This document shows positions 1 through 64,000 of a DNA stretch of 64,000 nucleotides, piece by piece. The notes below the pieces were generated by a model. That model was not told the origin of the DNA. It was given only the letters and a program-made list of their open reading frames with translations, and searched no databases. The stretch comes from Nocardioides plantarum (GTDB lineage: Bacteria > Actinomycetota > Actinomycetes > Propionibacteriales > Nocardioidaceae). Made by a program: the position numbers and the translations under genes. The DNA lies in NCBI RefSeq assembly GCF_006346395.1, contig NZ_VDMS01000002.1:248001-312000 (forward strand), given 5' to 3'. Numbering within the stretch: the stretch's first letter is position 1; each line of letters opens with the position of its first letter.

Positions 1-815
1 AGTGCGGCGAGCGCGACGGCCTGCGTGACCGCCGACAGGTGGTAGGGCAGCCGGACCACGCGGATCGCGTCGCAGATCGCCGGGTCGGCGGCGAGGTAGC
101 CCAGCCGCAGGCCCGCCCCGGCGAAGGCCTTGCTCATCGTGCGCGTCACCACCAGGTTGCGGTGGGCCGGCAGCAGCTCGAGCGCCGACGGCACGCCCGT
201 ACGGCGGAACTCGCCGTAGGCCTCGTCGACCACGACGATCCCGTCGTCGCCGACGGCCTCGCACAACGTCGTCACCGCGGCCTGCGGGAGGGCGGTGCCG
301 GTGGGGTTGTTGGGCGAGGGCAGCAGCACGACCGACGGACGCTCGGCCTCGACGAGCGCGCGGGCGGCGTCGAGGTCGAGGCTGAAGTCGCCGTCGCGTC
401 GCCCGGCGACCCAGCGGGTGCTGGTGTCGCGGGCGTACTCGGGATACATCGAGTACGTCGGGGCGAAGCTCAGCGCGGTGCGTCCCGGGCCCCCGAAGGC
501 CTGGAGCAGCTGGAGCATGACCTCGTTGGACCCGTTGGCCGCCCACACCTGCTCGGGCGCGACGCCGTGGGGCGTGTCGGCCGAGAGGTACGCCGCGAGC
601 CCGGCCCGCAGCTCGACGAGCTCGCGGTCGGGGTAGCGGTTGAGCGTCACCGCCGCGTGGGCGACGGCGGTCGCGATGTCGGCGACGACGGCGGACGAGG
701 GCCCGTAGGGGTTCTCGTTGACGTTGAGCTGCACGGGGGCGCGCTCGAGCGAGAGCTGGGGGGCGCCGTACGGCTCGATGCCGCGCAGCTCCTCCCGCAG
801 GGGAGGCCAGGTCAT
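1..815 (-). CDS. hisC: Histidinol-phosphate aminotransferase, 3' end outside the window
   Basis: This PLP enzyme converts imidazole-acetol phosphate to histidinol phosphate in histidine synthesis. The frame starts with ATG at 815, whose last bases overlap the hisD stop as ATGA, and stays open to the left edge. About 271 of the usual ~360 residues are visible. The N-terminus contains [11 protein letters not shown], the family's substrate-side motif. Near residue 229 (codon at 129-131) is [15 protein letters not shown], where the lysine is the expected PLP Schiff-base residue. It lies directly downstream of hisD in the usual his operon order. The C-terminal arginine that binds substrate phosphate is beyond the window, so completeness cannot be judged. 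Confidence 0.95.
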
Positions 816-2122
816 CGCGTGGTTCGCGAGAAGCGGACCCGGACGGACTCGCCGTGCGCGGGGAGGTCCTCGGCCTCGGCCAGCGTCACGACGTGGTCGG
901 CGACGGCCTGCAGACCTTGTCGCGAGTAGTCGACGACGTGGATCGACTTGGTGAAGTTGCGTACCGAGAGCCCGCTGCTGTGGCAGGCGCAGCCACCCGT
1001 GGGGAGCACGTGGTTGGAGCCGGCGCAGTAGTCGCCGAGCGCGGTGGGCGCGTGGTCGCCGACGAAGATCGCGCCCGCGTTGCGGATGCGGGCGGCCACG
1101 GCAGCGGCGTCGCGGGTCTGCACCTCGAGGTGCTCGGCGGCGTAGGCGTCGGCGACCGCGATGCCCTGGTCGAGGTCGTCGACCAGGACGATGGCGGACT
1201 GCCGGCCCGACAGCGCCTGGTGCACCCGCTCGCTGTGCTTGGTGGAGGCGACCAGGGTCTCGAGCCGGTCCTCGACCTGCCGGGCGAGCTGCTCGGAGTC
1301 GGTGATCAGCACCGCGCCGGCGAGCGGGTCGTGCTCGGCCTCGGCGACCAGGTCGGCGGCGACGTAGTCGGGGTCGGCGCTGTCGTCGGCGAGGATGGCG
1401 ACCTCGGTCGGGCCGGCCTCGGAGTCGATGCCGATCTGGCCCTTGAGCAGCCGCTTGGCCGTGACGACGTAGATGTTGCCGGGCCCGGTCACCATGTCGA
1501 CGCGCGCGCAGGGGCCGACGCCGTAGGCGAACATCGCGATGGCCTGGGCGCCGCCGACGGCGTAGACCTCGTCGATGCCCAGCAGGGCGCAGGCCGCCAG
1601 GATCGTCGGGTGCGGCAGCCCGCCGAACTCCTGCTGCGGTGAGGACGACAGCGCGATGGAGGGGACGCCGGCGACCTGCGCCGGGACGACGTTCATCAGC
1701 ACCGTGGAGACCAGCGGCGCGAGGCCGCCGGGGACGTAGAGCCCCACGCGCCCGACCGCGACCTTGCGGTGCACGATGCGCGCGCCCGGCCCGAAGTCGG
1801 TGGTCACGTCGTGCTCGAGCTCGCGCTCGCTGGCGGCGCGCAGGCGCGCGATCGACTCCTCGAGACCGGCGCGGACGTCGGGGTCGAGCTGCTCCAGCGC
1901 CTGGTCGATGGCCGCGCGCGGGACCCGGACGTCGTCGGCGTCGACGCCGTCGAACCGCCGGCCGTAGTCGAGGATCGCCTCGAGCCCTCGGGTGCGCACC
2001 GCCTCGCAGATCTCATGCACCGCCGGGACCGCCGCCTCGACGTCGAAGTCCGCGCGGGGTACGGCGGCTCGATAGTCGAGCGTGGAGCGGTCGGCCCCAC
2101 GCAGGTCGATACGACGGATCAT
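812..2122 (-). CDS. hisD: Histidinol dehydrogenase
   Basis: This enzyme carries out the last two steps of histidine synthesis, an NAD-dependent four-electron oxidation of L-histidinol to L-histidine. At 436 residues it has normal family length. Visible motifs are GPGNIYV near 213, [12 protein letters not shown] near 235, AEHDP near 261, the catalytic Glu-His in AAEHLEV near 330, and [10 protein letters not shown] near 368 with zinc-ligand histidines. The start is ATG at 2122. A TAGACT -10 hexamer lies only 6 nt upstream and there is no Shine-Dalgarno sequence, so the mRNA is probably leaderless. The stop overlaps the hisC start by 4 nt, indicating a coupled operon. Confidence 0.97.
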
Positions 2123-2128
2123 GCGCCC

Positions 2129-2134
2129 AGTCTA
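2129..2134 (-). promoter_or_regulatory. -10 element of hisD (probable leaderless start)
   Basis: TAGACT on the minus strand, separated by 6 nt from the hisD ATG. No convincing -35 is seen. Confidence 0.6.
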
Positions 2135-2224
2135 GGAGGGCGGCGACCACCCGTCCGCGCCGGTGACGCGGGCTGGGACCCCGGGGGCCACCCGTCGGGG
2201 TCGGGGCGGCGGCCCGACCGCGTA

Positions 2225-2230
2225 TAGGTT
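2225..2230 (+). promoter_or_regulatory. -10 element for the LON-domain gene
   Basis: TAGGTT (within TATAGGTT) ends 7 nt before the GTG at 2238. This spacing suggests transcription starts at or next to the start codon, and it helps fix that start. Confidence 0.6.
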
Positions 2231-2237
2231 GTCGGAC

Positions 2238-2903
2238 GTGACCGTCGAGCTGCCGATGTTCCCGCTGAACTCGGTGCTGTTCCCCGGGCTGAGCGTGCCG
2301 CTCCACGTGTTCGAGGACCGCTACCGCGCGCTCGTGCACCACCTGCTGCGCGTCGAGGACCCGACCGAGCGGGTCTTCGGCTCCGTCGGGATCCGGGAGG
2401 GCTACGAGGTCGGCGACCACGGCGCCCAGTCGCTGTTCCGGGTGGGGTGCAAGGCGCTGCTGACCGAGATCGAGGCCAACCCCGACGGCAGCTTCGACGT
2501 CGTCGCCGTCGGCCTCGACCGGATCCAGCTCGACCGGCTCGACACCACCGGCGTCTTCCCGGTGGGTCACGTCGAGGAGCTCGGCGACCCCGGTGCCCCC
2601 GTCGGCGAGGACGTGCTCGAGCGGGCGCGGGCGACGTTCACCGCCTACCGGCAGGCCCTGTCCGAGATCCGGTCCGACCCCTACGAGGGGACGCTCCCCC
2701 GCGACCCGATCTACCTGTCCTGGACCCTCGCCGCCTGCGCGCCGCTCCCGCTCTCCGAGCGCCAGGCCCTCCTCGAGGCCGACGACGCCGAGACCCGGCT
2801 GGTGCTGGTCACCGACCTGCTCCGCTCCGAGCTGCGCGCCATGAACGTGATCGCCTCGCTGCCGGCGACCGAGGTGGCCCGCACCCGCTGGAGCCCGAAC
2901 TGA
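2238..2903 (+). CDS. LON N-terminal (PUA-like) substrate-binding domain protein
   Basis: This is a 221-residue stand-alone protein resembling the N-terminal substrate-binding domain of Lon protease. It lacks the AAA+ ATPase and the Ser-Lys protease parts. The opening MTVELPMFPLNSVLFPG and the following LHVFEDRY are the typical family start. GTG at 2238 was chosen because the preceding in-frame codons encode low-complexity Arg/Gly sequence and a TAGGTT hexamer sits 7 nt upstream. It is transcribed away from hisD. Such proteins are widespread in actinobacteria, but their role is not established; a part in recognising unfolded proteins is only a guess from the domain. Confidence 0.85.
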   Translation: MTVELPMFPLNSVLFPGLSVPLHVFEDRYRALVHHLLRVEDPTERVFGSVGIREGYEVGDHGAQSLFRVGCKALLTEIEANPDGSFDVVAVGLDRIQLDRLDTTGVFPVGHVEELGDPGAPVGEDVLERARATFTAYRQALSEIRSDPYEGTLPRDPIYLSWTLAACAPLPLSERQALLEADDAETRLVLVTDLLRSELRAMNVIASLPATEVARTRWSPN

Positions 2904-2914
2904 GCTCACCGTGG

Positions 2915-3013
2915 CCCTGCGAGGAACGAGCAGGGGCACGTCGTGAGCGAAGATCGAGCAAGCCCTGCGACCGAGGAACGAGGTCGCAACGGGCGCGTCG
3001 AGATCCCCGCAGC
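2915..3013 (+). repeat. Interspersed double-hairpin repeat, copy 1 (GAGGAACGA loops)
   Basis: Two hairpins share the same nine-base loop GAGGAACGA but have different stems. CCCTGC/GCAGGG closes the loop at 2921-2929 and TGCGACC/GGTCGCA closes the loop at 2973-2981. They are joined by a segment ending GAGCAAGC, and the element ends with GCGTCGA and CCGCAGC. It fills most of the gap between two co-directional genes and aligns base for base in spacing with the copy at 10094-10193. Confidence 0.8.
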
Positions 3014-3049
3014 GACAGCTCGTCCTGACCACGTACGAAAGGTCACCTC

Positions 3050-3538
3050 GTGCCCAAGAAGACCTCCGGCGGCACCCCCGCCACCGTCGCGCTGACCCGC
3101 GCCGGGGTCGAGTTCACGATCCGCGAGTACACCCACGACCCGCGCGTGACGTCGTACGGGCTCGAGGCGGCCGAGGCCCTGGGGGTCGAGCCGGAGCGGG
3201 TCCTCAAGACGCTGCTGGCCGACGTCGACGGGCGGCTGGTCGTCGGTGTCGTGCCCGTGACCGGCCAGCTCGACCTCAAGGCCCTCGCGCGGGCCGTCGG
3301 CGGACGGCGGGCCCAGATGGCCGATCCGGCTGCGGCCGAGCGGGCGACCGGCTACGTGGTGGGTGGCATCTCACCGGTGGGTCAGCGACGGCCGCACCCG
3401 ACCGTGGTGGACGCCTCGGCCCTCGAGCACCCGACGGTGCTGGTGTCCGGCGGGCGCCGCGGCCTCGACGTCGAGCTCTCCCCCGCCGACCTCGTGGCGG
3501 TCACCGGCGCGACGACCGCCCCGGTCGCGCGTCCCTGA
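3050..3538 (+). CDS. ybaK: YbaK/EbsC-type aminoacyl-tRNA deacylase
   Basis: A 162-residue protein of the YbaK/prolyl-tRNA editing family. Members hydrolyse mischarged tRNAs, for example Cys-tRNA(Pro), in trans. The order of motifs fits the YbaK subgroup: YTHDP near 27, RVLKTLLADVDG with the conserved Lys near 50, VGVVPVTGQLDLKALA, and GYVVGGISPVGQ near 105. GTG at 3050 is preceded by GAAAGG, a usable ribosome-binding site. A second, divergent member of the family lies at 43216. The exact tRNA substrate cannot be read from the sequence. Confidence 0.92.
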   Translation: MPKKTSGGTPATVALTRAGVEFTIREYTHDPRVTSYGLEAAEALGVEPERVLKTLLADVDGRLVVGVVPVTGQLDLKALARAVGGRRAQMADPAAAERATGYVVGGISPVGQRRPHPTVVDASALEHPTVLVSGGRRGLDVELSPADLVAVTGATTAPVARP

Positions 3539-3566
3539 GCCCTGCACCCCCTGCTCCCCACGACGT

Positions 3567-3600
3567 ACGACGGCCCGCTGCCACCGCAGCGGGCCGTCGT
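3567..3600. terminator. Bidirectional hairpin terminator
   Basis: A perfect 14-bp inverted repeat (arms 3567-3580 and 3587-3600, six-base centre) lies between convergent genes. There is no T-tract, which is usual for terminators in high-GC actinobacteria. Confidence 0.7.
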
Positions 3601-3633
3601 CTCGTGTCTGTGGGGGTGGGCGGAGGTCGGGCG

Positions 3634-5595
3634 TCAGTCGGTGGTGACCTTGATGACGCTGTGCGACACGTCACCGTCGGTCCAGACCGACATCCCGGCC
3701 GCCTTCAGCGGCTCGAGGTTGGCGAGCAGGTCCTCGTCGCCGCCGTCGGCCTGCACCGCCCGATCGAGCCAGTCGCCCTCGTCGAAGTCGACGAAGAGCA
3801 CGGCCGCGGCCCGGCCGGACTCGGCCACGACGTCCTGGTAGTCGTCGTCGTCGCCGAGGTCGCCGTCCCGGAGCAGCGCCTTGGTCCAGTCGGCGGAGAA
3901 GCTGCCTGCGACGTGGTCGCCGTCGGCCTGGTAGGCGAAGCCGCCGAGGTCGTCGTCGCCGACGCGGCCGAGCAGCTTGTCGAGGACGCCGGTGACGGCG
4001 TCGGAGTCGCCCTGGACCTTGACGCCGACCGGCTGGTCCGCAGGGCTGTCGGCGGTGAAGTCGACGTCGCCGCCGACGGCGATCGCGGCCGACTCGCCGG
4101 CGAGGGTCTCGGCGTCCTCGGGCAACTGGAGACCGGTCTGCTCCTCGATGGCCTTGATGCCGTCCTCGATGTCGAACAGGCCGCCGCTGGTCGACTCGAC
4201 GTAGTCGGTGAGGGTGGTGAACCAGCCCGTCTCGAACCCCATGCCGAAGGCGATCGCGGTGTCGCCGGGCAGGTCGGCGACGACGTCGTCGCCCCCGTCG
4301 GTGCGGTAGAGGTCGTCCAGGCCGAGGAAGTCGACGCTCGAGGCCGACTCGACCTCGAGGCCGCCGTCCTCGAACCGCACGGTGACGGCTGCGCCGTCGA
4401 AGTCCTCGAGGCTGTCCTCGATCGCCTGCGTCTCCTCGTCGCTGCCGGACCCGTCCTGGGCGCAGTCCGCGGACCCGAGGTCGTCGCCCAGGTCGTCGCC
4501 CAGGTCGTCGCCGAAGTCGTCGCCGAAGTCGTCGAGCTCGGTCGGGTAGGAGCAGGTGTCGCCGCCGAGCCCGAGTCCGCCGATGGCGTCGGCGATGAAC
4601 GGCCCCGCCCCGGGGGCGATGTAGGCGGTGAGGATGCCGGCGTCGCCGGCCTCGTCGGTCCACTTCTGGTAGTCGTCGTCATCGGCGAGCGCGTCGTCCT
4701 GCGCGGCGTCGGTGACGGCCTCGGCGATCTCGGTCGACTCGGCGATGACCACCCAGTCGCCCTGGATCGACCAGCCGCCCTGGGTGCTGCCGTCGGCGTC
4801 GTCGGGATCGGTCTCGGGGTCCTCGGGGGACGGGACGGCGTCGTCGACGGCGGGGCCACCACCCTCGGCACTGCCGGAGCCCTCGGCGCTGTTGGCGCTG
4901 TCGGAGTCCTCGCACGCCAGCAGCTTCTTCAGGCCGGCCTCGGCCTCGCCTGCGTCCTTGACCTGGACGACACCCACGGGAGCGACGCCCGAGCTGTCGG
5001 GAGCGAGCCCCTCGCCCACGTCGACCGCGGCGAAGCCGAAGCGGTCGCCCAGCCAGGGCTCGATGTCGTCGCCGAAGTCGACGCCGGGGCACAGGCCGTC
5101 CTTCTGGGCCAGCTCGAAGAGCTTGGCACGCAGGTCGTCGTCCTTGTCGATGTCGACGCTGTCGTCGAACGCCGGGAACTTCTTGAGCGTCTCGAGGGCC
5201 TCGAGCTTCTGCTTGCCGCTCGGGTCGAGGTCGATGCTGACGTAGGCGACCGTCGAGGCGGGCAGGGCCTCGGCCGGCTGGGGTCCGGTCGCGAAACCGA
5301 GCTGGTAGACGGCGAAGGCCCCGCCGGCGACCGCGGCGAGGCCGACGAGGCTGCCGCCGACGACGAGACCCTTGCGTCGGCCACCGCGGCCGGTGCCCTG
5401 GGCGGGCGGGGGCGGCGGGATCCGGCCGCCGCCGGTGCCGCTGTCGAGGAGCTCGGGCGCCCCGAACGGGGGCGGGGGCGGCGTACCGAACGGCGCCCCG
5501 AGCGGCGGGCCACTAGGCGGGCCACTGGGTGGGCCGGTGGGCGGGCCACTGGGCGGGCCGGCGGGCGGGCCGGCGGGCGGGAGGTTGCTGGACAT
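3634..5595 (-). CDS. DUF3352 membrane-anchored protein
   Basis: A 653-residue protein. Residues 1-70 are a Pro/Gly-rich tail built on repeats of GPPSGPP-like units. A basic stretch (GRGGRRKG) then leads into one membrane segment near 76-95. The rest is a large, very acidic domain facing outward. The domain opens with LPASTVAYVSIDLDPSGKQK and matches the DUF3352 pattern of an extracellular repeat domain following a single TM segment. It contains a low-complexity insert with repeats of DDLG/DDFG near 350. The family has no established function. ATG at 5595 is the first plausible start, and the gene converges with ybaK on a shared terminator. Confidence 0.82.
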   Translation of the reverse strand: MSSNLPPAGPPAGPPSGPPTGPPSGPPSGPPLGAPFGTPPPPPFGAPELLDSGTGGGRIPPPPPAQGTGRGGRRKGLVVGGSLVGLAAVAGGAFAVYQLGFATGPQPAEALPASTVAYVSIDLDPSGKQKLEALETLKKFPAFDDSVDIDKDDDLRAKLFELAQKDGLCPGVDFGDDIEPWLGDRFGFAAVDVGEGLAPDSSGVAPVGVVQVKDAGEAEAGLKKLLACEDSDSANSAEGSGSAEGGGPAVDDAVPSPEDPETDPDDADGSTQGGWSIQGDWVVIAESTEIAEAVTDAAQDDALADDDDYQKWTDEAGDAGILTAYIAPGAGPFIADAIGGLGLGGDTCSYPTELDDFGDDFGDDLGDDLGDDLGSADCAQDGSGSDEETQAIEDSLEDFDGAAVTVRFEDGGLEVESASSVDFLGLDDLYRTDGGDDVVADLPGDTAIAFGMGFETGWFTTLTDYVESTSGGLFDIEDGIKAIEEQTGLQLPEDAETLAGESAAIAVGGDVDFTADSPADQPVGVKVQGDSDAVTGVLDKLLGRVGDDDLGGFAYQADGDHVAGSFSADWTKALLRDGDLGDDDDYQDVVAESGRAAAVLFVDFDEGDWLDRAVQADGGDEDLLANLEPLKAAGMSVWTDGDVSHSVIKVTTD

Positions 5596-5730
5596 CGGTG
5601 GCCCTCTCTGGGCGGGCGTCGCAGCGCTCGTGCGTCACAACGGTTCGACGGGTCGACGGGTCGACGGATGGTACGACGCAGGCCCGACCGCTGCGGTTCC
5701 CGGCCGACGGTCCGCGTCGTCACCGCGTCG

Positions 5731-6386
5731 TCAGGAGGGCGAGGCCGCCTGCGGCGGGATCGGGGGTTGGCCGAGGTCGATGCGGCGTGCCTCGCCCGCC
5801 CCGGCCGACACCCCGCTGCTGAACAGGTAGCTCACCGTGAGCCCCACGAGCGCGGCCAGGGGCAGCACCACGAACGGGCTCAGCTGGTCGATGCTCAGGT
5901 CGCCGTCGAGCATGGTGCCGTTGGCGGCCTTCGCCGCCGCCGCGGTCGGGTCGGAGGGGCCCAGGGCGAGGCCGACCCGGTAGCACAGGAACACCGCGAG
6001 GGCGCTCGAGGCAGTGACGACCACCACGCTCACCAGCTCCGAGCGCCGACAGAGCACAGCGACGAGCACGCCGAGCACGAGGCCGGTCACCGCGGTGACC
6101 AGCATGAAGGTGCCGACCACGCCGAACACCCGGATGAGGGAGTCACGATCGATGCTGCCGTCGACCCGCTCGCCGACCATCCAGGTGCCGTCGACGACGA
6201 CGCCCGACGCGGGCGTGACCCACCGCTCCCAGCACCAGCCCGCGGCAGCGCCGACCACGGCGAAGACGACCACCACGGCGAGGTTCTCCAGCAGGAGGCC
6301 TCGCCACGCGACGCGCGGGCCCGGCGTACGCCGACCGGCCGGGTCGGAGGCGGAGCCCATGGGCACGGGCTCGGGCGTGGGGCTGC

Positions 6387-6390
<4 letters not shown>
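5731..6390 (-). CDS. Small multi-pass membrane protein (DUF2567-like)
   Basis: 219 residues. The GTG at 6390 overlaps the dnaE stop as GTGA, so it is probably translationally coupled to dnaE. After a short Pro-rich head there are four hydrophobic segments, at roughly 28-50, 90-112, 118-142 and 175-198. Between the first two is a loop with GWCWERWVTPASG. Layout and length recall actinobacterial DUF2567 proteins, but this is a weak assignment. No enzymatic motif is visible. Confidence 0.65.
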
Positions 6391-9932
<3,542 letters not shown>

Positions 9933-10040
9933 CTGGTGGGCGCTCCTCGAGGTCGGGCGTGCGGGCATGCTCCCGCCCGGCTGGGGCGGTGAAGACACGG
10001 GCCGACGGGGGAAGATCGACGATCCCGGGGGAAGGTGATC

Positions 10041-10046
10041 AGCCTA
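10041..10046 (-). promoter_or_regulatory. Possible -10 element of dnaE
   Basis: TAGGCT on the minus strand would give a leader of about 100 nt to ATG 9932. The -35 is not clear. Confidence 0.4.
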
Positions 10047-10093
10047 CGGCAGCCGATGGATCGATCGAAGCACGAACCACCGACAAGCCGGCA

Positions 10094-10193
10094 GCCGAGC
10101 GCGAGGAACGAGCGCTCGGCGTCGCCGGCGCAGGTTGAGCAAGCGTCGCGGGTGAGGAACGAACCCGCGACAGCGCGTCGAAACCACCGCAGC
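10094..10193 (+). repeat. Interspersed double-hairpin repeat, copy 2 (GAGGAACGA loops)
   Basis: The same architecture as copy 1 at 2915. Stem GCCGAGCGC/GCGCTCGGC closes a GAGGAACGA loop at 10103-10111. Stem TCGCGGGT/ACCCGCGA closes a GAGGAACGA loop at 10154-10162. TTGAGCAAGC lies between them and GCGTCGAAACC plus CCGCAGC follow. The stem bases differ from copy 1 while pairing is kept. It occupies much of the 335-nt gap between dnaE and the acetyltransferase gene; otherwise the gap holds only a possible dnaE promoter and short tandem repeats. Confidence 0.82.
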
Positions 10194-10249
10194 AACACGT
10201 CGACCGGGCCACGCCACGAGGTCGTCGACACCCCGCCGTACGACGCCCA

Positions 10250-10282
10250 GCCCAGCTCAGCCCCAGCTCAGCCCCAGCTCAT
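10250..10282. repeat. Three 11-nt tandem repeats spanning a stop codon
   Basis: Three near-perfect copies of an 11-nt unit (CCCCAGCTCAG on the plus strand). They cover the last codons and the stop of the acetyltransferase gene and continue beyond it. Confidence 0.75.
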
Positions 10283-10714
10283 CCGCAGGTCGGGCGCCTT
10301 CTCCTCGTTGTCGCTGCCGTCGGTGTGCTCGCGCTCGACGAGCCCGTGACGTGCGTAGAATGCCCGGGCGGGGGTGTTGCTCTCGAACACCCACAGCGAG
10401 AACCCGTCGGGGCGCAGGGCCTGGGCGAGCTCGAGGAGCATCGAGCCGATCCCCTGCCCGGCGTGTGCCGGCAGCACGTAGAGGTCGTCGAGCCAGGTCG
10501 GCGTGAGCCGGACGTAGCCGACCACCGAGCCGTCGAGCTCGGCGACCCACACCTCGTCGTGCTCCAGACGCCCCGTGAGCCACCGCCGGACCTCGTCGTC
10601 GGGGTGGACGCCCGCCGGCATCGGCGCGGCCCGTCGCGAGGCCAGGTGCACCGCGGTGACAGCCTCCGCGTCGGGGACGTCGCCGCGACGCAGGTGGACG
10701 TCAGTCAGCCGCAC
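10268..10714 (-). CDS. GNAT-family N-acetyltransferase
   Basis: A 148-residue GCN5-related acetyltransferase. Visible are beta strands with [16 protein letters not shown] near 55, the acetyl-CoA pyrophosphate-binding turn [13 protein letters not shown] near 83 (Q/RxxGxG/A pattern), and the C-terminal [17 protein letters not shown], typical of the family. The substrate is unknown. The GTG start overlaps the 3' end of rluD by 14 nt, placing it in the lspA-rluD transcription unit. The final codons lie in a tandem repeat. Confidence 0.9.
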
Positions 10715-11633
10715 GCACGACCTCGAGGGCGGCCGCGAGGTCGTCGGGGTAGGGCGACTCGTACTCGACGTAGGTGCCGGTCTCGGGGTGCTCGAAGCCG
10801 AGCTTGACCGCGTGGAGCCACTGCCGGGTCAGGCCGAAGCGCTTGGCCAGGGTCGGGTCGGCGCCGTAGGTCAGGTCACCGACGCAGGGGTGCTTGAGGG
10901 CCGACATGTGCACCCGGATCTGGTGGGTGCGGCCGGTCTCGAGGTGGACCTCGAGCAGGCTCGCGAAGCGGTGGGCCTCGAGGGTCTCGTAGTGGGTGAC
11001 GCTGGGCCGCCCGCCGTCGAGGACCGCGAAGCGGTGGTCGGCCCCGGGGTGCCGGGCGATGGGCGCGTCGATGGTGCCCTCGTGCGGGTCGGGGTGACCC
11101 TGCACGAGCGCGTGGTAGGTCTTGTCGACCGTGCGGTCACGGAAGGCGTTCTTGAGCACCGAGTAGGCGTGCTCGGACTTGCAGATCACCATCACCCCGG
11201 ACGTGCCCACGTCGAGGCGTTGGACGATGCCCTGCCGCTCGGACGCGCCGGAGGTGGCGATGCGGAACCCCGCACCGGCCAGGTGACCGACGACGGTCGG
11301 TCCCGACCAGCCCGGCGAGGGGTGGACGGCGACCCCGACGGGCTTGTCGATCACCACGATCGCGTCGTCGTCGTGGATGATCCCGATGCCCTCGACGACC
11401 TCGGGCTTGACCTCGAGGAAGTCGACCTCGACCGGGATCTCGACGGCGAGGTCGACCCCGGGCAGCACGCGGTCACTCTTGCTCACCGACGCCCCGTCGA
11501 GGAGCACGAGCCCCCGGGTGATCAGCTCGGCCGAGCGGGTGCGGGACAGGCCGAACATCTGTGCCATCGCGGAGTCGACGCGCTCCCCCGCGAGCGACTC
11601 CGGCACGGGCAGGCTCCGGTGCTCGGACGTCAC
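10701..11633 (-). CDS. rluD: RluD-like 23S rRNA pseudouridine synthase
   Basis: 310 residues. An N-terminal S4 RNA-binding domain ([13 protein letters not shown] ... SRTRSAELI) is followed by the RluA-type catalytic domain. The catalytic aspartate lies in [12 protein letters not shown] near residue 140. The usual motif is HRLD, so the preceding His is Gln here; the Asp that attacks the base is kept. [10 protein letters not shown] near 233 and GDLTYG near 250 are also standard. The GTG start overlaps the lspA stop as GTGA. lspA-rluD adjacency is common in actinobacteria and outside them. Confidence 0.93.
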
Positions 11634-12232
11634 GGTGCTCCCTTGATCTCGTCGGGCTCGGTCTCGGCCCGGTCGTCCTCGGTGGGGTCGTCCTCGGTCC
11701 GGTCGTCCTCGGTCCGGTCGTCGGCCCGGGTGCCGTCGAGCCCGATGCCGCGCACGGCCTGGACGACGATGAGCCCGGCCGCGACGTTGATGCAGATGTC
11801 GGCGACGTTGAACACCGGCCAGTGGGGCAGCTGCAGGAAGTCGACGACGTGGCCACGCATCGGGCCGGGCTCGCGAAGCAACCGGTCGGTCAGGTTGCCG
11901 GTGATGCCGGCCAGCAGCAGCCCGAGGGCGACCGCCCAGGTGGCACTGCCGATGCGTCGCGCGTAGTAGAGGACGGCGAGGGCCGCCAGGATCGCGACGA
12001 CCGTGATCAGCGGGGTCAGCCCGGTGCCGGTGCTGAACGCGGCACCGGGGTTGTAGGTCAGGTGCAGCTGGAGCAGGTCACCGACGACCCGGACGTCGGA
12101 CCGCCCCTCGAGCCGGTCGACGGCCACGAGCTTGGAGACCTGGTCGACGGCGTAGGCCGCAAGGGCCACGAGGACGAAGACCAAGCGGCGCCGGACTGAT
12201 GGGCCTACCGGCGTTCCTCGCGCTGCTTGCAT
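11630..12232 (-). CDS. lspA: Lipoprotein signal peptidase (signal peptidase II)
   Basis: This membrane aspartyl protease cleaves prolipoprotein signal peptides. About 200 residues with four membrane segments. The catalytic aspartates are in GNLTDRL and [10 protein letters not shown], and [13 protein letters not shown] at the N-terminus and [12 protein letters not shown] are conserved. The C-terminus is an acidic tail of RTEDD-like repeats encoded by 15-nt units. ATG at 12232 overlaps the 3' end of the upstream zinc-finger gene by 28 nt and lacks a clear ribosome-binding site. A TTG some 45 nt downstream is an alternative start. Confidence 0.92.
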
Positions 12233-13167
12233 GTCATGCACAGTGTCGCACGCGGAAACGCCATCAACCGATTCTTCCCGATGGGGTCGCCGCACGACTC
12301 GCACACGCCGTAGGTGCCGTCGTCGATGCGGGCCTGCGCACGCTCGATCTGGGCCAGCTTGTCGCGCTCGTTGCTCAGCACGGTGAGCTCGTGGTCGCGC
12401 TCGAAGCTGGACGCGCCGACGTCGGCCTGGTCCTGGCCGGCGCCGTCGCCGGAGTCGCGCATCAGGTCGGCCACCTCGGCCTCCATCGCCGCCACGATCT
12501 CGGCGCTGTGCGTGCTCTGCTCCTGCAGCTCGTCGAGGACCTCCTTGAGCTCGGCCTTGGTCCAGGCCGACTCGCCCTCCCGGACCACCAGGGAGCCGGG
12601 CGCCGCCTTGCGCGTGGGGGCGGTCCTAATGGCCGGCGCGGCAGCCTTCGTGGCCGGGGCCTTCTTCGCGGGCGCGGCGGCCTTCTTGGCCGGCGCCTTC
12701 TTCGCGGGCGCGGCCTTCGTGGCCGGAGCCTTCTTGGCCGGAGCCTTCTTAGTCGGAGCCGCGGCCTTCGTGGCCGCTGCCTTCTTGGCCGGCGCGGCAG
12801 CCTTCTTAGTCGGAGCCGCGGCCTTCGTGGCCGCTGCCTTCTTGGCCGCTGCCTTCTTGGCCGGCGCGGCTACCTTCTTGGCCGCTACCTTCTCGGCCGG
12901 CGCGGCAGCCTTCTTCGCCGGAGCCTTCTTGGCCGGCGCAGCAGCCTTCTTAGTCGGAGCCGCGGCCTTCGTGGCCGCTGCCTTCTTGGCCGGCGCGGCA
13001 GCCTTCTTGGCCGGGGCGGCAGCCTTCTTCGCGGGGGCGGCAGCCTTCTTGGCCGACGCCTTCTTCGTCGTCGAGGACGGACTGGCCGAAGCGGTGGAGG
13101 CGGGCTTGGGCGTCCGGGTCAGCGCCTTGCGGGCGGCCTGGGCGAGCTTGCGGGTGCTGCGAACCAT
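12205..13167 (-). CDS. DksA/TraR-type zinc-finger protein with histone-H1-like N-terminus
   Basis: 320 residues in two very different parts. Residues ~20-170 are almost only Ala, Lys and Pro in repeats such as [11 protein letters not shown] and [11 protein letters not shown], like histone H1 or the tail of mycobacterial HupB. The C-terminal ~120 residues are a DksA/TraR domain: a coiled-coil ([15 protein letters not shown] ... [15 protein letters not shown]) and a four-cysteine zinc finger [13 protein letters not shown] ... CMTCK. ATG at 13167 begins [16 protein letters not shown], with AGGAGGAAGG upstream. DksA-fold proteins bind RNA polymerase through the secondary channel. The basic tail could bind DNA, which is inference. 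It is upstream of, and overlaps, lspA. Confidence 0.9.
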
Positions 13168-13285
13168 GGGACCGGAGCCCTTCCTCCTGCCATGGCCACT
13201 GCGGGGTGCCACGGGCGGCACGAACGGTAGCGGCTGGTGACAGACGTCTCAACGAGGCTCCCCGGCCGGGACCGGTAAATCACGA

Positions 13286-13309
13286 ACGGCCACCCCGAGG
13301 GGTGACCGT
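13286..13309. terminator. Hairpin terminator after wag31
   Basis: An inverted repeat with 10-nt arms (ACGGCCACCC and GGGTGACCGT, one mismatch) and a CGAG loop, just past the wag31 stop. Confidence 0.55.
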
Positions 13310-13335
13310 CCGGTGCTGCTGGGTGAGGCTGTTGC

Positions 13336-14106
13336 TCAGGCCTCTTCCTCGCCGAGGATGGAGCGGAGCCGCTTGGGCGCCGGGGCCTCCTCGGGCGGCT
13401 CGGTCTCGCTGCCACCGGCGAGTGCCTCGAGCTGCTGGCTGAAGTAGCTCTTGAGGCGCGAGCGGTACTCGCGCTCGAAGGAGCGCAGGTTCTCGACCTC
13501 GACGCTGAGCTTGTCGCGCTCCTTCTCGAGGTCGCCGAACAGCTGGGTACGACGCTCGGACGTCTCGGTGTCGAGCATCTGCGCGCGGGTGCGGGCGTCG
13601 GACTCGAGGCGGTCGGCCTTGGACTTGGACTCGGACTCGAGCCGCTCGGCCTTGGTGCGGGCCTCGCCGATGATCTTGTCGGCGTCGTTCTTGGCCTCTT
13701 CGACGAGCTCGTCGGCGTTGCGGGTCGCGATCTCGAGCAGGCGGGCCGCGGCGTTGGAGGCCTGCGGCACGGTCTCGACCCGGATCGTCTGGACCTCGGC
13801 CGGAGCTGCGACGGGCGGGGCGACCGGCTCGGGGGCGGGCGGCGCGACCGGCGCGGCGACCGGGGCGGGAGCCGGCGGCTCGGGCGCCTTCTCGAAGACG
13901 ACCGGGGCGGGGGCCGGGGCCGACTGCGGCGCACCGGACTGGGCGGCAGCGAGCTTGGCTCGCAGGTCGTCGTTGTCGCGGGTCAGCCGGGCGAGCTCGG
14001 CCTCGACCTCGTCGAGGAACTGGTCGACCTCGCCCATGTCGTAGCCCTCACGGAGCCGGACGGGCGTGAAGCGCTTGTTGCTCACGTCCTCAGGCGTCAA
14101 CGGCAT
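13336..14106 (-). CDS. wag31: DivIVA/Wag31 polar-growth protein
   Basis: A 256-residue coiled-coil protein that marks the cell pole and directs apical cell-wall growth in actinobacteria. The N-terminal membrane-binding DivIVA domain reads MPLTPEDVSNKRFTPVRLREGYD, then VDQFLDEVEAELARL. A Pro/Ala-rich linker spans about 60-115. A long charged coiled coil follows to about residue 235. The C-terminus is acidic. It sits at the end of the dcw region as in mycobacteria. TAGGGT at 14220-14225 on the minus strand is a possible -10, implying a leader of about 100 nt. Confidence 0.95.
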   Translation of the reverse strand: MPLTPEDVSNKRFTPVRLREGYDMGEVDQFLDEVEAELARLTRDNDDLRAKLAAAQSGAPQSAPAPAPVVFEKAPEPPAPAPVAAPVAPPAPEPVAPPVAAPAEVQTIRVETVPQASNAAARLLEIATRNADELVEEAKNDADKIIGEARTKAERLESESKSKADRLESDARTRAQMLDTETSERRTQLFGDLEKERDKLSVEVENLRSFEREYRSRLKSYFSQQLEALAGGSETEPPEEAPAPKRLRSILGEEEA

Positions 14107-14284
14107 GGCTTGCTCGATTCTTCTCGGAGAACTTGACGGAGATCTTGACGGTGAAGTTGGCGGTGTGCTGAACGGTGAACCGGTGCGGTCGGACCGGTGA
14201 AGCCCGGCGCATCCAGAGAACCCTAGCGCCTGGATGGTGCGGGTGTGACCAGGTGTGCTGAGGTGGCGAGAACCGGCGGTCCGA

Positions 14285-14578
14285 TCAGCCGCTGAGCAGC
14301 AGGCTCGCGACCAGCCGTAGCGCGATGTAGGCGCCGACGAACACGATCAGGAAGCTCAGGTCGAGGGCGAAGTTGCCGATCCGCAGCGGCGGGATCACCC
14401 GGCGCAGGGCCTTGATCGGCGGGTCGGTCAGGGAGTAGACGACCTCGAGCACGACCAGGAGCACCCCGCGAGGGCTCCAGGAGCGGGCGAAGACCTGGAC
14501 CCAGTCGACGATGAACCGGATCCACATGCAGCCGATGAACACCAAGATCAGGCCGTAGAGGATCTGTGCGGCGATCAA
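14285..14578 (-). CDS. yggT: YggT-family membrane protein
   Basis: A 97-residue protein with two hydrophobic hairpins flanking the family signature. The first TM is IAAQILYGLILVFIGCMWI. Then come FIVDWVQVFARSW and YSLTDPPIKALRRVIPPLR near 50-65, and a second TM block SFLIVFVGAYIALRLVASL. YggT proteins lie beside sepF and wag31 in most actinobacteria and are thought to act in division or envelope homeostasis, but the biochemical role is unknown. ATG at 14578 is the only good start. Confidence 0.92.
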   Translation of the reverse strand: MIAAQILYGLILVFIGCMWIRFIVDWVQVFARSWSPRGVLLVVLEVVYSLTDPPIKALRRVIPPLRIGNFALDLSFLIVFVGAYIALRLVASLLLSG

Positions 14579-14689
14579 GGGATGGCGTCCTGCCTGTCGG
14601 GGTCGTCGTGAACGGCGAGCCTATCGGCCGACCCCAGGGCCCACCCGTGCGCCCGGGCCGACGGGGGTCGTCCGGGTGTCTCCGGGCGC

Positions 14690-15226
14690 CTAGGACTGGT
14701 TGAAGAAGGCACCGGTCTCGGCGATGCGCTGCTTGTCCTCGGCCGCCACGGTGACGTTGGGCGGGGACAGCAGGAAGACCTTGGCCGTGATGCGCTCGAT
14801 GGTGCCGCGGGTGGCGAAGACCAGCCCGGCCGCGAAGTCGACCAGACGCTTGGCGTCGTTGTCGTCCATCTCGGTGAGGTTCATGATCACGGGGGTGCCG
14901 TCGCGGAAGTTCTCGCCGACCACGCGCGCCTCGTTGTAGGTGCGGGGGTGCAGCGTCACGATGCGCGACAGCTCGGCCACCGACGAGGCGGCCGGGGCCG
15001 GCACCACGCTCGGGCTGGTACGGCGCCGTTCGGCCAGGTCGGCCACCGGAGCCGGGCGGGACTCGGCCTGCTCGGGGCGACGCTGGGGCCGGGTCGGCTG
15101 GGCCGCCTGCACCGGCTCGGTCTCCTGGGTCCGGTCGTAGTCGTCGTAGCCGTACTCGTCGTCGTAGCGTCCGGTGTCCTCGAGCAGCCCGAGGTATTCA
15201 CCGATCCTGCGCATCGCGCCGCTCAT
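14690..15226 (-). CDS. sepF: Cell division protein SepF
   Basis: A 178-residue membrane anchor for FtsZ. The N-terminus [17 protein letters not shown] is an amphipathic membrane-binding helix. A disordered, charged linker spans about 20-85. The C-terminal SepF fold starts at [19 protein letters not shown] and contains [20 protein letters not shown] and [13 protein letters not shown]. Actinobacteria lack FtsA, so SepF is the expected FtsZ tether. It sits between yggS and yggT in the standard order. The start ATG at 15226 is well supported by the conserved helix. Confidence 0.96.
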
Positions 15227-15275
15227 GACACACCACTCATCTCGCTCGAATTGCTGCTGGAAGCCTGCTCGGACA

Positions 15276-15977
15276 CTACTTCACCCCGGGCCTCGAACCG
15301 AGGACCGCGGACCCGACGCGCACGTGTGTCGCGCCGACTGCGACGGCCTGCTCGAGGTCGTTGCTCATCCCGGCCGACAGCACGTCGGCACCCGGGTGGG
15401 ACTGGAGGAGCTCCTGGCGCAGCGCGGCCAACCTGGCGAAGGCCCGCGCGGGGTCCTCGTCGAGGGGCGCGACCGCCATCAGCCCGCACAGCCGCAGCCG
15501 GTCCGCCGTACCGACGGCCTCGGCGAGGCGCTCGAGGTCGGCGGGCTCGGCACCGCTGCGCCCCCCACCCTCCCCTGTGTCGAGGCTGACCTGCAGGAGC
15601 ACGTCGAGGGGCTCGGGACGGGCCTCGGCGCCGCGCTGCAGCCCGGCGACGAGCTTGGCCCGGTCGAGGGACTCGACCACGTCGGCGTAGGCCGCCACGG
15701 CAGCCGCCTTGTTGCTCTGCAGGCCGCCGATGAAGTGCCAGGTGAGGTCGAGGTCGGCGCACTCGGCGGCCTTGGCCTCCGCCTCCTGGTGCCGGTTCTC
15801 GCCGACGTGGGTCACGCCGAGGTCGGCCAGCACCCGGACGTCGGAGGCCGGGAAGAACTTGGTCACCGCCACCAGCGTGACCCCGCCCGGATCGCGGTCG
15901 GCGGCGGTGCAGGCGGCCTCGATCCGGCGGCGTACGGCGGCCAGCCGGGTCGCGAGCTCGTCGCTGCGCTCGGTCAC
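15276..15977 (-). CDS. yggS: YggS/PROSC PLP-homeostasis protein
   Basis: A 233-residue, single-domain alanine-racemase-like barrel that binds pyridoxal phosphate and balances vitamin B6 pools. The PLP lysine is in LVAVTKFFP near residue 38. [11 protein letters not shown] and [12 protein letters not shown] near 85 and [25 protein letters not shown] near the C-terminus are family signatures. The canonical MSxD reads MSND here. GTG at 15977 overlaps the pgeF stop as GTGA. The gene is part of the ftsZ-pgeF-yggS-sepF block conserved across actinobacteria and firmicutes. Confidence 0.95.
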
Positions 15978-16693
15978 GACGCGACCGCCCGTCGGATCAG
16001 GCCCGCCAGCCGGCCGGAGCCGGCGCCGTCGCGGCGGTAGGAGTAGAGGTCGGGTGACTCGCGGGTGCAGGCCGACACGTCGAGGACCCGGACACCGTCG
16101 GCCTCGAGCTGGGCCCGCACCCCGGCACCGAGGTCGAGCGACGGCGAGCCCCAGGAGGTCGTCGCCCGGGTCGCGGGCACGGCGTCGGCGACCTCGTCCT
16201 GCAGCTCGACGGGCACCTCGTAGCAGGCGCCGCACACGTGGGGCCCGATCCAGGCGGTGACGTCGGCGGCGCCGAGGTCGCGCATCGCCTGCACCGTGGC
16301 GGGCACGACCCCGGCCGCGACCCCGGCGCGCCCGGCGTGGGCCGCGCCGAGCACCCCCGCGGCCGGGTCGGCGAACAGGACCGGCACGCAGTCGGCCGCG
16401 CGCACCAGCAGCACCACGTCGGGCCGGTCGGTGACCAGGCCGTCGCCCTGGGGACGTGGCTCCCCCGGGGCGGCGACGGCGACGTGGCGCCCGTGGACCT
16501 GGCTGAGGTCGACGACCGGGCACCCGGGCGCGAAGTCGTCGAGCAGGATCTCGAGGTTGCGCTGCGGCACCGCCCGCTCCCCGTGCTCGAAGAAGGCCAG
16601 GTTGAGCGAGTCGAACGGGACACCACTGACCCCGCCGTGCCGGTCGGTGAAGGCCAGCTCGACGGGGCCGAGGGTGGAGCGGTGGTGGTACAG
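15974..16693 (-). CDS. pgeF: PgeF/YfiH purine-nucleoside phosphorylase-like (laccase-domain) protein
   Basis: A copper/zinc-binding protein of the multi-copper polyphenol oxidase (DUF152) family, linked to peptidoglycan editing and purine nucleoside cleavage. Motifs are FTDRHGGVSG and PFDSLNLAFFEHG at the N-terminus, LSQVHGRHVAV, RAADCVPVL, and GAAHAGRAGVAAGVV with the metal His/Cys set, then IGPHVCGACYEV. The conserved N-terminus lies upstream of the first in-frame GTG (16570), and no ATG, GTG or TTG codon exists in frame before it. The best start is CTG at 16693, ten bases after AGGAG and just past the ftsZ stop, giving 239 residues, the normal family length. Confidence 0.9.
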   Translation of the reverse strand: MYHHRSTLGPVELAFTDRHGGVSGVPFDSLNLAFFEHGERAVPQRNLEILLDDFAPGCPVVDLSQVHGRHVAVAAPGEPRPQGDGLVTDRPDVVLLVRAADCVPVLFADPAAGVLGAAHAGRAGVAAGVVPATVQAMRDLGAADVTAWIGPHVCGACYEVPVELQDEVADAVPATRATTSWGSPSLDLGAGVRAQLEADGVRVLDVSACTRESPDLYSYRRDGAGSGRLAGLIRRAVAS

Positions 16694-16706
16694 GGGACCT
16701 GCGCTC

Positions 16707-17882
16707 CTACTTGAGGAAGTCGGGGATGTCGAGGTCGTCGTCGTCGAAGACGACCTGCGGCGCCGGCCGGGGCGCGGGGGCCGCGCCGGCCTGCTGCGCC
16801 GGGGCCTGGGCCGGCTCGGGGCGCTGCTCGGGACGGGCCTCGGGCCGCGCGGAGACGGCCGCCTTGACCTCCTCCTGCGTCACCGGCTTGGCGACCGGCT
16901 GGCGCAGCGAGGTGCCCTCGGTACGGCGCTTGGGGGTGCCGCCGTCGAAGCCGGCGGCGATGACGGTGACCCGCACCTCGTCGCCCAGGGCGTCGTCGAT
17001 GGTGGCGCCGAAGATGATGTTGGCCTCGGGGTGCACCGCGTCGGCGACGAGCGCCGCGGCATGGTTGATCTCGAACAGGCCGAGGTCGGAGCCGCCGGCG
17101 ATCGAGAGCAGCACCCCGTGGGCACCGTCGATGCTGGCCTCGAGCAGCGGGCTCGAGACGGCCATCTCGGCGGCGGCGACCGCGCGGTCCTCGCCGCGAG
17201 CCGAGCCGATGCCCATCAACGCGGAGCCGGCGTTGGCCATGACCGACTTGACGTCGGCGAAGTCGAGGTTGATCAGGCCAGGGGTGGTGATCAGGTCGGT
17301 GATGCCGGAGACACCCTGCAGCAGCACCTGGTCGGCCTGCTTGAAGGCGTCGAGCACCGACACGTTGCGGTCGCTGATGGACAGCAGCCGGTCGTTGGGG
17401 ATGACGATGAGGGTGTCGACCTCCTCGCGCAGCTGCGCGATGCCCTCGTCGGCCGAACCCATCCGGCGGCGGCCCTCGAACGCGAACGGGCGGGTCACGA
17501 CGCCGATGGTCAGGGCGCCGAGCGAGCGAGCGATGCGCGCCACGACGGGGGCGCCACCGGTTCCGGTGCCACCCCCCTCGCCGGCGGTCACGAACACCAT
17601 GTCGGCGCCCTTGATCACCTCTTCGATCTCGTCGGCGTGGTCCTCGGCGGCGCGACCCCCGACCTCGGGGTTGGCGCCGGCACCGAGGCCGCGGGTGAGC
17701 TCACGGCCGATGTCGAGCTTGACGTCGGCGTCGCTCATCAGCAGCGCCTGGGCGTCGGTGTTGATCGCGATGAACTCGACGCCCTTGAGGCCGACCTCGA
17801 TCATCCGGTTGATGGCGTTGACGCCACCGCCACCGATGCCCACGACCTTGATGATGGCCAGGTAGTTCTGTGCAGCAGCCAC
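16707..17882 (-). CDS. ftsZ: Cell division GTPase FtsZ
   Basis: The tubulin-like protein that forms the cytokinetic ring. 391 residues. [13 protein letters not shown] near 15, the tubulin signature GGGTGTG at 103-109, the T7-loop region [11 protein letters not shown] near 204, and a disordered linker from about 320. The C-terminal peptide [10 protein letters not shown] (ending at 391) is the binding site for SepF and other partners. GTG at 17882 follows GAGAGGTGA by about 7 nt. Its own promoter region, with a 7-bp inverted repeat, precedes it. Confidence 0.98.
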
Positions 17883-17961
17883 GACGGCTTCACCTCTCGA
17901 GAAAGATCATTTGGGTGGGGCGGAACGTTGGGGAAGACAGCCGGCGCGTCCCTGAACTGTG

Positions 17962-17992
17962 ACCCTCAACCTGAGGGTTATAGTTATGTCAA
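17962..17992 (-). promoter_or_regulatory. ftsZ promoter with inverted repeat
   Basis: In the 215-nt gap before ftsZ the minus strand reads TTGACA (17992-17987), TATAAC (17982-17977), then a perfect inverted repeat ACCCTCA-n3-TGAGGGT (17978-17962). TATAAC is too close to TTGACA to form one promoter with it, so two overlapping promoters, or a -10 plus an operator, are likely. Confidence 0.55.
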
Positions 17993-18063
17993 CCTCGCCG
18001 TGATGACGACAGTAGGGAACCGACCGCCCGATCCGCGGTCGACACGCCGCGCGCCCCTCGGCC

Positions 18064-18098
18064 CAGTCGTCAGTCGTCAGTCGTCAGTCGTCAGGCGT
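18064..18098. repeat. Heptamer tandem repeat after ftsQ
   Basis: Four exact copies of CAGTCGT (plus strand) and a fifth with one change abut the ftsQ stop codon. Each unit carries TGA on the coding strand. Confidence 0.8.
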
Positions 18099-18886
18099 CA
18101 GCCGCCGGACGAGGGCGAGGGCGAGGACGAGGGCGTGCCGCGGGTGGTCGGCTTGCCCGGCACCGAGACGTCGTAGACCTGGGCGGGCTGGGACAGCAGC
18201 GCGATGAGCACCGTGGCCTTGTCGCGCGAGGCCTCGGCACTCCCCCACCGGGCGACCCGTCCGTCGCGCAGCACGAGGTCGATGTCGTCCACGCCTTTGA
18301 GGTCGAGGTGGTCGACGAGCACCGAGACCTCGCGCGGGAGCGCGGCGATGACGGTGACCGCCTCGCGCAGCGCGTCCTCGTCGGTGGCCGACACCTCGCC
18401 GGAGGTCTCGATGCGGGGCAGGCCCGACGGAGGCTTGCGGTAGGCGCGGAACGGCACGCCCTCGACGTCGACGCCCTGCAGGTCGGGCCCCAGCCGTACG
18501 ACGGCGACGGCCTCGCGCTCCTGGACCGTGATGAGCACGCCGTCGGGCCACTTGCGGGAGACCTCGACGCTCCGGATGCCCTTGAGCGCCTTGACCCGGA
18601 AGCGGATCGCGTCGAGGTCGACGGTGGCCAGCGGGCCCCCGCGGGGCACGTCGGCCGCCTTCTCGACCGCGGCGGTGGTGATCGTGCGGGTGCCGACCAC
18701 GTCGACCTCGCGCACCGACAGCGCGTCGGAGAAGTAGACGGCGTAGAGCCCACCGCCCACGAGCACGAGGAGCAGGCCGGTGACCACGAGGTACCGCAAC
18801 GTCAGCCAGCGGCGCGCCCACTGGCGACGGGCGAAGCGACGCCGGCTGCGCTCGGCCGGCGTGGGTCGGGGGCGGCGACTAGCCAT
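18098..18886 (-). CDS. ftsQ: Cell division protein FtsQ
   Basis: A 262-residue bitopic divisome protein. A basic cytoplasmic head (RPRPTPAERSRRRFARRQ) precedes the single membrane segment near 32-52. The POTRA domain starts at LSVREVDVVGTRTITTAAVEKAA, and a beta domain ends near KPTTRG. The tail is Ser/Pro-rich (SSSPSPSSGG). It links FtsL/FtsB-type proteins to FtsWI in the divisome. ATG at 18886 overlaps the murC stop by 8 nt. A tandem heptamer repeat begins right at its stop. Confidence 0.94.
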   Translation of the reverse strand: MASRRPRPTPAERSRRRFARRQWARRWLTLRYLVVTGLLLVLVGGGLYAVYFSDALSVREVDVVGTRTITTAAVEKAADVPRGGPLATVDLDAIRFRVKALKGIRSVEVSRKWPDGVLITVQEREAVAVVRLGPDLQGVDVEGVPFRAYRKPPSGLPRIETSGEVSATDEDALREAVTVIAALPREVSVLVDHLDLKGVDDIDLVLRDGRVARWGSAEASRDKATVLIALLSQPAQVYDVSVPGKPTTRGTPSSSPSPSSGG

Positions 18887-20261
18887 CGGCCAGCCCGGAG
18901 GCCGGCCCGTCGGGCAGCCCGCCGAGCAGCGAGAGGACCTCGGGGCCGACCTGGGTCACCGTGCCGGCTCCGAGGGTGAGCACGAGGTCGCCGGGGCGGG
19001 CCCGCTCGACCAGGGTCGCCGCGGCGGTGGCCAGGCTCGCGCGGGCGACCCGGTCCGCCGGGAGGGGGACGGCCTCGGCGACGAGCGCGGAGGTGACGGC
19101 GGGGTCGGCGGCCTCGCGGGCGAGGTAGAGGTCGAGCACGACGACCTCGTCGGCGGCCCCCAGGGCCTCGCCCATGGCAGCACCGAAGATGCGCGTGCGG
19201 GAGACCAGGTGGGGCTGGAAGGCGACCAGGAGACGTCCCTCCCCCGCCAGCACCCGGGCCGACTGGAGGTCGCCGTCGATCTCGGTCGGATGGTGGGCAT
19301 AGCTGTCGTAGACGCGGACCCCGCCGGCCTCGCCCTTGGCCTCCATGCGCCGCCGGGTGCCGGTGTAGGAGGCGATGCCGCGCAGCAGGTCGGCCCGGGC
19401 GAACCCGAGCTCCTCGCCCGCGGCGAGCGCGGCCAGCGCGTCGGCGCGGTAGTGGTCGCCGGGGGCCCACAGCGTCACGCCCTCGAGCGCGGAGTCGTCG
19501 GCGGCCGACACCGTCACGACGCGGCGTCCGGCCGCACGCGCGCGCTCGGCGAGCCGCGCGGCCCCGGGGTCGTCGACGCAGCAGACCAGGAAGCCGTCGG
19601 GGTCGATGCCGTCGGCGAACTCGTCGAACGCGGCGGCGTAGGCCTCGGGGGTGCCCCACTGGTCGAGGTGGTCGGCGTCGACGTTGGTCACGATCGCGGC
19701 GTGCACGTCGTAGACCAGGAACGCGCCGTCGCTCTCGTCGGCCTCGGCCACGAACAGCTCGCCGGGCCCGACGTCGGCGTTGACGCCGGTCGCGGCCAGG
19801 TCGCCGCCGATGGCGTACGACGGCCCGGCGCCCGCTGCCTGGAGCGCGACGGTCAGCAGCGAGGTGGTCGTCGTCTTGCCGTGGGTGCCCGCGACGGCCA
19901 CGACGCGGCGGTCACCCATCACCGAGGCCAGCGCGGCCGAGCGCGGCAGGACCCTCAGCCCGCGCCGCACGGCCTCGGCGTACTCGGGGTTGTCGTCGTG
20001 GATGGCGGTCGAGACCACCAGGGTGTCGTCGGCTCCGAGGTCGCCGAGGTGGGCGGCGTCGTGGCCGACGTGGACCGTGGCCCCGCGGTCGCGCAGCGCC
20101 TGCAGCGTCGGGGAGTCGGCGCCGTCGCTGCCGCTGACGGTGAGCCCGCGGGCGAGCATGACCCGGGCGATGCCGGAGATGCCGGCACCGCCGATGCCGA
20201 CGAGGTGGACCCGCCCGAGGTCGGTCAGGGGCGGGATCGTGGCGGGCACCGGCACCCTCAC
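18879..20261 (-). CDS. murC: UDP-N-acetylmuramate--L-alanine ligase
   Basis: The first Mur ligase, which adds L-Ala to UDP-MurNAc using ATP. 460 residues. The Rossmann-like N-terminus reads VHLVGIGGAGISGIARVM near 18. The ATP loop is VAGTHGKTTTTSLL near 117. FVAEADESDGAFL and TNVDADHLDQWG follow, and the C-terminal domain has YDSYAHHPTEIDGDL near 314. GTG at 20261 overlaps the murG stop as GTGA. Confidence 0.97.
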   Translation of the reverse strand: MRVPVPATIPPLTDLGRVHLVGIGGAGISGIARVMLARGLTVSGSDGADSPTLQALRDRGATVHVGHDAAHLGDLGADDTLVVSTAIHDDNPEYAEAVRRGLRVLPRSAALASVMGDRRVVAVAGTHGKTTTTSLLTVALQAAGAGPSYAIGGDLAATGVNADVGPGELFVAEADESDGAFLVYDVHAAIVTNVDADHLDQWGTPEAYAAAFDEFADGIDPDGFLVCCVDDPGAARLAERARAAGRRVVTVSAADDSALEGVTLWAPGDHYRADALAALAAGEELGFARADLLRGIASYTGTRRRMEAKGEAGGVRVYDSYAHHPTEIDGDLQSARVLAGEGRLLVAFQPHLVSRTRIFGAAMGEALGAADEVVVLDLYLAREAADPAVTSALVAEAVPLPADRVARASLATAAATLVERARPGDLVLTLGAGTVTQVGPEVLSLLGGLPDGPASGLADG

Positions 20262-21340
20262 CGTCGGGTCACCGTGGCCTCCTCGGCGATGATCGCGGCC
20301 AGCCTGTCGTCGGCGTCGCTCGGGACGAGACCGGTGGCGGCCGCACTCATCGCCGCCAACCGGGCGGGGTCGTTGGCCAGCGCCGGCACCCGGGCGGCGA
20401 CCCAGTCGCTGGTGAGGTCGGCGTCGTCGACGAGGACCGCTCCCCCGGCCTCGACGACGGCGGCGGCGTTGCGGCGCTGCTCACCGTTGCCGATGGGCAG
20501 CGGCACGAAGATCGCGGGCACCCCGCTCGCGGCGGCCTCGACGACGCTGTTGGCGCCCGCGCGGCAGACCAGCAGGTCGGCGGCGGCCAGGGCGTAGTCC
20601 ATCCGGTCGACGTAGTGGACGACGACGTAGGGCGTCGCGGTCGGCTCGGGCGTGGCCTCGCCCTTCGGGCCGACCACGTGGAGCACCTGCACGCCCGCGG
20701 AGCCCAGGGCACGGGCCGCGCCCGAGACCGCCTGGTTGATGCGGCGGGCCCCCTGCGAGCCACCGGTGACCACGAGTGTCGGCCGGTCGGGGTCGAGACC
20801 GAAGAAGGCGCGCGCCTCCTCGCGCAGGGCCGCGCGGTCGAGCTGCGCGATCATCCGGCGGATCGGGAGGCCGACGTACTCGGCGCCCTTGAGCGGGGTG
20901 TCGGGGAAGCTGACCGCGACCCGCGCCGCGACGCGGGCACCGGCCTTGTTGGCCAGTCCGGGGATGGCGTTGCCCTCGTGCACGACGATCGGGACCTTGC
21001 GGCGCCGCGCGGCGACGTACGCCGGCATGGAGACGTAGCCGCCGTAGCCGACCACCACGTCGGGGCGGGTCCGGTCGATGACGGCGAGCGTCTCGTTGAC
21101 CGCACCGCGCAGCCGGCCGGGCACCCGGAGGAGGTCGGCGTTGGGCTTGCGCGGCAGCGGCACCGGCGCGATCAGCTCGAGGGGGTAGCCGGCCTCGGGG
21201 ACGACCCGGGTCTCGAGCCCACGCGCGGTGCCGAGGCAGGTGATCGCGACGTCGGGGTCGAGCCGGCGCAGGGCGTCGGCGGTGGCGAGCAGGGGCGAGG
21301 TGTGGCCGGCGGTACCGCCGCCGGCGAGTAGGACGCGCAT
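20258..21340 (-). CDS. murG: Lipid II synthase MurG
   Basis: A peripheral membrane glycosyltransferase that adds GlcNAc to lipid I. 360 residues, GT-B fold. The first glycine loop is LAGGGTAGHTSPLLA near 5 and GYGGYVSMPAYVAA near 99 is the second. VHEGNAIPGLANK near 120, VTGGSQGARRIN near 190, and the UDP-GlcNAc-site RAGANSVVEAAASGVPAIFVPLP near 260 follow. ATG at 21340 lies 13 nt after the ftsW stop. Confidence 0.97.
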   Translation of the reverse strand: MRVLLAGGGTAGHTSPLLATADALRRLDPDVAITCLGTARGLETRVVPEAGYPLELIAPVPLPRKPNADLLRVPGRLRGAVNETLAVIDRTRPDVVVGYGGYVSMPAYVAARRRKVPIVVHEGNAIPGLANKAGARVAARVAVSFPDTPLKGAEYVGLPIRRMIAQLDRAALREEARAFFGLDPDRPTLVVTGGSQGARRINQAVSGAARALGSAGVQVLHVVGPKGEATPEPTATPYVVVHYVDRMDYALAAADLLVCRAGANSVVEAAASGVPAIFVPLPIGNGEQRRNAAAVVEAGGAVLVDDADLTSDWVAARVPALANDPARLAAMSAAATGLVPSDADDRLAAIIAEEATVTRR

Positions 21341-21353
21341 GAGGGACCCGACG

Positions 21354-22646
21354 TTACCGGCGGGGGGCGCTGGGGCGACGACGCGCCTTGGCGCGCTGCG
21401 CGAGCGCCCGCGCCGCGGCGGGCTCGCGACGGGCGAACCCGACGAGCAGACCGAGTGCGGCCAGCGTGGGCAGCAGGCTCGAGCCGCCGTAGGAGACGAG
21501 CGGCAGGGGGATGCCGATGACGGGCAGCAGGGCCAGGACCATGCCGACGTTGATGATCATCTGGCCGATCAGCCAGACCACCACGCCGAAGGTCGCGTAG
21601 CGCACGAACGGGTCGTCGGTATGGCGCGCGACCCGCAGGGAGGCGAAGGCGATGGTGAGGAAGAGCCCGATGACCAGCAGCGTGCCGATCAGGCCGAGTT
21701 CCTCGCCGAGCACCGCGAAGATGTAGTCGGTGTGGGCCTCGGGCAGCGCGCCCCACTTCTGCTGGCTCGCACCGATGCCCTGACCGAAGATGCCGCCGGA
21801 GGACATCGCGTAGAGGCCGTGGGCCGGCTGCCAGCCGGTGCCGTGGAAGTCCTGGAACGGGTCGACGAAGTTGGTGATGCGCGCCAGGCGGGTGGCGCTG
21901 GTCGTCGCCATGGCCAGCGCCGCGACCGCGACCGCCATGCTCGACATCACGAACAGCCGCGCCGGCGCACCGACGACCCAGAGCATGCCGATGAGGATCG
22001 CGAACATGACCAGGGCGGTGCCGAGGTCGCGGCCGACGATGACCAGGCCGGTGGCCAGCAGCATGCCGGGGACCACGGGCACCATGATCTGGTGCAGGCT
22101 GCGCAGCCGGCGCTCCTTGTTGGCGTAGATGTGGGCGGCCCAGATCACCAGCGAGAGCTTGGCGATCTCGGAGGGCTGGATCACGAACGGCCCGAGCGCG
22201 AGCCAGTTGGTGTTGCCGTTGCGCTCGACCCCCAGGAACGCGGTGGCCAGCAGCAGCACCAGGGACAGCGAGAACGCCGGGTAGGCCAGCCGGCGGATCC
22301 AGCGGTGTGACACGCGGCTGGCGATCCACGCGCACGGCAGGCCCACCACGACCCAGACCAGCTGGCGGCGCACGATCGTGTAGGAGTCGCCGGTGGCGCG
22401 GTAGGAGAAGACGCTGGAGGAGCTGAGCACCATCACCAGCCCGATGACCAGCAGCAGGCCCGCGGCGCTGAGCAGCAGGTAGTAGGTCGTGAGCGGGCGG
22501 TCGAGGGCCTCGCGCACCGCCCCGATCCACGACGCGGGGCGCTGTGCCGCCCGGACCCGGCCGGCCGGACCGGTGGGGCCGGTGGGTCGCGGCGGGCCGG
22601 CCACCCGCGGGAGCCGGAGGGACCGCTCGGGAGTCGTTGTGGTCAC
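21354..22646 (-). CDS. ftsW: SEDS peptidoglycan polymerase FtsW
   Basis: A septal glycosyltransferase of the SEDS family that works with FtsI. 430 residues with about ten membrane segments. LGPFVIQPSEIAKLSLV and VGRDLGTALVM near the middle contain conserved polar residues. EAHTDYIFAVLGEELGLIG and the C-terminal GIPLPLVSYGGSSLL are family signatures. A Pro/Arg-rich cytoplasmic head spans about residues 1-45. GTG at 22646 was chosen because CAGGAGA lies 6 nt before it. Confidence 0.96.
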   Translation of the reverse strand: MTTTTPERSLRLPRVAGPPRPTGPTGPAGRVRAAQRPASWIGAVREALDRPLTTYYLLLSAAGLLLVIGLVMVLSSSSVFSYRATGDSYTIVRRQLVWVVVGLPCAWIASRVSHRWIRRLAYPAFSLSLVLLLATAFLGVERNGNTNWLALGPFVIQPSEIAKLSLVIWAAHIYANKERRLRSLHQIMVPVVPGMLLATGLVIVGRDLGTALVMFAILIGMLWVVGAPARLFVMSSMAVAVAALAMATTSATRLARITNFVDPFQDFHGTGWQPAHGLYAMSSGGIFGQGIGASQQKWGALPEAHTDYIFAVLGEELGLIGTLLVIGLFLTIAFASLRVARHTDDPFVRYATFGVVVWLIGQMIINVGMVLALLPVIGIPLPLVSYGGSSLLPTLAALGLLVGFARREPAAARALAQRAKARRRPSAPRR

Positions 22647-22687
22647 CCGGGGTCTCCTGTCGTGCTCGTGCCGGCGTCTAGACGTGC

Positions 22688-24211
22688 CTAGGGGGAAGGA
22701 AGGCCGTGTACGGCTGCGGCGAACAGGTCTCCCCGGGCGCCGTAGTCGGTGAACTGGTCCTGCGAGGCACACCCGGGGGCCAGGAGCACCGTGTCGCCGG
22801 CCACGGCCAGGTCTGCGGCCGCGGCGACGACCCGTCGCATCAGGTCGGGTCCGCCGTTGATCGTTGGAGCATCACCAGTGTCGGGCGCGTCGATCTGGAT
22901 CACCCGCACATCGGGGGCGTGTCGCGAAAGCGCCTCGGCGATCACCGCGCGGTCGCGCCCGAGGAGGACCACCCCGCGCAGCCGGGAGGCGACCGAGCGG
23001 ACCAGCTCGTCGAAGGCCGCGCCCTTGGCAAGCCCTCCGGCGATCCAGACCACGGGGTCGTAGGCCTGCAGCGACGACTGGGCGGCGTGCGGGTTGGTGG
23101 CCTTGGAGTCGTCGACCCAGCGGACGCCCCCGACGGTGGCGACCGTGGCGATGCGGTGGCCGTCGAGGCGGAAGCCGCGCAGGCCGTCGCGCACCGCCTC
23201 CTGGCTGACCCCGTGGGCACGGGCGAGCGCGGCGGCGGCGAGGGCGTTGGCGACCACGTGCGGCGCGGGAGTGCCGCCGTCGGGGGCCAGGTCGGCGAGG
23301 GTGCAGAGCTCGGCGGCACTGCTGGCCCGCTCGGGGATGAAGGCCCGGTCGACCAGGAGGTCCTCGACGACGCCGAGCATCCCGACCCCGGGCATGCCGA
23401 GGGTGAACCCCACGGCGCGCGCACCCTCGACGACCTCGGCGTCGCGCACCAGGTCCTCGGTCGCCGGGTCGGCGACGTTGTAGACGCACGCCCGCTGGAC
23501 CCGCTCGAAGACGCGAGCCTTGTCGGCGGCGTACCGCTGGTAGCCGGTGTCGGTGCCGAGCCAGTCGCCGGAGTACCAGTCGAGGTGGTCCTCGGCGAGG
23601 TTGAGCACGACGGCGGCCTCGGCGCTCATCGAGCTCGTGTAGTGCAGCTGGAAGCTGCTGAGCTCGACGGCGAGGACGTCGTAGGGCGCGGGGTCCATCA
23701 CGGCCTCGACGATGGGCAGCCCGACGTTGCCCACGGCGACGCTGCGCAGGCCGGCGGCCCGCAGGATCGCGTCGAGCATCTGGGTGGTCGTGGTCTTGCC
23801 GTTGGTGCCCGTGACGCACAGCCACGGTGCCGGGGCGCCGGACGGGCCGGGCCCGCGCAGCCGCCAGGCCAGCTCGACCTCGCCCCACACGGGTACGCCG
23901 CGCGCCGCGGCCTGCTGCAGGAGCGGGCTGTCGGGACGGAACCCCGGGGAGGTGACGACCACGTCGACGTCGTCGGGCAGCACCTGGGTGGCGCCCTCGT
24001 GGATGTCGACGCGGGCGCCGAGGACCTCGAGGAGCTCGGCCTTCTCGAGCTGGGCGGCCGTGGCCCGGTCGGCGAGCGCGGTCACGTCGGCGCCGACGTG
24101 GGTGAGGTTGTCGGCGGCGGCGAACCCGCTCACCCCGAAGCCGAGCACGGTGGCCCGGACACCTGCCCACGACGACTCCCGGTGGAGGACGTCGACGTCG
24201 TCGGGGCTCAC
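22688..24211 (-). CDS. murD: UDP-N-acetylmuramoylalanine--D-glutamate ligase
   Basis: The second Mur ligase, which adds D-Glu. 507 residues, longer than the usual ~450, with extra sequence in the central domain around the VVEDLLVDRAF segment. VLGFGVSGFAAADNL near 21, the ATP loop VTGTNGKTTTTQML, LNLAEDHLDWY, WVDDSKATNPHAA and LLAPGCASQDQFTDYGARGDLF identify it. GTG at 24211 overlaps the mraY stop as GTGA. Confidence 0.97.
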   Translation of the reverse strand: MSPDDVDVLHRESSWAGVRATVLGFGVSGFAAADNLTHVGADVTALADRATAAQLEKAELLEVLGARVDIHEGATQVLPDDVDVVVTSPGFRPDSPLLQQAAARGVPVWGEVELAWRLRGPGPSGAPAPWLCVTGTNGKTTTTQMLDAILRAAGLRSVAVGNVGLPIVEAVMDPAPYDVLAVELSSFQLHYTSSMSAEAAVVLNLAEDHLDWYSGDWLGTDTGYQRYAADKARVFERVQRACVYNVADPATEDLVRDAEVVEGARAVGFTLGMPGVGMLGVVEDLLVDRAFIPERASSAAELCTLADLAPDGGTPAPHVVANALAAAALARAHGVSQEAVRDGLRGFRLDGHRIATVATVGGVRWVDDSKATNPHAAQSSLQAYDPVVWIAGGLAKGAAFDELVRSVASRLRGVVLLGRDRAVIAEALSRHAPDVRVIQIDAPDTGDAPTINGGPDLMRRVVAAAADLAVAGDTVLLAPGCASQDQFTDYGARGDLFAAAVHGLPSP

Positions 24212-25317
24212 AGGCGGGCGACCCACTCGGCGTAGAAGACGCCGAGGCCGGTGGCCACGAACAGGCCGGTGATGATCCAGAAGCGGATCACGACGGTCAC
24301 CTGCTCCCAGCCCAGCTGCTCGAAGTGGTGGTGCAGCGGCGCGATCCGGAACACCCGGTGGCCGGGCTGGACCCGGAAGACGGTGCGGAACAGACCGCTC
24401 TTGCGGCTGAACTTGAAGACCGACACCTGGACCATCACCGAGAGCGTGATGATGACGAACAGCCCGCCGAGGAGCAGGAGCAGCAGCTCGGTGCGGGTGA
24501 GGACGGCGAAGCCGGCCAGCGCGCCGCCGAGGCCGAGGGAGCCGGTGTCGCCCATGAAGATCGCAGCGGGCGAGGCGTTCCACCACAAGAAGCCGAAGCA
24601 GGCACCGGTGAGTGCGGCGGCGATGATGGCCAGGTCGAGCGGGTCGCGCACGTCGTAGCACTGCGGGCCGGGGCTGTTCTCGCACGACTGCGAGCTCTGC
24701 CAGATGTTGACCAGCATGTAGGCGCCGAAGACCATCACGCACGCGCCGGTGGCCAGGCCGTCGAGGCCGTCGGCGAGGTTGACCGCGTTGCTGGTGCCGG
24801 TGACGATCACCCAGATCAGCAGCACCGCGACGATCACCGGCAGGGTGAGCCAGTCGATCTCGCGCAGGAACGAGATCTTCTCGCTGGCCGGGGTGCGGCC
24901 GCTCTCGTCCTCGAGCCACGGCGAGAGCGCGAGGGCGCCGAAGGTGAGCGCCACCAGCGTCTGGCCGACGATCTTGGCCTTGCTGCGCAGCCCCAGGCTG
25001 CGCTGCTTGTAGATCTTGATGAAGTCGTCGAGGAAGCCGACCAGCCCGCAGCCGACGAGCAGGAACAGCAGCAGCAGGCCGGACGCCGAGGGCGCGCTGA
25101 GGGTGATCAGCTTGGCGGCGAAGTAGCCGACGATCACGGCCCCGATGATCGCGACGCCGCCCATGGTGGGGGTGCCGCGCTTGGTGTGGTGGCTCGTGGG
25201 GCCGTCGTCGCGGATCTCCTGGCCGTAGCCGAGCCGGGTGAACTGGGTGATCGCGACGCGGGTGCCGAGCAGGGAGACGAGGAGCGCGATGCCGCCGCCG
25301 AGGAGGATCGCTCTCAT
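24208..25317 (-). CDS. mraY: Phospho-N-acetylmuramoyl-pentapeptide transferase
   Basis: An integral membrane enzyme that forms lipid I on undecaprenyl phosphate. 369 residues, about ten TM segments. [13 protein letters not shown] near 49, [18 protein letters not shown] near 95 with the catalytic Asp pair, [12 protein letters not shown] near 179 and [12 protein letters not shown] near 255 are the metal and nucleotide sites. [11 protein letters not shown] near the C-terminus is diagnostic. ATG at 25317 overlaps the murF stop as ATGA. Confidence 0.97.
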
Positions 25318-26687
25318 GCGGGTTCTCCTCCGGTCGGGGTGTCGAGCAGCGCTGCCGCGAGCACGTCGAGCTCTGCGGCGCGCGAGGCCTTGACGAGGAC
25401 GACGTCCCCGGCGCCCGCATTCTTCCGCACCCAGGCGAGTGCGTCGTCACGGCCCGCCGTGACGATCACCTCACCGACGCCGGCATCGCGCGCGGCCTCG
25501 GCGATGCCGCGGGCGGCCTCGCCGACGACGACCACGACGTCGAGCCCGGAGGTGGCCTCCCCGACCTCGCGGTGCCCGGCGTCGTGCTCGGGGCCGAGCT
25601 CGCGCATCTCGCCGAGGACGGCGACGGTGCGGGTCCTCTCGCCGCCGAGCGCGCGCAGCGAGTCGAGGGCGGCCCGCATCGAGGCGGGGTTGGCGTTGTA
25701 GGAGTCGTCGAGCACGAGCAGGCCGTCGGCGCGCTCGGTGAGCTCCATCCGCCAGCGCGAGGCGGCCTCGGCGGTGGCGAGCCGCTGGGCCACGGTCTCC
25801 AGGGGTACGCCGACCGCGAGGGCCATCGCGGCGGCGGCGGTCGCGTTGAGGACCTGGTGGGCGCCGGTCTGGCGCAGGGCGACGCGGGCCCGGGCGCCGT
25901 CTGCGGCGAGCTCGAACGTGGCACGGCCCAGGGCGTCGAGCTCGACGTCACGGAACGTCACGTCGGGGCGGCCGGCGCCGCCCGTCTCGTCGGCTCCGAA
26001 GGTCAGCACGCCTCCTCGCGTGCGCGCGGCCATCGCCGCCACCCGGGGGTCGTCGGCGTTGAGCACGGCGACGCCGTCGTCGTCGAGCGCCTCGACCAGC
26101 TCGCCCTTGGCGGCCGCGATCGCCTCGACCCCGCCGAACTCCCCCACGTGGGCGGTGCCCACGTTGAGGACGGCGGCCACGGTGGGCGGGGCGATCTCGC
26201 AGAGGTAGGCCAGGTGGCCGACGCCCCGCGCCCCCATCTCGAGCACGAGGTGGGTGGTGGACTCGTCGGCGCGCAGCACGGTGAGTGGGACGCCCAGCTC
26301 GTTGTTGTTGTTGCCACGGGTCCCGACCGCGGTCGGGCCCAGGAGGTGCGCCAGGTAGTCCTTGGTGCCGGTCTTGCCCTGGGAGCCCGTCACCGCGAGC
26401 ACGGGCAGGGCCAGCCGGTCGACCACGGCGCGCGCCAGCCGACCCAGGGCCACCGTGACGTCGTCGACGACCACGGTGGGCGCGCTCGTCGGTCGGCTGC
26501 CGAGCACGGCGTGGGCGCCGTCGGCGTAGACGTGCCCGTCGGCGCGCTCGCCCACGACCGCGACGTAGAGCCCACCGGGCTCGGCCGCCCGGGTGTCGGC
26601 GTACGCCGCCCCGGTGACGAGCACGTCGTCCCCGTGCAGGGTGCCGCCGGTGTGGGTGGCGATCTCGGAGAGCCGCATCTCGATCAC
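25314..26687 (-). CDS. murF: UDP-MurNAc-tripeptide--D-alanyl-D-alanine ligase
   Basis: Adds D-Ala-D-Ala to complete the pentapeptide. 457 residues. [17 protein letters not shown] near 110 is the ATP loop. [41 protein letters not shown] and [20 protein letters not shown] near 327 are typical. GTG at 26687 overlaps the murE stop as GTGA. An in-frame ATG three codons on (26678) is a close alternative. Confidence 0.96.
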
Positions 26688-28225
26688 CGCGTGGCCTCCT
26701 GGACCTGGTCGTGGTCGTGGCGCAGCAGCTCGCGCGCGACGACGCGGTCGTCGAAGTCGTGGACCACGCCGGCGACGTCCTGGCCGGTCTCGTGGCCCTT
26801 GCCGGCGATCAGCACGACGTCGCCCGTGCGGGCCAGGCCGAGGGCGTGCGCGAGGGCGGCGCGCCGGTCGCCGATCTCGACGACCCGGTCGCGGTGGGCG
26901 GGGTCGACCCCGGCCAGCATGGCGGCCCGGATCGCGGCGGGGTCCTCGGTGCGGGGGTTGTCGTCGGTGACCACGACGACGTCGGCGAGGTCGGCGGCGA
27001 TGGCCGCCATGATCGGGCGCTTGCCGGGGTCGCGGTCGCCGCCGGCGCCGATCACCACCACGACGCGGCCCCCGCCCGCCTCGGCCAGCGGACGCAGCGT
27101 GCCGATGGCCGCCTCGACCGCGTCGGGCTTGTGGGCGTAGTCGACGACCACGAGGAAGTCCTGACCGGCCTCGACGCGCTCGAGCCGTCCCGGCACTCCC
27201 CCGGAGCGCGCGATGGCGCCGGCGACGGCCTCGGGGTCGAACCCGGCCTCGGCGGCGGCCGCGATCGCGGCGAGGGTGTTGCTGACGTTGAACCGACCCG
27301 GCAGGGGTACGCCGGCCGCGAACCGCAGCCCGCCGGGCCCGGTCACGACGAAGCGGGACCCCTCCCGCTGGGCCTCGACGTCGACGGCGCACCAGTCGGC
27401 GGCCGGGTCGTCGAGGGCGAAGGTGCGCACCGGGACGGACGTCCGGCCGACCTCGCCGACGAGACGGCGGCCGTGCTCGTCGTCGAGGTTGACCAGCGCG
27501 AGCCGGGCGCGCTGCGGCGCGAAGAGGGAGGCCTTGGCGCGGTAGTAGTCCTCGACGTCGGTGTGGAAGTCGAGGTGGTCGCGCCCCAGGTTGAGGAACA
27601 CCGCGACGTCGAAGACGACGCCGTCGACGCGACCCATGACCAGTGCGTGGCTCGACACCTCCATGGCGCAGGCCTCGACCTCGTGCTCGCGCATCACCGC
27701 GAACAGCGCGTGCAGGTCGGGCGCCTCGGGGGTGGTCAAGGACGTCTTGACGTCGGTGCCCGCGATGCGGGTGCCGACGGTGCCGACGACGGCGGCGCGG
27801 GTGCCGGACCCCTCGAGCCCGGCCTCGGCCAGGCGGGTGCTGGTGGTCTTGCCCTGGGTGCCGGTGACGCCGATCATCCGCATCGATGTGGCGGGGTCAC
27901 CGTGCAGGTGCGCGGCGAGGCCGCCCAGGACCGCACGCGGCTGCGCCACCACGACGACCGGGACCCCGGCGGCCAGACCGCGCTCGGCCCCCGACTCGTC
28001 GGTCAGGACGGCGACCGCGCCGCCGGCCACCGCCGCCGCGGCGAAGTCGGCTCCGTGCGCCCGGGTGCCGGGCAGGGCGGCGTACAGGTCACCGGGCTCG
28101 ACGCGCTGCGACGACAGGGTCAGGCCGGTGACGGCGACGTCGTCACCGAGGACGCGGGCACCCTCGAGGGTGTCGGCGAGGTCGCGCAGGGAGGTCGGGG
28201 CGGGGTGCTGGGGGCGGGTCGACAT
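26684..28225 (-). CDS. murE: UDP-MurNAc-L-Ala-D-Glu--diaminopimelate ligase
   Basis: Adds the third stem-peptide residue. 513 residues. The ATP loop is [18 protein letters not shown] near 113, [17 protein letters not shown] and [11 protein letters not shown] follow, and the amino-acid selector is [10 protein letters not shown] near 405. The DNPR form indicates diaminopimelate rather than lysine; LL- and meso-DAP enzymes cannot be told apart by eye. ATG at 28225 has AGGATGGG 6 nt upstream. An in-frame ATG at 28246 is possible. Confidence 0.96.
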
Positions 28226-28256
28226 GGCCGACCCATCCTGGCCCATCACCACCGGA

Positions 28257-30134
28257 TCACCACGTGGTGGGGAGCCGCGAGGGTGGCGTGTTGGTGGGCG
28301 GGACGGCGTAGCGGCGCAGGGCGTAGCCCATGATCTTGGAGAACGCCGGACCACCGACCGAGCCACCGCCCCCGCCGTTGCGCGGGTTGTGCACCACGAC
28401 GTAGGCCGTGAAGCGCGGGTCGTCGGCCGGGGCGAACCCGGCGAACGACACCGACAGGGACCCGTCGTAGACGCCGTCGACGGCGCGCTGGGCGGTGCCG
28501 GTCTTGCCCGCGACCCGGTAGCCGGGCACGGCCGCCTGCGGCGCCACGCCGGCCTTGGGGTCCAGGACGCGCTCCATCATCTCGGAGGTCTGCCGGGCGG
28601 CGTCCTGGCTGACGACCCGGCGACGCTGGGCCACGCCGGTGCCGACCTTGGTGCCGTCGTCGAGCGACGCGACCCCCTTGACGATGCTGGGGTCGATGCG
28701 CTCGCCGCCGTTGGCGATGGTGTTGACCGCGCCCCACATCTGCAGGGCGTTGACCGACAAGGACTGCCCGAAGGCGATGCGGTCCCCTGCCTGGCTGGTC
28801 CAGTCACTCCCGGAGGGCAGGATGCCGGGCGTCTCGCCACCCAGGCCGACCCCGGTGCGGGAGCCCAGGCCGAAGTCGGTGAGGTAGGAGCGCAGCTGGC
28901 CGCGGTCGAACTTGTCGGCCGCGATCACGGTGCCGATGTTGGACGACTTGGCCAGGATGCCGGCCAGGGTCATCCGGAGCGTCGGGTGCTCGAAGTAGTC
29001 GTGGATCGGTCGGTCCTGGCGGTCGGACAGCACGCCGGGCACCTCGAAGCGGGTCCTGCTGGTGACCTTGCCGGCGTCGATCAGCGCGGCCATGGTCAGG
29101 GTCTTCTCCACCGAGCCCGGCTCGTAGGGGTTGCTCAGCGACGGGGTGCCGTAGCGGTCCTTCGAGGACAGGTCCGGCCGCGAGGCGTCGTACGTCGGGT
29201 AGTCGGCCAGGCACAGGACCTCGCCCGTGCGGCTGTCGCCGACGATGACGGTGCCCGAGTCGCCCTTGGCGTTGCGCACCGCCTCGGCGAGCACCTGCTG
29301 GCAGTACCACTGCAGGTCGCGGTCGATCGTGAGCGTGAGTCGCTTGCCGTTGCGGGCCGGGTCGACGGTGTTGTCGCCGAGCGGGATCTGGCTGCCGGAG
29401 GCGCCGACCTGGTAGCGCGCCTCGCCGTCGTGACCGGACAGGAACTTGTTGAACGCGATCTCCAGGCCCGCCGCCGGGCTCGCCGACCCGTCCTTCTTGG
29501 GGTCGCCGAGGAAGCCCACCACGTTGGCCGCGACCGGACCGGCGGGATAGACCCGGACCGGGTCCTCGCGGGTGTAGAGCCCCACGAACTTCTTGGCCCG
29601 GGCGGCGTCGACGACGTCGCGGGCGCGGGCGGCCGGCACCTGGCGGGCGACGTACTGGAACTTGCTGTCGGGCACCCGCAGCCGCTCGAGCACGGTGAGG
29701 TAGTCGAGGTGGAGCCGGCGCGCCAGGAAGCTCGCGAGCTCCGGCGCCCTCTTCTTGGTCAGCGACGGGTCCGCGACGATCATCAGGCCGTCGATGGAGT
29801 CGGCGAGGGGCTCGCCGTTGCGGTCGACGATGTCGCCGCGCTCGGCCGGCAGGACCACGCTGATCTTGCCCTCGGCCGCGGCCATCTGGGCGTACTGGCC
29901 GGGGTCGACGCCCTGCAGCTGCACCAGGCGGGCGGCGAACAGCGACAGGATCATCAGGATGAAGACGAACCCGACCCGCAGGCGAAAGGCGGGCGAGCCG
30001 CGGCGCAGGCGCCCGGTCATCGCGCCGGGCCGCGCGACCGGGTGACGGGCGGCCGGACGACGGGCGGCCGGACGACGGGCGGCCGGCCGACGAGCGGGGC
30101 GGGTGGGGCGAGGGGGCGGCGTCCGGGGCGTCAC
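28257..30134 (-). CDS. ftsI: Septal peptidoglycan transpeptidase FtsI (PBP3-type)
   Basis: A class B penicillin-binding protein that cross-links septal peptidoglycan with FtsW. With GTG at 30134 it has 625 residues. The active-site serine is in GSVEK at 341-344, the SSN motif at 397-399 and KTG from 544. One membrane segment (GFVFILMILSLFAARLVQL) lies near 50-70, followed by a PBP dimerisation domain. The first ~38 residues are Pro/Arg/Ala-rich with PAARR repeats. GTG 30134 is favoured because it overlaps the ftsL stop as GTGA. ATG at 30020 would remove that head. No PASTA domain is present. Confidence 0.95.
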   Translation of the reverse strand: MTPRTPPPRPTRPARRPAARRPAARRPAARHPVARPGAMTGRLRRGSPAFRLRVGFVFILMILSLFAARLVQLQGVDPGQYAQMAAAEGKISVVLPAERGDIVDRNGEPLADSIDGLMIVADPSLTKKRAPELASFLARRLHLDYLTVLERLRVPDSKFQYVARQVPAARARDVVDAARAKKFVGLYTREDPVRVYPAGPVAANVVGFLGDPKKDGSASPAAGLEIAFNKFLSGHDGEARYQVGASGSQIPLGDNTVDPARNGKRLTLTIDRDLQWYCQQVLAEAVRNAKGDSGTVIVGDSRTGEVLCLADYPTYDASRPDLSSKDRYGTPSLSNPYEPGSVEKTLTMAALIDAGKVTSRTRFEVPGVLSDRQDRPIHDYFEHPTLRMTLAGILAKSSNIGTVIAADKFDRGQLRSYLTDFGLGSRTGVGLGGETPGILPSGSDWTSQAGDRIAFGQSLSVNALQMWGAVNTIANGGERIDPSIVKGVASLDDGTKVGTGVAQRRRVVSQDAARQTSEMMERVLDPKAGVAPQAAVPGYRVAGKTGTAQRAVDGVYDGSLSVSFAGFAPADDPRFTAYVVVHNPRNGGGGGSVGGPAFSKIMGYALRRYAVPPTNTPPSRLPTTW

Positions 30135-30616
30135 GGCTGGCCGGTCAGGTCGGGGTCCGCGCACGGGGTCGTGTCCTTCGGGGCCGCGACGGGCTTGCCG
30201 ACGACCTTGCCGGTGCGCACGTCGATGACGCCGGCGCTCGAGCCGATCACCATGCCGAGCTTGCAGGCCAGGGCCTCGAGCCGGGCGGGGCTGCGCAGCC
30301 GGTCGAGCTCGGTGCTCAGGGCCTGCTCGCGGGCGGTGAGCACGTCGGACTGGTCCTGCAGGCGCTGAGCGGTGAACGACGCCTGCTGCAGGGAGGTGTT
30401 GAACAGCAGCAGCCCGACGACCCCGGCGAGCAGCAGCAGGCTGACCAGCGCCACGAACGGCACGCGCGGCGCGCGGCTGCGCAGCCGCGGCACGGCGGCC
30501 AGGCGCACCCGGCCACGGGCGGGCCCGGCCGGACTCGAGGTCGGACTCGAGGTGGGGCTCGACGACGTACGGGTCCGGACCTGGTCCGAGCGCCGTTGGG
30601 GGGCGGTGCTGCTCAT
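30131..30616 (-). CDS. ftsL: FtsL-like divisome protein
   Basis: A 161-residue bitopic protein between rsmH and ftsI, the position of FtsL in actinobacteria (Rv2164c in M. tuberculosis). A Ser/Arg-rich cytoplasmic region contains repeats of SPTSSPTSS. One hydrophobic segment ([20 protein letters not shown]) lies near 62-81, followed by a coiled coil ([26 protein letters not shown]) and a short C-terminal region. ATG at 30616 overlaps the rsmH stop as ATGA. The call rests on position and topology, since FtsL sequences are poorly conserved. Confidence 0.85.
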
Positions 30617-31581
30617 GCTGCTCCCTGGGACGTGCGGGGGTGGACGCGCTCGACGGCGCGGAGTCGGACGGAGGCGGCGCGGGGGTTGGCGGCGGTCTCG
30701 GCGGCGTTCGCCTTCTCGGCACCCCGGGTGACCAGGCGCAGGGGCGGCTCGCTGCCCTCGGGCACGAACGGCAGGTCGGGCGGCAGGTCGCTGCGGGTGA
30801 CCGCGGTGAAGGCCTGCTTGACCAGCCGGTCCTCGAGGGAGTGGTAGGACTCGACGACCACCCGGCCGCCGACCGAGATCGCGTCGATGGCGGCGGGCAC
30901 GGCCCGGCGCAGCACGGCCAGCTCGTCGTTGACCTCCATCCGCAGGGCCTGGAACGTGCGTTTCGCCGGGTGGCCGCCGGTACGCCGCGCGGGGGCGGGG
31001 ATCTCGGCGTACAGCAGCTCGACGAGCGCGGCGCTGGTGGTGAACGGCGTGGTCTCGCGGCGGCGGACGACGGCGCCGGCGATCTTGCGGGCGAACTTCT
31101 CCTCGCCGAAGTCGCGCAGCACCCGGGTCAGCTCGGCGGCGCTGTAGGTGTTGAGGACGTCGGCGGCGGTGGGGCCGGTGGTGCCGTCCATCCGCATGTC
31201 GAGCGGGGCGTCGACGGCGTAGGCGAACCCGCGTTCGGGCACGTCGAGCTGCATCGAGGACACGCCGAGGTCGAACAGGACGCCCTGGACGGCGGCGAGA
31301 CCGAGGTCGCGCAGCACGTCGGGGATCTCGTCGTAGACCGCGTGGACGGCGGTGAAGCGGTCGCCGTACGGCGCGAGGCGGGCGCGGGCGAGGTCGAGGG
31401 CCTGGGGGTCGCGGTCGATGCCGACCACCCGGGCCAGCGAGCATCGGGCCAGCACGGCCTCGGTGTGCCCGCCGAGGCCGAGGGTGGCGTCGACGAGGAC
31501 GGCGCCCTCGTGGTCGAGGGCGGGCTCCAGGAGGGCCACGACCCGGTCGAGGAGCACCGGGTCGTGCTGCGGTCGCGTCAC
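30613..31581 (-). CDS. rsmH: 16S rRNA (cytosine1402-N4)-methyltransferase
   Basis: A SAM-dependent methyltransferase (MraW) modifying C1402 of 16S rRNA. 322 residues. [13 protein letters not shown] at the start, [14 protein letters not shown] near 31, [35 protein letters not shown] near 100 and the C-terminal [15 protein letters not shown] are diagnostic. GTG at 31581 follows the stop of a 54-residue membrane protein with one base between them. It is the second enzyme gene in the dcw operon. Confidence 0.97.
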
Positions 31582-31582
31582 G

Positions 31583-31747
31583 TCAGCGACCCAGCCCGGC
31601 CAGCAGCAGGAACGCCGCGGCGAAGAGCAGTGACATCGCGAGCGAGAACGCCATCAGCACCGCGACGTCGCGGGCCTGGTGACGGACCCGCCGGTCGGCG
31701 AGACGGTCGGGGATCACCTGCTCACGGGTGACGGGTGCGGTGCTCAT
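31583..31747 (-). CDS. 54-residue single-pass membrane protein in the dcw operon
   Basis: A short frame between mraZ and rsmH. It begins [20 protein letters not shown] at 31747 and ends in one membrane helix ([20 protein letters not shown]) plus GLGR. The N-terminal 33 residues are charged and would be cytoplasmic by the positive-inside rule. Its stop lies 1 nt before the rsmH start, suggesting coupled expression. I do not recognise a family. Position hints at a division or wall role, but that is inference. A small protein at this place could easily be missed by annotation. Confidence 0.65.
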
Positions 31748-32057
31748 CGGTTCGACCCCAGATGTGTGGGTGGTGCGTGGGCGGTGCTGGGAAGAGTGCT
31801 GCGAGACGTGCTGGGCGGAGCGCTGGTGGATCCGTAGGGCCAGGTCCCGCCCGCTCCGCCTACCTCCGCGCGGGGACGGAGGCCTTGGGGAAGCGCTGCT
31901 TTCTGGGGCCGGGGAAGGTGTCCCAGACGGCGGCGTGCAGGAGCGGGCAGAGCCTCGTCCTACGGATCCGTTGTTCAGTTGGGGTACAGCGGGTGCAGCG
32001 GGTACTGCGGGTACAGCGGGTGGAGCGGTGTGGGGCGGGATGGGACCGAGCGGTGGG
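31748..32057 (-). other. 310-nt gap between mraZ and the small membrane protein gene
   Basis: No supported coding frame is seen on either strand. The only notable content is five tandem nonamers at 31982-32026. The region is presumably transcribed as part of the dcw mRNA. Confidence 0.6.
31982..32026. repeat. Five tandem nonamer repeats
   Basis: Five 9-nt units of the form GGGTACAGC with 0-2 changes each, lying just downstream of the mraZ stop. Confidence 0.8.
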
Positions 32058-32477
32058 TCAGTCGGACTCGTCGAGATCGGCGAACCGCTGGATCTCGGCG
32101 GCCTGGTAGTCGTCCCAGGCGGTGGGGTTCCAGATCTCGAGGCGGTTGCGGACGCCGATGACGACCACGTCCTTCTCGAGCCCGGCGTACTCGCGCAGCG
32201 CCGGCGGGATCGAGACGCGGCCCTGCTTGTCGGGCACCACCTCGTCGCCACCGGAGAAGAACATCCGCTGGTAGCCACGGGCGGCCTTGTCGGTCATGGA
32301 CCGCTCGGCGGCCTTGTCGGCCTCGACGTCGAAGACCTCGGGCGGCCAGACGACCAGGCACTTCTCCTGGCCCTGGGTCACCACGACCCCCTCAGCGAGG
32401 CGGTCGCGGAACTTGGCGGGCAGGAAGAGACGGCCCTTCTCGTCGAGACGGGGACGGAACGTGCCCATGAAGCGCAT
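32058..32477 (-). CDS. mraZ: Transcriptional regulator MraZ
   Basis: A 139-residue AbrB-like DNA-binding protein that heads the dcw cluster and represses its own promoter in studied species. Two tandem SpoVT/AbrB-like units are visible: MGTFRPRLDEKGRLFLPAKFRDRL and DEVVPDKQGRVSIPPALREYAGL. GTG-boxes spaced 10 bp apart and a promoter lie directly upstream. ATG at 32477 is used, with a second in-frame ATG three codons on. Confidence 0.96.
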   Translation of the reverse strand: MRFMGTFRPRLDEKGRLFLPAKFRDRLAEGVVVTQGQEKCLVVWPPEVFDVEADKAAERSMTDKAARGYQRMFFSGGDEVVPDKQGRVSIPPALREYAGLEKDVVVIGVRNRLEIWNPTAWDDYQAAEIQRFADLDESD

Positions 32478-32536
32478 CGGGCACCCCCTGTCCTGGTCAT
32501 CTCAGCCATCTCGCACCACCACGTTGCTCGCTTGCT

Positions 32537-32580
32537 CCACTTTCCTCCACAGTACGCCACTTTCCCCCACCGTCAACCAC
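32537..32580 (-). promoter_or_regulatory. mraZ promoter with five phased GTGG boxes (MraZ operator)
   Basis: On the minus strand GTGG occurs five times at an exact 10-nt period (plus-strand CCAC at 32537, 32547, 32557, 32567 and 32577). TTGACG (32576-32571) and TACTGT, 16 nt apart, form a promoter embedded among the boxes. MraZ is known to bind short direct repeats of this kind upstream of its own gene, so autoregulation is likely. Confidence 0.75.
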
Positions 32581-32743
32581 ATCCGCTCCCGTTTCCTCCC
32601 CCGCGCTCCCCGATCGGCCCCCCACCGCCCAGCGGGCGGGGTGCCGCGGCACCCGCTCGGCGCCGCCCGTCCGGTGCGACGAGTTGCCCGCACGCCCTAC
32701 GGTGGGAGCACTCGGACGACGGTTCAGGAAGGACCCCGCAGAC

Positions 32744-33766
32744 GTGGACACAACGAGCGCCGCACCAGCCGACCTCGAGACGCTCGGCCGCGTGGTGGGC
32801 GCCGTGCGCCACAACGTCGAGCGGGTCATCGAGGGCAAGCCCGACGTCGTCAACGCGGCCCTGGTCGTGCTGCTGGCCGAGGGGCACCTGCTCATCGAGG
32901 ACGTCCCCGGGGTGGGCAAGACCATGCTGAGCAAGGCGCTGGCCCGCAGCATCGACTGCTCGGTGCGGCGCATCCAGTTCACGCCGGACCTGCTGCCCTC
33001 CGACGTCACGGGCGTGTCGATCTTCAATCAGAACACGCGCGAGTTCGAGTTCCGCCCCGGCGGCGTCTTCGCCAACATCGTGGTCGGCGACGAGATCAAC
33101 CGTGCCTCGCCCAAGACCCAGTCGGCGCTCCTGGAGTGCATGGAGGAGCGCCAGGTCACCGTCGACAACCACACGTACCAGCTCGAGGTGCCCTTCATGG
33201 TCATCGCGACGCAGAACCCCATCGAGATGGAGGGCACCTACGCCCTCCCCGAGGCCCAGCGCGACCGCTTCATGGCCCGGGTGTCGATCGGCTACCCGGT
33301 CGAGGCCGCCGAGATCGCGATGCTCGACACCCACACGCACGCACGCCCGCTCGACGACCTCGAGGCCGTCACCGACGCCGGTGAGATCCGCAAGCTGTGC
33401 GCGATCGTCGGGCAGGTCTACGTCTCCCCCGCCATCCAGCGCTACGCCGTGGGGCTGACCGGGGCGACCCGCCACACCGACGACCTGGTGCTGGGCGCCT
33501 CTCCGCGCGCCACCCTCCACCTCGTGCGCGCCGCCAAGGCCCACGCGGCGATCCAGGGCCGCGACTACGTGCTGCCCGACGACATCCAGCAGCTCGCCAC
33601 GTCGGTGCTCGCGCACCGCCTGCTCCCCAGCGTCGAGGCGTCCATGGCGGGTCGGACGACGGCGTCCGTGCTCGACGCGATCATCGCCGGGGTCCCCGTG
33701 CCGAGCACCCAGGGCCCGACCTCCGGCCCGCCCACCGGCGACGCCGGGTCACGGCACCGTGCGTGA
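32744..33766 (+). CDS. MoxR-family AAA+ ATPase
   Basis: 340 residues. Walker A GVGKTMLSKAL near 55, Walker B VVGDEINRASPKTQSALLE near 110, the sensor ATQNPIEMEGTYALPEAQRDRF and a C-terminal lid follow the MoxR pattern. MoxR ATPases act as chaperones, often with DUF58 or VWA proteins, and both following genes fit that context. GTG at 32744 has AGGAAGGA about 10 nt upstream. The stop overlaps the DUF58 gene by 8 nt. A TACGGT hexamer at 32699-32704 is a possible -10. Confidence 0.94.
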   Translation: MDTTSAAPADLETLGRVVGAVRHNVERVIEGKPDVVNAALVVLLAEGHLLIEDVPGVGKTMLSKALARSIDCSVRRIQFTPDLLPSDVTGVSIFNQNTREFEFRPGGVFANIVVGDEINRASPKTQSALLECMEERQVTVDNHTYQLEVPFMVIATQNPIEMEGTYALPEAQRDRFMARVSIGYPVEAAEIAMLDTHTHARPLDDLEAVTDAGEIRKLCAIVGQVYVSPAIQRYAVGLTGATRHTDDLVLGASPRATLHLVRAAKAHAAIQGRDYVLPDDIQQLATSVLAHRLLPSVEASMAGRTTASVLDAIIAGVPVPSTQGPTSGPPTGDAGSRHRA

Positions 33767-35042
33767 GGCACTGTCCGGCCTGACCGTCCGGGGCCGGGCC
33801 TTCCTGGCCGCCGGGACCACCGCGGTGGTCTGCGCGGTCCTGCTCGGACAGCCCGCCCTGACCCGCGTCGGCGTGCTCGTCGTCGCACTCCCGCTGGCGA
33901 CGGCCCTGGTGCTCGGCCGGTCCCGCTACCGACTGGCGCTGGTGCGCACGGTGACCCCGCAGCTCGTCGTGGCCGGACAGCCCGCCCGGGTCAACCTCGC
34001 GCTGACCAACGAGGGCCGTACGCCGAGCGGCGTGCTGCTGCTGGAGGACCACGTCCCCTACGTGCTCGGCACCCGACCGCGGTTCGTGCTCGACGGGATC
34101 GGCAACGGGTGGCGGCGTCAGGTGACCTACCAGGTGCGCTCCGACGTACGCGGCCGTTTCGAGATCGGCCCCATGACGGTGCGGGTCGGTGACGCGTTCG
34201 GGCTCGTCGAGCTCGGCCGCGCGTTCCGGATGACCGTCCCGCTCGTCGTCACCCCCCGCACCGTCGTCCTGCCCCCGATCAACCTCGGCGGTGGCTCGAC
34301 CGGCTCGGGCGACAACCGGCCCCGGGCCTTCGCGATGGGCTCCGCCGAGGACGTCACCGTGCGCGACTACCGCCAGGGCGACGACCTGCGCCGGGTGCAC
34401 TGGCCCAGCTCGGCACGCACCGGTGAGCTGATGGTGCGCCGCGAGGAGCAGCCCTGGCAGTCACGAGCCACGATCCTGCTCGACAACCGCCTGCTCAGCC
34501 ACCGCGGTCAGGGCATCGCCTCCTCGCTCGAGGCCGCCGTCTCGGCGGCGGCCTCCGTCGCCCTCCACCTGTCCCACCGGGGCTTCCAGGTCCGGCTCGT
34601 GACGGCCTCTGGCGAGGACGCCTCCGCCGCGAAGGGCGCTGGCGGCGGACAGTGGCACCTGCGCGACGCCGACCTCAGCACCCGCCCGCTGCTCGAGGCG
34701 CTCGCGGTCCTCGAGCTCGACGGGCGCGGGCGCCTGGACACCTCGTGGCTGGGCGAGCAGGCGCAGGGCGGGCTGACGGTGGCCGTCCTCGGCTCCCTCG
34801 ACCAGTCCGACGGACCGGCACTGCGCCGCATCGTGCACCACACCTCCGCGGCCCTGGCGATCGCGCTCGACGTCGACGCCTGGTCCGGTCCGCACGCCGG
34901 CACCGGTAGCGCGGCGCCGTTCCTCTCCCGTTCCGGCTGGCGGGCGGTCCCCCTCGGCCCGCGCGACCGGCTCGAGACGGTGTGGCAGGACCTCGGCCGC
35001 ACCACCCGCACCGTCGGGCGCGGCTCGGCGGTCGTGTCGTGA
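33759..35042 (+). CDS. DUF58 membrane-anchored protein
   Basis: 427 residues. Two membrane segments at about 12-50 are followed by an Ig-like region. The DUF58 signature DYRQGDDLRRVHWPSSARTGELMVRREE lies near 205-235, then a VWA-like domain with LDNRLLS. DUF58 proteins normally sit between a MoxR ATPase and a transglutaminase, as here. Their role is unknown, though envelope processing is suspected. It overlaps both neighbours (8 nt with moxR, GTGA with the transglutaminase), so the three are one operon. Confidence 0.92.
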   Translation: MREALSGLTVRGRAFLAAGTTAVVCAVLLGQPALTRVGVLVVALPLATALVLGRSRYRLALVRTVTPQLVVAGQPARVNLALTNEGRTPSGVLLLEDHVPYVLGTRPRFVLDGIGNGWRRQVTYQVRSDVRGRFEIGPMTVRVGDAFGLVELGRAFRMTVPLVVTPRTVVLPPINLGGGSTGSGDNRPRAFAMGSAEDVTVRDYRQGDDLRRVHWPSSARTGELMVRREEQPWQSRATILLDNRLLSHRGQGIASSLEAAVSAAASVALHLSHRGFQVRLVTASGEDASAAKGAGGGQWHLRDADLSTRPLLEALAVLELDGRGRLDTSWLGEQAQGGLTVAVLGSLDQSDGPALRRIVHHTSAALAIALDVDAWSGPHAGTGSAAPFLSRSGWRAVPLGPRDRLETVWQDLGRTTRTVGRGSAVVS

Positions 35043-37444
35043 GCAGCGTGCGGCGTCGCGACCGCGCGGCCCTCGGTGCCCAGCTGCGGATGTCGGCCGC
35101 CATCGCGGTGACCGGATGGGCCGCGATGTGGTCGTGGCGCGGTTTCACGCTGATGCCCGCGCGCTACCTCGTCGCCCTGCTCGCCGTCGGGCTCGCGATC
35201 GCGCTGACCGGAGCCCTGGCCCGGTGGCGCCGGTTGCCGGGCGCCGTCGTGGTGCTTGCCCAGCTGCTCGTCGGCGGAGCGGTCACCTGCCTGGTCGTCA
35301 CCTCGCGCCTCTACCCCAGCGGCCGGTTCTGGTCGATGCTCGCCGGCGCCTTCGACGCCGCCAACTCCTACGCCTCGCCCGTGCCCCAGACCAGCGAGGT
35401 CTCGGTGCAGCCGCTGCTCGTCGTCGGCGGCTTCCTGGCCATGCTCCTCGTCGACATCTGCGCCGGCACCCTGCGCCGGGTCCCCCTGTCGGGCCTGCCG
35501 CTGCTCGTCGTCTACAGCGTGCCGATCAGCCTGCTCGACCGCGGACTGTCGTGGTGGGTCTTCGCGGCCAGTGCCGCGGGCTTCCTGCTCATGCTCTTCC
35601 TGCAGGAGGAGGAGCACCTGTCGCGATGGGGACGCTCGCTCGACGGCAACACCGAGCCCGTGCGCCGCCTCAGCGACTCGGTGCGCGCCAGCGCCCTGTC
35701 GATCGGGGCGGTCGCGACCGCCGCGGCGATCCTGGTGCCCGTGGTCATCCCGACCTTCAGCTTCTCCGTCTTCGACGTCGGCCCGGGGCAGGGCGGCGAC
35801 GGCGACATCGAGGTGACCAACCCGATGGTCGACCTGCGTCAGGACCTCGTGCGCGGCGAGGACGTCGACCTGGTGACGATCCGCACCACCGACCGCGACC
35901 CCTCCTACCTGCGGATCTCGGTGCTCAACCGGTTCACCGACAACGAGTGGAGCGCCGGCGACCGGGACGTCCCCAGCGCCAACGTCGCGCAGGGGGCGGT
36001 GCCCCTCGACGGCGACCCCGAGCTGGTCAGCTACGACGACGTCGACTACGACGTCTCGGTCGACGATGCCTTCGGCTCGCGGTGGCTGCCGACGCAGGCG
36101 CCGATCAGCGCGATCGACGCCCCCGGCGACTGGCGCTTCGACGACGCGACGCTCGACTTCCTGTCCAGCGACGACGACCTCACCACCGCCGGGCTCGACT
36201 ACTCGATGACGGCCGCGACGCCGTCGTACGACGACGAGCGGCTGCTGGCGCTGAACACCTCGACCGCCGCCGTCTCCGACGACCTCACCGAGCTGCCCGA
36301 CGACCTGCCCGCCGCGATCGGCGCCTACGCCCGCGAGGCGACCCGCGGCGCGACCACCGACTTCCAACGGGCGGTGCTGCTCAACAAGTTCTTCCGTGAG
36401 ACCGGCGGCTTCGTCTACGACCTGCCCTCCTCGCCCGAGGACGGCATCGGCACCGGCGAGCTGGTCGACTTCCTGAACCCGCGCGACGGGGGGCGTCGGG
36501 GCTACTGCGAGCAGTTCGCTGCCGCGATGGCCGTGATGGCCCGTGACCTCGGCATCCCTGCGAGGGTCGCGGTCGGCTTCCTCAAGCCCGACCGGATCCA
36601 GGGCAGCGACACGTGGGTCTACTCCTCGCACGACCTGCACGCCTGGGTCGAGCTCTACTTCCCCGGAGCCGGGTGGGTGCGGTTCGACCCGACGCCCGCC
36701 GACCGCACCGGGTCGTCCCAGCCCGACTACGCCACGGCACCCGTCGGCACCGAGGCGTCCCCGACCGAATCGACGACCGCCTCCGCGCCGACCCAGCCCA
36801 CCCGCTCCGAGCGGCCCTCGGCCAGCGCGCCGCCGCCGACCACGCAGACCCCGACGACCGGCGGCCAGGACGCGGCCGTCGACTCGTCGTTCCCGTGGCC
36901 GGTCGTCGTGGTGGTCGTCGTCGTCCTGCTCCTCGCACTGCTCGCGGCCCTCCCCCGCCTCCTGCGGCGCCGCCAGTTCGAGCGCCGGCTGGCCGGCGGG
37001 GCCGAGGCCGCCTGGGAGGAGCTGCGCGCCACCGCGGTCGACCTGCGCCTGACCTGGCCCGAGGGTCGCTCCCCGCGCGAGACCCGCGACCTGGTCGTGC
37101 GGTGGTTCGGACGTCCCGAGGGGACCGACGAGCGTCCCGCCCACGGGCCCGACCTCGCCCCCGAGGCCGCCGAGGCCCTCGGGCGCATCGTCGACCGGCT
37201 CGAGCGCGTGCGCTACTCGCGCGGCCACGTCGTCCCGCCCGGGTCGCTGCGCGCCGACGTCCTCACCACGGCCGAGGCCCTCGTCGCCGGGGCAACCCCC
37301 CGCCTGCGCCGCCGCGCCCGCTGGCTACCGGTCTCGGTGCTCCAACGCCGATGCTCGGCCGAGACGGAGACCGAGACCGACGGCAGGACCGGCGAGAGCG
37401 AGCCCGCAGCCGAGCTCGTCGGCGGCCGCACCGAGGTCCTCTGA
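35039..37444 (+). CDS. Membrane transglutaminase-like protein (TgpA type)
   Basis: 801 residues. The N-terminal ~230 residues hold several membrane helices. An extracellular transglutaminase-like domain follows with the catalytic Cys in RGYCEQFAAAMAVMARDLGIP near residue 490, His in DLHAWVELYF and Asp in VRFDPTPADR. After a Ser/Thr/Pro linker there is a further TM helix (WPVVVVVVVVLLLALLAAL) and a cytoplasmic DUF4129-like tail with RRQFERRLAGGAEAAWEEL. The triad is complete, so it is probably active. GTG at 35039 overlaps the DUF58 stop as GTGA. Confidence 0.92.
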   Translation: MSSVRRRDRAALGAQLRMSAAIAVTGWAAMWSWRGFTLMPARYLVALLAVGLAIALTGALARWRRLPGAVVVLAQLLVGGAVTCLVVTSRLYPSGRFWSMLAGAFDAANSYASPVPQTSEVSVQPLLVVGGFLAMLLVDICAGTLRRVPLSGLPLLVVYSVPISLLDRGLSWWVFAASAAGFLLMLFLQEEEHLSRWGRSLDGNTEPVRRLSDSVRASALSIGAVATAAAILVPVVIPTFSFSVFDVGPGQGGDGDIEVTNPMVDLRQDLVRGEDVDLVTIRTTDRDPSYLRISVLNRFTDNEWSAGDRDVPSANVAQGAVPLDGDPELVSYDDVDYDVSVDDAFGSRWLPTQAPISAIDAPGDWRFDDATLDFLSSDDDLTTAGLDYSMTAATPSYDDERLLALNTSTAAVSDDLTELPDDLPAAIGAYAREATRGATTDFQRAVLLNKFFRETGGFVYDLPSSPEDGIGTGELVDFLNPRDGGRRGYCEQFAAAMAVMARDLGIPARVAVGFLKPDRIQGSDTWVYSSHDLHAWVELYFPGAGWVRFDPTPADRTGSSQPDYATAPVGTEASPTESTTASAPTQPTRSERPSASAPPPTTQTPTTGGQDAAVDSSFPWPVVVVVVVVLLLALLAALPRLLRRRQFERRLAGGAEAAWEELRATAVDLRLTWPEGRSPRETRDLVVRWFGRPEGTDERPAHGPDLAPEAAEALGRIVDRLERVRYSRGHVVPPGSLRADVLTTAEALVAGATPRLRRRARWLPVSVLQRRCSAETETETDGRTGESEPAAELVGGRTEVL

Positions 37445-37453
37445 CCTCATCAC

Positions 37454-37574
37454 CACGCTGACCCGTCGCCCATGGGCGACGGGTCAGCGTGAATTTCAGG
37501 GTGACCCGTCCTCCATGGGCGACGGGTCAGCGTGAAATTCACGGTGACCCGTCGTTCGCGTACGACGACGGGTC
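37454..37574. repeat. Array of three related hairpins (TGACCCGTCGCCC type)
   Basis: A perfect 38-nt palindrome (37454-37491, arms of 19) with CCCATGGG at its centre is followed by two variants. The second unit is flanked by TGAATTTCA/TGAAATTCA arms and the third has arms GACCCGTCGT/ACGACGGGTC. It lies between convergent genes and may terminate both. The 38-nt unit recurs exactly at 61807-61844. Confidence 0.85.
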
Positions 37575-37637
37575 GGCCTCGAGCCGCGGTCGCACTGATG
37601 CCCGCAGCGGGCCGGGAGGTCCGGGGACCGGGTGGCT

Positions 37638-38096
37638 CTAGAAGCCGCCGTTCTCCCGGCGACGGCGCCAGCGCTCGTCCATGCGCTCCAGGAACGGGGC
37701 CCGGTCGCGACCGCGACCGGCGCGGGACCGGCGGGTGCGACGCCCGCCGTCGATGGAGGTGAAGCCGGAGGGGTGGGCGGAGCCCGCGCGCGGGTCGGCC
37801 GCAGCGGCCTGGCGCGTGCGGATGGTGCTGAGCGCGAGCGTGGCCGAGCCGAGCATCAGCACGAAGCCGACGATGCCGACGTACCACTCGGTGAGGACGC
37901 CGACGAAGAGCAGCGTGATGCCGAGGGCGAAGCCGAATCCGGCGATGGCGAGGCGGCGGCGGGCGCTCGTGCGCATCGCGGTGCCGCGGAGCGTGGAGGC
38001 GAACTTGGGGTCCTCCTCGACGAGAGCGCGCTCCATCTGATCGAGCAGTCGAAGCTCCTCTTCGGAGAGTGGCACCGGATCCTCCAGGTTGGCCAT
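37638..38096 (-). CDS. DUF3040 membrane protein
   Basis: A 152-residue actinobacterial protein. The family start PLSEEELRLLDQMERALVEEDPKFASTL is followed by two membrane helices near 50-68 and 72-90 and a basic, Arg-rich tail (RRTRRSRAGRGRDRAPF). The function of DUF3040 is unknown. In many actinobacteria it is found near dinB and the dcw cluster, as here. A TAGACT hexamer at 38115-38120 implies a very short leader. ATG at 38096. Confidence 0.88.
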   Translation of the reverse strand: MANLEDPVPLSEEELRLLDQMERALVEEDPKFASTLRGTAMRTSARRRLAIAGFGFALGITLLFVGVLTEWYVGIVGFVLMLGSATLALSTIRTRQAAAADPRAGSAHPSGFTSIDGGRRTRRSRAGRGRDRAPFLERMDERWRRRRENGGF

Positions 38097-38227
38097 ACAT
38101 CACGGGGTGGGGCAAGTCTAGGCAGCCGGTCCCCGGGACGGTAGGCGGGACCGAAAATTGATGACACCCAGATTTCACCGTCCGCGACGGCGTGTCGACC
38201 CGCGGCCCGCGTACGACGCCGCCGGGG

Positions 38228-39433
38228 TCACCTCCCGGCGCCCGGACCGAGCAGCGACGCCGGGCGCACCGCGGCCGAGCCGAAGCGCCGCGCGGCCCGG
38301 TCGACGGCCCGGTCGGCGTCGGCCCAGCCGCGGTCGCGCTCGCCGAGGACGCCCTGCCGCTCGACCTGCTGGCGCGGCACCAGGCCCTCGACGCGGACCC
38401 CGACGAGGCGGATCCGGGCGCGCTGCAGGCCCTGCGCGTCGTAGAGGCGGACCGCGGCAGCGTAGACCTCCTGGGTCACGTCGGTGGCCTCGCCGAGGGT
38501 GCGGCTGCGGGTGATGGTGGTGAAGTCGGCGAAGCGGACGGTGATGGCGACCGTGCGTCCGGCGACGGCGGCGGACCGCAACCGGGCGGTGACCTTGGCG
38601 GTGAGCCGGAGCAGCTCGCGCAGCACCACCTCGCGGTCGTCGGTGTCGCGGCCGAAGGTCTCCTGCGCGCCCATGCTGCGGTCGGGTGGACCACCGTGCC
38701 CGAACACGCCGGCCCGCCCGGGACTCACCTCGCGGACGTCGACGCCCCACGCCAGGTCGTGCAGGTGGCCTCCGAGGTGGTGCCCCAGGTCGCGGCGCAA
38801 TGTCGCGACGGGCGTGTGGGCGACGTCGCCGACGGTGACCAGGCCGAGGCGATGGAGCCGGGTCCGGGTCTTGTCCCCCACGCCGTAGAGCTCGCCGACG
38901 TCGAGGGGGTGGAGGAAGGCGGTCACCTCGTCGGGGGGTACGACGAGCAGTCCGTCGGGCTTGGCCCGGCGGCTCGCGAGCTTGGCCACCGAGATCGAGG
39001 CGGCGACCCCCACCGAGCAGGCGATCCGCTGCTCGTCGTGGACGGTCGCGCGGATCCACTCGCCGAGCTCGACCGGTCCGCCGGCGCGGCGCCCGGCCGC
39101 GCGGACGTCGAGGAACGCCTCGTCGAGCGAGACCGCCTCGACCAGCGGCGTGACCCGGCGGAACACCTCCATCACCGACGCGGAGACGGCGGTGAACAGG
39201 TCGTAGTCGGGCTGCAGGACGACGACCTGCGGGCACAGCCGACGAGCGCGGGTGCCGGTCATGGCCGAGCGGACGCCGTACGCACGGGCCGGGTAGTTGG
39301 CGGCCAGCACGACCCCGCGGTGGCCGCCACCGACCATCACGGGCCGGTCCTGAAGCTCGGGCCGGTCGCGGAGCAGGGCCGAGGCGTAGAACGCGTCCAT
39401 GTCGACGTGGAGGATCGGGGTGTCCGTCACCAC
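38228..39433 (-). CDS. dinB: DNA polymerase IV (Y-family translesion polymerase)
   Basis: 401 residues. The catalytic acidic residues are in HVDMDAFYASALLRDRP near 9-15 and EAVSLDEAFLDV near 100-110. SVGVAASISVAKLASRRAKPDG and the helix-hairpin-helix YGVGDKTRTRLHRLGL are typical of DinB. A little-finger domain follows (FGRDTDDREVVLREL ... RLVGVRVEGL). No beta-clamp motif is obvious at the extreme C-terminus, which is Ala/Arg-rich. It begins 30 nt after the methyltransferase gene and is probably transcribed with it from the LexA-controlled promoter near 40266. Confidence 0.95.
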   Translation of the reverse strand: MVTDTPILHVDMDAFYASALLRDRPELQDRPVMVGGGHRGVVLAANYPARAYGVRSAMTGTRARRLCPQVVVLQPDYDLFTAVSASVMEVFRRVTPLVEAVSLDEAFLDVRAAGRRAGGPVELGEWIRATVHDEQRIACSVGVAASISVAKLASRRAKPDGLLVVPPDEVTAFLHPLDVGELYGVGDKTRTRLHRLGLVTVGDVAHTPVATLRRDLGHHLGGHLHDLAWGVDVREVSPGRAGVFGHGGPPDRSMGAQETFGRDTDDREVVLRELLRLTAKVTARLRSAAVAGRTVAITVRFADFTTITRSRTLGEATDVTQEVYAAAVRLYDAQGLQRARIRLVGVRVEGLVPRQQVERQGVLGERDRGWADADRAVDRAARRFGSAAVRPASLLGPGAGR

Positions 39434-39463
39434 GCGGTCACCCGAGCCCCGCCGGGGAGGCGC

Positions 39464-40168
39464 TCAGGTGGCGAGCAGGTGCACCTGGGTGGCCAGGGAG
39501 AGGTACTCGGGGCGATCGGCGACGGCGCGCTCGAGCTCGACGAGGCCGGCGGACGCGCCGGGCTCGAGGTCGAGCAGCGAGCCGGGTACCAGGTCGGCGA
39601 ACACGCGCACGCCGTGGGTCGCGACGACGCGGAAGCCCGCGCTGTCGAGCAGCGTGGCCGACTCGGCGGCGGTGTATCGCCGGGTCCGGCCGTGGACCTC
39701 GGTGGAGTCGAGCAGTGCGGCGGCCTGGGCGAAGTGGCCGGCCATGGCGCGCGCGACGACCGCGGCGTGGCGCTGGGCGACGAGCAGGGAGAGGTGGCCG
39801 CCGGGACGCAGCACCTCGCGGATCGAGGCCAGCGCGGCCGCCGCGTCGTCGACGACCTCGAGCACGCCGTGGCACAGCACGACGTCGGCGCCGTCGGGCC
39901 CCACGAGGGCGGGCAGGTCGGACAGGTCGCCCTGGCGGCCGACCACCTCGACGCCGCGCTCGCGCGCGCGGCGGCCCAGGGCCGCGAGGGCGTCGGGGCT
40001 GGGGTCGACGACGGTGACGCGGTGCCCCAGGCCGGCGATGCGGACGGCGGAGCCACCGGTGCCGCCGCCGATGTCGACGACGTCGAGCGACGCGCCGGCG
40101 AGGACCGGGTCGAGCACGTCCCACACCACGGCGGTCCGGGGGGCGGCTCGACGTTCGCTCGCGGACAT
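39464..40168 (-). CDS. SAM-dependent methyltransferase under a LexA box
   Basis: A 234-residue class I methyltransferase. The SAM loop is VVDIGGGTGGSAVRIAGLG near 30, then VVDPSPDAL, and the post-I motif VVLCHGVLEVVDD near 98, followed by IREVLRPGGHLSLLVAQRH. The pattern resembles SmtA/CmoM-like enzymes; the substrate is unknown. ATG at 40168 has AAGG 8 nt upstream. TAAGGT at 40176-40181 could alternatively drive a leaderless transcript. A perfect SOS box lies 73 nt upstream and dinB follows 30 nt downstream, so the gene is likely DNA-damage induced. Confidence 0.88.
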   Translation of the reverse strand: MSASERRAAPRTAVVWDVLDPVLAGASLDVVDIGGGTGGSAVRIAGLGHRVTVVDPSPDALAALGRRARERGVEVVGRQGDLSDLPALVGPDGADVVLCHGVLEVVDDAAAALASIREVLRPGGHLSLLVAQRHAAVVARAMAGHFAQAAALLDSTEVHGRTRRYTAAESATLLDSAGFRVVATHGVRVFADLVPGSLLDLEPGASAGLVELERAVADRPEYLSLATQVHLLAT

Positions 40169-40241
40169 GCTCGAAACCTTAGTGGTGTGCGGACGGTCGG
40201 GTCGGGCACGGCACCTCCGGCAATGGCTCGACCCGCCATGA

Positions 40242-40257
40242 TCGAACGTGTGTTCGA
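40242..40257 (-). promoter_or_regulatory. LexA (SOS) box upstream of the methyltransferase-dinB unit
   Basis: TCGAAC-GTGT-GTTCGA is a perfect match to the actinobacterial LexA consensus. A -10 hexamer TAGGCT (minus strand, 40271-40266) lies 8 nt upstream, so the box would cover the transcription start. Confidence 0.88.
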
Positions 40258-40265
40258 TCCCGAGC

Positions 40266-40271
40266 AGCCTA
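40266..40271 (-). promoter_or_regulatory. -10 element of the LexA-controlled methyltransferase-dinB promoter
   Basis: TAGGCT on the minus strand, 8 nt before the LexA box. This is nearly the same arrangement as at 42646-42651. Confidence 0.55.
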
Positions 40272-40437
40272 CGTCGCGACGGCGCGACGCGCCAGCCGGG
40301 CGCCCGTCGGCCTGCCGCTGCCGGTCGCAGACCGGCTGTGGGGGGTCTCGACGCCGGTTCGCGACCTCGCCCCTCGGTCGGCGACCCCGCACGCTCGGCC
40401 GCCGTCGAGGACGGGTTCGGACGTCGTCCGGCCGTCC

Positions 40438-41652
40438 TCACCACACGGCGTCGGCCCACTCCGGGTGGTCGATGAACGGGTTGCGGTTGCCCTGGAACTG
40501 CTGCTGGATGACGTCGTTGCGGCGCAGCTCGGCGGCGCTGGGCGGGTCCTGGGCGTTCCACTGCAGCAGCACGGACAGCTTGCCGATGTGGGGGGCGGTG
40601 CCGTTGCCGGTGGCGTCGTTGACCTCGAGGTCGGCGAAACCGTCGTCCCCCTCGTAGCGCACCGACATGTAGAAGATCATCCGGGCCACGTCGCCCTTGT
40701 CGGCGTCGCGCGGCTCCCAGGAGTCGGCGTCGGCCCGGTTGCCGGGCGCCTCGGCGTTGGGGGTGCCGCCGTTGTCGAAGTCGAGGTTGCCCCGGGCGGA
40801 GTTGACCGTCACGTCGGTCGGGCGCAGGTGGTGCAGGTCGGTGCCGGGTCCGGTGGCGGTGCCGAAGTCACCGTGGGACTTGGCCCAGACGTGCTCACGG
40901 TTCCACTGGTCGACACCCCCGCCGTTGTCGGACGCCGGCACCGAGGTGCCCTGGTAGAGCAGGATCACGTGGTCGGCGTCGGCCGGGTCACGGTCGGTGA
41001 CCTTGAGGGCGTTCCAGACACCGTCGTAGGACACCCGCGTGACGCCGGTCGAGATGATGGTGTGGAGCGAGGACTCCAGCTCGGGTCCGGTCTTGCCGAT
41101 CGCGTTCTTCCAGTACGTCGTGTCGTACTGCGTCGTCCCGCCGCTCGTGCCGCCGGGCGGGGTCGTGGTGGTCGGCGTCGTGGTCGGCGGGGTCGTGGTG
41201 GGGGGCGTGGTGGTCGGTGGGGCTCCGGCGCGGGCGAAGGCGGTCGCGCCGGTCAGGCCCGGACGGGAGAAGTACGCCGCGAGGGCGCCGGTCACGTCGA
41301 CCTGCTGGCCGAGCAGGCCGGGATTGGTCTTCAGGCCCCACGCCGAGCGGAAGGCCGACGGGACCTGGACGTAGAGCATCTGCGCGGGGTCGGTGACGCC
41401 GGCGGAGTCGGCCAGGGCGAGCGCGTAGTCGCTGGGGTAGCCGCTGCGCACGACGGTCGTGGCGGAGGTGGGCTGCCCGACGACGTAGCCGCGCACGGTG
41501 GCCGACGAGCCGTCCTGGGTGGCCCGCGCCGAGGCGACCGAGACCGTCGCGGCCTGGGCCGGCGAGGACACCAGGACCGCGACCAGCGGGACGAGGAGGA
41601 GGACAGCGAGGACGGCGGCCAGCGCATGGCCACGACGGAGCCCGAGAGTCAT
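40438..41652 (-). CDS. Secreted endonuclease I family nuclease
   Basis: 404 residues. A signal peptide ends near AQAATV (residue ~36). An N-terminal beta-rich domain (VSVASARATQDGSSATVRGYVVG ...) resembles OB-like DUF6359 modules of secreted nucleases. A PTTTPP repeat linker spans about 160-180. The C-terminal domain is Endonuclease I: WNREHVWAKSHG near 270 with the catalytic His, DLHHLRPTDVTVNSARGNLDFDNGG, and NPFIDHPEWAD at the end. It probably degrades extracellular DNA. ATG at 41652 is chosen because it starts the signal peptide. It lies between the two LexA-box units but has no box of its own. Confidence 0.92.
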   Translation of the reverse strand: MTLGLRRGHALAAVLAVLLLVPLVAVLVSSPAQAATVSVASARATQDGSSATVRGYVVGQPTSATTVVRSGYPSDYALALADSAGVTDPAQMLYVQVPSAFRSAWGLKTNPGLLGQQVDVTGALAAYFSRPGLTGATAFARAGAPPTTTPPTTTPPTTTPTTTTPPGGTSGGTTQYDTTYWKNAIGKTGPELESSLHTIISTGVTRVSYDGVWNALKVTDRDPADADHVILLYQGTSVPASDNGGGVDQWNREHVWAKSHGDFGTATGPGTDLHHLRPTDVTVNSARGNLDFDNGGTPNAEAPGNRADADSWEPRDADKGDVARMIFYMSVRYEGDDGFADLEVNDATGNGTAPHIGKLSVLLQWNAQDPPSAAELRRNDVIQQQFQGNRNPFIDHPEWADAVW

Positions 41653-41728
41653 GGCTGAACCCTGGCGGGTGCGACCGCCACCGTCGACCAAGGAAACCCT
41701 CGTATCGGACCCGAGGACGGGCGAGGCC

Positions 41729-42151
41729 TCAGGACACCTGGCGGACGAGGTGCTCGCGGACGGGCTCGTGGGGCATCAGGCCGAGCGACTGCTCGACGAC
41801 GGCGAGGAACCGGTCGGCGTCGCGGACCAGGTCGTCGGCCTCGCGCTCGCTGACCGAGCGCGTGGAGCCGGCCTCGGCAGCGGCGCGCTTGGCGGCTCCG
41901 GCGGCGAAGAAGGTGGCCCACTCGGACAGCTCGGGCGCGACCTCGGCCAGCAGGACCCAGGCGTTCTTCTGCGGACGGCGGCGTGCCGGCGCCGGTCGGG
42001 CCCGGGCGGCGAGCAGCGCGGCGGCAGCCCGCAGGGCTGCGACGTGGGCGCACGCGTAGCGGGTCGTGACCTCGGTCGCCGAGATCGCCTCGGCCAGGGA
42101 CTCGGCCGACCGGGCGAGGTAGGAGTGGGTGGTCGCAGGCAGCAGCAGCAT
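41729..42151 (-). CDS. SAV_6107-type HEPN-domain protein
   Basis: A 140-residue all-helical protein. MLLLPATTHSYLARSAESLAEAI, TTRYACAHVAALRAAAALLAARARP and a C-terminal SEREADDLVRDADRFLAVVEQSLG resemble the SAV_6107 family of HEPN proteins. HEPN members are often RNases or nucleotide-binding partners; the usual RxxxxH motif is not clearly present here. The gene starts 10 nt after DUF6504, and relatives occur next to DUF6504 and the imuB-dnaE2 mutagenesis genes. Here it is presumably LexA-controlled with its neighbour. Confidence 0.75.
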   Translation of the reverse strand: MLLLPATTHSYLARSAESLAEAISATEVTTRYACAHVAALRAAAALLAARARPAPARRRPQKNAWVLLAEVAPELSEWATFFAAGAAKRAAAEAGSTRSVSEREADDLVRDADRFLAVVEQSLGLMPHEPVREHLVRQVS

Positions 42152-42161
42152 CGTCACGCCC

Positions 42162-42551
42162 TCAGTCCTGACAGCCCACGAGCGACCACGAGCCGTCGCT
42201 CCCGTCGAAGGACAGGTCGAAGACGCCGTCGCTCTCGAGCCCGCCACGGCCGGCCTGGACCCGCCACAGCTCGCGCTCGGGGAGGAGGTCGACCACCGGC
42301 GCAGCGGCCACCGCGGTGCCGCGGCCGGCCCTGGCGCCGACCGTCGGGCCGTCGGCGTCGAGCACACCGCGACCCTCGTCGCCCTGCCGCCACGAGCCGG
42401 TCTCGACCCAGTGGGCCACCACGGCCCGCACCTTCCACAGTCGCCCCCGCCACAGGAACTGCTCGGGAGACGGCCCGGGCAGCCTCTCCGGGCCGCGCTC
42501 GTCGTCCGGCGCGCCGCGCCGGACCTCCACGGGATCGTCGTAGTGACGCAT
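42162..42551 (-). CDS. DUF6504 protein under a LexA box
   Basis: A 129-residue protein, MRHYDDPVEVRRGAPDD ... PEQFLWRGRLWKVRAVVAHWVETGSWRQ ... WRVQAGRGGLESDGVFDLSFDGSDGSWSLV. The core (PxxFxWRGRxYxVxxVxxxW) matches DUF6504 proteins of actinobacteria. CAGGAGG lies 6 nt before ATG 42551. A perfect SOS box stands 70 nt upstream. DUF6504 genes are usually found in SOS mutagenesis cassettes with imuB and dnaE2; neither is in this window. The molecular role is unknown. Confidence 0.82.
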   Translation of the reverse strand: MRHYDDPVEVRRGAPDDERGPERLPGPSPEQFLWRGRLWKVRAVVAHWVETGSWRQGDEGRGVLDADGPTVGARAGRGTAVAAAPVVDLLPERELWRVQAGRGGLESDGVFDLSFDGSDGSWSLVGCQD

Positions 42552-42620
42552 GGTCGGCCTCCTGGCCCTGCTGAGGGGATCCGGCGGGGCCGGGGGTCGA
42601 GGTCGACCCCACCGGAGAGT

Positions 42621-42636
42621 TCGAACGCGTGTTCGA
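42621..42636 (-). promoter_or_regulatory. LexA (SOS) box upstream of DUF6504-HEPN
   Basis: TCGAAC-GCGT-GTTCGA is a perfect consensus match. TAGCGT (minus strand, 42651-42646) lies 9 nt before it, so repression at the transcription start is expected. Confidence 0.9.
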
Positions 42637-42645
42637 ACAAGGAGA

Positions 42646-42651
42646 ACGCTA
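42646..42651 (-). promoter_or_regulatory. -10 element of the LexA-controlled DUF6504 promoter
   Basis: TAGCGT on the minus strand, next to the LexA box. Confidence 0.6.
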
Positions 42652-42691
42652 CCTCCCCCCACCGACAACCGGAAGACCCGACCGGAGAGCC

Positions 42692-43159
42692 CTACTCGAG
42701 CCGAGGCGTGACGTACGCCGTCAGGGCGGGCCGGTAGAGCAGGTGGACCAGCACGGCGAGCAGCACCAGGAAGACCACGATCGGCGGCACGAAGGCCACC
42801 GGAGGGGCGGTGCGCAGGACGGCCGCGGTGGCCACGGCGAGCAGGACCATGGCGAGCGCCAGGCAGTGCCGCGCCCAGTTGTGGGCGCCCCGCACGAACG
42901 CCAGCAGCACCAGCACCAGGCTGGAGACGACCACGTCGAGCACGATCACGACCGGTGTGAAGGACGGCGGGACGCGGGTGTCGTCTGCCGACACGGTGCC
43001 CGCGCGCGTGGAGCGGATGATCTCGTCGTCCAGGAGCACCGCGAGCACGGTGAGGGCGGCCCCGAGCAGCACCAGCAGCCAGACCCCGCGGGTCACCCGG
43101 GTGAGGGCGACCGGACGGGTCGGACGCGTCGCCCGGGTGAGCGTCGTCGGCTCCGTCAC
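42692..43159 (-). CDS. Four-TM membrane protein of unknown family
   Basis: 155 residues. A Thr/Arg-rich head precedes four hydrophobic segments near 26-42, 70-90, 97-113 and 120-142. The first loop is polar (DDEIIRSTRAGTVSADDTRVPP). I recognise no family or enzyme motif. It is read divergently from the second ybaK-like gene, with 56 nt between the starts. Confidence 0.7.
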   Translation of the reverse strand: MTEPTTLTRATRPTRPVALTRVTRGVWLLVLLGAALTVLAVLLDDEIIRSTRAGTVSADDTRVPPSFTPVVIVLDVVVSSLVLVLLAFVRGAHNWARHCLALAMVLLAVATAAVLRTAPPVAFVPPIVVFLVLLAVLVHLLYRPALTAYVTPRLE

Positions 43160-43202
43160 GTCGCGTCCGCCTCTCTCGATCGTGCCGCACCGCGCCAGGC
43201 CC

Positions 43203-43208
43203 TAGGGT
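43203..43208 (+). promoter_or_regulatory. -10 element of the second ybaK-like gene
   Basis: TAGGGT, 7 nt before ATG 43216, with no ribosome-binding site. Confidence 0.6.
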
Positions 43209-43215
43209 CTGGGCC

Positions 43216-43689
43216 ATGTCGAGTGAGCACCCGATGATCGCCCGGTTCCGGACCGAGCACGCCCGACTCGGTGGGACGGGCGAGATCGTCATTCTGCCCG
43301 ACTCGGTCCACACGGCCGTGCTCGCCGCCCAGGCCCTGGGCTGCGAGCCCGGCGCGATCGCCAACAGCCTGCTCTTCGACGCCGGCGGGTCGCCGGTCCT
43401 GGTGCTGACCTCGGGGGCCCACCGCGTCGACACCGCGAAGGTCGCCGCGACCATCGGGGTCGAGCGGCTCGCGCGGGCCACGCCCGAGTTCGTGCGCGAG
43501 CACACCGGCCAGGTCATCGGCGGCGTCTCCCCCCTCGCCCACCCGCGTCCCGTGGCGACCTACCTCGACCCGTGGCTCGAGCAGCACCCGGTCGTGTGGG
43601 CGGCGGCGGGCCACCCGGCGGCGGTGTTCTCCACGACGTACGACGAGCTCGCGCGCCTCACCGGGGCGACCGTCGTCGACGTCGCGTAG
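43216..43689 (+). CDS. YbaK/prolyl-tRNA-editing domain protein (second copy)
   Basis: A 157-residue member of the same fold as the protein at 3050 but only distantly similar. LPDSVHTAVLAAQALGCEPGAIANSLLFD, PVLVLTSGAHRVDTAKVAA and HTGQVIGGVSPLAHPRPVATYLD are the family signposts. The conserved substrate Lys of YbaK-type enzymes is replaced here (IANSLLF), as in ProX-like or YeaK-like subgroups. It may edit a different mischarged tRNA. It heads a unit with DUF4126 and an ATP-grasp-like gene. Confidence 0.87.
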   Translation: MSSEHPMIARFRTEHARLGGTGEIVILPDSVHTAVLAAQALGCEPGAIANSLLFDAGGSPVLVLTSGAHRVDTAKVAATIGVERLARATPEFVREHTGQVIGGVSPLAHPRPVATYLDPWLEQHPVVWAAAGHPAAVFSTTYDELARLTGATVVDVA

Positions 43690-43697
43690 GGCGCGCC

Positions 43698-44306
43698 GTG
43701 GAGTCACTCGCACTGTCGTTCTCCAGCGGCTGGGCCAGCGGGGTCAACGCCTACCTCGTGGTCCTCGTGCTGGGCCTGGGCGAGCGGTTCGGCGGGGCCG
43801 ACGTACCCCAGGCGCTGGGACGATGGGACGTCCTCGCGGTCGCCGGGTTCCTCTACGCGATCGAGTTCGTGGCCGACAAGATCCCCTACGTCGACTCGAC
43901 GTGGGACGCGATCTCGACGGTCATCCGACCCACTGCCGGCGCCGTCGTCGCGCTGCTGCTCTCAGGCGACGCCGACTCGCTCACCCAGGCGCTCAACGCC
44001 TCGGTCGGCGGCACCACCGCACTGGCCTCCCACCTGGTCAAGGCCGGCGGGCGCCTGGCCGTCAACTCCTCCCCCGAGCCGGTCACCAACATCACCGCCA
44101 GCGTCCTGGAGGACCTCCTCGTCCTCGGGGTGGTCGCCTTCGCGATCACCCACCCGGTCGCGGCCGCGGTGATCGCCGCGGTGCTCCTGGTCGTCGGGCT
44201 GGTGGTGCTGTGGTTCGCGCTCAAGCTCGTGCGCCGGGGATGGCGGCGCTTCCGGACCCGACGCGAGCGTCGGGGCGCGCGCTCCGGCGGACCGACGTGG
44301 ACCTGA
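43698..44306 (+). CDS. DUF4126 membrane protein
   Basis: 202 residues. GTG at 43698 lies 8 nt after the preceding stop. The start MESLALSFSSGWASGVNAYLVVLVLGL, the motif YAIEFVADKIPYVDSTWDAISTVIRP near 55-80 and VNSSPEPVTNITASVLEDLLVLGV match DUF4126. About four to five hydrophobic segments and a basic C-terminal tail. No function is known for the family. It overlaps the next gene by 10 nt. Confidence 0.87.
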   Translation: MESLALSFSSGWASGVNAYLVVLVLGLGERFGGADVPQALGRWDVLAVAGFLYAIEFVADKIPYVDSTWDAISTVIRPTAGAVVALLLSGDADSLTQALNASVGGTTALASHLVKAGGRLAVNSSPEPVTNITASVLEDLLVLGVVAFAITHPVAAAVIAAVLLVVGLVVLWFALKLVRRGWRRFRTRRERRGARSGGPTWT

Positions 44307-45706
44307 GCGACGACGCGACCCGGGGTGCCGTCACCGCCCGCCTCGGCGAGCTGTACGCCGGGCGTCCGGTGATCCTCGGGCCCGGCATCCTGGCCGGCTT
44401 CACCGCCCTGGTGGCGCGGCTGCGCACCCTGGGCTGCCCGGTGCTGGTGCTGTCGACCGGCACCGGCGCCGGCCCGGTGCCGGAGACCGGCGACTGCACG
44501 GTCGTCGAGGTCGCGCTGCCACCGACCGCGTCGATGACCGAGGAGGTGCGCCTGCTCGACCGGGCCACCCGTCACCTGCCGCCGCACGTCGTCGCGGCGA
44601 TCGACGCCTTCGACCCCGAGCGCCGCGCGCGGTGGCGCACCACGCCGTTCGTCACGACCGACGAGCCCCTCCTGGGTCGCGTGGTCACCGGCGGCCGACC
44701 GGCGGCCTGGATGGCGCTCGAGGACAAGCTGCTCGCCGACGGGGTCTGGGACGCCGCCGGGGTGACCCGTGCCCCTCACCGCGCCTGCCCGGTCGACCGT
44801 GCCTCCCTGGCCGCCGCCAGCGCCGAGCTCGACGCCGGCCAGGGCGTCGTGTGGAGCGGCGATGCCCGCGACGGCCTCAACGGCGGCGGCAACTTCGTGC
44901 GCTGGGTCCTCGACGAGCGGGACCGCGTGGCGGCGTACGCGTTCTTCGCCCCGCGCTGCGACCGGGTCCGGGTGATGCCGTTCCTCGACGGGGTGCCGTG
45001 CTCCATCCACGGCATCGTGCTCGGGCCGGACGCGGGCGGCACCGCCGCGCTCCGGCCGGTCGAGCTGGCGATCCTGCGCCACCTCGAGACCCGCTCGTTC
45101 GTCTACGGCGGGCTGTCGACGTGGTGGGACCCGCCGGCGGCCGACCGCGACGAGATGCGTGCGGTCGCGCGGCGCGTGGGCGACCACCTCGCCGCGACCC
45201 ACGGCTACCGCGGCGCGTTCGGGATCGACGGCGTGCTCACCGGAGACGGGTTCCGCCCGACCGAGCTCAACACCCGCGCGTCGGCCGGCGTGAGCACCCT
45301 CGCGCAGGTCGACCCGGGCTTCTTCGGCCTGCTCCAGGACCACCTCGTGCTCGGCCTCGACCCGGGGCTCACGGTCGAGGACGTCGAGTCCCTGGTGCCG
45401 CTGCTCGACGCCCGGCGCACCGGACGGCCCTCCGCCGTCGGGCAGGGCGTCTCGCTCGGCGGCACCCACTCCTACGACCTCGAGCGGCGCGAGGGGAGGC
45501 TCGCCCGGGCGCCCGAGGGCGAGGCGACCGGGACGACCCTGGTCGCCGCCGACACCCCTGTCGGGTTCTTCGCCCGGCTCGACCCGTGCGCACTGCTCGC
45601 ACCCGGCGACCGGCTCGCGCCGCTCAACGTCGCCCTGACGACCTACCTCGACCAGACGTACGACTCCGGGTTCGGGCCGCTCGGGGCGGCGCCCGACCTG
45701 CGCTGA
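44297..45706 (+). CDS. ATP-grasp-like ligase
   Basis: 469 residues. The N-terminal part looks like a pre-ATP-grasp Rossmann domain (RPVILGPGILAGFTALVARLR). The central and C-terminal parts have WMALEDKLLADGVWDAAGV, NGGGNFVRWV near 195, RVMPFLDGVPCSIHGIVL, and GAFGIDGVLTGDGFRPTELNTRASAG near 310. The last would supply metal-binding Asp/Glu/Asn residues of an ATP-grasp fold. Resemblance to PGM1-like peptide ligases is possible but uncertain. The substrate is unknown. GTG at 44297. Confidence 0.72.
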   Translation: MDLSDDATRGAVTARLGELYAGRPVILGPGILAGFTALVARLRTLGCPVLVLSTGTGAGPVPETGDCTVVEVALPPTASMTEEVRLLDRATRHLPPHVVAAIDAFDPERRARWRTTPFVTTDEPLLGRVVTGGRPAAWMALEDKLLADGVWDAAGVTRAPHRACPVDRASLAAASAELDAGQGVVWSGDARDGLNGGGNFVRWVLDERDRVAAYAFFAPRCDRVRVMPFLDGVPCSIHGIVLGPDAGGTAALRPVELAILRHLETRSFVYGGLSTWWDPPAADRDEMRAVARRVGDHLAATHGYRGAFGIDGVLTGDGFRPTELNTRASAGVSTLAQVDPGFFGLLQDHLVLGLDPGLTVEDVESLVPLLDARRTGRPSAVGQGVSLGGTHSYDLERREGRLARAPEGEATGTTLVAADTPVGFFARLDPCALLAPGDRLAPLNVALTTYLDQTYDSGFGPLGAAPDLR

Positions 45707-45740
45707 CGGACGTCGGGCCGGGCGTCGGCCGGGCGTCGGC

Positions 45741-45776
45741 CGGTTCGGCAGGCGGTTCGGCAGGCGGTTCGGCAGG
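45741..45776. repeat. Three perfect 12-nt tandem repeats
   Basis: Three exact copies of CGGTTCGGCAGG, preceded by two copies of an 11-nt GCCGGGCGTCG unit, just after the ATP-grasp gene. Confidence 0.85.
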
Positions 45777-45825
45777 CGGGCGTCGTACGGGTCGAGGCCC
45801 GTCGCGACGAGCCGTCTCGTCACCG

Positions 45826-45831
45826 TAGGGT
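45826..45831 (+). promoter_or_regulatory. -10 element of the FAD-oxidoreductase gene
   Basis: TAGGGT, 7 nt before ATG 45839. Confidence 0.6.
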
Positions 45832-45838
45832 CCGCCCC

Positions 45839-47152
45839 ATGGCGCGCGTGGTGGTGGTCGGTGGTGGCTACGGCGGCCTGGCGTCGGCGGCGCGGCTGGC
45901 CAAGCTCGGCCACGACGTCACGCTGATCGAGGCCTCCGCGCGACTCGGCGGGGCGCTGACGACCATCGAGTCGGAGGGCTTCGCCTGGGAGGCCGGGCCG
46001 ACGATGCTGCACGTGCCGGCCGTCGTGCGCGACCTGTTCCGCAAGACCGGGCGCCCCCTCGAGGCCGAGCTCGGGGTCGCGACCGGGGAGGAGCTGCAGC
46101 CGCTGGAGGTGGTGCGCGAGCACCGGTTCGCGGACCGCTCGGTGCTGCGGCTGCCGACGGGCCGGCGGGCCCAGGTCGACGCCTTCGACGCGCTCGGTGC
46201 GGGGCTCGGGGCCGCGTGGGACGCCTACGTGACGCCGTACGCCGAGGTCTGGGATGTCCTGCGCCGCCACTACTTCGAGGAGCCGTGGACGCCCGGAGAC
46301 CTGCCGCGCGAGGTGACGACGATCCTCGACGGCCGCGAGCAGCTCCACAAGCGGCTGCGCAAGGCCTTCCGCGACGACCGGCCGGCGACCGTCGCCGGGC
46401 ACCCGTTCGTCGCCGACGGCCACGACCTGCGCAACGTGCCGGCGTGGGCGGGGGTCGCGACCCACCTCGAGCAGCTCTTCGGCGCCTGGACCCTGGCCGG
46501 TGGGATGCACCGGCTCGCCGGCCTGCTGGCCGCCCGGCTGGCGACCCGTGGGGTGAGCGTCGTGCTCGACAGCCCGGTGCTCGACCTCGTGGTGCGCGAG
46601 GGCCGGGTCGTGGCCGTGCGCACCGCACAGGGCGAGGTCGGCGCCGACGTGGTCGTGTGCGCGATCGACCCGCGCCGCCTGCCCGCGCTGGCTCGCCACG
46701 TCGAGCGCACCATGCCGTCGCTGCCGCCGTCGATCACCCACCTCGGCCTCGAGGGCGGGCTCGACCTGCCCCACGAGACCGTCGTGCACGGCGACCCGAT
46801 GGTGGTGGTGCGCCCCGGCGGCACCGCTCCGCCCGGCCGCACCGCCTGCACCCTCCACGGCCGCGGACGGCTCTCCGAGGACATGCTCAAGGTGCTGGCC
46901 CGCGCCGGTCTCGACGTCCGTGACCAGGTGGTCACCCGCGTCGACCGCACGCCGCTGGAGACCGTGCAGGCGTGGGGCGGGTCGCCGTACGGCGTGCTGT
47001 GGCAGGGCCGCGGCACCGTGCGCCACCGCCTCGGCCCCACCACCCCGGTCGCAGGCGTGTACGCCGCCGGCGCGCACGCCACCCCCGGCTCGGGCCTCGC
47101 CTACGTCGGGCTGGGTGCGGCGCTGGTCGCGAGCGTGGTCGGTCCGGCCTGA
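45839..47152 (+). CDS. Phytoene-desaturase-like FAD oxidoreductase
   Basis: 437 residues. The N-terminal dinucleotide fold is VVVVGGGYGGLASAARLAKLGHDVTLIEASARLGG. FAWEAGPTMLHVPAVVRDLF follows, as in CrtI-type carotenoid desaturases and prenyl reductases. The C-terminal FAD segment GVYAAGAHATPGSGLAYVGLG is complete. No other carotenoid gene is adjacent, but a prenyl diphosphate synthase lies at 48876, so an isoprenoid substrate is plausible. The usual TM-like tail is absent. Confidence 0.85.
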   Translation: MARVVVVGGGYGGLASAARLAKLGHDVTLIEASARLGGALTTIESEGFAWEAGPTMLHVPAVVRDLFRKTGRPLEAELGVATGEELQPLEVVREHRFADRSVLRLPTGRRAQVDAFDALGAGLGAAWDAYVTPYAEVWDVLRRHYFEEPWTPGDLPREVTTILDGREQLHKRLRKAFRDDRPATVAGHPFVADGHDLRNVPAWAGVATHLEQLFGAWTLAGGMHRLAGLLAARLATRGVSVVLDSPVLDLVVREGRVVAVRTAQGEVGADVVVCAIDPRRLPALARHVERTMPSLPPSITHLGLEGGLDLPHETVVHGDPMVVVRPGGTAPPGRTACTLHGRGRLSEDMLKVLARAGLDVRDQVVTRVDRTPLETVQAWGGSPYGVLWQGRGTVRHRLGPTTPVAGVYAAGAHATPGSGLAYVGLGAALVASVVGPA

Positions 47153-47168
47153 CGGGTCGCCTGACGGG

Positions 47169-47780
47169 TCAGCCGAGCTCCCAGGTCACGGTCACCGAGG
47201 TCGACACGTCCTCGGTGCCCCCCTCGAACCGCACGTCGGACTTGGCGGCGAGCGCCAGCCGTGCCGACGGGCCGGAGCCCGAGGGTGAGCCCTCGGCGAC
47301 CGACACGACCGAGCCGAGCTCGGAGCCGGCGAGCCGGGCCAGGTGCTCGGCGCGGACGCGTGCGTCGTCGTACGCCGCCTCGCGGGCCGAGGCGAGGTGG
47401 TCGGCGCCCGGGGTCGCGGCCAGCGAGACGCCGTCGACCGAGAGCCGGTCGCCGACCCCGTCGGCCAGTGCCTGGAGCAGGGCCGCGGCGACCTCGAGCC
47501 CGGAGCAGCGGATCGCCAGCGAGTGTCGCGCCTCGAACCCGGCGGGCCGTCCGTCGTCGCCGCGCTGGGGCCAGGTGTCGAGGCTGCGGGTGGCGATCGC
47601 CCCAGTCTCGACGTGGGCGCGGGCGACCTCGACGAGCGCGGCCCGCGCCGACTCGGCGCCGGCGAGCGCCTCCGACAGCGTCGGCGCACGGTGGACCGCG
47701 GCGACGCTCAGCACGGCCGCGTCGCGCGGGACGGACACGGCGCCGGAGCCCGTGGTGGTGACGGTGCGGGAGGCGAGCAT
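47169..47780 (-). CDS. SIMPL-domain (DUF541) protein
   Basis: A 203-residue protein. MLASRTVTTTGSGAVSVPRDAAVLSVAAV opens the DUF541 fold. AREAAYDDARVRAEHLARLAGSELGSVVSVAEG near 130-160 is the conserved Ala-rich helix and turn. No signal peptide is visible, so it is probably cytoplasmic, unlike many family members. Function is unknown. The gene is convergent with the flavoprotein gene, 16 nt apart. Confidence 0.85.
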   Translation of the reverse strand: MLASRTVTTTGSGAVSVPRDAAVLSVAAVHRAPTLSEALAGAESARAALVEVARAHVETGAIATRSLDTWPQRGDDGRPAGFEARHSLAIRCSGLEVAAALLQALADGVGDRLSVDGVSLAATPGADHLASAREAAYDDARVRAEHLARLAGSELGSVVSVAEGSPSGSGPSARLALAAKSDVRFEGGTEDVSTSVTVTWELG

Positions 47781-47787
47781 GTCGTCG

Positions 47788-47793
47788 ACGCTA
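47788..47793 (-). promoter_or_regulatory. -10 element of the SIMPL gene
   Basis: TAGCGT on the minus strand, 7 nt before ATG 47780. Confidence 0.55.
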
Positions 47794-47873
47794 GTCGAGG
47801 GGTCGGGTGGGGGTCGGTGGCCCGGTCTCGGGCCCGCCCCACCCCGTTCAGTCCCCGGCCCCACCAACCCGTT

Positions 47874-47930
47874 CAATCGAACGAGTCGGTCACCCGATCC
47901 GACCCCGGGCCCGCTCAACTCGTTCGATTG
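47874..47930. terminator. Long-armed inverted repeat, probable metF terminator
   Basis: Perfect 12-nt arms (CAATCGAACGAG at 47874-47885 and its complement at 47919-47930) enclose 33 nt. It lies just past the metF stop. Confidence 0.55.
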
Positions 47931-47956
47931 CGCGAGTTGGCCGCCGCGACTCCCCC

Positions 47957-48844
47957 TCAGGCCGTGATCTGCAACCGCTCGAAGATCTCGAGCGTGGCCT
48001 TGGAGAAGTTGAGGGTGTAGAAGTGCAGGCCCGGCGCACCGAGGGCGAGCAGGTCCTCGCACAGCTCGGCGGCGATCGCGATGCCCTCGGCCCGGATGGC
48101 GGCGGGGTCGTCGTGGGCGGAGATGCGGGCCACGATCTCGTCGGGGACCGAGGTCCCGACGAGCTCGCCCTGCCGCTGGATCGCGTGCAGGTTGAGGATC
48201 GGCATGATGCCCGGGAGGATCGGGATGTCGACGCCGCGCGCCCGCACCCGCTCGACGAGGTCGACGTAGTCCTGGGCGCGGAAGAACATCTGGGTGACGG
48301 CGTACTCAGCCCCGGCGCGGGCCTTGGCGACCAGCACGTCGGCGTCGTGGTCGCGCGACTCGGCGTTGGGGTGGCCCTCGGGGAAGGCGGCGACGCCGAT
48401 GCGGAAGTCGCCACGGGACGCCGCGAGCTCGACGAGGTCGAGGGCGTAGTCGAGACCGCCCTCGGTGGGTGTCCACTCCGCGCGCGGGCCCTCGGGCGGG
48501 TCGCCGCGCAGCGCCATCAGGTGGTGGACGCCGACCTCGGTGTAGGTGTCGAGGATCTTCTCGAGCTCCTCGCGGGTGTGGCCGACGCAGGTGAGGTGGG
48601 CGACGGGCGTCAGCGACGTCTCGCGGGCGATCCGGCCGGTGATCTCGACCGTCGTGTCGCGGGTGGCGCCGCCGGCGCCGTACGTCACCGAGACGAAGGT
48701 CGGCCGGTAGGGCTCGAGCGCGGTGATCGCACGCCACAGCCGCTCGACGCCGGCCTCGTCCTTGGGCGGGAAGAACTCGAAGGAGATGGAGCGCTCACCG
48801 CTCGCGATGAGCTCGGCGATGCTGCGCCCGCGACCCGTTGCCAT
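47957..48844 (-). CDS. metF: 5,10-methylenetetrahydrofolate reductase
   Basis: An FAD enzyme making 5-methyl-THF for methionine synthesis. 295 residues. ISFEFFPPKDEAG near 20, FVSVTYGAGGATRDTTVEI near 50, AHLTCVGHTREEL and LMALRGDPP near 115, VAAFPEGHPNAES and TQMFFRAQDYVDLVERVRARG near 185 are the family set. The TIM barrel is complete. The ATG at 48844 is 31 nt from the divergent prenyl synthase start. This pair corresponds to Rv2172c-Rv2173 in M. tuberculosis. Confidence 0.95.
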   Translation of the reverse strand: MATGRGRSIAELIASGERSISFEFFPPKDEAGVERLWRAITALEPYRPTFVSVTYGAGGATRDTTVEITGRIARETSLTPVAHLTCVGHTREELEKILDTYTEVGVHHLMALRGDPPEGPRAEWTPTEGGLDYALDLVELAASRGDFRIGVAAFPEGHPNAESRDHDADVLVAKARAGAEYAVTQMFFRAQDYVDLVERVRARGVDIPILPGIMPILNLHAIQRQGELVGTSVPDEIVARISAHDDPAAIRAEGIAIAAELCEDLLALGAPGLHFYTLNFSKATLEIFERLQITA

Positions 48845-48851
48845 GGGTCCG

Positions 48852-48857
48852 ACTTTA
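48852..48857 (-). promoter_or_regulatory. -10 element of metF
   Basis: TAAAGT on the minus strand, 7 nt before the metF ATG and 6 bp from the opposing -10. Confidence 0.55.
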
Positions 48858-48863
48858 TGGGCC

Positions 48864-48869
48864 TAGCCT
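48864..48869 (+). promoter_or_regulatory. -10 element of the prenyl synthase gene
   Basis: TAGCCT, 6 nt before ATG 48876. Confidence 0.6.
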
Positions 48870-48875
48870 CGAGCG

Positions 48876-49958
48876 ATGAGCATCGGCGACGGGTCCTGGG
48901 ACGGCGACGCCTTCCGGGAGGCGCTCGACACGACGCTCGCGCGGTTCCTCGACGGTCAGGCCACGCTGCTCACACCCCTCGGCCCCGACGCCGACCGGCT
49001 CCTCGCCGAGGCGCGTACCGCGGTGGCCGGTGGCAAGAAGTTCCGGGCGACGTTCTGCCACTGGGGGTTCCGCGCCCTGCAGCCCGTCGTGTCCGGTCCC
49101 GAGCACGAGCGACTGCTGCGCGCGTGCGCGTCGCTCGAGCTGCTGCACGCCAGCGCACTGGCCCACGACGACCTGATGGACGCCTCCGACACCCGCCGGG
49201 GGCGGCCGGCGACCCACCGCGCTCTCGAGGCCGAGCACCGCGCGGCGGGGTGGCGCGGCGACCCCGTCCAGTACGGCGCCGCTGGCGCGATCCTGCTCGG
49301 TGACCTGCTCCAGGGCTGGGCCGACGAGCAGCTGCGGCGCAGCGGCTTCGGCTGGGACCGGGTGGGTCCGGCCCTGGAGGTCTTCGACCTGTGCCGCACC
49401 GAGGTGATCGCCGGGCAGTTCCTCGACGTCTCGGTGCAGGCCCGGGGCCGCGCCGACGTCGAGGCGGCGATGACGGTGCTGCGCTACAAGTCGGCCAAGT
49501 ACTCCATCGAGCGCCCGCTCCACGTCGGTGCCGCACTGGCTGGTGGGGGTCCCGACGAGCTGGCCGCGCTGACCCGGTTCGGGCTCCCCCTGGGCGAGGC
49601 GTTCCAGCTGCGCGACGACCTGCTCGGCGTCTACGGCGACCCGGCCACCACCGGCAAGCCCGCCGGTGACGACCTGGTCGAGGGCAAGCGCACCGTCCTG
49701 GTCGCCCTCGCCCTCGGGTCCGCCCCACCCGCCGACGCCGACCTGCTCGACCGCTCCCTCGGCACGGCCCTCGGCGTCGACGACGTGCAGCGGCTGCGCG
49801 GCGTCATCGACGCCAGCGGTGCCCACGCCGAGGTCGAGTCCCTCATCGCCGAGCTCTCCGACATCGCCGTCGCGGCCCTCGACGACGCCGGCCTCGACCC
49901 GCACGCCACCGAGGTGCTGCGGGGGTTGGCGGCGACGGTCACGCAGCGGGCGGTGTGA
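48876..49958 (+). CDS. idsA: Polyprenyl (geranylgeranyl-type) diphosphate synthase
   Basis: A 360-residue trans-isoprenyl diphosphate synthase that condenses IPP with allylic diphosphates. The first Asp-rich motif is DDLMDASDTRRGRPATHR near 95 and the second DDLLGVYGD near 245. GGKKFRATFCHWGF near 52, EVIAGQFLDVSVQARG near 172 and YKSAKYSIERPLHVG follow. It lacks bulky residues just before the first motif, which tends to give GGPP-length products, but product length is inference. Confidence 0.93.
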   Translation: MSIGDGSWDGDAFREALDTTLARFLDGQATLLTPLGPDADRLLAEARTAVAGGKKFRATFCHWGFRALQPVVSGPEHERLLRACASLELLHASALAHDDLMDASDTRRGRPATHRALEAEHRAAGWRGDPVQYGAAGAILLGDLLQGWADEQLRRSGFGWDRVGPALEVFDLCRTEVIAGQFLDVSVQARGRADVEAAMTVLRYKSAKYSIERPLHVGAALAGGGPDELAALTRFGLPLGEAFQLRDDLLGVYGDPATTGKPAGDDLVEGKRTVLVALALGSAPPADADLLDRSLGTALGVDDVQRLRGVIDASGAHAEVESLIAELSDIAVAALDDAGLDPHATEVLRGLAATVTQRAV

Positions 49959-49970
49959 CCCGTGGCATGG

Positions 49971-49990
49971 ATCCCCGGGTACCCGGGGAT
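49971..49990. terminator. 20-nt perfect palindrome after the prenyl synthase gene
   Basis: ATCCCCGGGT and its exact complement, 12 nt after the stop. It lies in a 143-nt gap between convergent genes and probably acts as terminator. Confidence 0.55.
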
Positions 49991-50101
49991 TCCTGCACTC
50001 CGGGACCGTTGCAACACCCCAGAAGCGGATGAGCCACCCCCGAAGTCCGGACGGGTACGCCCGAACTCAGCGCTCCCGCGACCTCAGTCCGACCTCCGAC
50101 G

Positions 50102-50563
50102 TCACCGGCGCACGCGCGCGAACGAGTCCTGGTCGGCGGTCCAGAAGAGCTCGCCCCGGTCGCCGGCCACGATCCGGCGGGCGCCGCGGTCGTCGGAGCC
50201 GGGGGTCTCGACGGTGTACTCCGCGTAGTAGCCGCGCGGCTGGTCGGGCAGCACACCCTTGTCGTTGCCGAACGTCGCGCCGTCCTGGTCGTAGCGAAAC
50301 GGCCCGCCGTCGTCGATCAGCCGGATCGTCGTGACGGCCTCGTCGGGCAGGTCGTCGACCTCGACGTACGGGAGGCCGCTGTCGGGGTCGAGCGACCCGG
50401 CCTGCGCGGTCGACGCCGGACCGGGGTCGGTGCCGGTGCCCGGGTCGCGACCGTTGAGCAGCCAGATGCCGATGACGACGCCGAGCACGAGGAACATCGC
50501 CAGCGCCCCGGTCGGCCGCGGGTCGAAGCCCTCCGGGCGTGGGGGTACCCGGTGGACGGGCAT
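50102..50563 (-). CDS. Membrane-anchored guanyl-specific RNase-like protein lacking the catalytic His
   Basis: 153 residues. A short basic head and one membrane segment (ALAMFLVLGVVIGIWLLNG) near 20-38 are followed by an RNase Sa/barnase-type domain: GLPYVEVDDLPDEAVTTI, RYDQDGATFGNDKGVLP, GYYAEYTVETPG with the catalytic Glu, and RGARRIVAG with the catalytic Arg. In RNase Sa relatives the end reads GDHYATF with the general-acid His; here it is ADQDSFARV, so His is replaced. The domain would face outside. No barstar-like inhibitor gene is nearby. It is 14 nt downstream of the Rv2175c-like gene. Confidence 0.82.
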   Translation of the reverse strand: MPVHRVPPRPEGFDPRPTGALAMFLVLGVVIGIWLLNGRDPGTGTDPGPASTAQAGSLDPDSGLPYVEVDDLPDEAVTTIRLIDDGGPFRYDQDGATFGNDKGVLPDQPRGYYAEYTVETPGSDDRGARRIVAGDRGELFWTADQDSFARVRR

Positions 50564-50577
50564 CGGCTAGTCGACCA

Positions 50578-50973
50578 TCAGAAGGCCAGGGCCTGGGCGC
50601 GCCGCTTGACCTCGGTGCCGCGGTTCTCGCGCAGTGCGTCGATGGCGCGCCCGGGGAAGTCCTGGTCGAGGAAGAGCCACGCGATGCACTCGCGGTCGTC
50701 GTAGCCGTTGTCGTGCAGCACGGTCAGCAGCCCCGGCAGGCCCTTGACCGGCAGGCCGTCCTGGATCAGGTCGGCGGGCAGCTGCTGGCCGGCGCCGGGG
50801 GCGGGCACGGCGGCCGCGAGCTCGTGGTCGCGGATCATCGTGCGGACCTTGGCGACCGTCACCTCGAGACGGCGTGCGGCCTCGGCCCAGTCGACCCAGT
50901 CGGGCACCAGCGCGGCCAGGTCGGCCTCGGCGAGGGTGGGTGGGGTGGCCTCACTGGGCGACGCGTCGGACAT
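50578..50973 (-). CDS. Rv2175c-family DNA-binding protein
   Basis: 131 residues. A winged helix-turn-helix-like start (LVPDWVDWAEAARRLEVTVAKVRTMIRDHELAA) is followed by the family C-terminal block (LIQDGLPVKGLPGLLTVLHDNGYDDRECIAWLFLDQDFPGRAIDALRENRGTEVKRRAQAL). In M. tuberculosis, Rv2175c is divergent from pknL and is phosphorylated by PknL, which reduces DNA binding. The same divergent arrangement with a PASTA kinase is seen here. The N-terminus contains a Thr/Ser-rich patch suited to phosphorylation. Confidence 0.92.
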   Translation of the reverse strand: MSDASPSEATPPTLAEADLAALVPDWVDWAEAARRLEVTVAKVRTMIRDHELAAAVPAPGAGQQLPADLIQDGLPVKGLPGLLTVLHDNGYDDRECIAWLFLDQDFPGRAIDALRENRGTEVKRRAQALAF

Positions 50974-51036
50974 GGACGTCAGTTTTGCACGCCACGCCGG
51001 GACCCGCGGAGCCACCCGGGCGGCCGTGGCGCCCCG

Positions 51037-51042
51037 TACGAT
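51037..51042 (+). promoter_or_regulatory. -10 element of the PASTA kinase gene
   Basis: TACGAT in the 111-nt divergent region, about 43 nt before the GTG start at 51085. Confidence 0.5.
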
Positions 51043-51084
51043 GGGGTTCTCCGGCGACTTCCCCCGCCGGGCAGGAGGGTCGAC

Positions 51085-53175
51085 GTGCAGACACGCCCCG
51101 GCGCCGGTGACACGCGCCCGGCCGGTCGTGCCCACGACCGGGGCACCGACCCCCTGCAGGGCCGGCTCCTCGACGGGCGCTACCGCATCGGCCCGCGGAT
51201 CGCGCGCGGCGGGATGGCCAGCGTCCACGAGGCCCTCGACGTCCGCCTCGATCGCACGGTCGCGGTCAAGATCATGCACGCGGGCCTGTCCGACGCCGGC
51301 GGCCACGACGACCACGACTTCGCCGCGCGATTCGTGCGCGAGGCCCGGGCCGCGGCCCGCCTCTCGCACCCCCACATCGTCGCGGTCCACGACCAGGGCG
51401 ACGACGACGGCACCGTCTTCCTGGTGATGGAGCTCGTCAGCGGACACACGCTGCGCGACACCATCGCCAAGGAGAGCCCGATGTCGCCGACCCGGGCGCT
51501 GGCGTTGATCGAGCCGGTCGTGTCCGCGCTCGCCGCCGCCCACCGCGCCGGGCTCATCCACCGCGACGTCAAGCCCGAGAACGTCCTGATCAGCGACGAC
51601 GGCCAGGTCAAGGTCGCCGACTTCGGCCTCGCCAAGGCGGTCAGCTCCGAGACCCAGCACACCACCCAGGGCGTGCTCATCGGCACCGTGTCCTACCTCG
51701 CGCCCGAGCTGGTCGTCGACGGCCGCGCCGACGAGCGCGCCGACGTCTACGCCGTCGGGGTGCTCCTCTACGAGCTGCTGACCGGCGTCAAGCCCCACGA
51801 GGGCGAGACCCCGATCGCGGTCGCCTACAAGCACGTCCACCACGACGTGCCGCCGCCGTCGGCGCGGGTGCCCGGCCTGCCCCCCTACGTCGACGCGCTC
51901 GTCGCCCGTGCGACCACCCGCGACCGCACCCGCCGCCCGGCCGACGCGACCGTGCTGCTGCGCCAGGTCCACCGGGTCAGCCAGGCCCTCGGCGAGCGCC
52001 TGTACGACGACCCCGAGCTCACCCAGGACCTGCTGCCCCCGACGGGGCCCGTGGGCGCATCCACCACGACCGACGACCTGTCCGGCTGGGAGCCGTCCTG
52101 GGAGCCCCACCCGGACCAGCAGCCCGGCGCCGCGCCCGACGGGGAGCCGGGTCCCGACCTGCGCGAGCCGACCACGATGATGCCGGTCCTCGGCCCGCCC
52201 CCGCCGCCGCTCGCGCCTCCCCGGCGTACGGAGACCGCGGCGTCGCGGTCGGCCCGCCCGACCCGACCCGCTCCCCCGCGGCAGGTCCGACGGCGCCGCC
52301 GCCGTGGCCCCCTGCTCCTGGTCGTCGCGCTCCTGCTCGCCCTCGGGCTGGGCGGCGGGGCGTTCTGGTACGGCTGGGCCCGCTACACGACCAGCCCCAC
52401 CGTCGTGGGTCAGGAGCAGTCGCAGGCCGAGTCGATGCTGGGCGACGCCGACCTCGAGGTGGCCTACGCCGACGCCGTCTACGACCCCGACCTGCCCGCC
52501 GGCACCGTGGTGTCGGCCGACCCGGGAGGCGGCTCGCGGCTGATGCCCGGCGACACCGTGACGCTCACCCTGTCGCTCGGCGAGCTCCTCGTGCCGACGG
52601 TCCGCGGCCTCGACGAGGACGCCGCCCAGGACGCCCTCATCGACAAGCAGCTCGAGTTCGGCACGAGCACCGGCCGCTGGTCGGAGACCGCGGCGCCGGG
52701 CACCGTGCTGGGCAGCGACCCCAAGGCCGGCGTCGAGGTCGAGCCCGGCACCACCGTCGACCTGATCGTGTCCAAGGGCAAGCGACCCATCCCCGTCGGG
52801 CACTGGGAGGGCGAGCCGCGCGACGACGCCGTGGCGGCCCTCGAGGAGCGGGGCCTGGTCGGCGAGGTCGTCGAGGAGCGCTACGACGACTCCGTCGAGG
52901 CCGGCCGCGTGATCTCGCAGTCCCCGTCGTCCGGCACCCTGACCAAGGGCCAGACCGTCCGGCTGGTCGTCTCGCGCGGTCCCGAGCTGGTCAAGGTCCC
53001 CAACGTCTACCTCTACGGCGTCAAGGACGCCGAGAAGGCGATGCGGGAGGCCGGGTTCGAGACGACGGTCGAGGACGCGCCCGGCGGGTTCGGCCTGGGC
53101 TACGTCACCCGGTCCGACCCCGGCTTCGGCAGCCAGGCGCGCCGGGGCAGCACGATCACCCTCTTCGTCGTCTGA
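51085..53175 (+). CDS. pknL: PASTA-domain Ser/Thr protein kinase (PknL-like)
   Basis: 696 residues. The kinase domain spans about 33-300, with the ATP lysine at 62 (VAVKIMH), HRDVKPEN with catalytic Asp161 and DFGLA from 179. A Pro/Glu-rich juxtamembrane linker follows. One membrane helix (LLLVVALLLALGLGGGAFWYGW) lies near 405-428. Four extracellular PASTA repeats end the protein, the last starting VPNVYLYGVKDAEKAM. PASTA domains bind peptidoglycan fragments. GTG at 51085 has AGGAGGG 5 nt upstream. Neighbours match the mycobacterial pknL locus. Confidence 0.95.
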   Translation: MQTRPGAGDTRPAGRAHDRGTDPLQGRLLDGRYRIGPRIARGGMASVHEALDVRLDRTVAVKIMHAGLSDAGGHDDHDFAARFVREARAAARLSHPHIVAVHDQGDDDGTVFLVMELVSGHTLRDTIAKESPMSPTRALALIEPVVSALAAAHRAGLIHRDVKPENVLISDDGQVKVADFGLAKAVSSETQHTTQGVLIGTVSYLAPELVVDGRADERADVYAVGVLLYELLTGVKPHEGETPIAVAYKHVHHDVPPPSARVPGLPPYVDALVARATTRDRTRRPADATVLLRQVHRVSQALGERLYDDPELTQDLLPPTGPVGASTTTDDLSGWEPSWEPHPDQQPGAAPDGEPGPDLREPTTMMPVLGPPPPPLAPPRRTETAASRSARPTRPAPPRQVRRRRRRGPLLLVVALLLALGLGGGAFWYGWARYTTSPTVVGQEQSQAESMLGDADLEVAYADAVYDPDLPAGTVVSADPGGGSRLMPGDTVTLTLSLGELLVPTVRGLDEDAAQDALIDKQLEFGTSTGRWSETAAPGTVLGSDPKAGVEVEPGTTVDLIVSKGKRPIPVGHWEGEPRDDAVAALEERGLVGEVVEERYDDSVEAGRVISQSPSSGTLTKGQTVRLVVSRGPELVKVPNVYLYGVKDAEKAMREAGFETTVEDAPGGFGLGYVTRSDPGFGSQARRGSTITLFVV

Positions 53176-53290
53176 CCACCTCGTCTGACCGCGACCGCTC
53201 GGCCCAGGCCGTCCCGCGCGGTGCGTCTGCGGGTGGGAGACTCACCACCGTGTCCGGACCCGGTGCGTGCTCGCACGGCGAGCCCCTCCG

Positions 53291-54202
53291 GTGACCGGGT
53301 TCGCCCGGCCACGGACCACGACCCTCGCCACGCTCGCCCTGCTGGCCATGACCATGGTGTGGGGCTCGACGTTCATCCTCATCAAGGACCTGCTCGACCG
53401 GGTGCCGACGCTCGACTTCCTAGCGGTCCGGTTCCTGGTCGCGGGGGCCGTCATGCTGGTGGTCGCGCCGCGCGCGCTCGGGCGGCTGTCCGCCCAGGGG
53501 CGCCGTCGCGGTCTGGTCCTCGGCGGCCTCTACGGCGTCGCGCAGATCCTGCAGACCGCCGGGCTGGCGAGCACCGCGGCGAGCGTGTCCGGCTTCGTGA
53601 CCGGGCTGTACGTCGTCGCCACGCCCCTGCTCGCGGCGCTGCTGCTGCGCACCCGGCTGACCACGTGGACGTGGGGAGCGGTGCTGCTCGCGACGACCGG
53701 CCTGGCCACGCTCACGCTCGACGGCGTCGCGGTCGGCTACGGCGAGGCCATCACGCTGGTCGCGGCGGTCCTCTACGCCCTGCACATCGTGGCGCTCGGT
53801 GCCTGGTCCTCGGCCGAGGACGCGCTGGGGCTGTCGATCCTGCAGCTGCTGGTGATCGCGGTGATCTGCCTGGTCGCCACCGCCCCGGACGGCGTCGTCC
53901 TCCCCTCGCGCACCGGCGACTGGCTGTCGGTGGTCTACATGGCCGTGGTGGCCGGGGCCGCCGCGCTGATCGCGCAGACCTGGGCCCAGGCCCACCTCGC
54001 CCCGACCCGCGCGGCGATCGTGATGAGCATGGAGCCCGTCTTCGCCGCGACCTTCGCCGTCGGCCTCGGTGGCGAGTCGCTGACCTGGCGACTCCTCGCG
54101 GGCGGCGCCATGGTCGTGACCGCGATGGTCCTCGTCGAGGCCGGCCCCCGCCGTACGCCGTCCGGCCCGGACCCGGGCGAGGTCCAGCACCTGGTGGTGT
54201 GA
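53291..54202 (+). CDS. EamA/DMT-family membrane transporter
   Basis: About 303 residues with ten hydrophobic helices in two EamA repeats. MTMVWGSTFILIKDLLDRVP near 18-37, FLAVRFLVAGAVML and LYVVATPLLAALLL, then in the second half VVYMAVVAGAAALIAQTWAQAHLAPTRAAIVMSMEPVFA, are characteristic. Substrates of these drug/metabolite exporters cannot be predicted. GTG at 53291 was chosen; a GTG at 53267 would add eight residues. A cruciform-forming repeat follows the stop. Confidence 0.88.
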   Translation: MTGFARPRTTTLATLALLAMTMVWGSTFILIKDLLDRVPTLDFLAVRFLVAGAVMLVVAPRALGRLSAQGRRRGLVLGGLYGVAQILQTAGLASTAASVSGFVTGLYVVATPLLAALLLRTRLTTWTWGAVLLATTGLATLTLDGVAVGYGEAITLVAAVLYALHIVALGAWSSAEDALGLSILQLLVIAVICLVATAPDGVVLPSRTGDWLSVVYMAVVAGAAALIAQTWAQAHLAPTRAAIVMSMEPVFAATFAVGLGGESLTWRLLAGGAMVVTAMVLVEAGPRRTPSGPDPGEVQHLVV

Positions 54203-54237
54203 GCCGGGGGCGGCGCGGCGGGTGGGTCACCGGGCTT

Positions 54238-54305
54238 GTTACTGACCGTTCGGACTTCTGACCTGCGCGTCGAAGCGCAGGGAAGCAGTCCGAACGGTCA
54301 GTAAC
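54238..54305. repeat. Cruciform repeat (TTACTGACCGT family), copy 1
   Basis: Perfect 19-nt arms (54238-54256 and 54287-54305) enclose a nested CCTGCGC/GCGCAGG hairpin. It lies just after the EamA gene and may be its terminator. The arm start GTTACTGACCG is shared with the element at 56874. Confidence 0.85.
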
Positions 54306-54396
54306 ATCCCAGCCTCGGCCTCAGCCTCGCCCCCGGCCTCGGTCCCGGTCCCGTCCACGGACTGGCACAGCCCCGCCCCGCCACCGCGGGTCGGCC

Positions 54397-54402
54397 TAGA
54401 CT
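54397..54402 (+). promoter_or_regulatory. -10 element of the aroF leader
   Basis: TAGACT, 7 nt before the GTG of the leader peptide at 54410. Confidence 0.6.
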
Positions 54403-54409
54403 CCCCCTC

Positions 54410-54469
54410 GTGGCGCGCACCTATTTCTTTGGACACCTGCCGGGAGCTCCCGTGCAGGCTCGTTCCTAG
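54410..54469 (+). CDS. Tyr/Phe leader peptide of the DAHP synthase gene
   Basis: A 19-codon frame, MARTYFFGHLPGAPVQARS, starting at GTG 54410 and ending at TAG. Codons 5-7 encode Tyr-Phe-Phe, the end products that would feed back on this pathway. No ribosome-binding site precedes it, but a TAGACT -10 ends 7 nt upstream, so it would be translated from a leaderless mRNA. A GC hairpin covers codons 9-16 and a terminator-like hairpin follows at 54487-54514. This is the layout of ribosome-mediated attenuation. Confidence 0.72.
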   Translation: MARTYFFGHLPGAPVQARS

Positions 54470-54486
54470 ACGCGCCCGCACCCACC

Positions 54487-54514
54487 AACGCCCCGGCCGA
54501 AAGCCCGGGGCGTT
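54487..54514 (+). terminator. Attenuator hairpin before aroF
   Basis: A 10-bp stem (AACGCCCCGG/CCGGGGCGTT) with an 8-nt loop, 17 nt after the leader-peptide stop and 55 nt before the aroF ATG. Confidence 0.65.
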
Positions 54515-54569
54515 CGTCGTGCCACCACCACCCGGGCCGTACGCCGAGGCCCACACGAGAGGTACAGCC

Positions 54570-55628
54570 ATGGTCGTCGTCATGTCACCGGACGCCACCG
54601 ACGAGGACGTCGCGCACGTCGTCGAGCGGGTCGAGTCCGTCGGCGGTGAGGCCTTCGTCAGCAAGGGCGTCGTCCGCACCATCATCGGTCTGGTGGGCGA
54701 CCTCGAGTCGTTCCACGGACTCAACCTGCGCACCCTGCGCGGCGTCGCCGACGTGCACCGCATCTCCGACCCCTACAAGCTCGTGAGCCGCCAGCACCAC
54801 GCCGAGCGCTCGACCGTCTGGGTCGGCAAGGGCGGCGCGGGCAACAAGCGGGTCCCGATCGGGCCCGACACGTTCACCTTCATGGCCGGCCCGTGCGCCG
54901 TCGAGTCGCCCGAGCAGACGCTCGAGGCGGCCCGGATGGCGCAGTCGGCTGGCGCGACGATCCTGCGCGGCGGCGCCTACAAGCCGCGGACCTCGCCGTA
55001 CGCCTTCCAGGGCCTCGGTGTGCGCGGGCTGGAGATCCTGGCCGACGTCGGCGCCGCCACCGGCATGCCGGTGGTGACCGAGGTCGTCGACGCCCGCGAC
55101 GTACCCGTCGTCGCCGAGCACGCCGACATGCTGCAGATCGGCACCCGCAACATGGCCAACTTCGGGCTGCTCCAGGCCGCCGGCGACTCCGGCATGCCCG
55201 TGCTCCTCAAGCGCGGCATGACCGCGACCATCGAGGAGTGGCTGATGGCGGCGGAGTACATCGCCCAGCGCGGCAACCTCGACGTCGTGCTCTGCGAGCG
55301 CGGCATCCGCACCTTCGAGCCGTCGACCCGCAACACGCTCGACATCTCCGCGGTGCCCGTCGTCCAGGCGACCAGCCACCTGCCGGTCATCGTCGACCCG
55401 TCGCACGCCGCGGGCCGCAAGGACCTCGTCGTCCCCCTGTCGCGCGCGGCCATCGCAGTCGGCGCCGACGGCATCATCGTCGACGTGCACCCCGACCCCG
55501 AGACGGCGCTCTGCGACGGCCCGCAGGCGCTGCTCGGCAACGACCTGCGCGAGCTGGCCCAGGCCTGCCGCCGGCTCCCCCCGGTCGTGGGTCGGGTGGC
55601 CTCGCACGAGCGGGTCGGCCACGAGTAG
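54570..55628 (+). CDS. aroF: Class I (AroF/KDOPS-like) DAHP synthase
   Basis: The first enzyme of the shikimate pathway, condensing PEP and erythrose 4-phosphate. 352 residues. The N-terminal ~85 residues form the ferredoxin-like regulatory domain seen in the TM0343 type. The barrel has FMAGPCAVESPEQ near 108, RGGAYKPRTSPYAFQGLG near 138, LQIGTRNMANF, LLKRGM near 220, and HLPVIVDPSHAAGRKD near 275. ATG at 54570 has GAGAGG upstream. An attenuator with a Tyr-Phe-Phe leader peptide precedes it. A non-homologous class II enzyme lies at 62009. Confidence 0.95.
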   Translation: MVVVMSPDATDEDVAHVVERVESVGGEAFVSKGVVRTIIGLVGDLESFHGLNLRTLRGVADVHRISDPYKLVSRQHHAERSTVWVGKGGAGNKRVPIGPDTFTFMAGPCAVESPEQTLEAARMAQSAGATILRGGAYKPRTSPYAFQGLGVRGLEILADVGAATGMPVVTEVVDARDVPVVAEHADMLQIGTRNMANFGLLQAAGDSGMPVLLKRGMTATIEEWLMAAEYIAQRGNLDVVLCERGIRTFEPSTRNTLDISAVPVVQATSHLPVIVDPSHAAGRKDLVVPLSRAAIAVGADGIIVDVHPDPETALCDGPQALLGNDLRELAQACRRLPPVVGRVASHERVGHE

Positions 55629-55708
55629 CCCCACCTCGTTAGGGTGGCCCGGACCCCGGCCAGGACAACCGCCAGGACGACAGCCAGAACCGCAGGAGGA
55701 GCGACCCG

Positions 55709-56848
55709 ATGCACCAGTGCGCGCGCTGCGGCCACGCCCTCGGCGTCGGTCGCTACTGCGTCAACTGCGGTCAGCCGCGTGACGACATCGCCGGCCCGCC
55801 CGACGTGACCGGCGACGTGACCGGCGGCGACCCCACCAGCACCGCCGAGCGCCCGGCGGTGCGGGTCGAGGACTCGCCGGCCCCGTCGGACCCGGCCCGG
55901 TCGCCGTGGCCGCCGGGCGCGGGTCCGACGGCACCGCCCCCGGTCTACGAGACCCCGGGTCGCCCGCGCTACCCGATGTACGCCGACGACCCGCCGCCCC
56001 CGCCGGCGACCCCCGCGACGCCGCTGCCCCCGGTGGCGCCGGTGGCGCCGGTCTCCCCCGAGGTGTGGGAGGCCGACACCTCGGTACCCGTCGCGTTCGT
56101 GGGCTACGACGACCACGCGGCGCCGACCGACGACCGCCGCAGCCACGCAGCCCGCCGTTCGGCGCTGCCGTGGCTGGTCGTCGCGGCGGCCCTGGTGCTG
56201 GTCGCCGGGATGGGCGTGTTCCTGCTCCGCGGCAACGACACCGACGACGACCGGGCCGGCGACCCCGCGCCCGGTGGGTCCGCGAGCGCCAGCGCACCCG
56301 GCACCAGCGCGCCGACCACCGATCCGTCGTCGTCCGAGCCGACCAGCCCCACGACCTCCACGACGACCGGGCCGAGCAAGGACGTCTCGGGGTCCGCCAC
56401 GGTCCGGGCGCCCAGCACCGCCAAGCCGGGCGTCGACGTCGACGGCAACCCGGTCCGCTACGACGCCGCCAACATGCTCGACGACCGCCCCGACACGGCC
56501 TGGCGCGCCCCGGGCAGCGCCGCCGGTTCGACCCTCGTCTTCACCCTCGCGAAGTCGACCCGGCTGACCTCGGTCGGGCTGCTCAACGGCTACGCCAAGC
56601 GCGACCCCGGCTACGACGGCTACACCGCCAACCGCCGGGTCCTCGAGGTCGAGTGGGTCTTCGACGGCGGGGAGACGGTCACCCAGACCCTCGGCGAGTC
56701 CCGTGCCGTGCAGAAGATGCGGGTCGACGTCGTCTCCAGGACCGTCCGGATGCGGCTCGTCTCGGTCAGCGACCCGGCCCGCGCCCCCAAGGGACGCAAC
56801 TTCACCGCCATCAGCACCGTCGAGCTCCTCGGCTCACCCCAGCCCTGA
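55709..56848 (+). CDS. Zinc-ribbon, single-TM protein with discoidin-like C-terminal domain
   Basis: 379 residues. The N-terminus is a zinc ribbon: MHQCARCGHALGVGRYCVNCGQPR (two CxxC). A Pro/Thr-rich cytoplasmic stretch leads to one membrane helix (WLVVAAALVLVAGMGVFLL) near 152-172. A Ser/Thr linker follows, then a C-terminal beta domain near 230-376 with YDAANMLDDRPDTAWRAPG, the pattern of NADase-type or F5/8 glycan-binding modules. It probably senses or binds wall glycans outside. AGGAGGAGCG precedes ATG 55709. TTAGGGT near 55638 may be the -10. Confidence 0.82.
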   Translation: MHQCARCGHALGVGRYCVNCGQPRDDIAGPPDVTGDVTGGDPTSTAERPAVRVEDSPAPSDPARSPWPPGAGPTAPPPVYETPGRPRYPMYADDPPPPPATPATPLPPVAPVAPVSPEVWEADTSVPVAFVGYDDHAAPTDDRRSHAARRSALPWLVVAAALVLVAGMGVFLLRGNDTDDDRAGDPAPGGSASASAPGTSAPTTDPSSSEPTSPTTSTTTGPSKDVSGSATVRAPSTAKPGVDVDGNPVRYDAANMLDDRPDTAWRAPGSAAGSTLVFTLAKSTRLTSVGLLNGYAKRDPGYDGYTANRRVLEVEWVFDGGETVTQTLGESRAVQKMRVDVVSRTVRMRLVSVSDPARAPKGRNFTAISTVELLGSPQP

Positions 56849-56873
56849 GCCGGCCGGGATGGACCAGGCCGTC

Positions 56874-56949
56874 GGCACTTACTGACCGTCCGATGCACTA
56901 CCTGACGGCTGCAACCGTCAGGTGGTAGTGCTGACAGTCAGTAAGTGCC
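56874..56949. repeat. Cruciform repeat (TTACTGACCGT family), copy 2
   Basis: Outer arms of 13 nt (GGCACTTACTGAC at 56874-56886 and its complement at 56937-56949) enclose an imperfect inner hairpin with arms at 56896-56908 and 56915-56930. It lies after the zinc-ribbon gene. Confidence 0.85.
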
Positions 56950-57019
56950 CACGCGGGTCGTGGACCGCTCGGGTCAGTGCCCGCGGACACGTCGTCGACC
57001 CGGCTTGGGCCTCGGCTCG

Positions 57020-57025
57020 TAGCCT
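57020..57025 (+). promoter_or_regulatory. -10 element of the lipase-like gene
   Basis: TAGCCT, 6 nt before ATG 57032. Confidence 0.6.
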
Positions 57026-57031
57026 GACCAG

Positions 57032-57823
57032 ATGACCACGTGGCCCGGCTGGCTGGGGCGGCTCTCCCCCGCCCGGCGGCGTCTCCACCTCGTCGTGGCC
57101 GGGCTCCTCGCCGCGGTGCTCGTGACGCTCGTCGTCCGCTCGGTCGGCGACCCGGCCGCCGGCGCGCCGGCACCGGTCGACCAGGCGCGCCGCGGACCGG
57201 TCCTGCTCGTGCCCGGGTACGGCGGCTCGACGGCCGCCCTCGAGGACCTTGCGGCCGCGCTGCCCGACGCGGAGGTCGTCGTACCGCCCGGCGACGGCAC
57301 CGGCGACCTGCGGGCCGCCGCCGAGGGGCTCGCCGACCGGGTCGCCGCGGCGCTCGACCGGACCGGGGCCGGCTCCGTCGACCTGGTCGGCTACTCCGCC
57401 GGGGGTGTCGTCGTGCGCTACTACGTCGCCGAGCTGGGCGGCGACGCCGTCACCCGCCGGGTCGCGACGATCGCCTCGCCCCACCACGGGACCGACCTGG
57501 CCGCGCTGGCCACCAGCCTGGGCGACGGGGCGTGCGCCGAGGCCTGCCGCCAGCTCGACCCCGACAGCGACCTGCTGCGCGGGCTCAACCAGGGCGACGA
57601 GACGCCCGCCGGTCCGCGCTGGCTGTCGTTGTGGACCGAGACCGACCGGACCGTCGTCCCGCCCGACTCCGCCGTGCTCGAGGGCGCGACGTCGATCGAC
57701 CTCCAGGACACCTGCCGCACCGGACCGCTGTCGCACGGCGAGATCGTCCGCGACCCGCGCACTATCGGCATCGTGGAGTCGTTCCTGGCCGGTGACGCCG
57801 ACGGCTTCGCCCTCGCCTGTTGA
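57032..57823 (+). CDS. Secreted or membrane-anchored alpha/beta hydrolase (lipase-like)
   Basis: 263 residues. An N-terminal hydrophobic segment (LHLVVAGLLAAVLVTLVV) near 18-35 is a signal or anchor. The hydrolase core starts GPVLLVPGYGGS near 55. The nucleophile elbow is LVGYSAGGVVVRYY with Ser near 123, ASPHHGTDLAAL follows, and the catalytic His is in LSHGEIVRDP. Two Cys pairs in the C-terminal half may form disulfides. It resembles class 2 lipases of actinobacteria. The substrate is unknown. Confidence 0.88.
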   Translation: MTTWPGWLGRLSPARRRLHLVVAGLLAAVLVTLVVRSVGDPAAGAPAPVDQARRGPVLLVPGYGGSTAALEDLAAALPDAEVVVPPGDGTGDLRAAAEGLADRVAAALDRTGAGSVDLVGYSAGGVVVRYYVAELGGDAVTRRVATIASPHHGTDLAALATSLGDGACAEACRQLDPDSDLLRGLNQGDETPAGPRWLSLWTETDRTVVPPDSAVLEGATSIDLQDTCRTGPLSHGEIVRDPRTIGIVESFLAGDADGFALAC

Positions 57824-57830
57824 TCGACCG

Positions 57831-58652
57831 TCAGTCGGCGACGTCCTTGGTCGCGAAGTTGGCCCAGGCCGCAGCGAAGAACACCGCGACGTAGGCGACC
57901 TGGAGCAGCACCCCCGCCTGCACGTCCTTCCACAGGATCGGGTCGCGGAACAGGTCGACGAACGCCAGCCAGTAGCGCGTGGGCAGGAAGTCGGAGAGGG
58001 CGTCGGCGGCGTCGAGCGTCATCAGCAGCGCCGAGCCGACGAAGACGGCCATGGTGCCCAGCGCGGCACCGAGCGACGACTGCACCGCGGTCGACAGGAA
58101 CAACGCGATCGTGGCGACGCCGAGCATGCAGAGCATCGCGTAGCCCAGCGCCAGGAACGTGCGCCCGACGAGCTCGGGGGTCGACAGCGAGGAGCCCGAG
58201 ACACTCGTGGCCGCGCCCGTCGCGGTCACCGACTCGTTGCCGAGCAGCACCAGCCCCACGACGTACGCCGTCGCGGCGACGACGAGCACGGTGATCACGA
58301 CGAAGACCAGGACGCTGACCAGCTTGGCGACCAGGAACCGCAGCCGGCTCACCGGCCGGACCAGCACGTAGCGCAGCGTGCCCGCCGCGGCCTCCCCCGC
58401 CACGGCCTCGCCGGCGGTCACCGCGACCGCGATCGGCAGGAACAACGGGAGCACGATCGCCAACGCAGCAAGGGGGAACAGGGTGCCGTCGGTGAGGACG
58501 GCCGACAGGAACGCCGGCCCCTCCCCGGGCCGCGGGCCGAGGTCGGTGACCGCGAGCAGCACGCCGACCAGGGTGGGCAGCGAGTCGACGAGCAGGATCG
58601 TCGCCCACGTACGTCGGCTGCGCAGCAGCTTGCGCAGCTCGACCCCGATCAC
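57831..58652 (-). CDS. ABC-2 type transporter permease
   Basis: A 273-residue integral membrane protein with six hydrophobic segments. MIGVELRKLLRSRRTWATIL is the typical ABC-2 permease head, and GEAVAGEAAAGTLRYVLVRPVSRLRFLVAKL near 80-110 is the conserved cytoplasmic loop. GTG at 58652 overlaps the ATPase stop as GTGA, so the pair is coupled. Cargo unknown. Confidence 0.92.
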   Translation of the reverse strand: MIGVELRKLLRSRRTWATILLVDSLPTLVGVLLAVTDLGPRPGEGPAFLSAVLTDGTLFPLAALAIVLPLFLPIAVAVTAGEAVAGEAAAGTLRYVLVRPVSRLRFLVAKLVSVLVFVVITVLVVAATAYVVGLVLLGNESVTATGAATSVSGSSLSTPELVGRTFLALGYAMLCMLGVATIALFLSTAVQSSLGAALGTMAVFVGSALLMTLDAADALSDFLPTRYWLAFVDLFRDPILWKDVQAGVLLQVAYVAVFFAAAWANFATKDVAD

Positions 58653-59647
58653 GCCGACACCCCCGCGGCGTCGCCCGTGGCGTCGCGGTCGCGATCACGG
58701 TCACGGTCACGGTCACGGTCACGGTCACGGGCGAAGGTGTCGCTGCCCGCGCTCGTGGCGGCCAGCACGATGTCCTCCAGCGAGCGACGCTCGGCGACGA
58801 GCTCGTCGACGGCGATGCCCGCGCGCACGAGCTCGGCGGCCAGCGCGGCCGGATCGGCGTCGCGCACCACGATCCGGTCGTCCCGGGCCTCGTCGATCCG
58901 GTGGTCCAGCAGCCGTCGCGCGTCGGCGACGTCGCGGGTGCGCAGCACGACGCGGCCGGTGGGGGCGCGCAGGTCGTCGAGGTGCTCCTGCAGCACCAGC
59001 CGTCCGCGGTCGAGCACACCGACCCGGGTGCACATCTGCTCGATCTCGAGCAGCAGGTGGCTGGAGACGAAGACCGTCGTGCCGGCGGCGTTGAGCTCGA
59101 GGAGCAGGGCCCGGATGTCGCGGATGCCCTGCGGGTCCAGGCCGTTGGTGGGCTCGTCGAGCACCAGCAGGCGGGGCCGGCGGATCAGTGCGTTGGCCAG
59201 GCCGAGGCGCTGCCGCATGCCGAGGGAGTAGGCGCGCACCGGTCGGCCGTCGACACCGCCGAGGCCGACCCGGTCGAGCGCGTCGTCGACCCGGCCCGCG
59301 CGACCGCGCCGTCGCGAGCCCCGGCCCATCGCGTCGAAGAGCGCGAGGTTGGCGCGCCCCGACAGGTGGGGGTAGGCCGCTGGCGCCTCGATCATGGCGC
59401 CCACCTCGGGCAGCACGTCGGGCGCGCCGCCGGGCATCGCCCGGCCCAGCACCTCGGCGGTGCCCGACGTGGCCAGGACCAGCCCCAGCAGCATCCGCAC
59501 CGTCGTCGTCTTGCCTGACCCGTTGGCACCCAGGAAGCCGTAGACGTCGCCCTCGCGCACCTCGAGGTCGAGGGCGTCGACGGCCAGGAAGCGCCCGTAG
59601 TACTTGGTCAGTCCCGCGGTCCGGATCGCGAGGCCCGGGGCGGTCAT
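58649..59647 (-). CDS. ABC transporter ATP-binding protein with Arg-Asp repeat tail
   Basis: 332 residues. Walker A GANGSGKTTTVRML near 41, signature YSLGMRQRLGLANAL near 140, Walker B RLLVLDEPTNGLDPQG near 158, and SSHLLLEIEQMC with the H-loop. The C-terminus has a tract of alternating Arg-Asp residues produced by six tandem TCACGG hexamers (58695-58730). ATG at 59647 overlaps the stop of the LolA-like gene as ATGA. It forms a three-gene unit with the permease and that protein. Confidence 0.94.
   Translation of the reverse strand: MTAPGLAIRTAGLTKYYGRFLAVDALDLEVREGDVYGFLGANGSGKTTTVRMLLGLVLATSGTAEVLGRAMPGGAPDVLPEVGAMIEAPAAYPHLSGRANLALFDAMGRGSRRRGRAGRVDDALDRVGLGGVDGRPVRAYSLGMRQRLGLANALIRRPRLLVLDEPTNGLDPQGIRDIRALLLELNAAGTTVFVSSHLLLEIEQMCTRVGVLDRGRLVLQEHLDDLRAPTGRVVLRTRDVADARRLLDHRIDEARDDRIVVRDADPAALAAELVRAGIAVDELVAERRSLEDIVLAATSAGSDTFARDRDRDRDRDRDRDRDATGDAAGVSA
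58695..58730. repeat. Six hexanucleotide repeats in the ABC ATPase gene
   Basis: Six exact TCACGG units. They change length in multiples of two codons, giving a variable Arg-Asp tail. Confidence 0.9.
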
Positions 59648-60771
59648 CGCGGGCCGTCCCGGTCGACCCGGTCCAGGCGCACCAGCTCGTCGGCGGCCTC
59701 CTGGAGGACCTGGGGCGTGACGGTCCCGGCGACCAGCCACGCCGTGCGGTCGCCGCGGCGCCCGCCGCCGGTGAGCAGGACGGTGAGGGCCCCGTCGGCC
59801 GCGACCGTGCGCCGGTCCCCCAGCGTCGCGCCGGGCGCGGCGCGCAGCTGCTCGCGCAGCGGACCGGCCTCACGAGGGCGCAGCGGCACCGCGATGAACC
59901 GGGTGACGCCGATGCCGTAGACACCGGCGGCCGCGTCGGGCCCCGTCCGCCGGTCGAGGCCGGCCAGCCGCTCGGGCACGACGTACGGCGCGTAGCGGCC
60001 GGCCGCGTCGGCGATGTCGAGGGTGCGGGCCTGCTCGACCTCCACCGCCGGCGAGGGCCGGAAGTCGACCAGGTCGTCGGCCGGGCGCTCGACCTCGACC
60101 TCGTCGAAGGCCGAGACCACGTCGGGCTCGTCGGACCCGGCCGCGCGCACCTCGACCCGCAGCGGCAGTCCCGAGCCCGGGTCGACCCACACGTCGACCC
60201 GGTCGATCGTCGTCCGAGGGCCGGAGCCGGAGCCGGGATCGGGCGGGGTGTAGCGCAGGCCGGAGGCCGCGATCCCGGCGACCCGCCGCGGCGCGAGGCG
60301 GCGTACGTCGACGGCGGTGGCGTCCTCGAGGGCGGTGCGTGCCAGGGCCGGCGGCAGCAGGTCGGGGGCGCGCGGCAGCCGGATCTCGGGGTCGAGGGTG
60401 GTGGTCGCCCGTGCGTCCTCGTAGTCGTAGGACGTGGTGACCGGTCCGGCGTGGACGAGGTCGCGCTCGCCCGAGGCGAGCAGCCGGTCGACCCGCCAGG
60501 CGTCCTGGTCCTGCCACCACACCCGCAGCCGGCTCGTGCCGGCCAGCAGCTCGCCGACGTCGCCTAGCCGGTCACCGACCGGCAGCTGCACGGTGCCCTC
60601 GGTCTCGGCGTACCCCGAGTGCCCGACGTCGGCCGAGGCGCGGACCCGGTCGAGCAGGGTGGCCGCCGACACGTCGGTGTCGCCGACCGGCAGCAGCCGC
60701 GGCACCACCGGGACCGCGGCGACGGCCAGCACGACCGCCGCGACGACGGACCATCGACGCACGGGGGTCAT
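59644..60771 (-). CDS. LolA/RseB-like exported protein
   Basis: 375 residues. The N-terminus has a membrane or signal segment (RRWSVVAAVVLAVAAVPVV). A beta-rich fold follows (GYAETEGTVQLPVGDRLGDV ... LRVWWQDQDAWRVDRL ... TTSYDYEDARATTTL) like the MucB/RseB or LolA half-barrels that bind lipid or sense it. RseB-like proteins in actinobacteria usually pair with anti-sigma factors; here it is upstream of an ABC transporter, so it may regulate or feed it. ATG at 60771, with TACCGT 7 nt before it (60779-60784), suggests a leaderless mRNA. Confidence 0.75.
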   Translation of the reverse strand: MTPVRRWSVVAAVVLAVAAVPVVPRLLPVGDTDVSAATLLDRVRASADVGHSGYAETEGTVQLPVGDRLGDVGELLAGTSRLRVWWQDQDAWRVDRLLASGERDLVHAGPVTTSYDYEDARATTTLDPEIRLPRAPDLLPPALARTALEDATAVDVRRLAPRRVAGIAASGLRYTPPDPGSGSGPRTTIDRVDVWVDPGSGLPLRVEVRAAGSDEPDVVSAFDEVEVERPADDLVDFRPSPAVEVEQARTLDIADAAGRYAPYVVPERLAGLDRRTGPDAAAGVYGIGVTRFIAVPLRPREAGPLREQLRAAPGATLGDRRTVAADGALTVLLTGGGRRGDRTAWLVAGTVTPQVLQEAADELVRLDRVDRDGPR

Positions 60772-60778
60772 CCTGCAG

Positions 60779-60784
60779 ACGGTA
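60779..60784 (-). promoter_or_regulatory. -10 element of the LolA/RseB-like gene
   Basis: TACCGT on the minus strand, 7 nt before ATG 60771. Confidence 0.45.
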
Positions 60785-60801
60785 CGGGCCGGTGCCCAGC
60801 C

Positions 60802-61794
<993 letters not shown>

Positions 61795-61806
61795 CGATCC
61801 ATCCTC

Positions 61807-61881
61807 CACGCTGACCCGTCGCCCATGGGCGACGGGTCAGCGTGAGATGACGATCGACCCGTCGCCCGTGGGCGACGGGTC
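61807..61881. repeat. Hairpin repeat identical to the unit at 37454
   Basis: 61807-61844 is a perfect 38-nt palindrome identical to 37454-37491. A second, shorter variant (arms 61856-61867 and 61870-61881) follows. It begins 13 nt upstream of the threonine aldolase start. Confidence 0.9.
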
Positions 61882-61914
61882 AGCGCTCACGAGGGTCGGG
61901 TTCGTGGCTGCGGC

Positions 61915-62027
61915 CAGGTTTCGAGACGCGTCGCTGCAGGCCCTCGCGAGCTCGGGCCTCCAGCCGACGCTCCTCAACCTTTCGGGCCTGAGGTCGGTCT
62001 TCGCAGGCTCAGACCGACCGGGCCCTC
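61915..62027 (-). repeat. Interspersed double-hairpin repeat, copy 3 (GAGCnnGCGA loops)
   Basis: Read on the minus strand. The outer parts (GTTGAGG..., GCGTCTCGAAACC) match copies 1 and 2. Its hairpins have loops GAGCCTGCGA (stem GGTCGGTCT-type, arms 61992-62000 and 62011-62019) and GAGCTCGCGA (arms 61938-61943 and 61954-61959). It overlaps the last codons of the class II DAHP synthase. Confidence 0.7.
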
Positions 62028-63361
62028 AACATCTCCGCGACGAGGAAGGCCAGCTCGAGGGACTGCACGCGGTTGAGCCGCGGGTCGCAGACGGACTCGT
62101 AGCGGTCGCCGAGGTCGGCCTCGAGGAGGTCCTCACCGCCGCCGACGCACTCGGTGACGTCGTCGCCGGTGAGCTCGACGTGCACGCCGCCGGGCCAGGT
62201 ACCGACCTGGTGGTGGACGTCGAAGAAGCCCTGGACCTCCTCGATCACGTCCTCGAAGCGCCGGGTCTTGTAGCCCGAAGAAGCCTCGAAGGTGTTGCCG
62301 TGCATGGGGTCGCAGACCCAGGCGACCTGCAGGCCGGCGGCGGTGACCTTCTCGACGACCTCGGGCAGGCCGTCGCGGATCCGGCCGGCACCGAAGCGGG
62401 TGATGAAGGTCAGCCGCCCGGGGATGTTGTCGGGGTTGAGCCGCGAGGCGAGCGCGATGGCGTCGTCGGCCGACGTGGTCGGGCCGAGCTTGACGCCGAT
62501 CGGGTTGCGGATGCGGCTGAGCAGCTCGACGTGGGCGCCGTCGAGCTGACGGGTGCGCTCGCCGATCCAGACGAAGTGGGCCGACAGGTCGTAGGCCGCC
62601 CCGCTGCCGGAGTCGTGGCGCGTCATGGCGTGCTCGTACTCGAGCAGGAGGGCCTCGTGGCTGGTGTGGAAGTCGACGTGGTGGAACTCGTCGGGGTCGG
62701 CGCCGATGGCCTGCATGAACGCCATGGCCCGGTCGATCTCGAAGGCGAGGGCGTCGTAGCGCTGCCCGGCCACGGAGTCGGAGACGAAGTCGGTGTTCCA
62801 GGTGTGGACCTTGCGCAGGTCGGCGTACCCGCCGGCGATGAAGGCACGGATCATGCTGAGCGTCGCGGCCGAGGTCCGGTGGACCTCGAGCAGCCGCGCG
62901 GGGTCGGGCACCCGGGCGTCGCGGGTGAAGTCGAAGCCGTTGACGGCGTCGCCGCGGTAAGCCGGCAGCGTGACCTTCTCACCGTCGACGAGCCGGGTCT
63001 CGAGGTCGGAGGAGCGCGGCTTGGCGTACTGGCCGGCGAGGCGACCGAGCTTGACGACCGGGACCGAGGCGGCGTAGGTCAGCACCACGGCCATCTGCAG
63101 GAGCACGCGCAGCTTGTTGCGGGTGTTGTCGGCCGTGACACCGGCGAAGGTCTCGGCGCAGTCGCCGCCCTGCAGCAGGAAGGCCTCTCCCCGGCTGACC
63201 GCCGCGAGCTTGTCGGTCAGGTCGTCGCACTCGTGGCCCAGGACCAGCGGGCGCAGCGTGCGCAGCCGGTCGACGGTCGCGTCGACCGCGGCCCGGTCGG
63301 GGTAGGTCGGCTGCTGGGCCGGGGACAGCGCGTGCAGCGCCGCCAGGTCGGGGATTTCCAC
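62009..63361 (-). CDS. aroG: Class II (plant-type) DAHP synthase
   Basis: 450 residues. A second DAHP synthase, unrelated in sequence to the one at 54570. LLQGGDCAETFAGVTADNTRNKLRVLLQMAVVL near 65, AGQYAKPRSSDLET, VHTWNTDFV, EFHHVDFHTSHEALLLEYE, GVKLGPTTSADDAI, VAWVCDPMHGNTFEASSGYKTRRF and GGVHVELTGDDVTECVGG form the metal and substrate sites of class II enzymes, as in Rv2178c. GTG at 63361 has TAGACT 6 nt upstream, so it is probably leaderless. The last few residues and the stop come from a repeat element. Confidence 0.96.
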   Translation of the reverse strand: MEIPDLAALHALSPAQQPTYPDRAAVDATVDRLRTLRPLVLGHECDDLTDKLAAVSRGEAFLLQGGDCAETFAGVTADNTRNKLRVLLQMAVVLTYAASVPVVKLGRLAGQYAKPRSSDLETRLVDGEKVTLPAYRGDAVNGFDFTRDARVPDPARLLEVHRTSAATLSMIRAFIAGGYADLRKVHTWNTDFVSDSVAGQRYDALAFEIDRAMAFMQAIGADPDEFHHVDFHTSHEALLLEYEHAMTRHDSGSGAAYDLSAHFVWIGERTRQLDGAHVELLSRIRNPIGVKLGPTTSADDAIALASRLNPDNIPGRLTFITRFGAGRIRDGLPEVVEKVTAAGLQVAWVCDPMHGNTFEASSGYKTRRFEDVIEEVQGFFDVHHQVGTWPGGVHVELTGDDVTECVGGGEDLLEADLGDRYESVCDPRLNRVQSLELAFLVAEMLRARSV

Positions 63362-63367
63362 CAGCCG

Positions 63368-63373
63368 AGTCTA
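63368..63373 (-). promoter_or_regulatory. -10 element of aroG
   Basis: TAGACT on the minus strand, 6 nt before the GTG at 63361. Confidence 0.6.
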
Positions 63374-63389
63374 CGGGGACCGGACGCTG

Positions 63390-64000
63390 CTAGCCCGACG
63401 CGGCCTCGGGGAGGAGATCGGTGCGCTCGGCAGCGAGGAGGACCGAGCCCACCAGGGCGGCCCGCCGGCCGAGCTCGCTGACCACCACCGGGGTCGCGGC
63501 GACCGCGTCGAGGGCGTGCCGCCGCAGGCCCACACGGGCCGAGTCGAGCAGCAGGTCGCCCGCGCGGGCGAGGTCGCCGCCGATCACGATGAGGGAGGGG
63601 TTGAAGAGGTTGACCAGGCTGCCCAGGCCCCAGCCGAGGTGGAGGCCGGCGTCCTCGAGGCTGCGTACGGCGGAGACGTTGCCCCCACGTGCAGCCTCGA
63701 CGACGTCGTCGAGGGTCGCGTCGGGCATGTGGGTCGCCATCAGCTCCAGCACGCTTCCGGTGGAGGCGTAGGTCTCCAGGCAGCCGCGGCTGCCGCACCG
63801 GCACACCGGACCGTGCTCGTCGACGGTCAGGTGACCGACCTCGCCGGCGGTGCCGCTCGCGCCGTGGAAGAGCCGGTCGTCGATGACGATGCCGGAGCCG
63901 ACGCCCGACGACAGCTTGAGGTAGATCATCGTCGAGTGCCCGCGGGCGCTGCCCAGCCGGTGCTCGGCGAGAGCACCCAGGTTGGCGTCGTTCTCGATGT
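63390..64000 (-). CDS. ROK-family sugar kinase or regulator, 5' end outside the window
   Basis: The last ~203 residues are visible. ENDANLGALAEHRLG at the edge is the ROK substrate motif. GVGSGIVIDDRLFHGASGTAGEVGHLTV contains the catalytic-side Glu-Val-Gly-His. CRCGSRGCLE is the zinc-binding ROK signature, and IVIGGDLARAG follows. The missing N-terminus would decide between a glucokinase and a NagC-type repressor with a winged helix. The stop lies 28 nt upstream of the aroG start codon, so aroG follows in the same direction. Confidence 0.9.
   Translation of the reverse strand, partial: IENDANLGALAEHRLGSARGHSTMIYLKLSSGVGSGIVIDDRLFHGASGTAGEVGHLTVDEHGPVCRCGSRGCLETYASTGSVLELMATHMPDATLDDVVEAARGGNVSAVRSLEDAGLHLGWGLGSLVNLFNPSLIVIGGDLARAGDLLLDSARVGLRRHALDAVAATPVVVSELGRRAALVGSVLLAAERTDLLPEAASG

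Follow-up and report, generated by a model that had tools for sequence, protein, structure and literature searches.

MIRU-type repeats of mycobacteria occupy the junctions between stop and start codons. Short palindromes near stop codons are also found in E. coli, where REPs lying no more than 15 nt from a stop codon have a reported effect on terminating ribosomes and translation (excerpted text of PMC12306157). Other REPs are grouped by sequence. In the portions of PMC3733652 that define them, the GTAG and CGTC superfamilies consist of palindromes of 20-40 bp with GTAG or CGTC as their terminal tag, and CGTC members, with a stem of 8-9 bp and a loop of 4-5 bases, are reportedly without a dedicated transposase. 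How do hairpins keep their pairing while their sequence changes? In template switching, the copying of a reverse complement can form a new stem or mend an old one at a single stroke, and the question of selection versus template switching has been raised for RNA genes (available passages of PMC8794818). The repeat described here is a natural system in which to ask how much of hairpin covariation stems from selection and how much from template switching or conversion of DNA, since genomes carry dozens of copies and sister genomes can be compared.

The repeat occurs twice in the window, by which we mean the whole stretch of 64,000 nucleotides of Nocardioides plantarum DNA analysed here, both times on the forward strand. 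Copy 1 lies between a gene for a LON substrate-binding-domain protein (2238-2903, forward strand; PF02190, E 2.2e-36) and a gene for an aminoacyl-tRNA editing domain (YbaK-type) protein (3050-3538, forward strand; PF04073, E 2.6e-25), which adjoin each other in element-free relatives. Its first hairpin, H1 (2904-2948), starts directly 3' of the TGA stop codon at 2901-2903 and has an outer stem (2904-2909/2943-2948), an inner stem (2911-2920/2930-2939) and a loop at 2921-2929. The second hairpin, H2 (2952-3005), has its loop at 2973-2981; at its foot GATC (2952-2955) pairs with GATC (3002-3005), and the tail CCCGCAGC follows at 3006-3013. In copy 2, H1 spans 10087-10129 (outer stem 10087-10092/10124-10129, inner stem 10094-10102/10112-10120, loop 10103-10111), H2 (GGTTGAG...TCGAAACC) spans 10133-10185 with its loop at 10154-10162, and the tail ACCGCAGC occupies 10186-10193; the genes flanking this copy are both on the other strand. 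Covariance model R2 matches the two copies at 2897-3015 (119.7 bits) and 10080-10195 (113 bits).

A sequence-only reading of the window had described two copies with two hairpins each and four GAGGAACGA loops, all of which are present at the loop positions given above. The loop pattern is matched 4 times in the window against 0.61 expected, with four or more matches in 0 of 100 shuffles, and none of the 200 shuffles made of each copy folds as well as the copy itself (z -3.70 and -3.58). The extents proposed at the time, 2915-3013 and 10094-10193, are correct at their 3' ends; the starts move outward, giving elements of 2904-3013 and 10087-10193, because the outer 6-bp stem of H1 lay outside them. 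The stems of the four hairpins differ, as had been noted, but do not all pair perfectly: copy 1 has a G-G mismatch in H1 (2914/2936) and an internal loop in H2. Spacing between the second hairpin and the tail had been called identical; the length from GCGTCGA to CCGCAGC is indeed equal in both copies, but the distance from the second loop to GCGTCGA differs by 1 base.

Alignment of 18 full copies of the window's genome reveals one architecture of about 107 bp, consisting of H1, a GMA linker, H2 and the tail. In H1, an outer stem of 6 bp is followed by a small internal loop in which one base (mostly A) faces three (mostly GTS), an inner stem of about 10 bp and a loop that is usually GAGGAACGA. 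In H2, GRTY pairs with RAYC; then come a GA/GA step, G-C pairs, an internal loop, about 7 bp and the loop. The tail is ACCGCAGC-like in the window's genome and often CCGGTGA-like in relatives. Invariance of the GAGGAACGA loop, once claimed, does not hold: the variants GAGGGACGA, GAGGCACGA, GAGCCTGCGA, GACGAAGGA and GACGAAGTC are also present. From its bases we read the loop as a putative combination of two sheared G-A pairs, a G-C pair and a GNA triloop, a plan with which the variants GACGAAGTC and GAGCCTGCGA are compatible; motifs of this composition are stable.

Pairing is kept across the copies. In 18 sequences 93.6% of stem cells are paired, with a covariation score of 0.533 versus 0.172 when shuffled; in 69 sequences the values are 94.6%, 0.621 and 0.185. 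Slid versions score at most 0.093 and 0.075, respectively, a comparison that favours the structure because the alignments had been fitted to it. Among 2099 stem cells there are 33 G-U pairs and 21 A-C mismatches, a ratio that we do not count as proof of either an RNA or a DNA level, given a p of 0.13 and a control of three tRNAs (G-U in 5/66). On the 5' arm of H1, U-G (18) exceeds A-C (7), a hint of tolerance at the level of RNA.

How does this element compare with the described repeats? Like the stop-proximal REPs of E. coli, for which slowing of ribosomes is proposed, it is a short palindromic repeat with many copies next to stop codons (PMC12306157, as excerpted). Unlike them, it is a composite of two hairpins with near-fixed loops and hypervariable stems, has a strong sense bias, often places H1 over the stop codon, and belongs to a genus in which no Y1 transposase was found. 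With GTAG/CGTC REPs and RAYT-associated REPs it shares the character of a dispersed palindrome (relevant sections of PMC3733652 and PMC2817692) and with CGTC REPs, according to the same part of PMC3733652, the lack of a dedicated transposase. CGTC, however, appears only inside the 3' arm of H2, the loops have 9-10 bases, the stem of H1 has 16 bp and the whole unit exceeds the CGTC palindrome at about 107 bp; neither the 18-row nor the 80-row alignment has a GTAG consensus at the ends of either hairpin. The element is a REP-like repeat variant outside the GTAG, CGTC and RAYT definitions as the compared parts of PMC3733652 and PMC2817692 give them, and neither "Actinobacteri" nor "Nocardioides" is present in the main texts of these two papers. 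The template-switch hairpins treated in the passages of PMC8794818 are RNA genes of known families, in contrast to a dispersed repeat whose template arm can be a coding end. Among the matches listed from open-licence PMC papers, we found no earlier description of the element, and those listed for the bare loop were unrelated by title; this appears to be an undescribed layer at the stop codons of ordinary Nocardioidaceae genes.

The window's genome (4.68 Mb) contains 37 copies at E <= 4.8e-6 by covariance model R1, 18 of them matched by construction because R1 was built from those copies. The two in the window are not the only ones. The GAGGAACGA loop with S-N flanks occurs there 66 times versus 7 for the reversed pattern, part of the 66 sitting outside hairpins. 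R1 detects the element in 28 of 36 relatives of the same genus and in 0 of 21 genomes from other families of the order. With R2, the full element was found in 79 of 197 Nocardioidaceae genomes, representing 7 of 26 genera. A sample of the class gave 14 positives in 296 genomes, all 14 Nocardioidaceae; since 25 of the 296 are family members, the full element was found in 0 of 271 genomes outside the family. These wide searches scored 12 to 63 candidates per genome, and the copy numbers and absences are bounds. The interspersed repeat with near-fixed loops and covarying stems that was proposed from the window is real, both genome-wide and family-wide.

The bare frame of H2, GGTTGAG-N20-50-TCGAAACC, has an exact match in 85 of the 296 class genomes. 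Four genomes outside the family (G242, G361, G370, G405) have 10 to 32 matches, against 0 to 2 per genome for the reversed control; loop and spacing are different in these non-family matches, and single matches are partly chance occurrences in coding DNA. Because this frame ranges wider than the full element, H2 appears to form the core of a more widespread group of hairpins, and the combination of H1 and H2 to be a Nocardioidaceae composite. The family genome G126 has 50 exact GGTTGAG...TCGAAACC matches, many of those listed being short single hairpins with a GAGGAACGA or GAGGGACGA loop. Copies can also be clustered. Three tandem units of about 100 bp follow one gene at G000:C1:430801-431116 (L008, L082; G000 is the window's genome), the H1 5' arm of the later units being built from the tail of the preceding unit; a tandem copy at L366 repeats the last codons of its gene; and at G147:C1:976106-976351 two copies in opposite orientation lie 19 bases apart, perhaps one for each of two convergent genes.

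We placed 80 model hits, 37 from the window's genome and 43 from relatives, with a simple codon-usage gene caller; one own copy received no upstream gene call, leaving 36. Element and upstream gene share a strand in 30 of 36 own copies and 35 of 43 copies from relatives (65 of 79 together), and the stop codon of that gene lies within -19 to +9 nt of the start of H1 in 26/36 and 25/43, compared with 778 of 20,000 random intergenic starts (3.9%). Of the 26 own copies in this range, 16 have the stop codon within the 5' arm of H1. By these counts the element has the placement of a stop-proximal REP, a stem-loop near the upstream stop in many copies. No same-strand upstream gene is present in 14 of the 79 placed copies, window copy 2 among them, and the stop is outside the -19 to +9 range in 28. 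The host genes are unrelated and include those for a thiolase, inositol-phosphate synthase (Ino1), Fe-S biosynthesis, an acyl-CoA thioesterase and the LON-domain protein.

Sites are gained and lost often. At the site of copy 1, the distance from the LON stop to the projected YbaK-type start is -25 to 34 nt in 51 of 54 empty genomes and 68, 195 and 423 nt in the other three (median of the 54, 12.5 nt), whereas the stop is 103-396 nt from the next gene in 17 filled genomes. The survey of this site comprised 81 loci, 7 of them without a downstream YbaK gene and 3 with remnants; 16 of 80 named loci are filled, and the filled/empty state changes 15 times on the gene tree, against a mean of 18.05 in 200 shuffles. 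The empty locus L323 retains bases resembling the start of its neighbour's H1. For the genes of Fe-S biosynthesis (L057) and Ino1 (L064), comparison was made with G514, the closest relative found to the window's genome: the element lies between the stop codon and a terminator-like hairpin, and that hairpin is also present in G514, which is empty at both sites. At the compared sites, then, the element either sits within an operon-like gene junction or precedes a terminator-like hairpin. L096 has additional DNA directly 3' of the stop, the H1 of that copy being reduced; at window copy 2, the intergenic DNA and that of the nearest relative are too diverged for comparison. An apparent fusion across two loops (L245) and an H2 without H1 (L252) look like losses by deletion. 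L026 (G000:C1:2074643), like L245, has the H1 5' arm and loop running directly into the end of H2, the arrangement that recombination between the two identical loops, with loss of the intervening DNA, would leave. After the thiolase stop of G086, L224 consists of a short imperfect stem around the stop, lacks H2 and is perhaps a decayed copy.

Could ordinary compensatory evolution account for the stems? We compared 11 sites common to two metagenome-derived sister genomes, G524 and G525; G523 (L137) has an H1 identical to that of G525, so that these two are probably one genome. Aligned upstream flanks are 90-96% identical, and downstream flanks 86-94% at the 8 of 11 sites where they can be aligned, the other three having no alignable downstream flank. 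Bases that differ between the sisters number 101/330 in H1 stems, 54/324 in H2 stems and 58/426 in unpaired columns of the element. Among 165 comparable base pairs of H1, 107 are unchanged, 15 changed on one side and 43 on both (35 of these Watson-Crick in both genomes); among 162 pairs of H2, 131 are unchanged, 8 changed on one side and 23 on both (22 Watson-Crick in both). Two-arm changes are about three times as frequent as one-arm changes. At L328/L324 both arms of H1 are replaced while H2, tail and flanks are retained; H1 stems are unchanged at L332/L329 and L339/L335, and L326/L346 shows point compensations.

Under purifying selection on RNA, stems do not outpace their flanks in divergence; rewriting, exchange or renewed insertion can have that effect. 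The sequence-only reading had taken compensatory change as showing that structure is selected. Pairing is indeed kept, but it is doubtful that this by itself proves such selection, because the H1 stems of the sisters outdiverge their flanks and change mostly on both arms, and because G-U pairs are few among the 2099 stem cells and not clearly commoner than A-C mismatches; for the same reasons, rewriting of the arms in DNA fits at least as well. A close donor for the replaced H1s in the same genome was found neither among 15 of the 17 copies of G524 nor among 35 loci for the 51 copies of G525, the best same-genome matches being 29/39 for L328 and 25/39 for L324. The H1 of L328 shares 36/39 bases with a copy at another gene in G000, and exchange between copies may for this reason take the place of template switching. 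Independent insertion at one site could also mimic the replacement of arms.

We inspected the end of the thiolase gene in 30 genomes of the genus. The element is present in 10, with E < 1e-8 in nine and 0.0013 in G026. In G510, G029, G010 and G518, 22 to 25 of 25 to 30 aligned positions of the downstream arm match the coding end and stop codon read in reverse complement; in G000, G514, G004 and G513, 10 to 17 positions do. The same coding end occurs without an inverted copy in genomes that lack the element, G013 among them. The fold-back score used was a strict version with a swap control and without the partial copy L178, a version with cheap gaps having been discarded as too permissive in GC-rich DNA. 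When coding ends were swapped, the own-species end fitted the arm better in 80 of 90 cases; between G000 and G514, two codon-position differences are both mirrored in the arm. At Ino1 the own arm was better in 17 of 20, a weak effect with short matches, and at the LON-domain site in 12 of 30, without a coding-copy effect. Since the effect is present at thiolase, weak at Ino1 and absent at LON, a coding-derived arm is, judging from these alignments, a property of some sites. At the LON site H1 follows the stop codon, and in most empty genomes there is no space for a native 5' arm, so the entire H1 came in.

The best overall explanation, to which we give a probability of roughly 0.5, is a REP-like hairpin that is anchored at stop codons and has its pairing restored, in part at least, at the level of DNA. 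Each copy has two hairpins, mostly in sense at or just after a stop codon, and stems that change fast yet remain paired. The element would be a short mobile repeat, built on H2 as its shared core, that spreads without the help of a Y1 transposase. Cotranscribed with its host gene, it would set a very stable stem ahead of the terminating ribosome and of 3' exonucleases, and by analogy with the stop-proximal REPs of E. coli this stem may act in mRNA, pacing or lowering translation or protecting the transcript. By analogy with the mechanism in the passages of PMC8794818, template switching, or else conversion, may partly renew the pairing by rewriting both arms or by copying one in inverted form; at the thiolase gene the copied arm would be the gene's own coding end. 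A more tentative version, possible though on balance improbable, takes these repeats for gene-end-copying elements: a fold-back of DNA by template switching, on insertion or afterwards, copies the last codons and stop of the host gene, as their reverse complement, into the DNA that follows the stop, rewriting and exchange between copies outpace the surrounding DNA while loops and linkers stay fixed, and covariation largely reflects the mechanics of mutation instead of selection on an RNA. If so, the host gene would carry a hairpin custom-made against its own coding end.

Much the same data could be read as a structured RNA under selection on the RNA itself, its loops bound by protein or RNA and its covariation the product of ordinary compensatory evolution. 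Near-fixed loops, linkers and internal loops together with strong covariation, the sense orientation at gene ends and the U-G excess on the H1 5' arm would all suit this reading. We nevertheless consider it rather unlikely, in view of the divergence of H1 stems between flanks 90-96% identical upstream, the 43 two-arm against 15 one-arm changes, the scarcity of G-U pairs relative to the tRNAs, and the absence of Rfam matches (0 for the window at gathering, for 2800-3100 at E <= 5 and for 12 loci at gathering). Scarce G-U pairs would suit, by contrast, a selfish DNA repeat that works in replication, recombination or transposition as a hairpin of single-stranded DNA, plays no part in mRNA and is merely tolerated at gene ends; patchy sites, deletions and remnants, tandem arrays and insertion into an operon-like junction also agree with such a repeat. 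Tolerance alone, however, does not lead one to expect sense orientation in 65 of 79 copies and a tight spacing to the stop, and no mobilising gene was found in a search for PF01797, so that this alternative is unlikely too. The sequence-only reading had pointed to a REP-associated tyrosine transposase, and short interspersed palindromes with fixed motifs do recall RAYT-mobilised REPs, but Y1_Tnp (PF01797) was found at E <= 1e-3 in 0 of 59 genomes of the genus, the window's own included, while 5 of 14 control genomes were positive; we give this idea almost no credence. REP-like repeats here inhabit a genus in which no Y1 transposase was found in 59 genomes. A family of transcription terminators would explain the position at gene ends, and it would suit as well the excess of convergent downstream genes, which follow 18 of 30 own sense copies versus 128 of 401 genes generally (32%; p 0.0025). 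Against it, the tail has no T-run of the kind that marks intrinsic terminators, a separate terminator-like hairpin stands further downstream at the two sites shared with the element-free relative, and in 17 genomes the element separates two genes that are direct neighbours in relatives; terminators are thus a very improbable explanation.

The window also contains a weak relative of the element on the reverse strand (61908-62032; R2, 33.9 bits). Within this match, at 61917-61979, lies a longer hairpin, GGTTGAGGAGCG...GCGTCTCGAAACC, another branch of the H2-type family.
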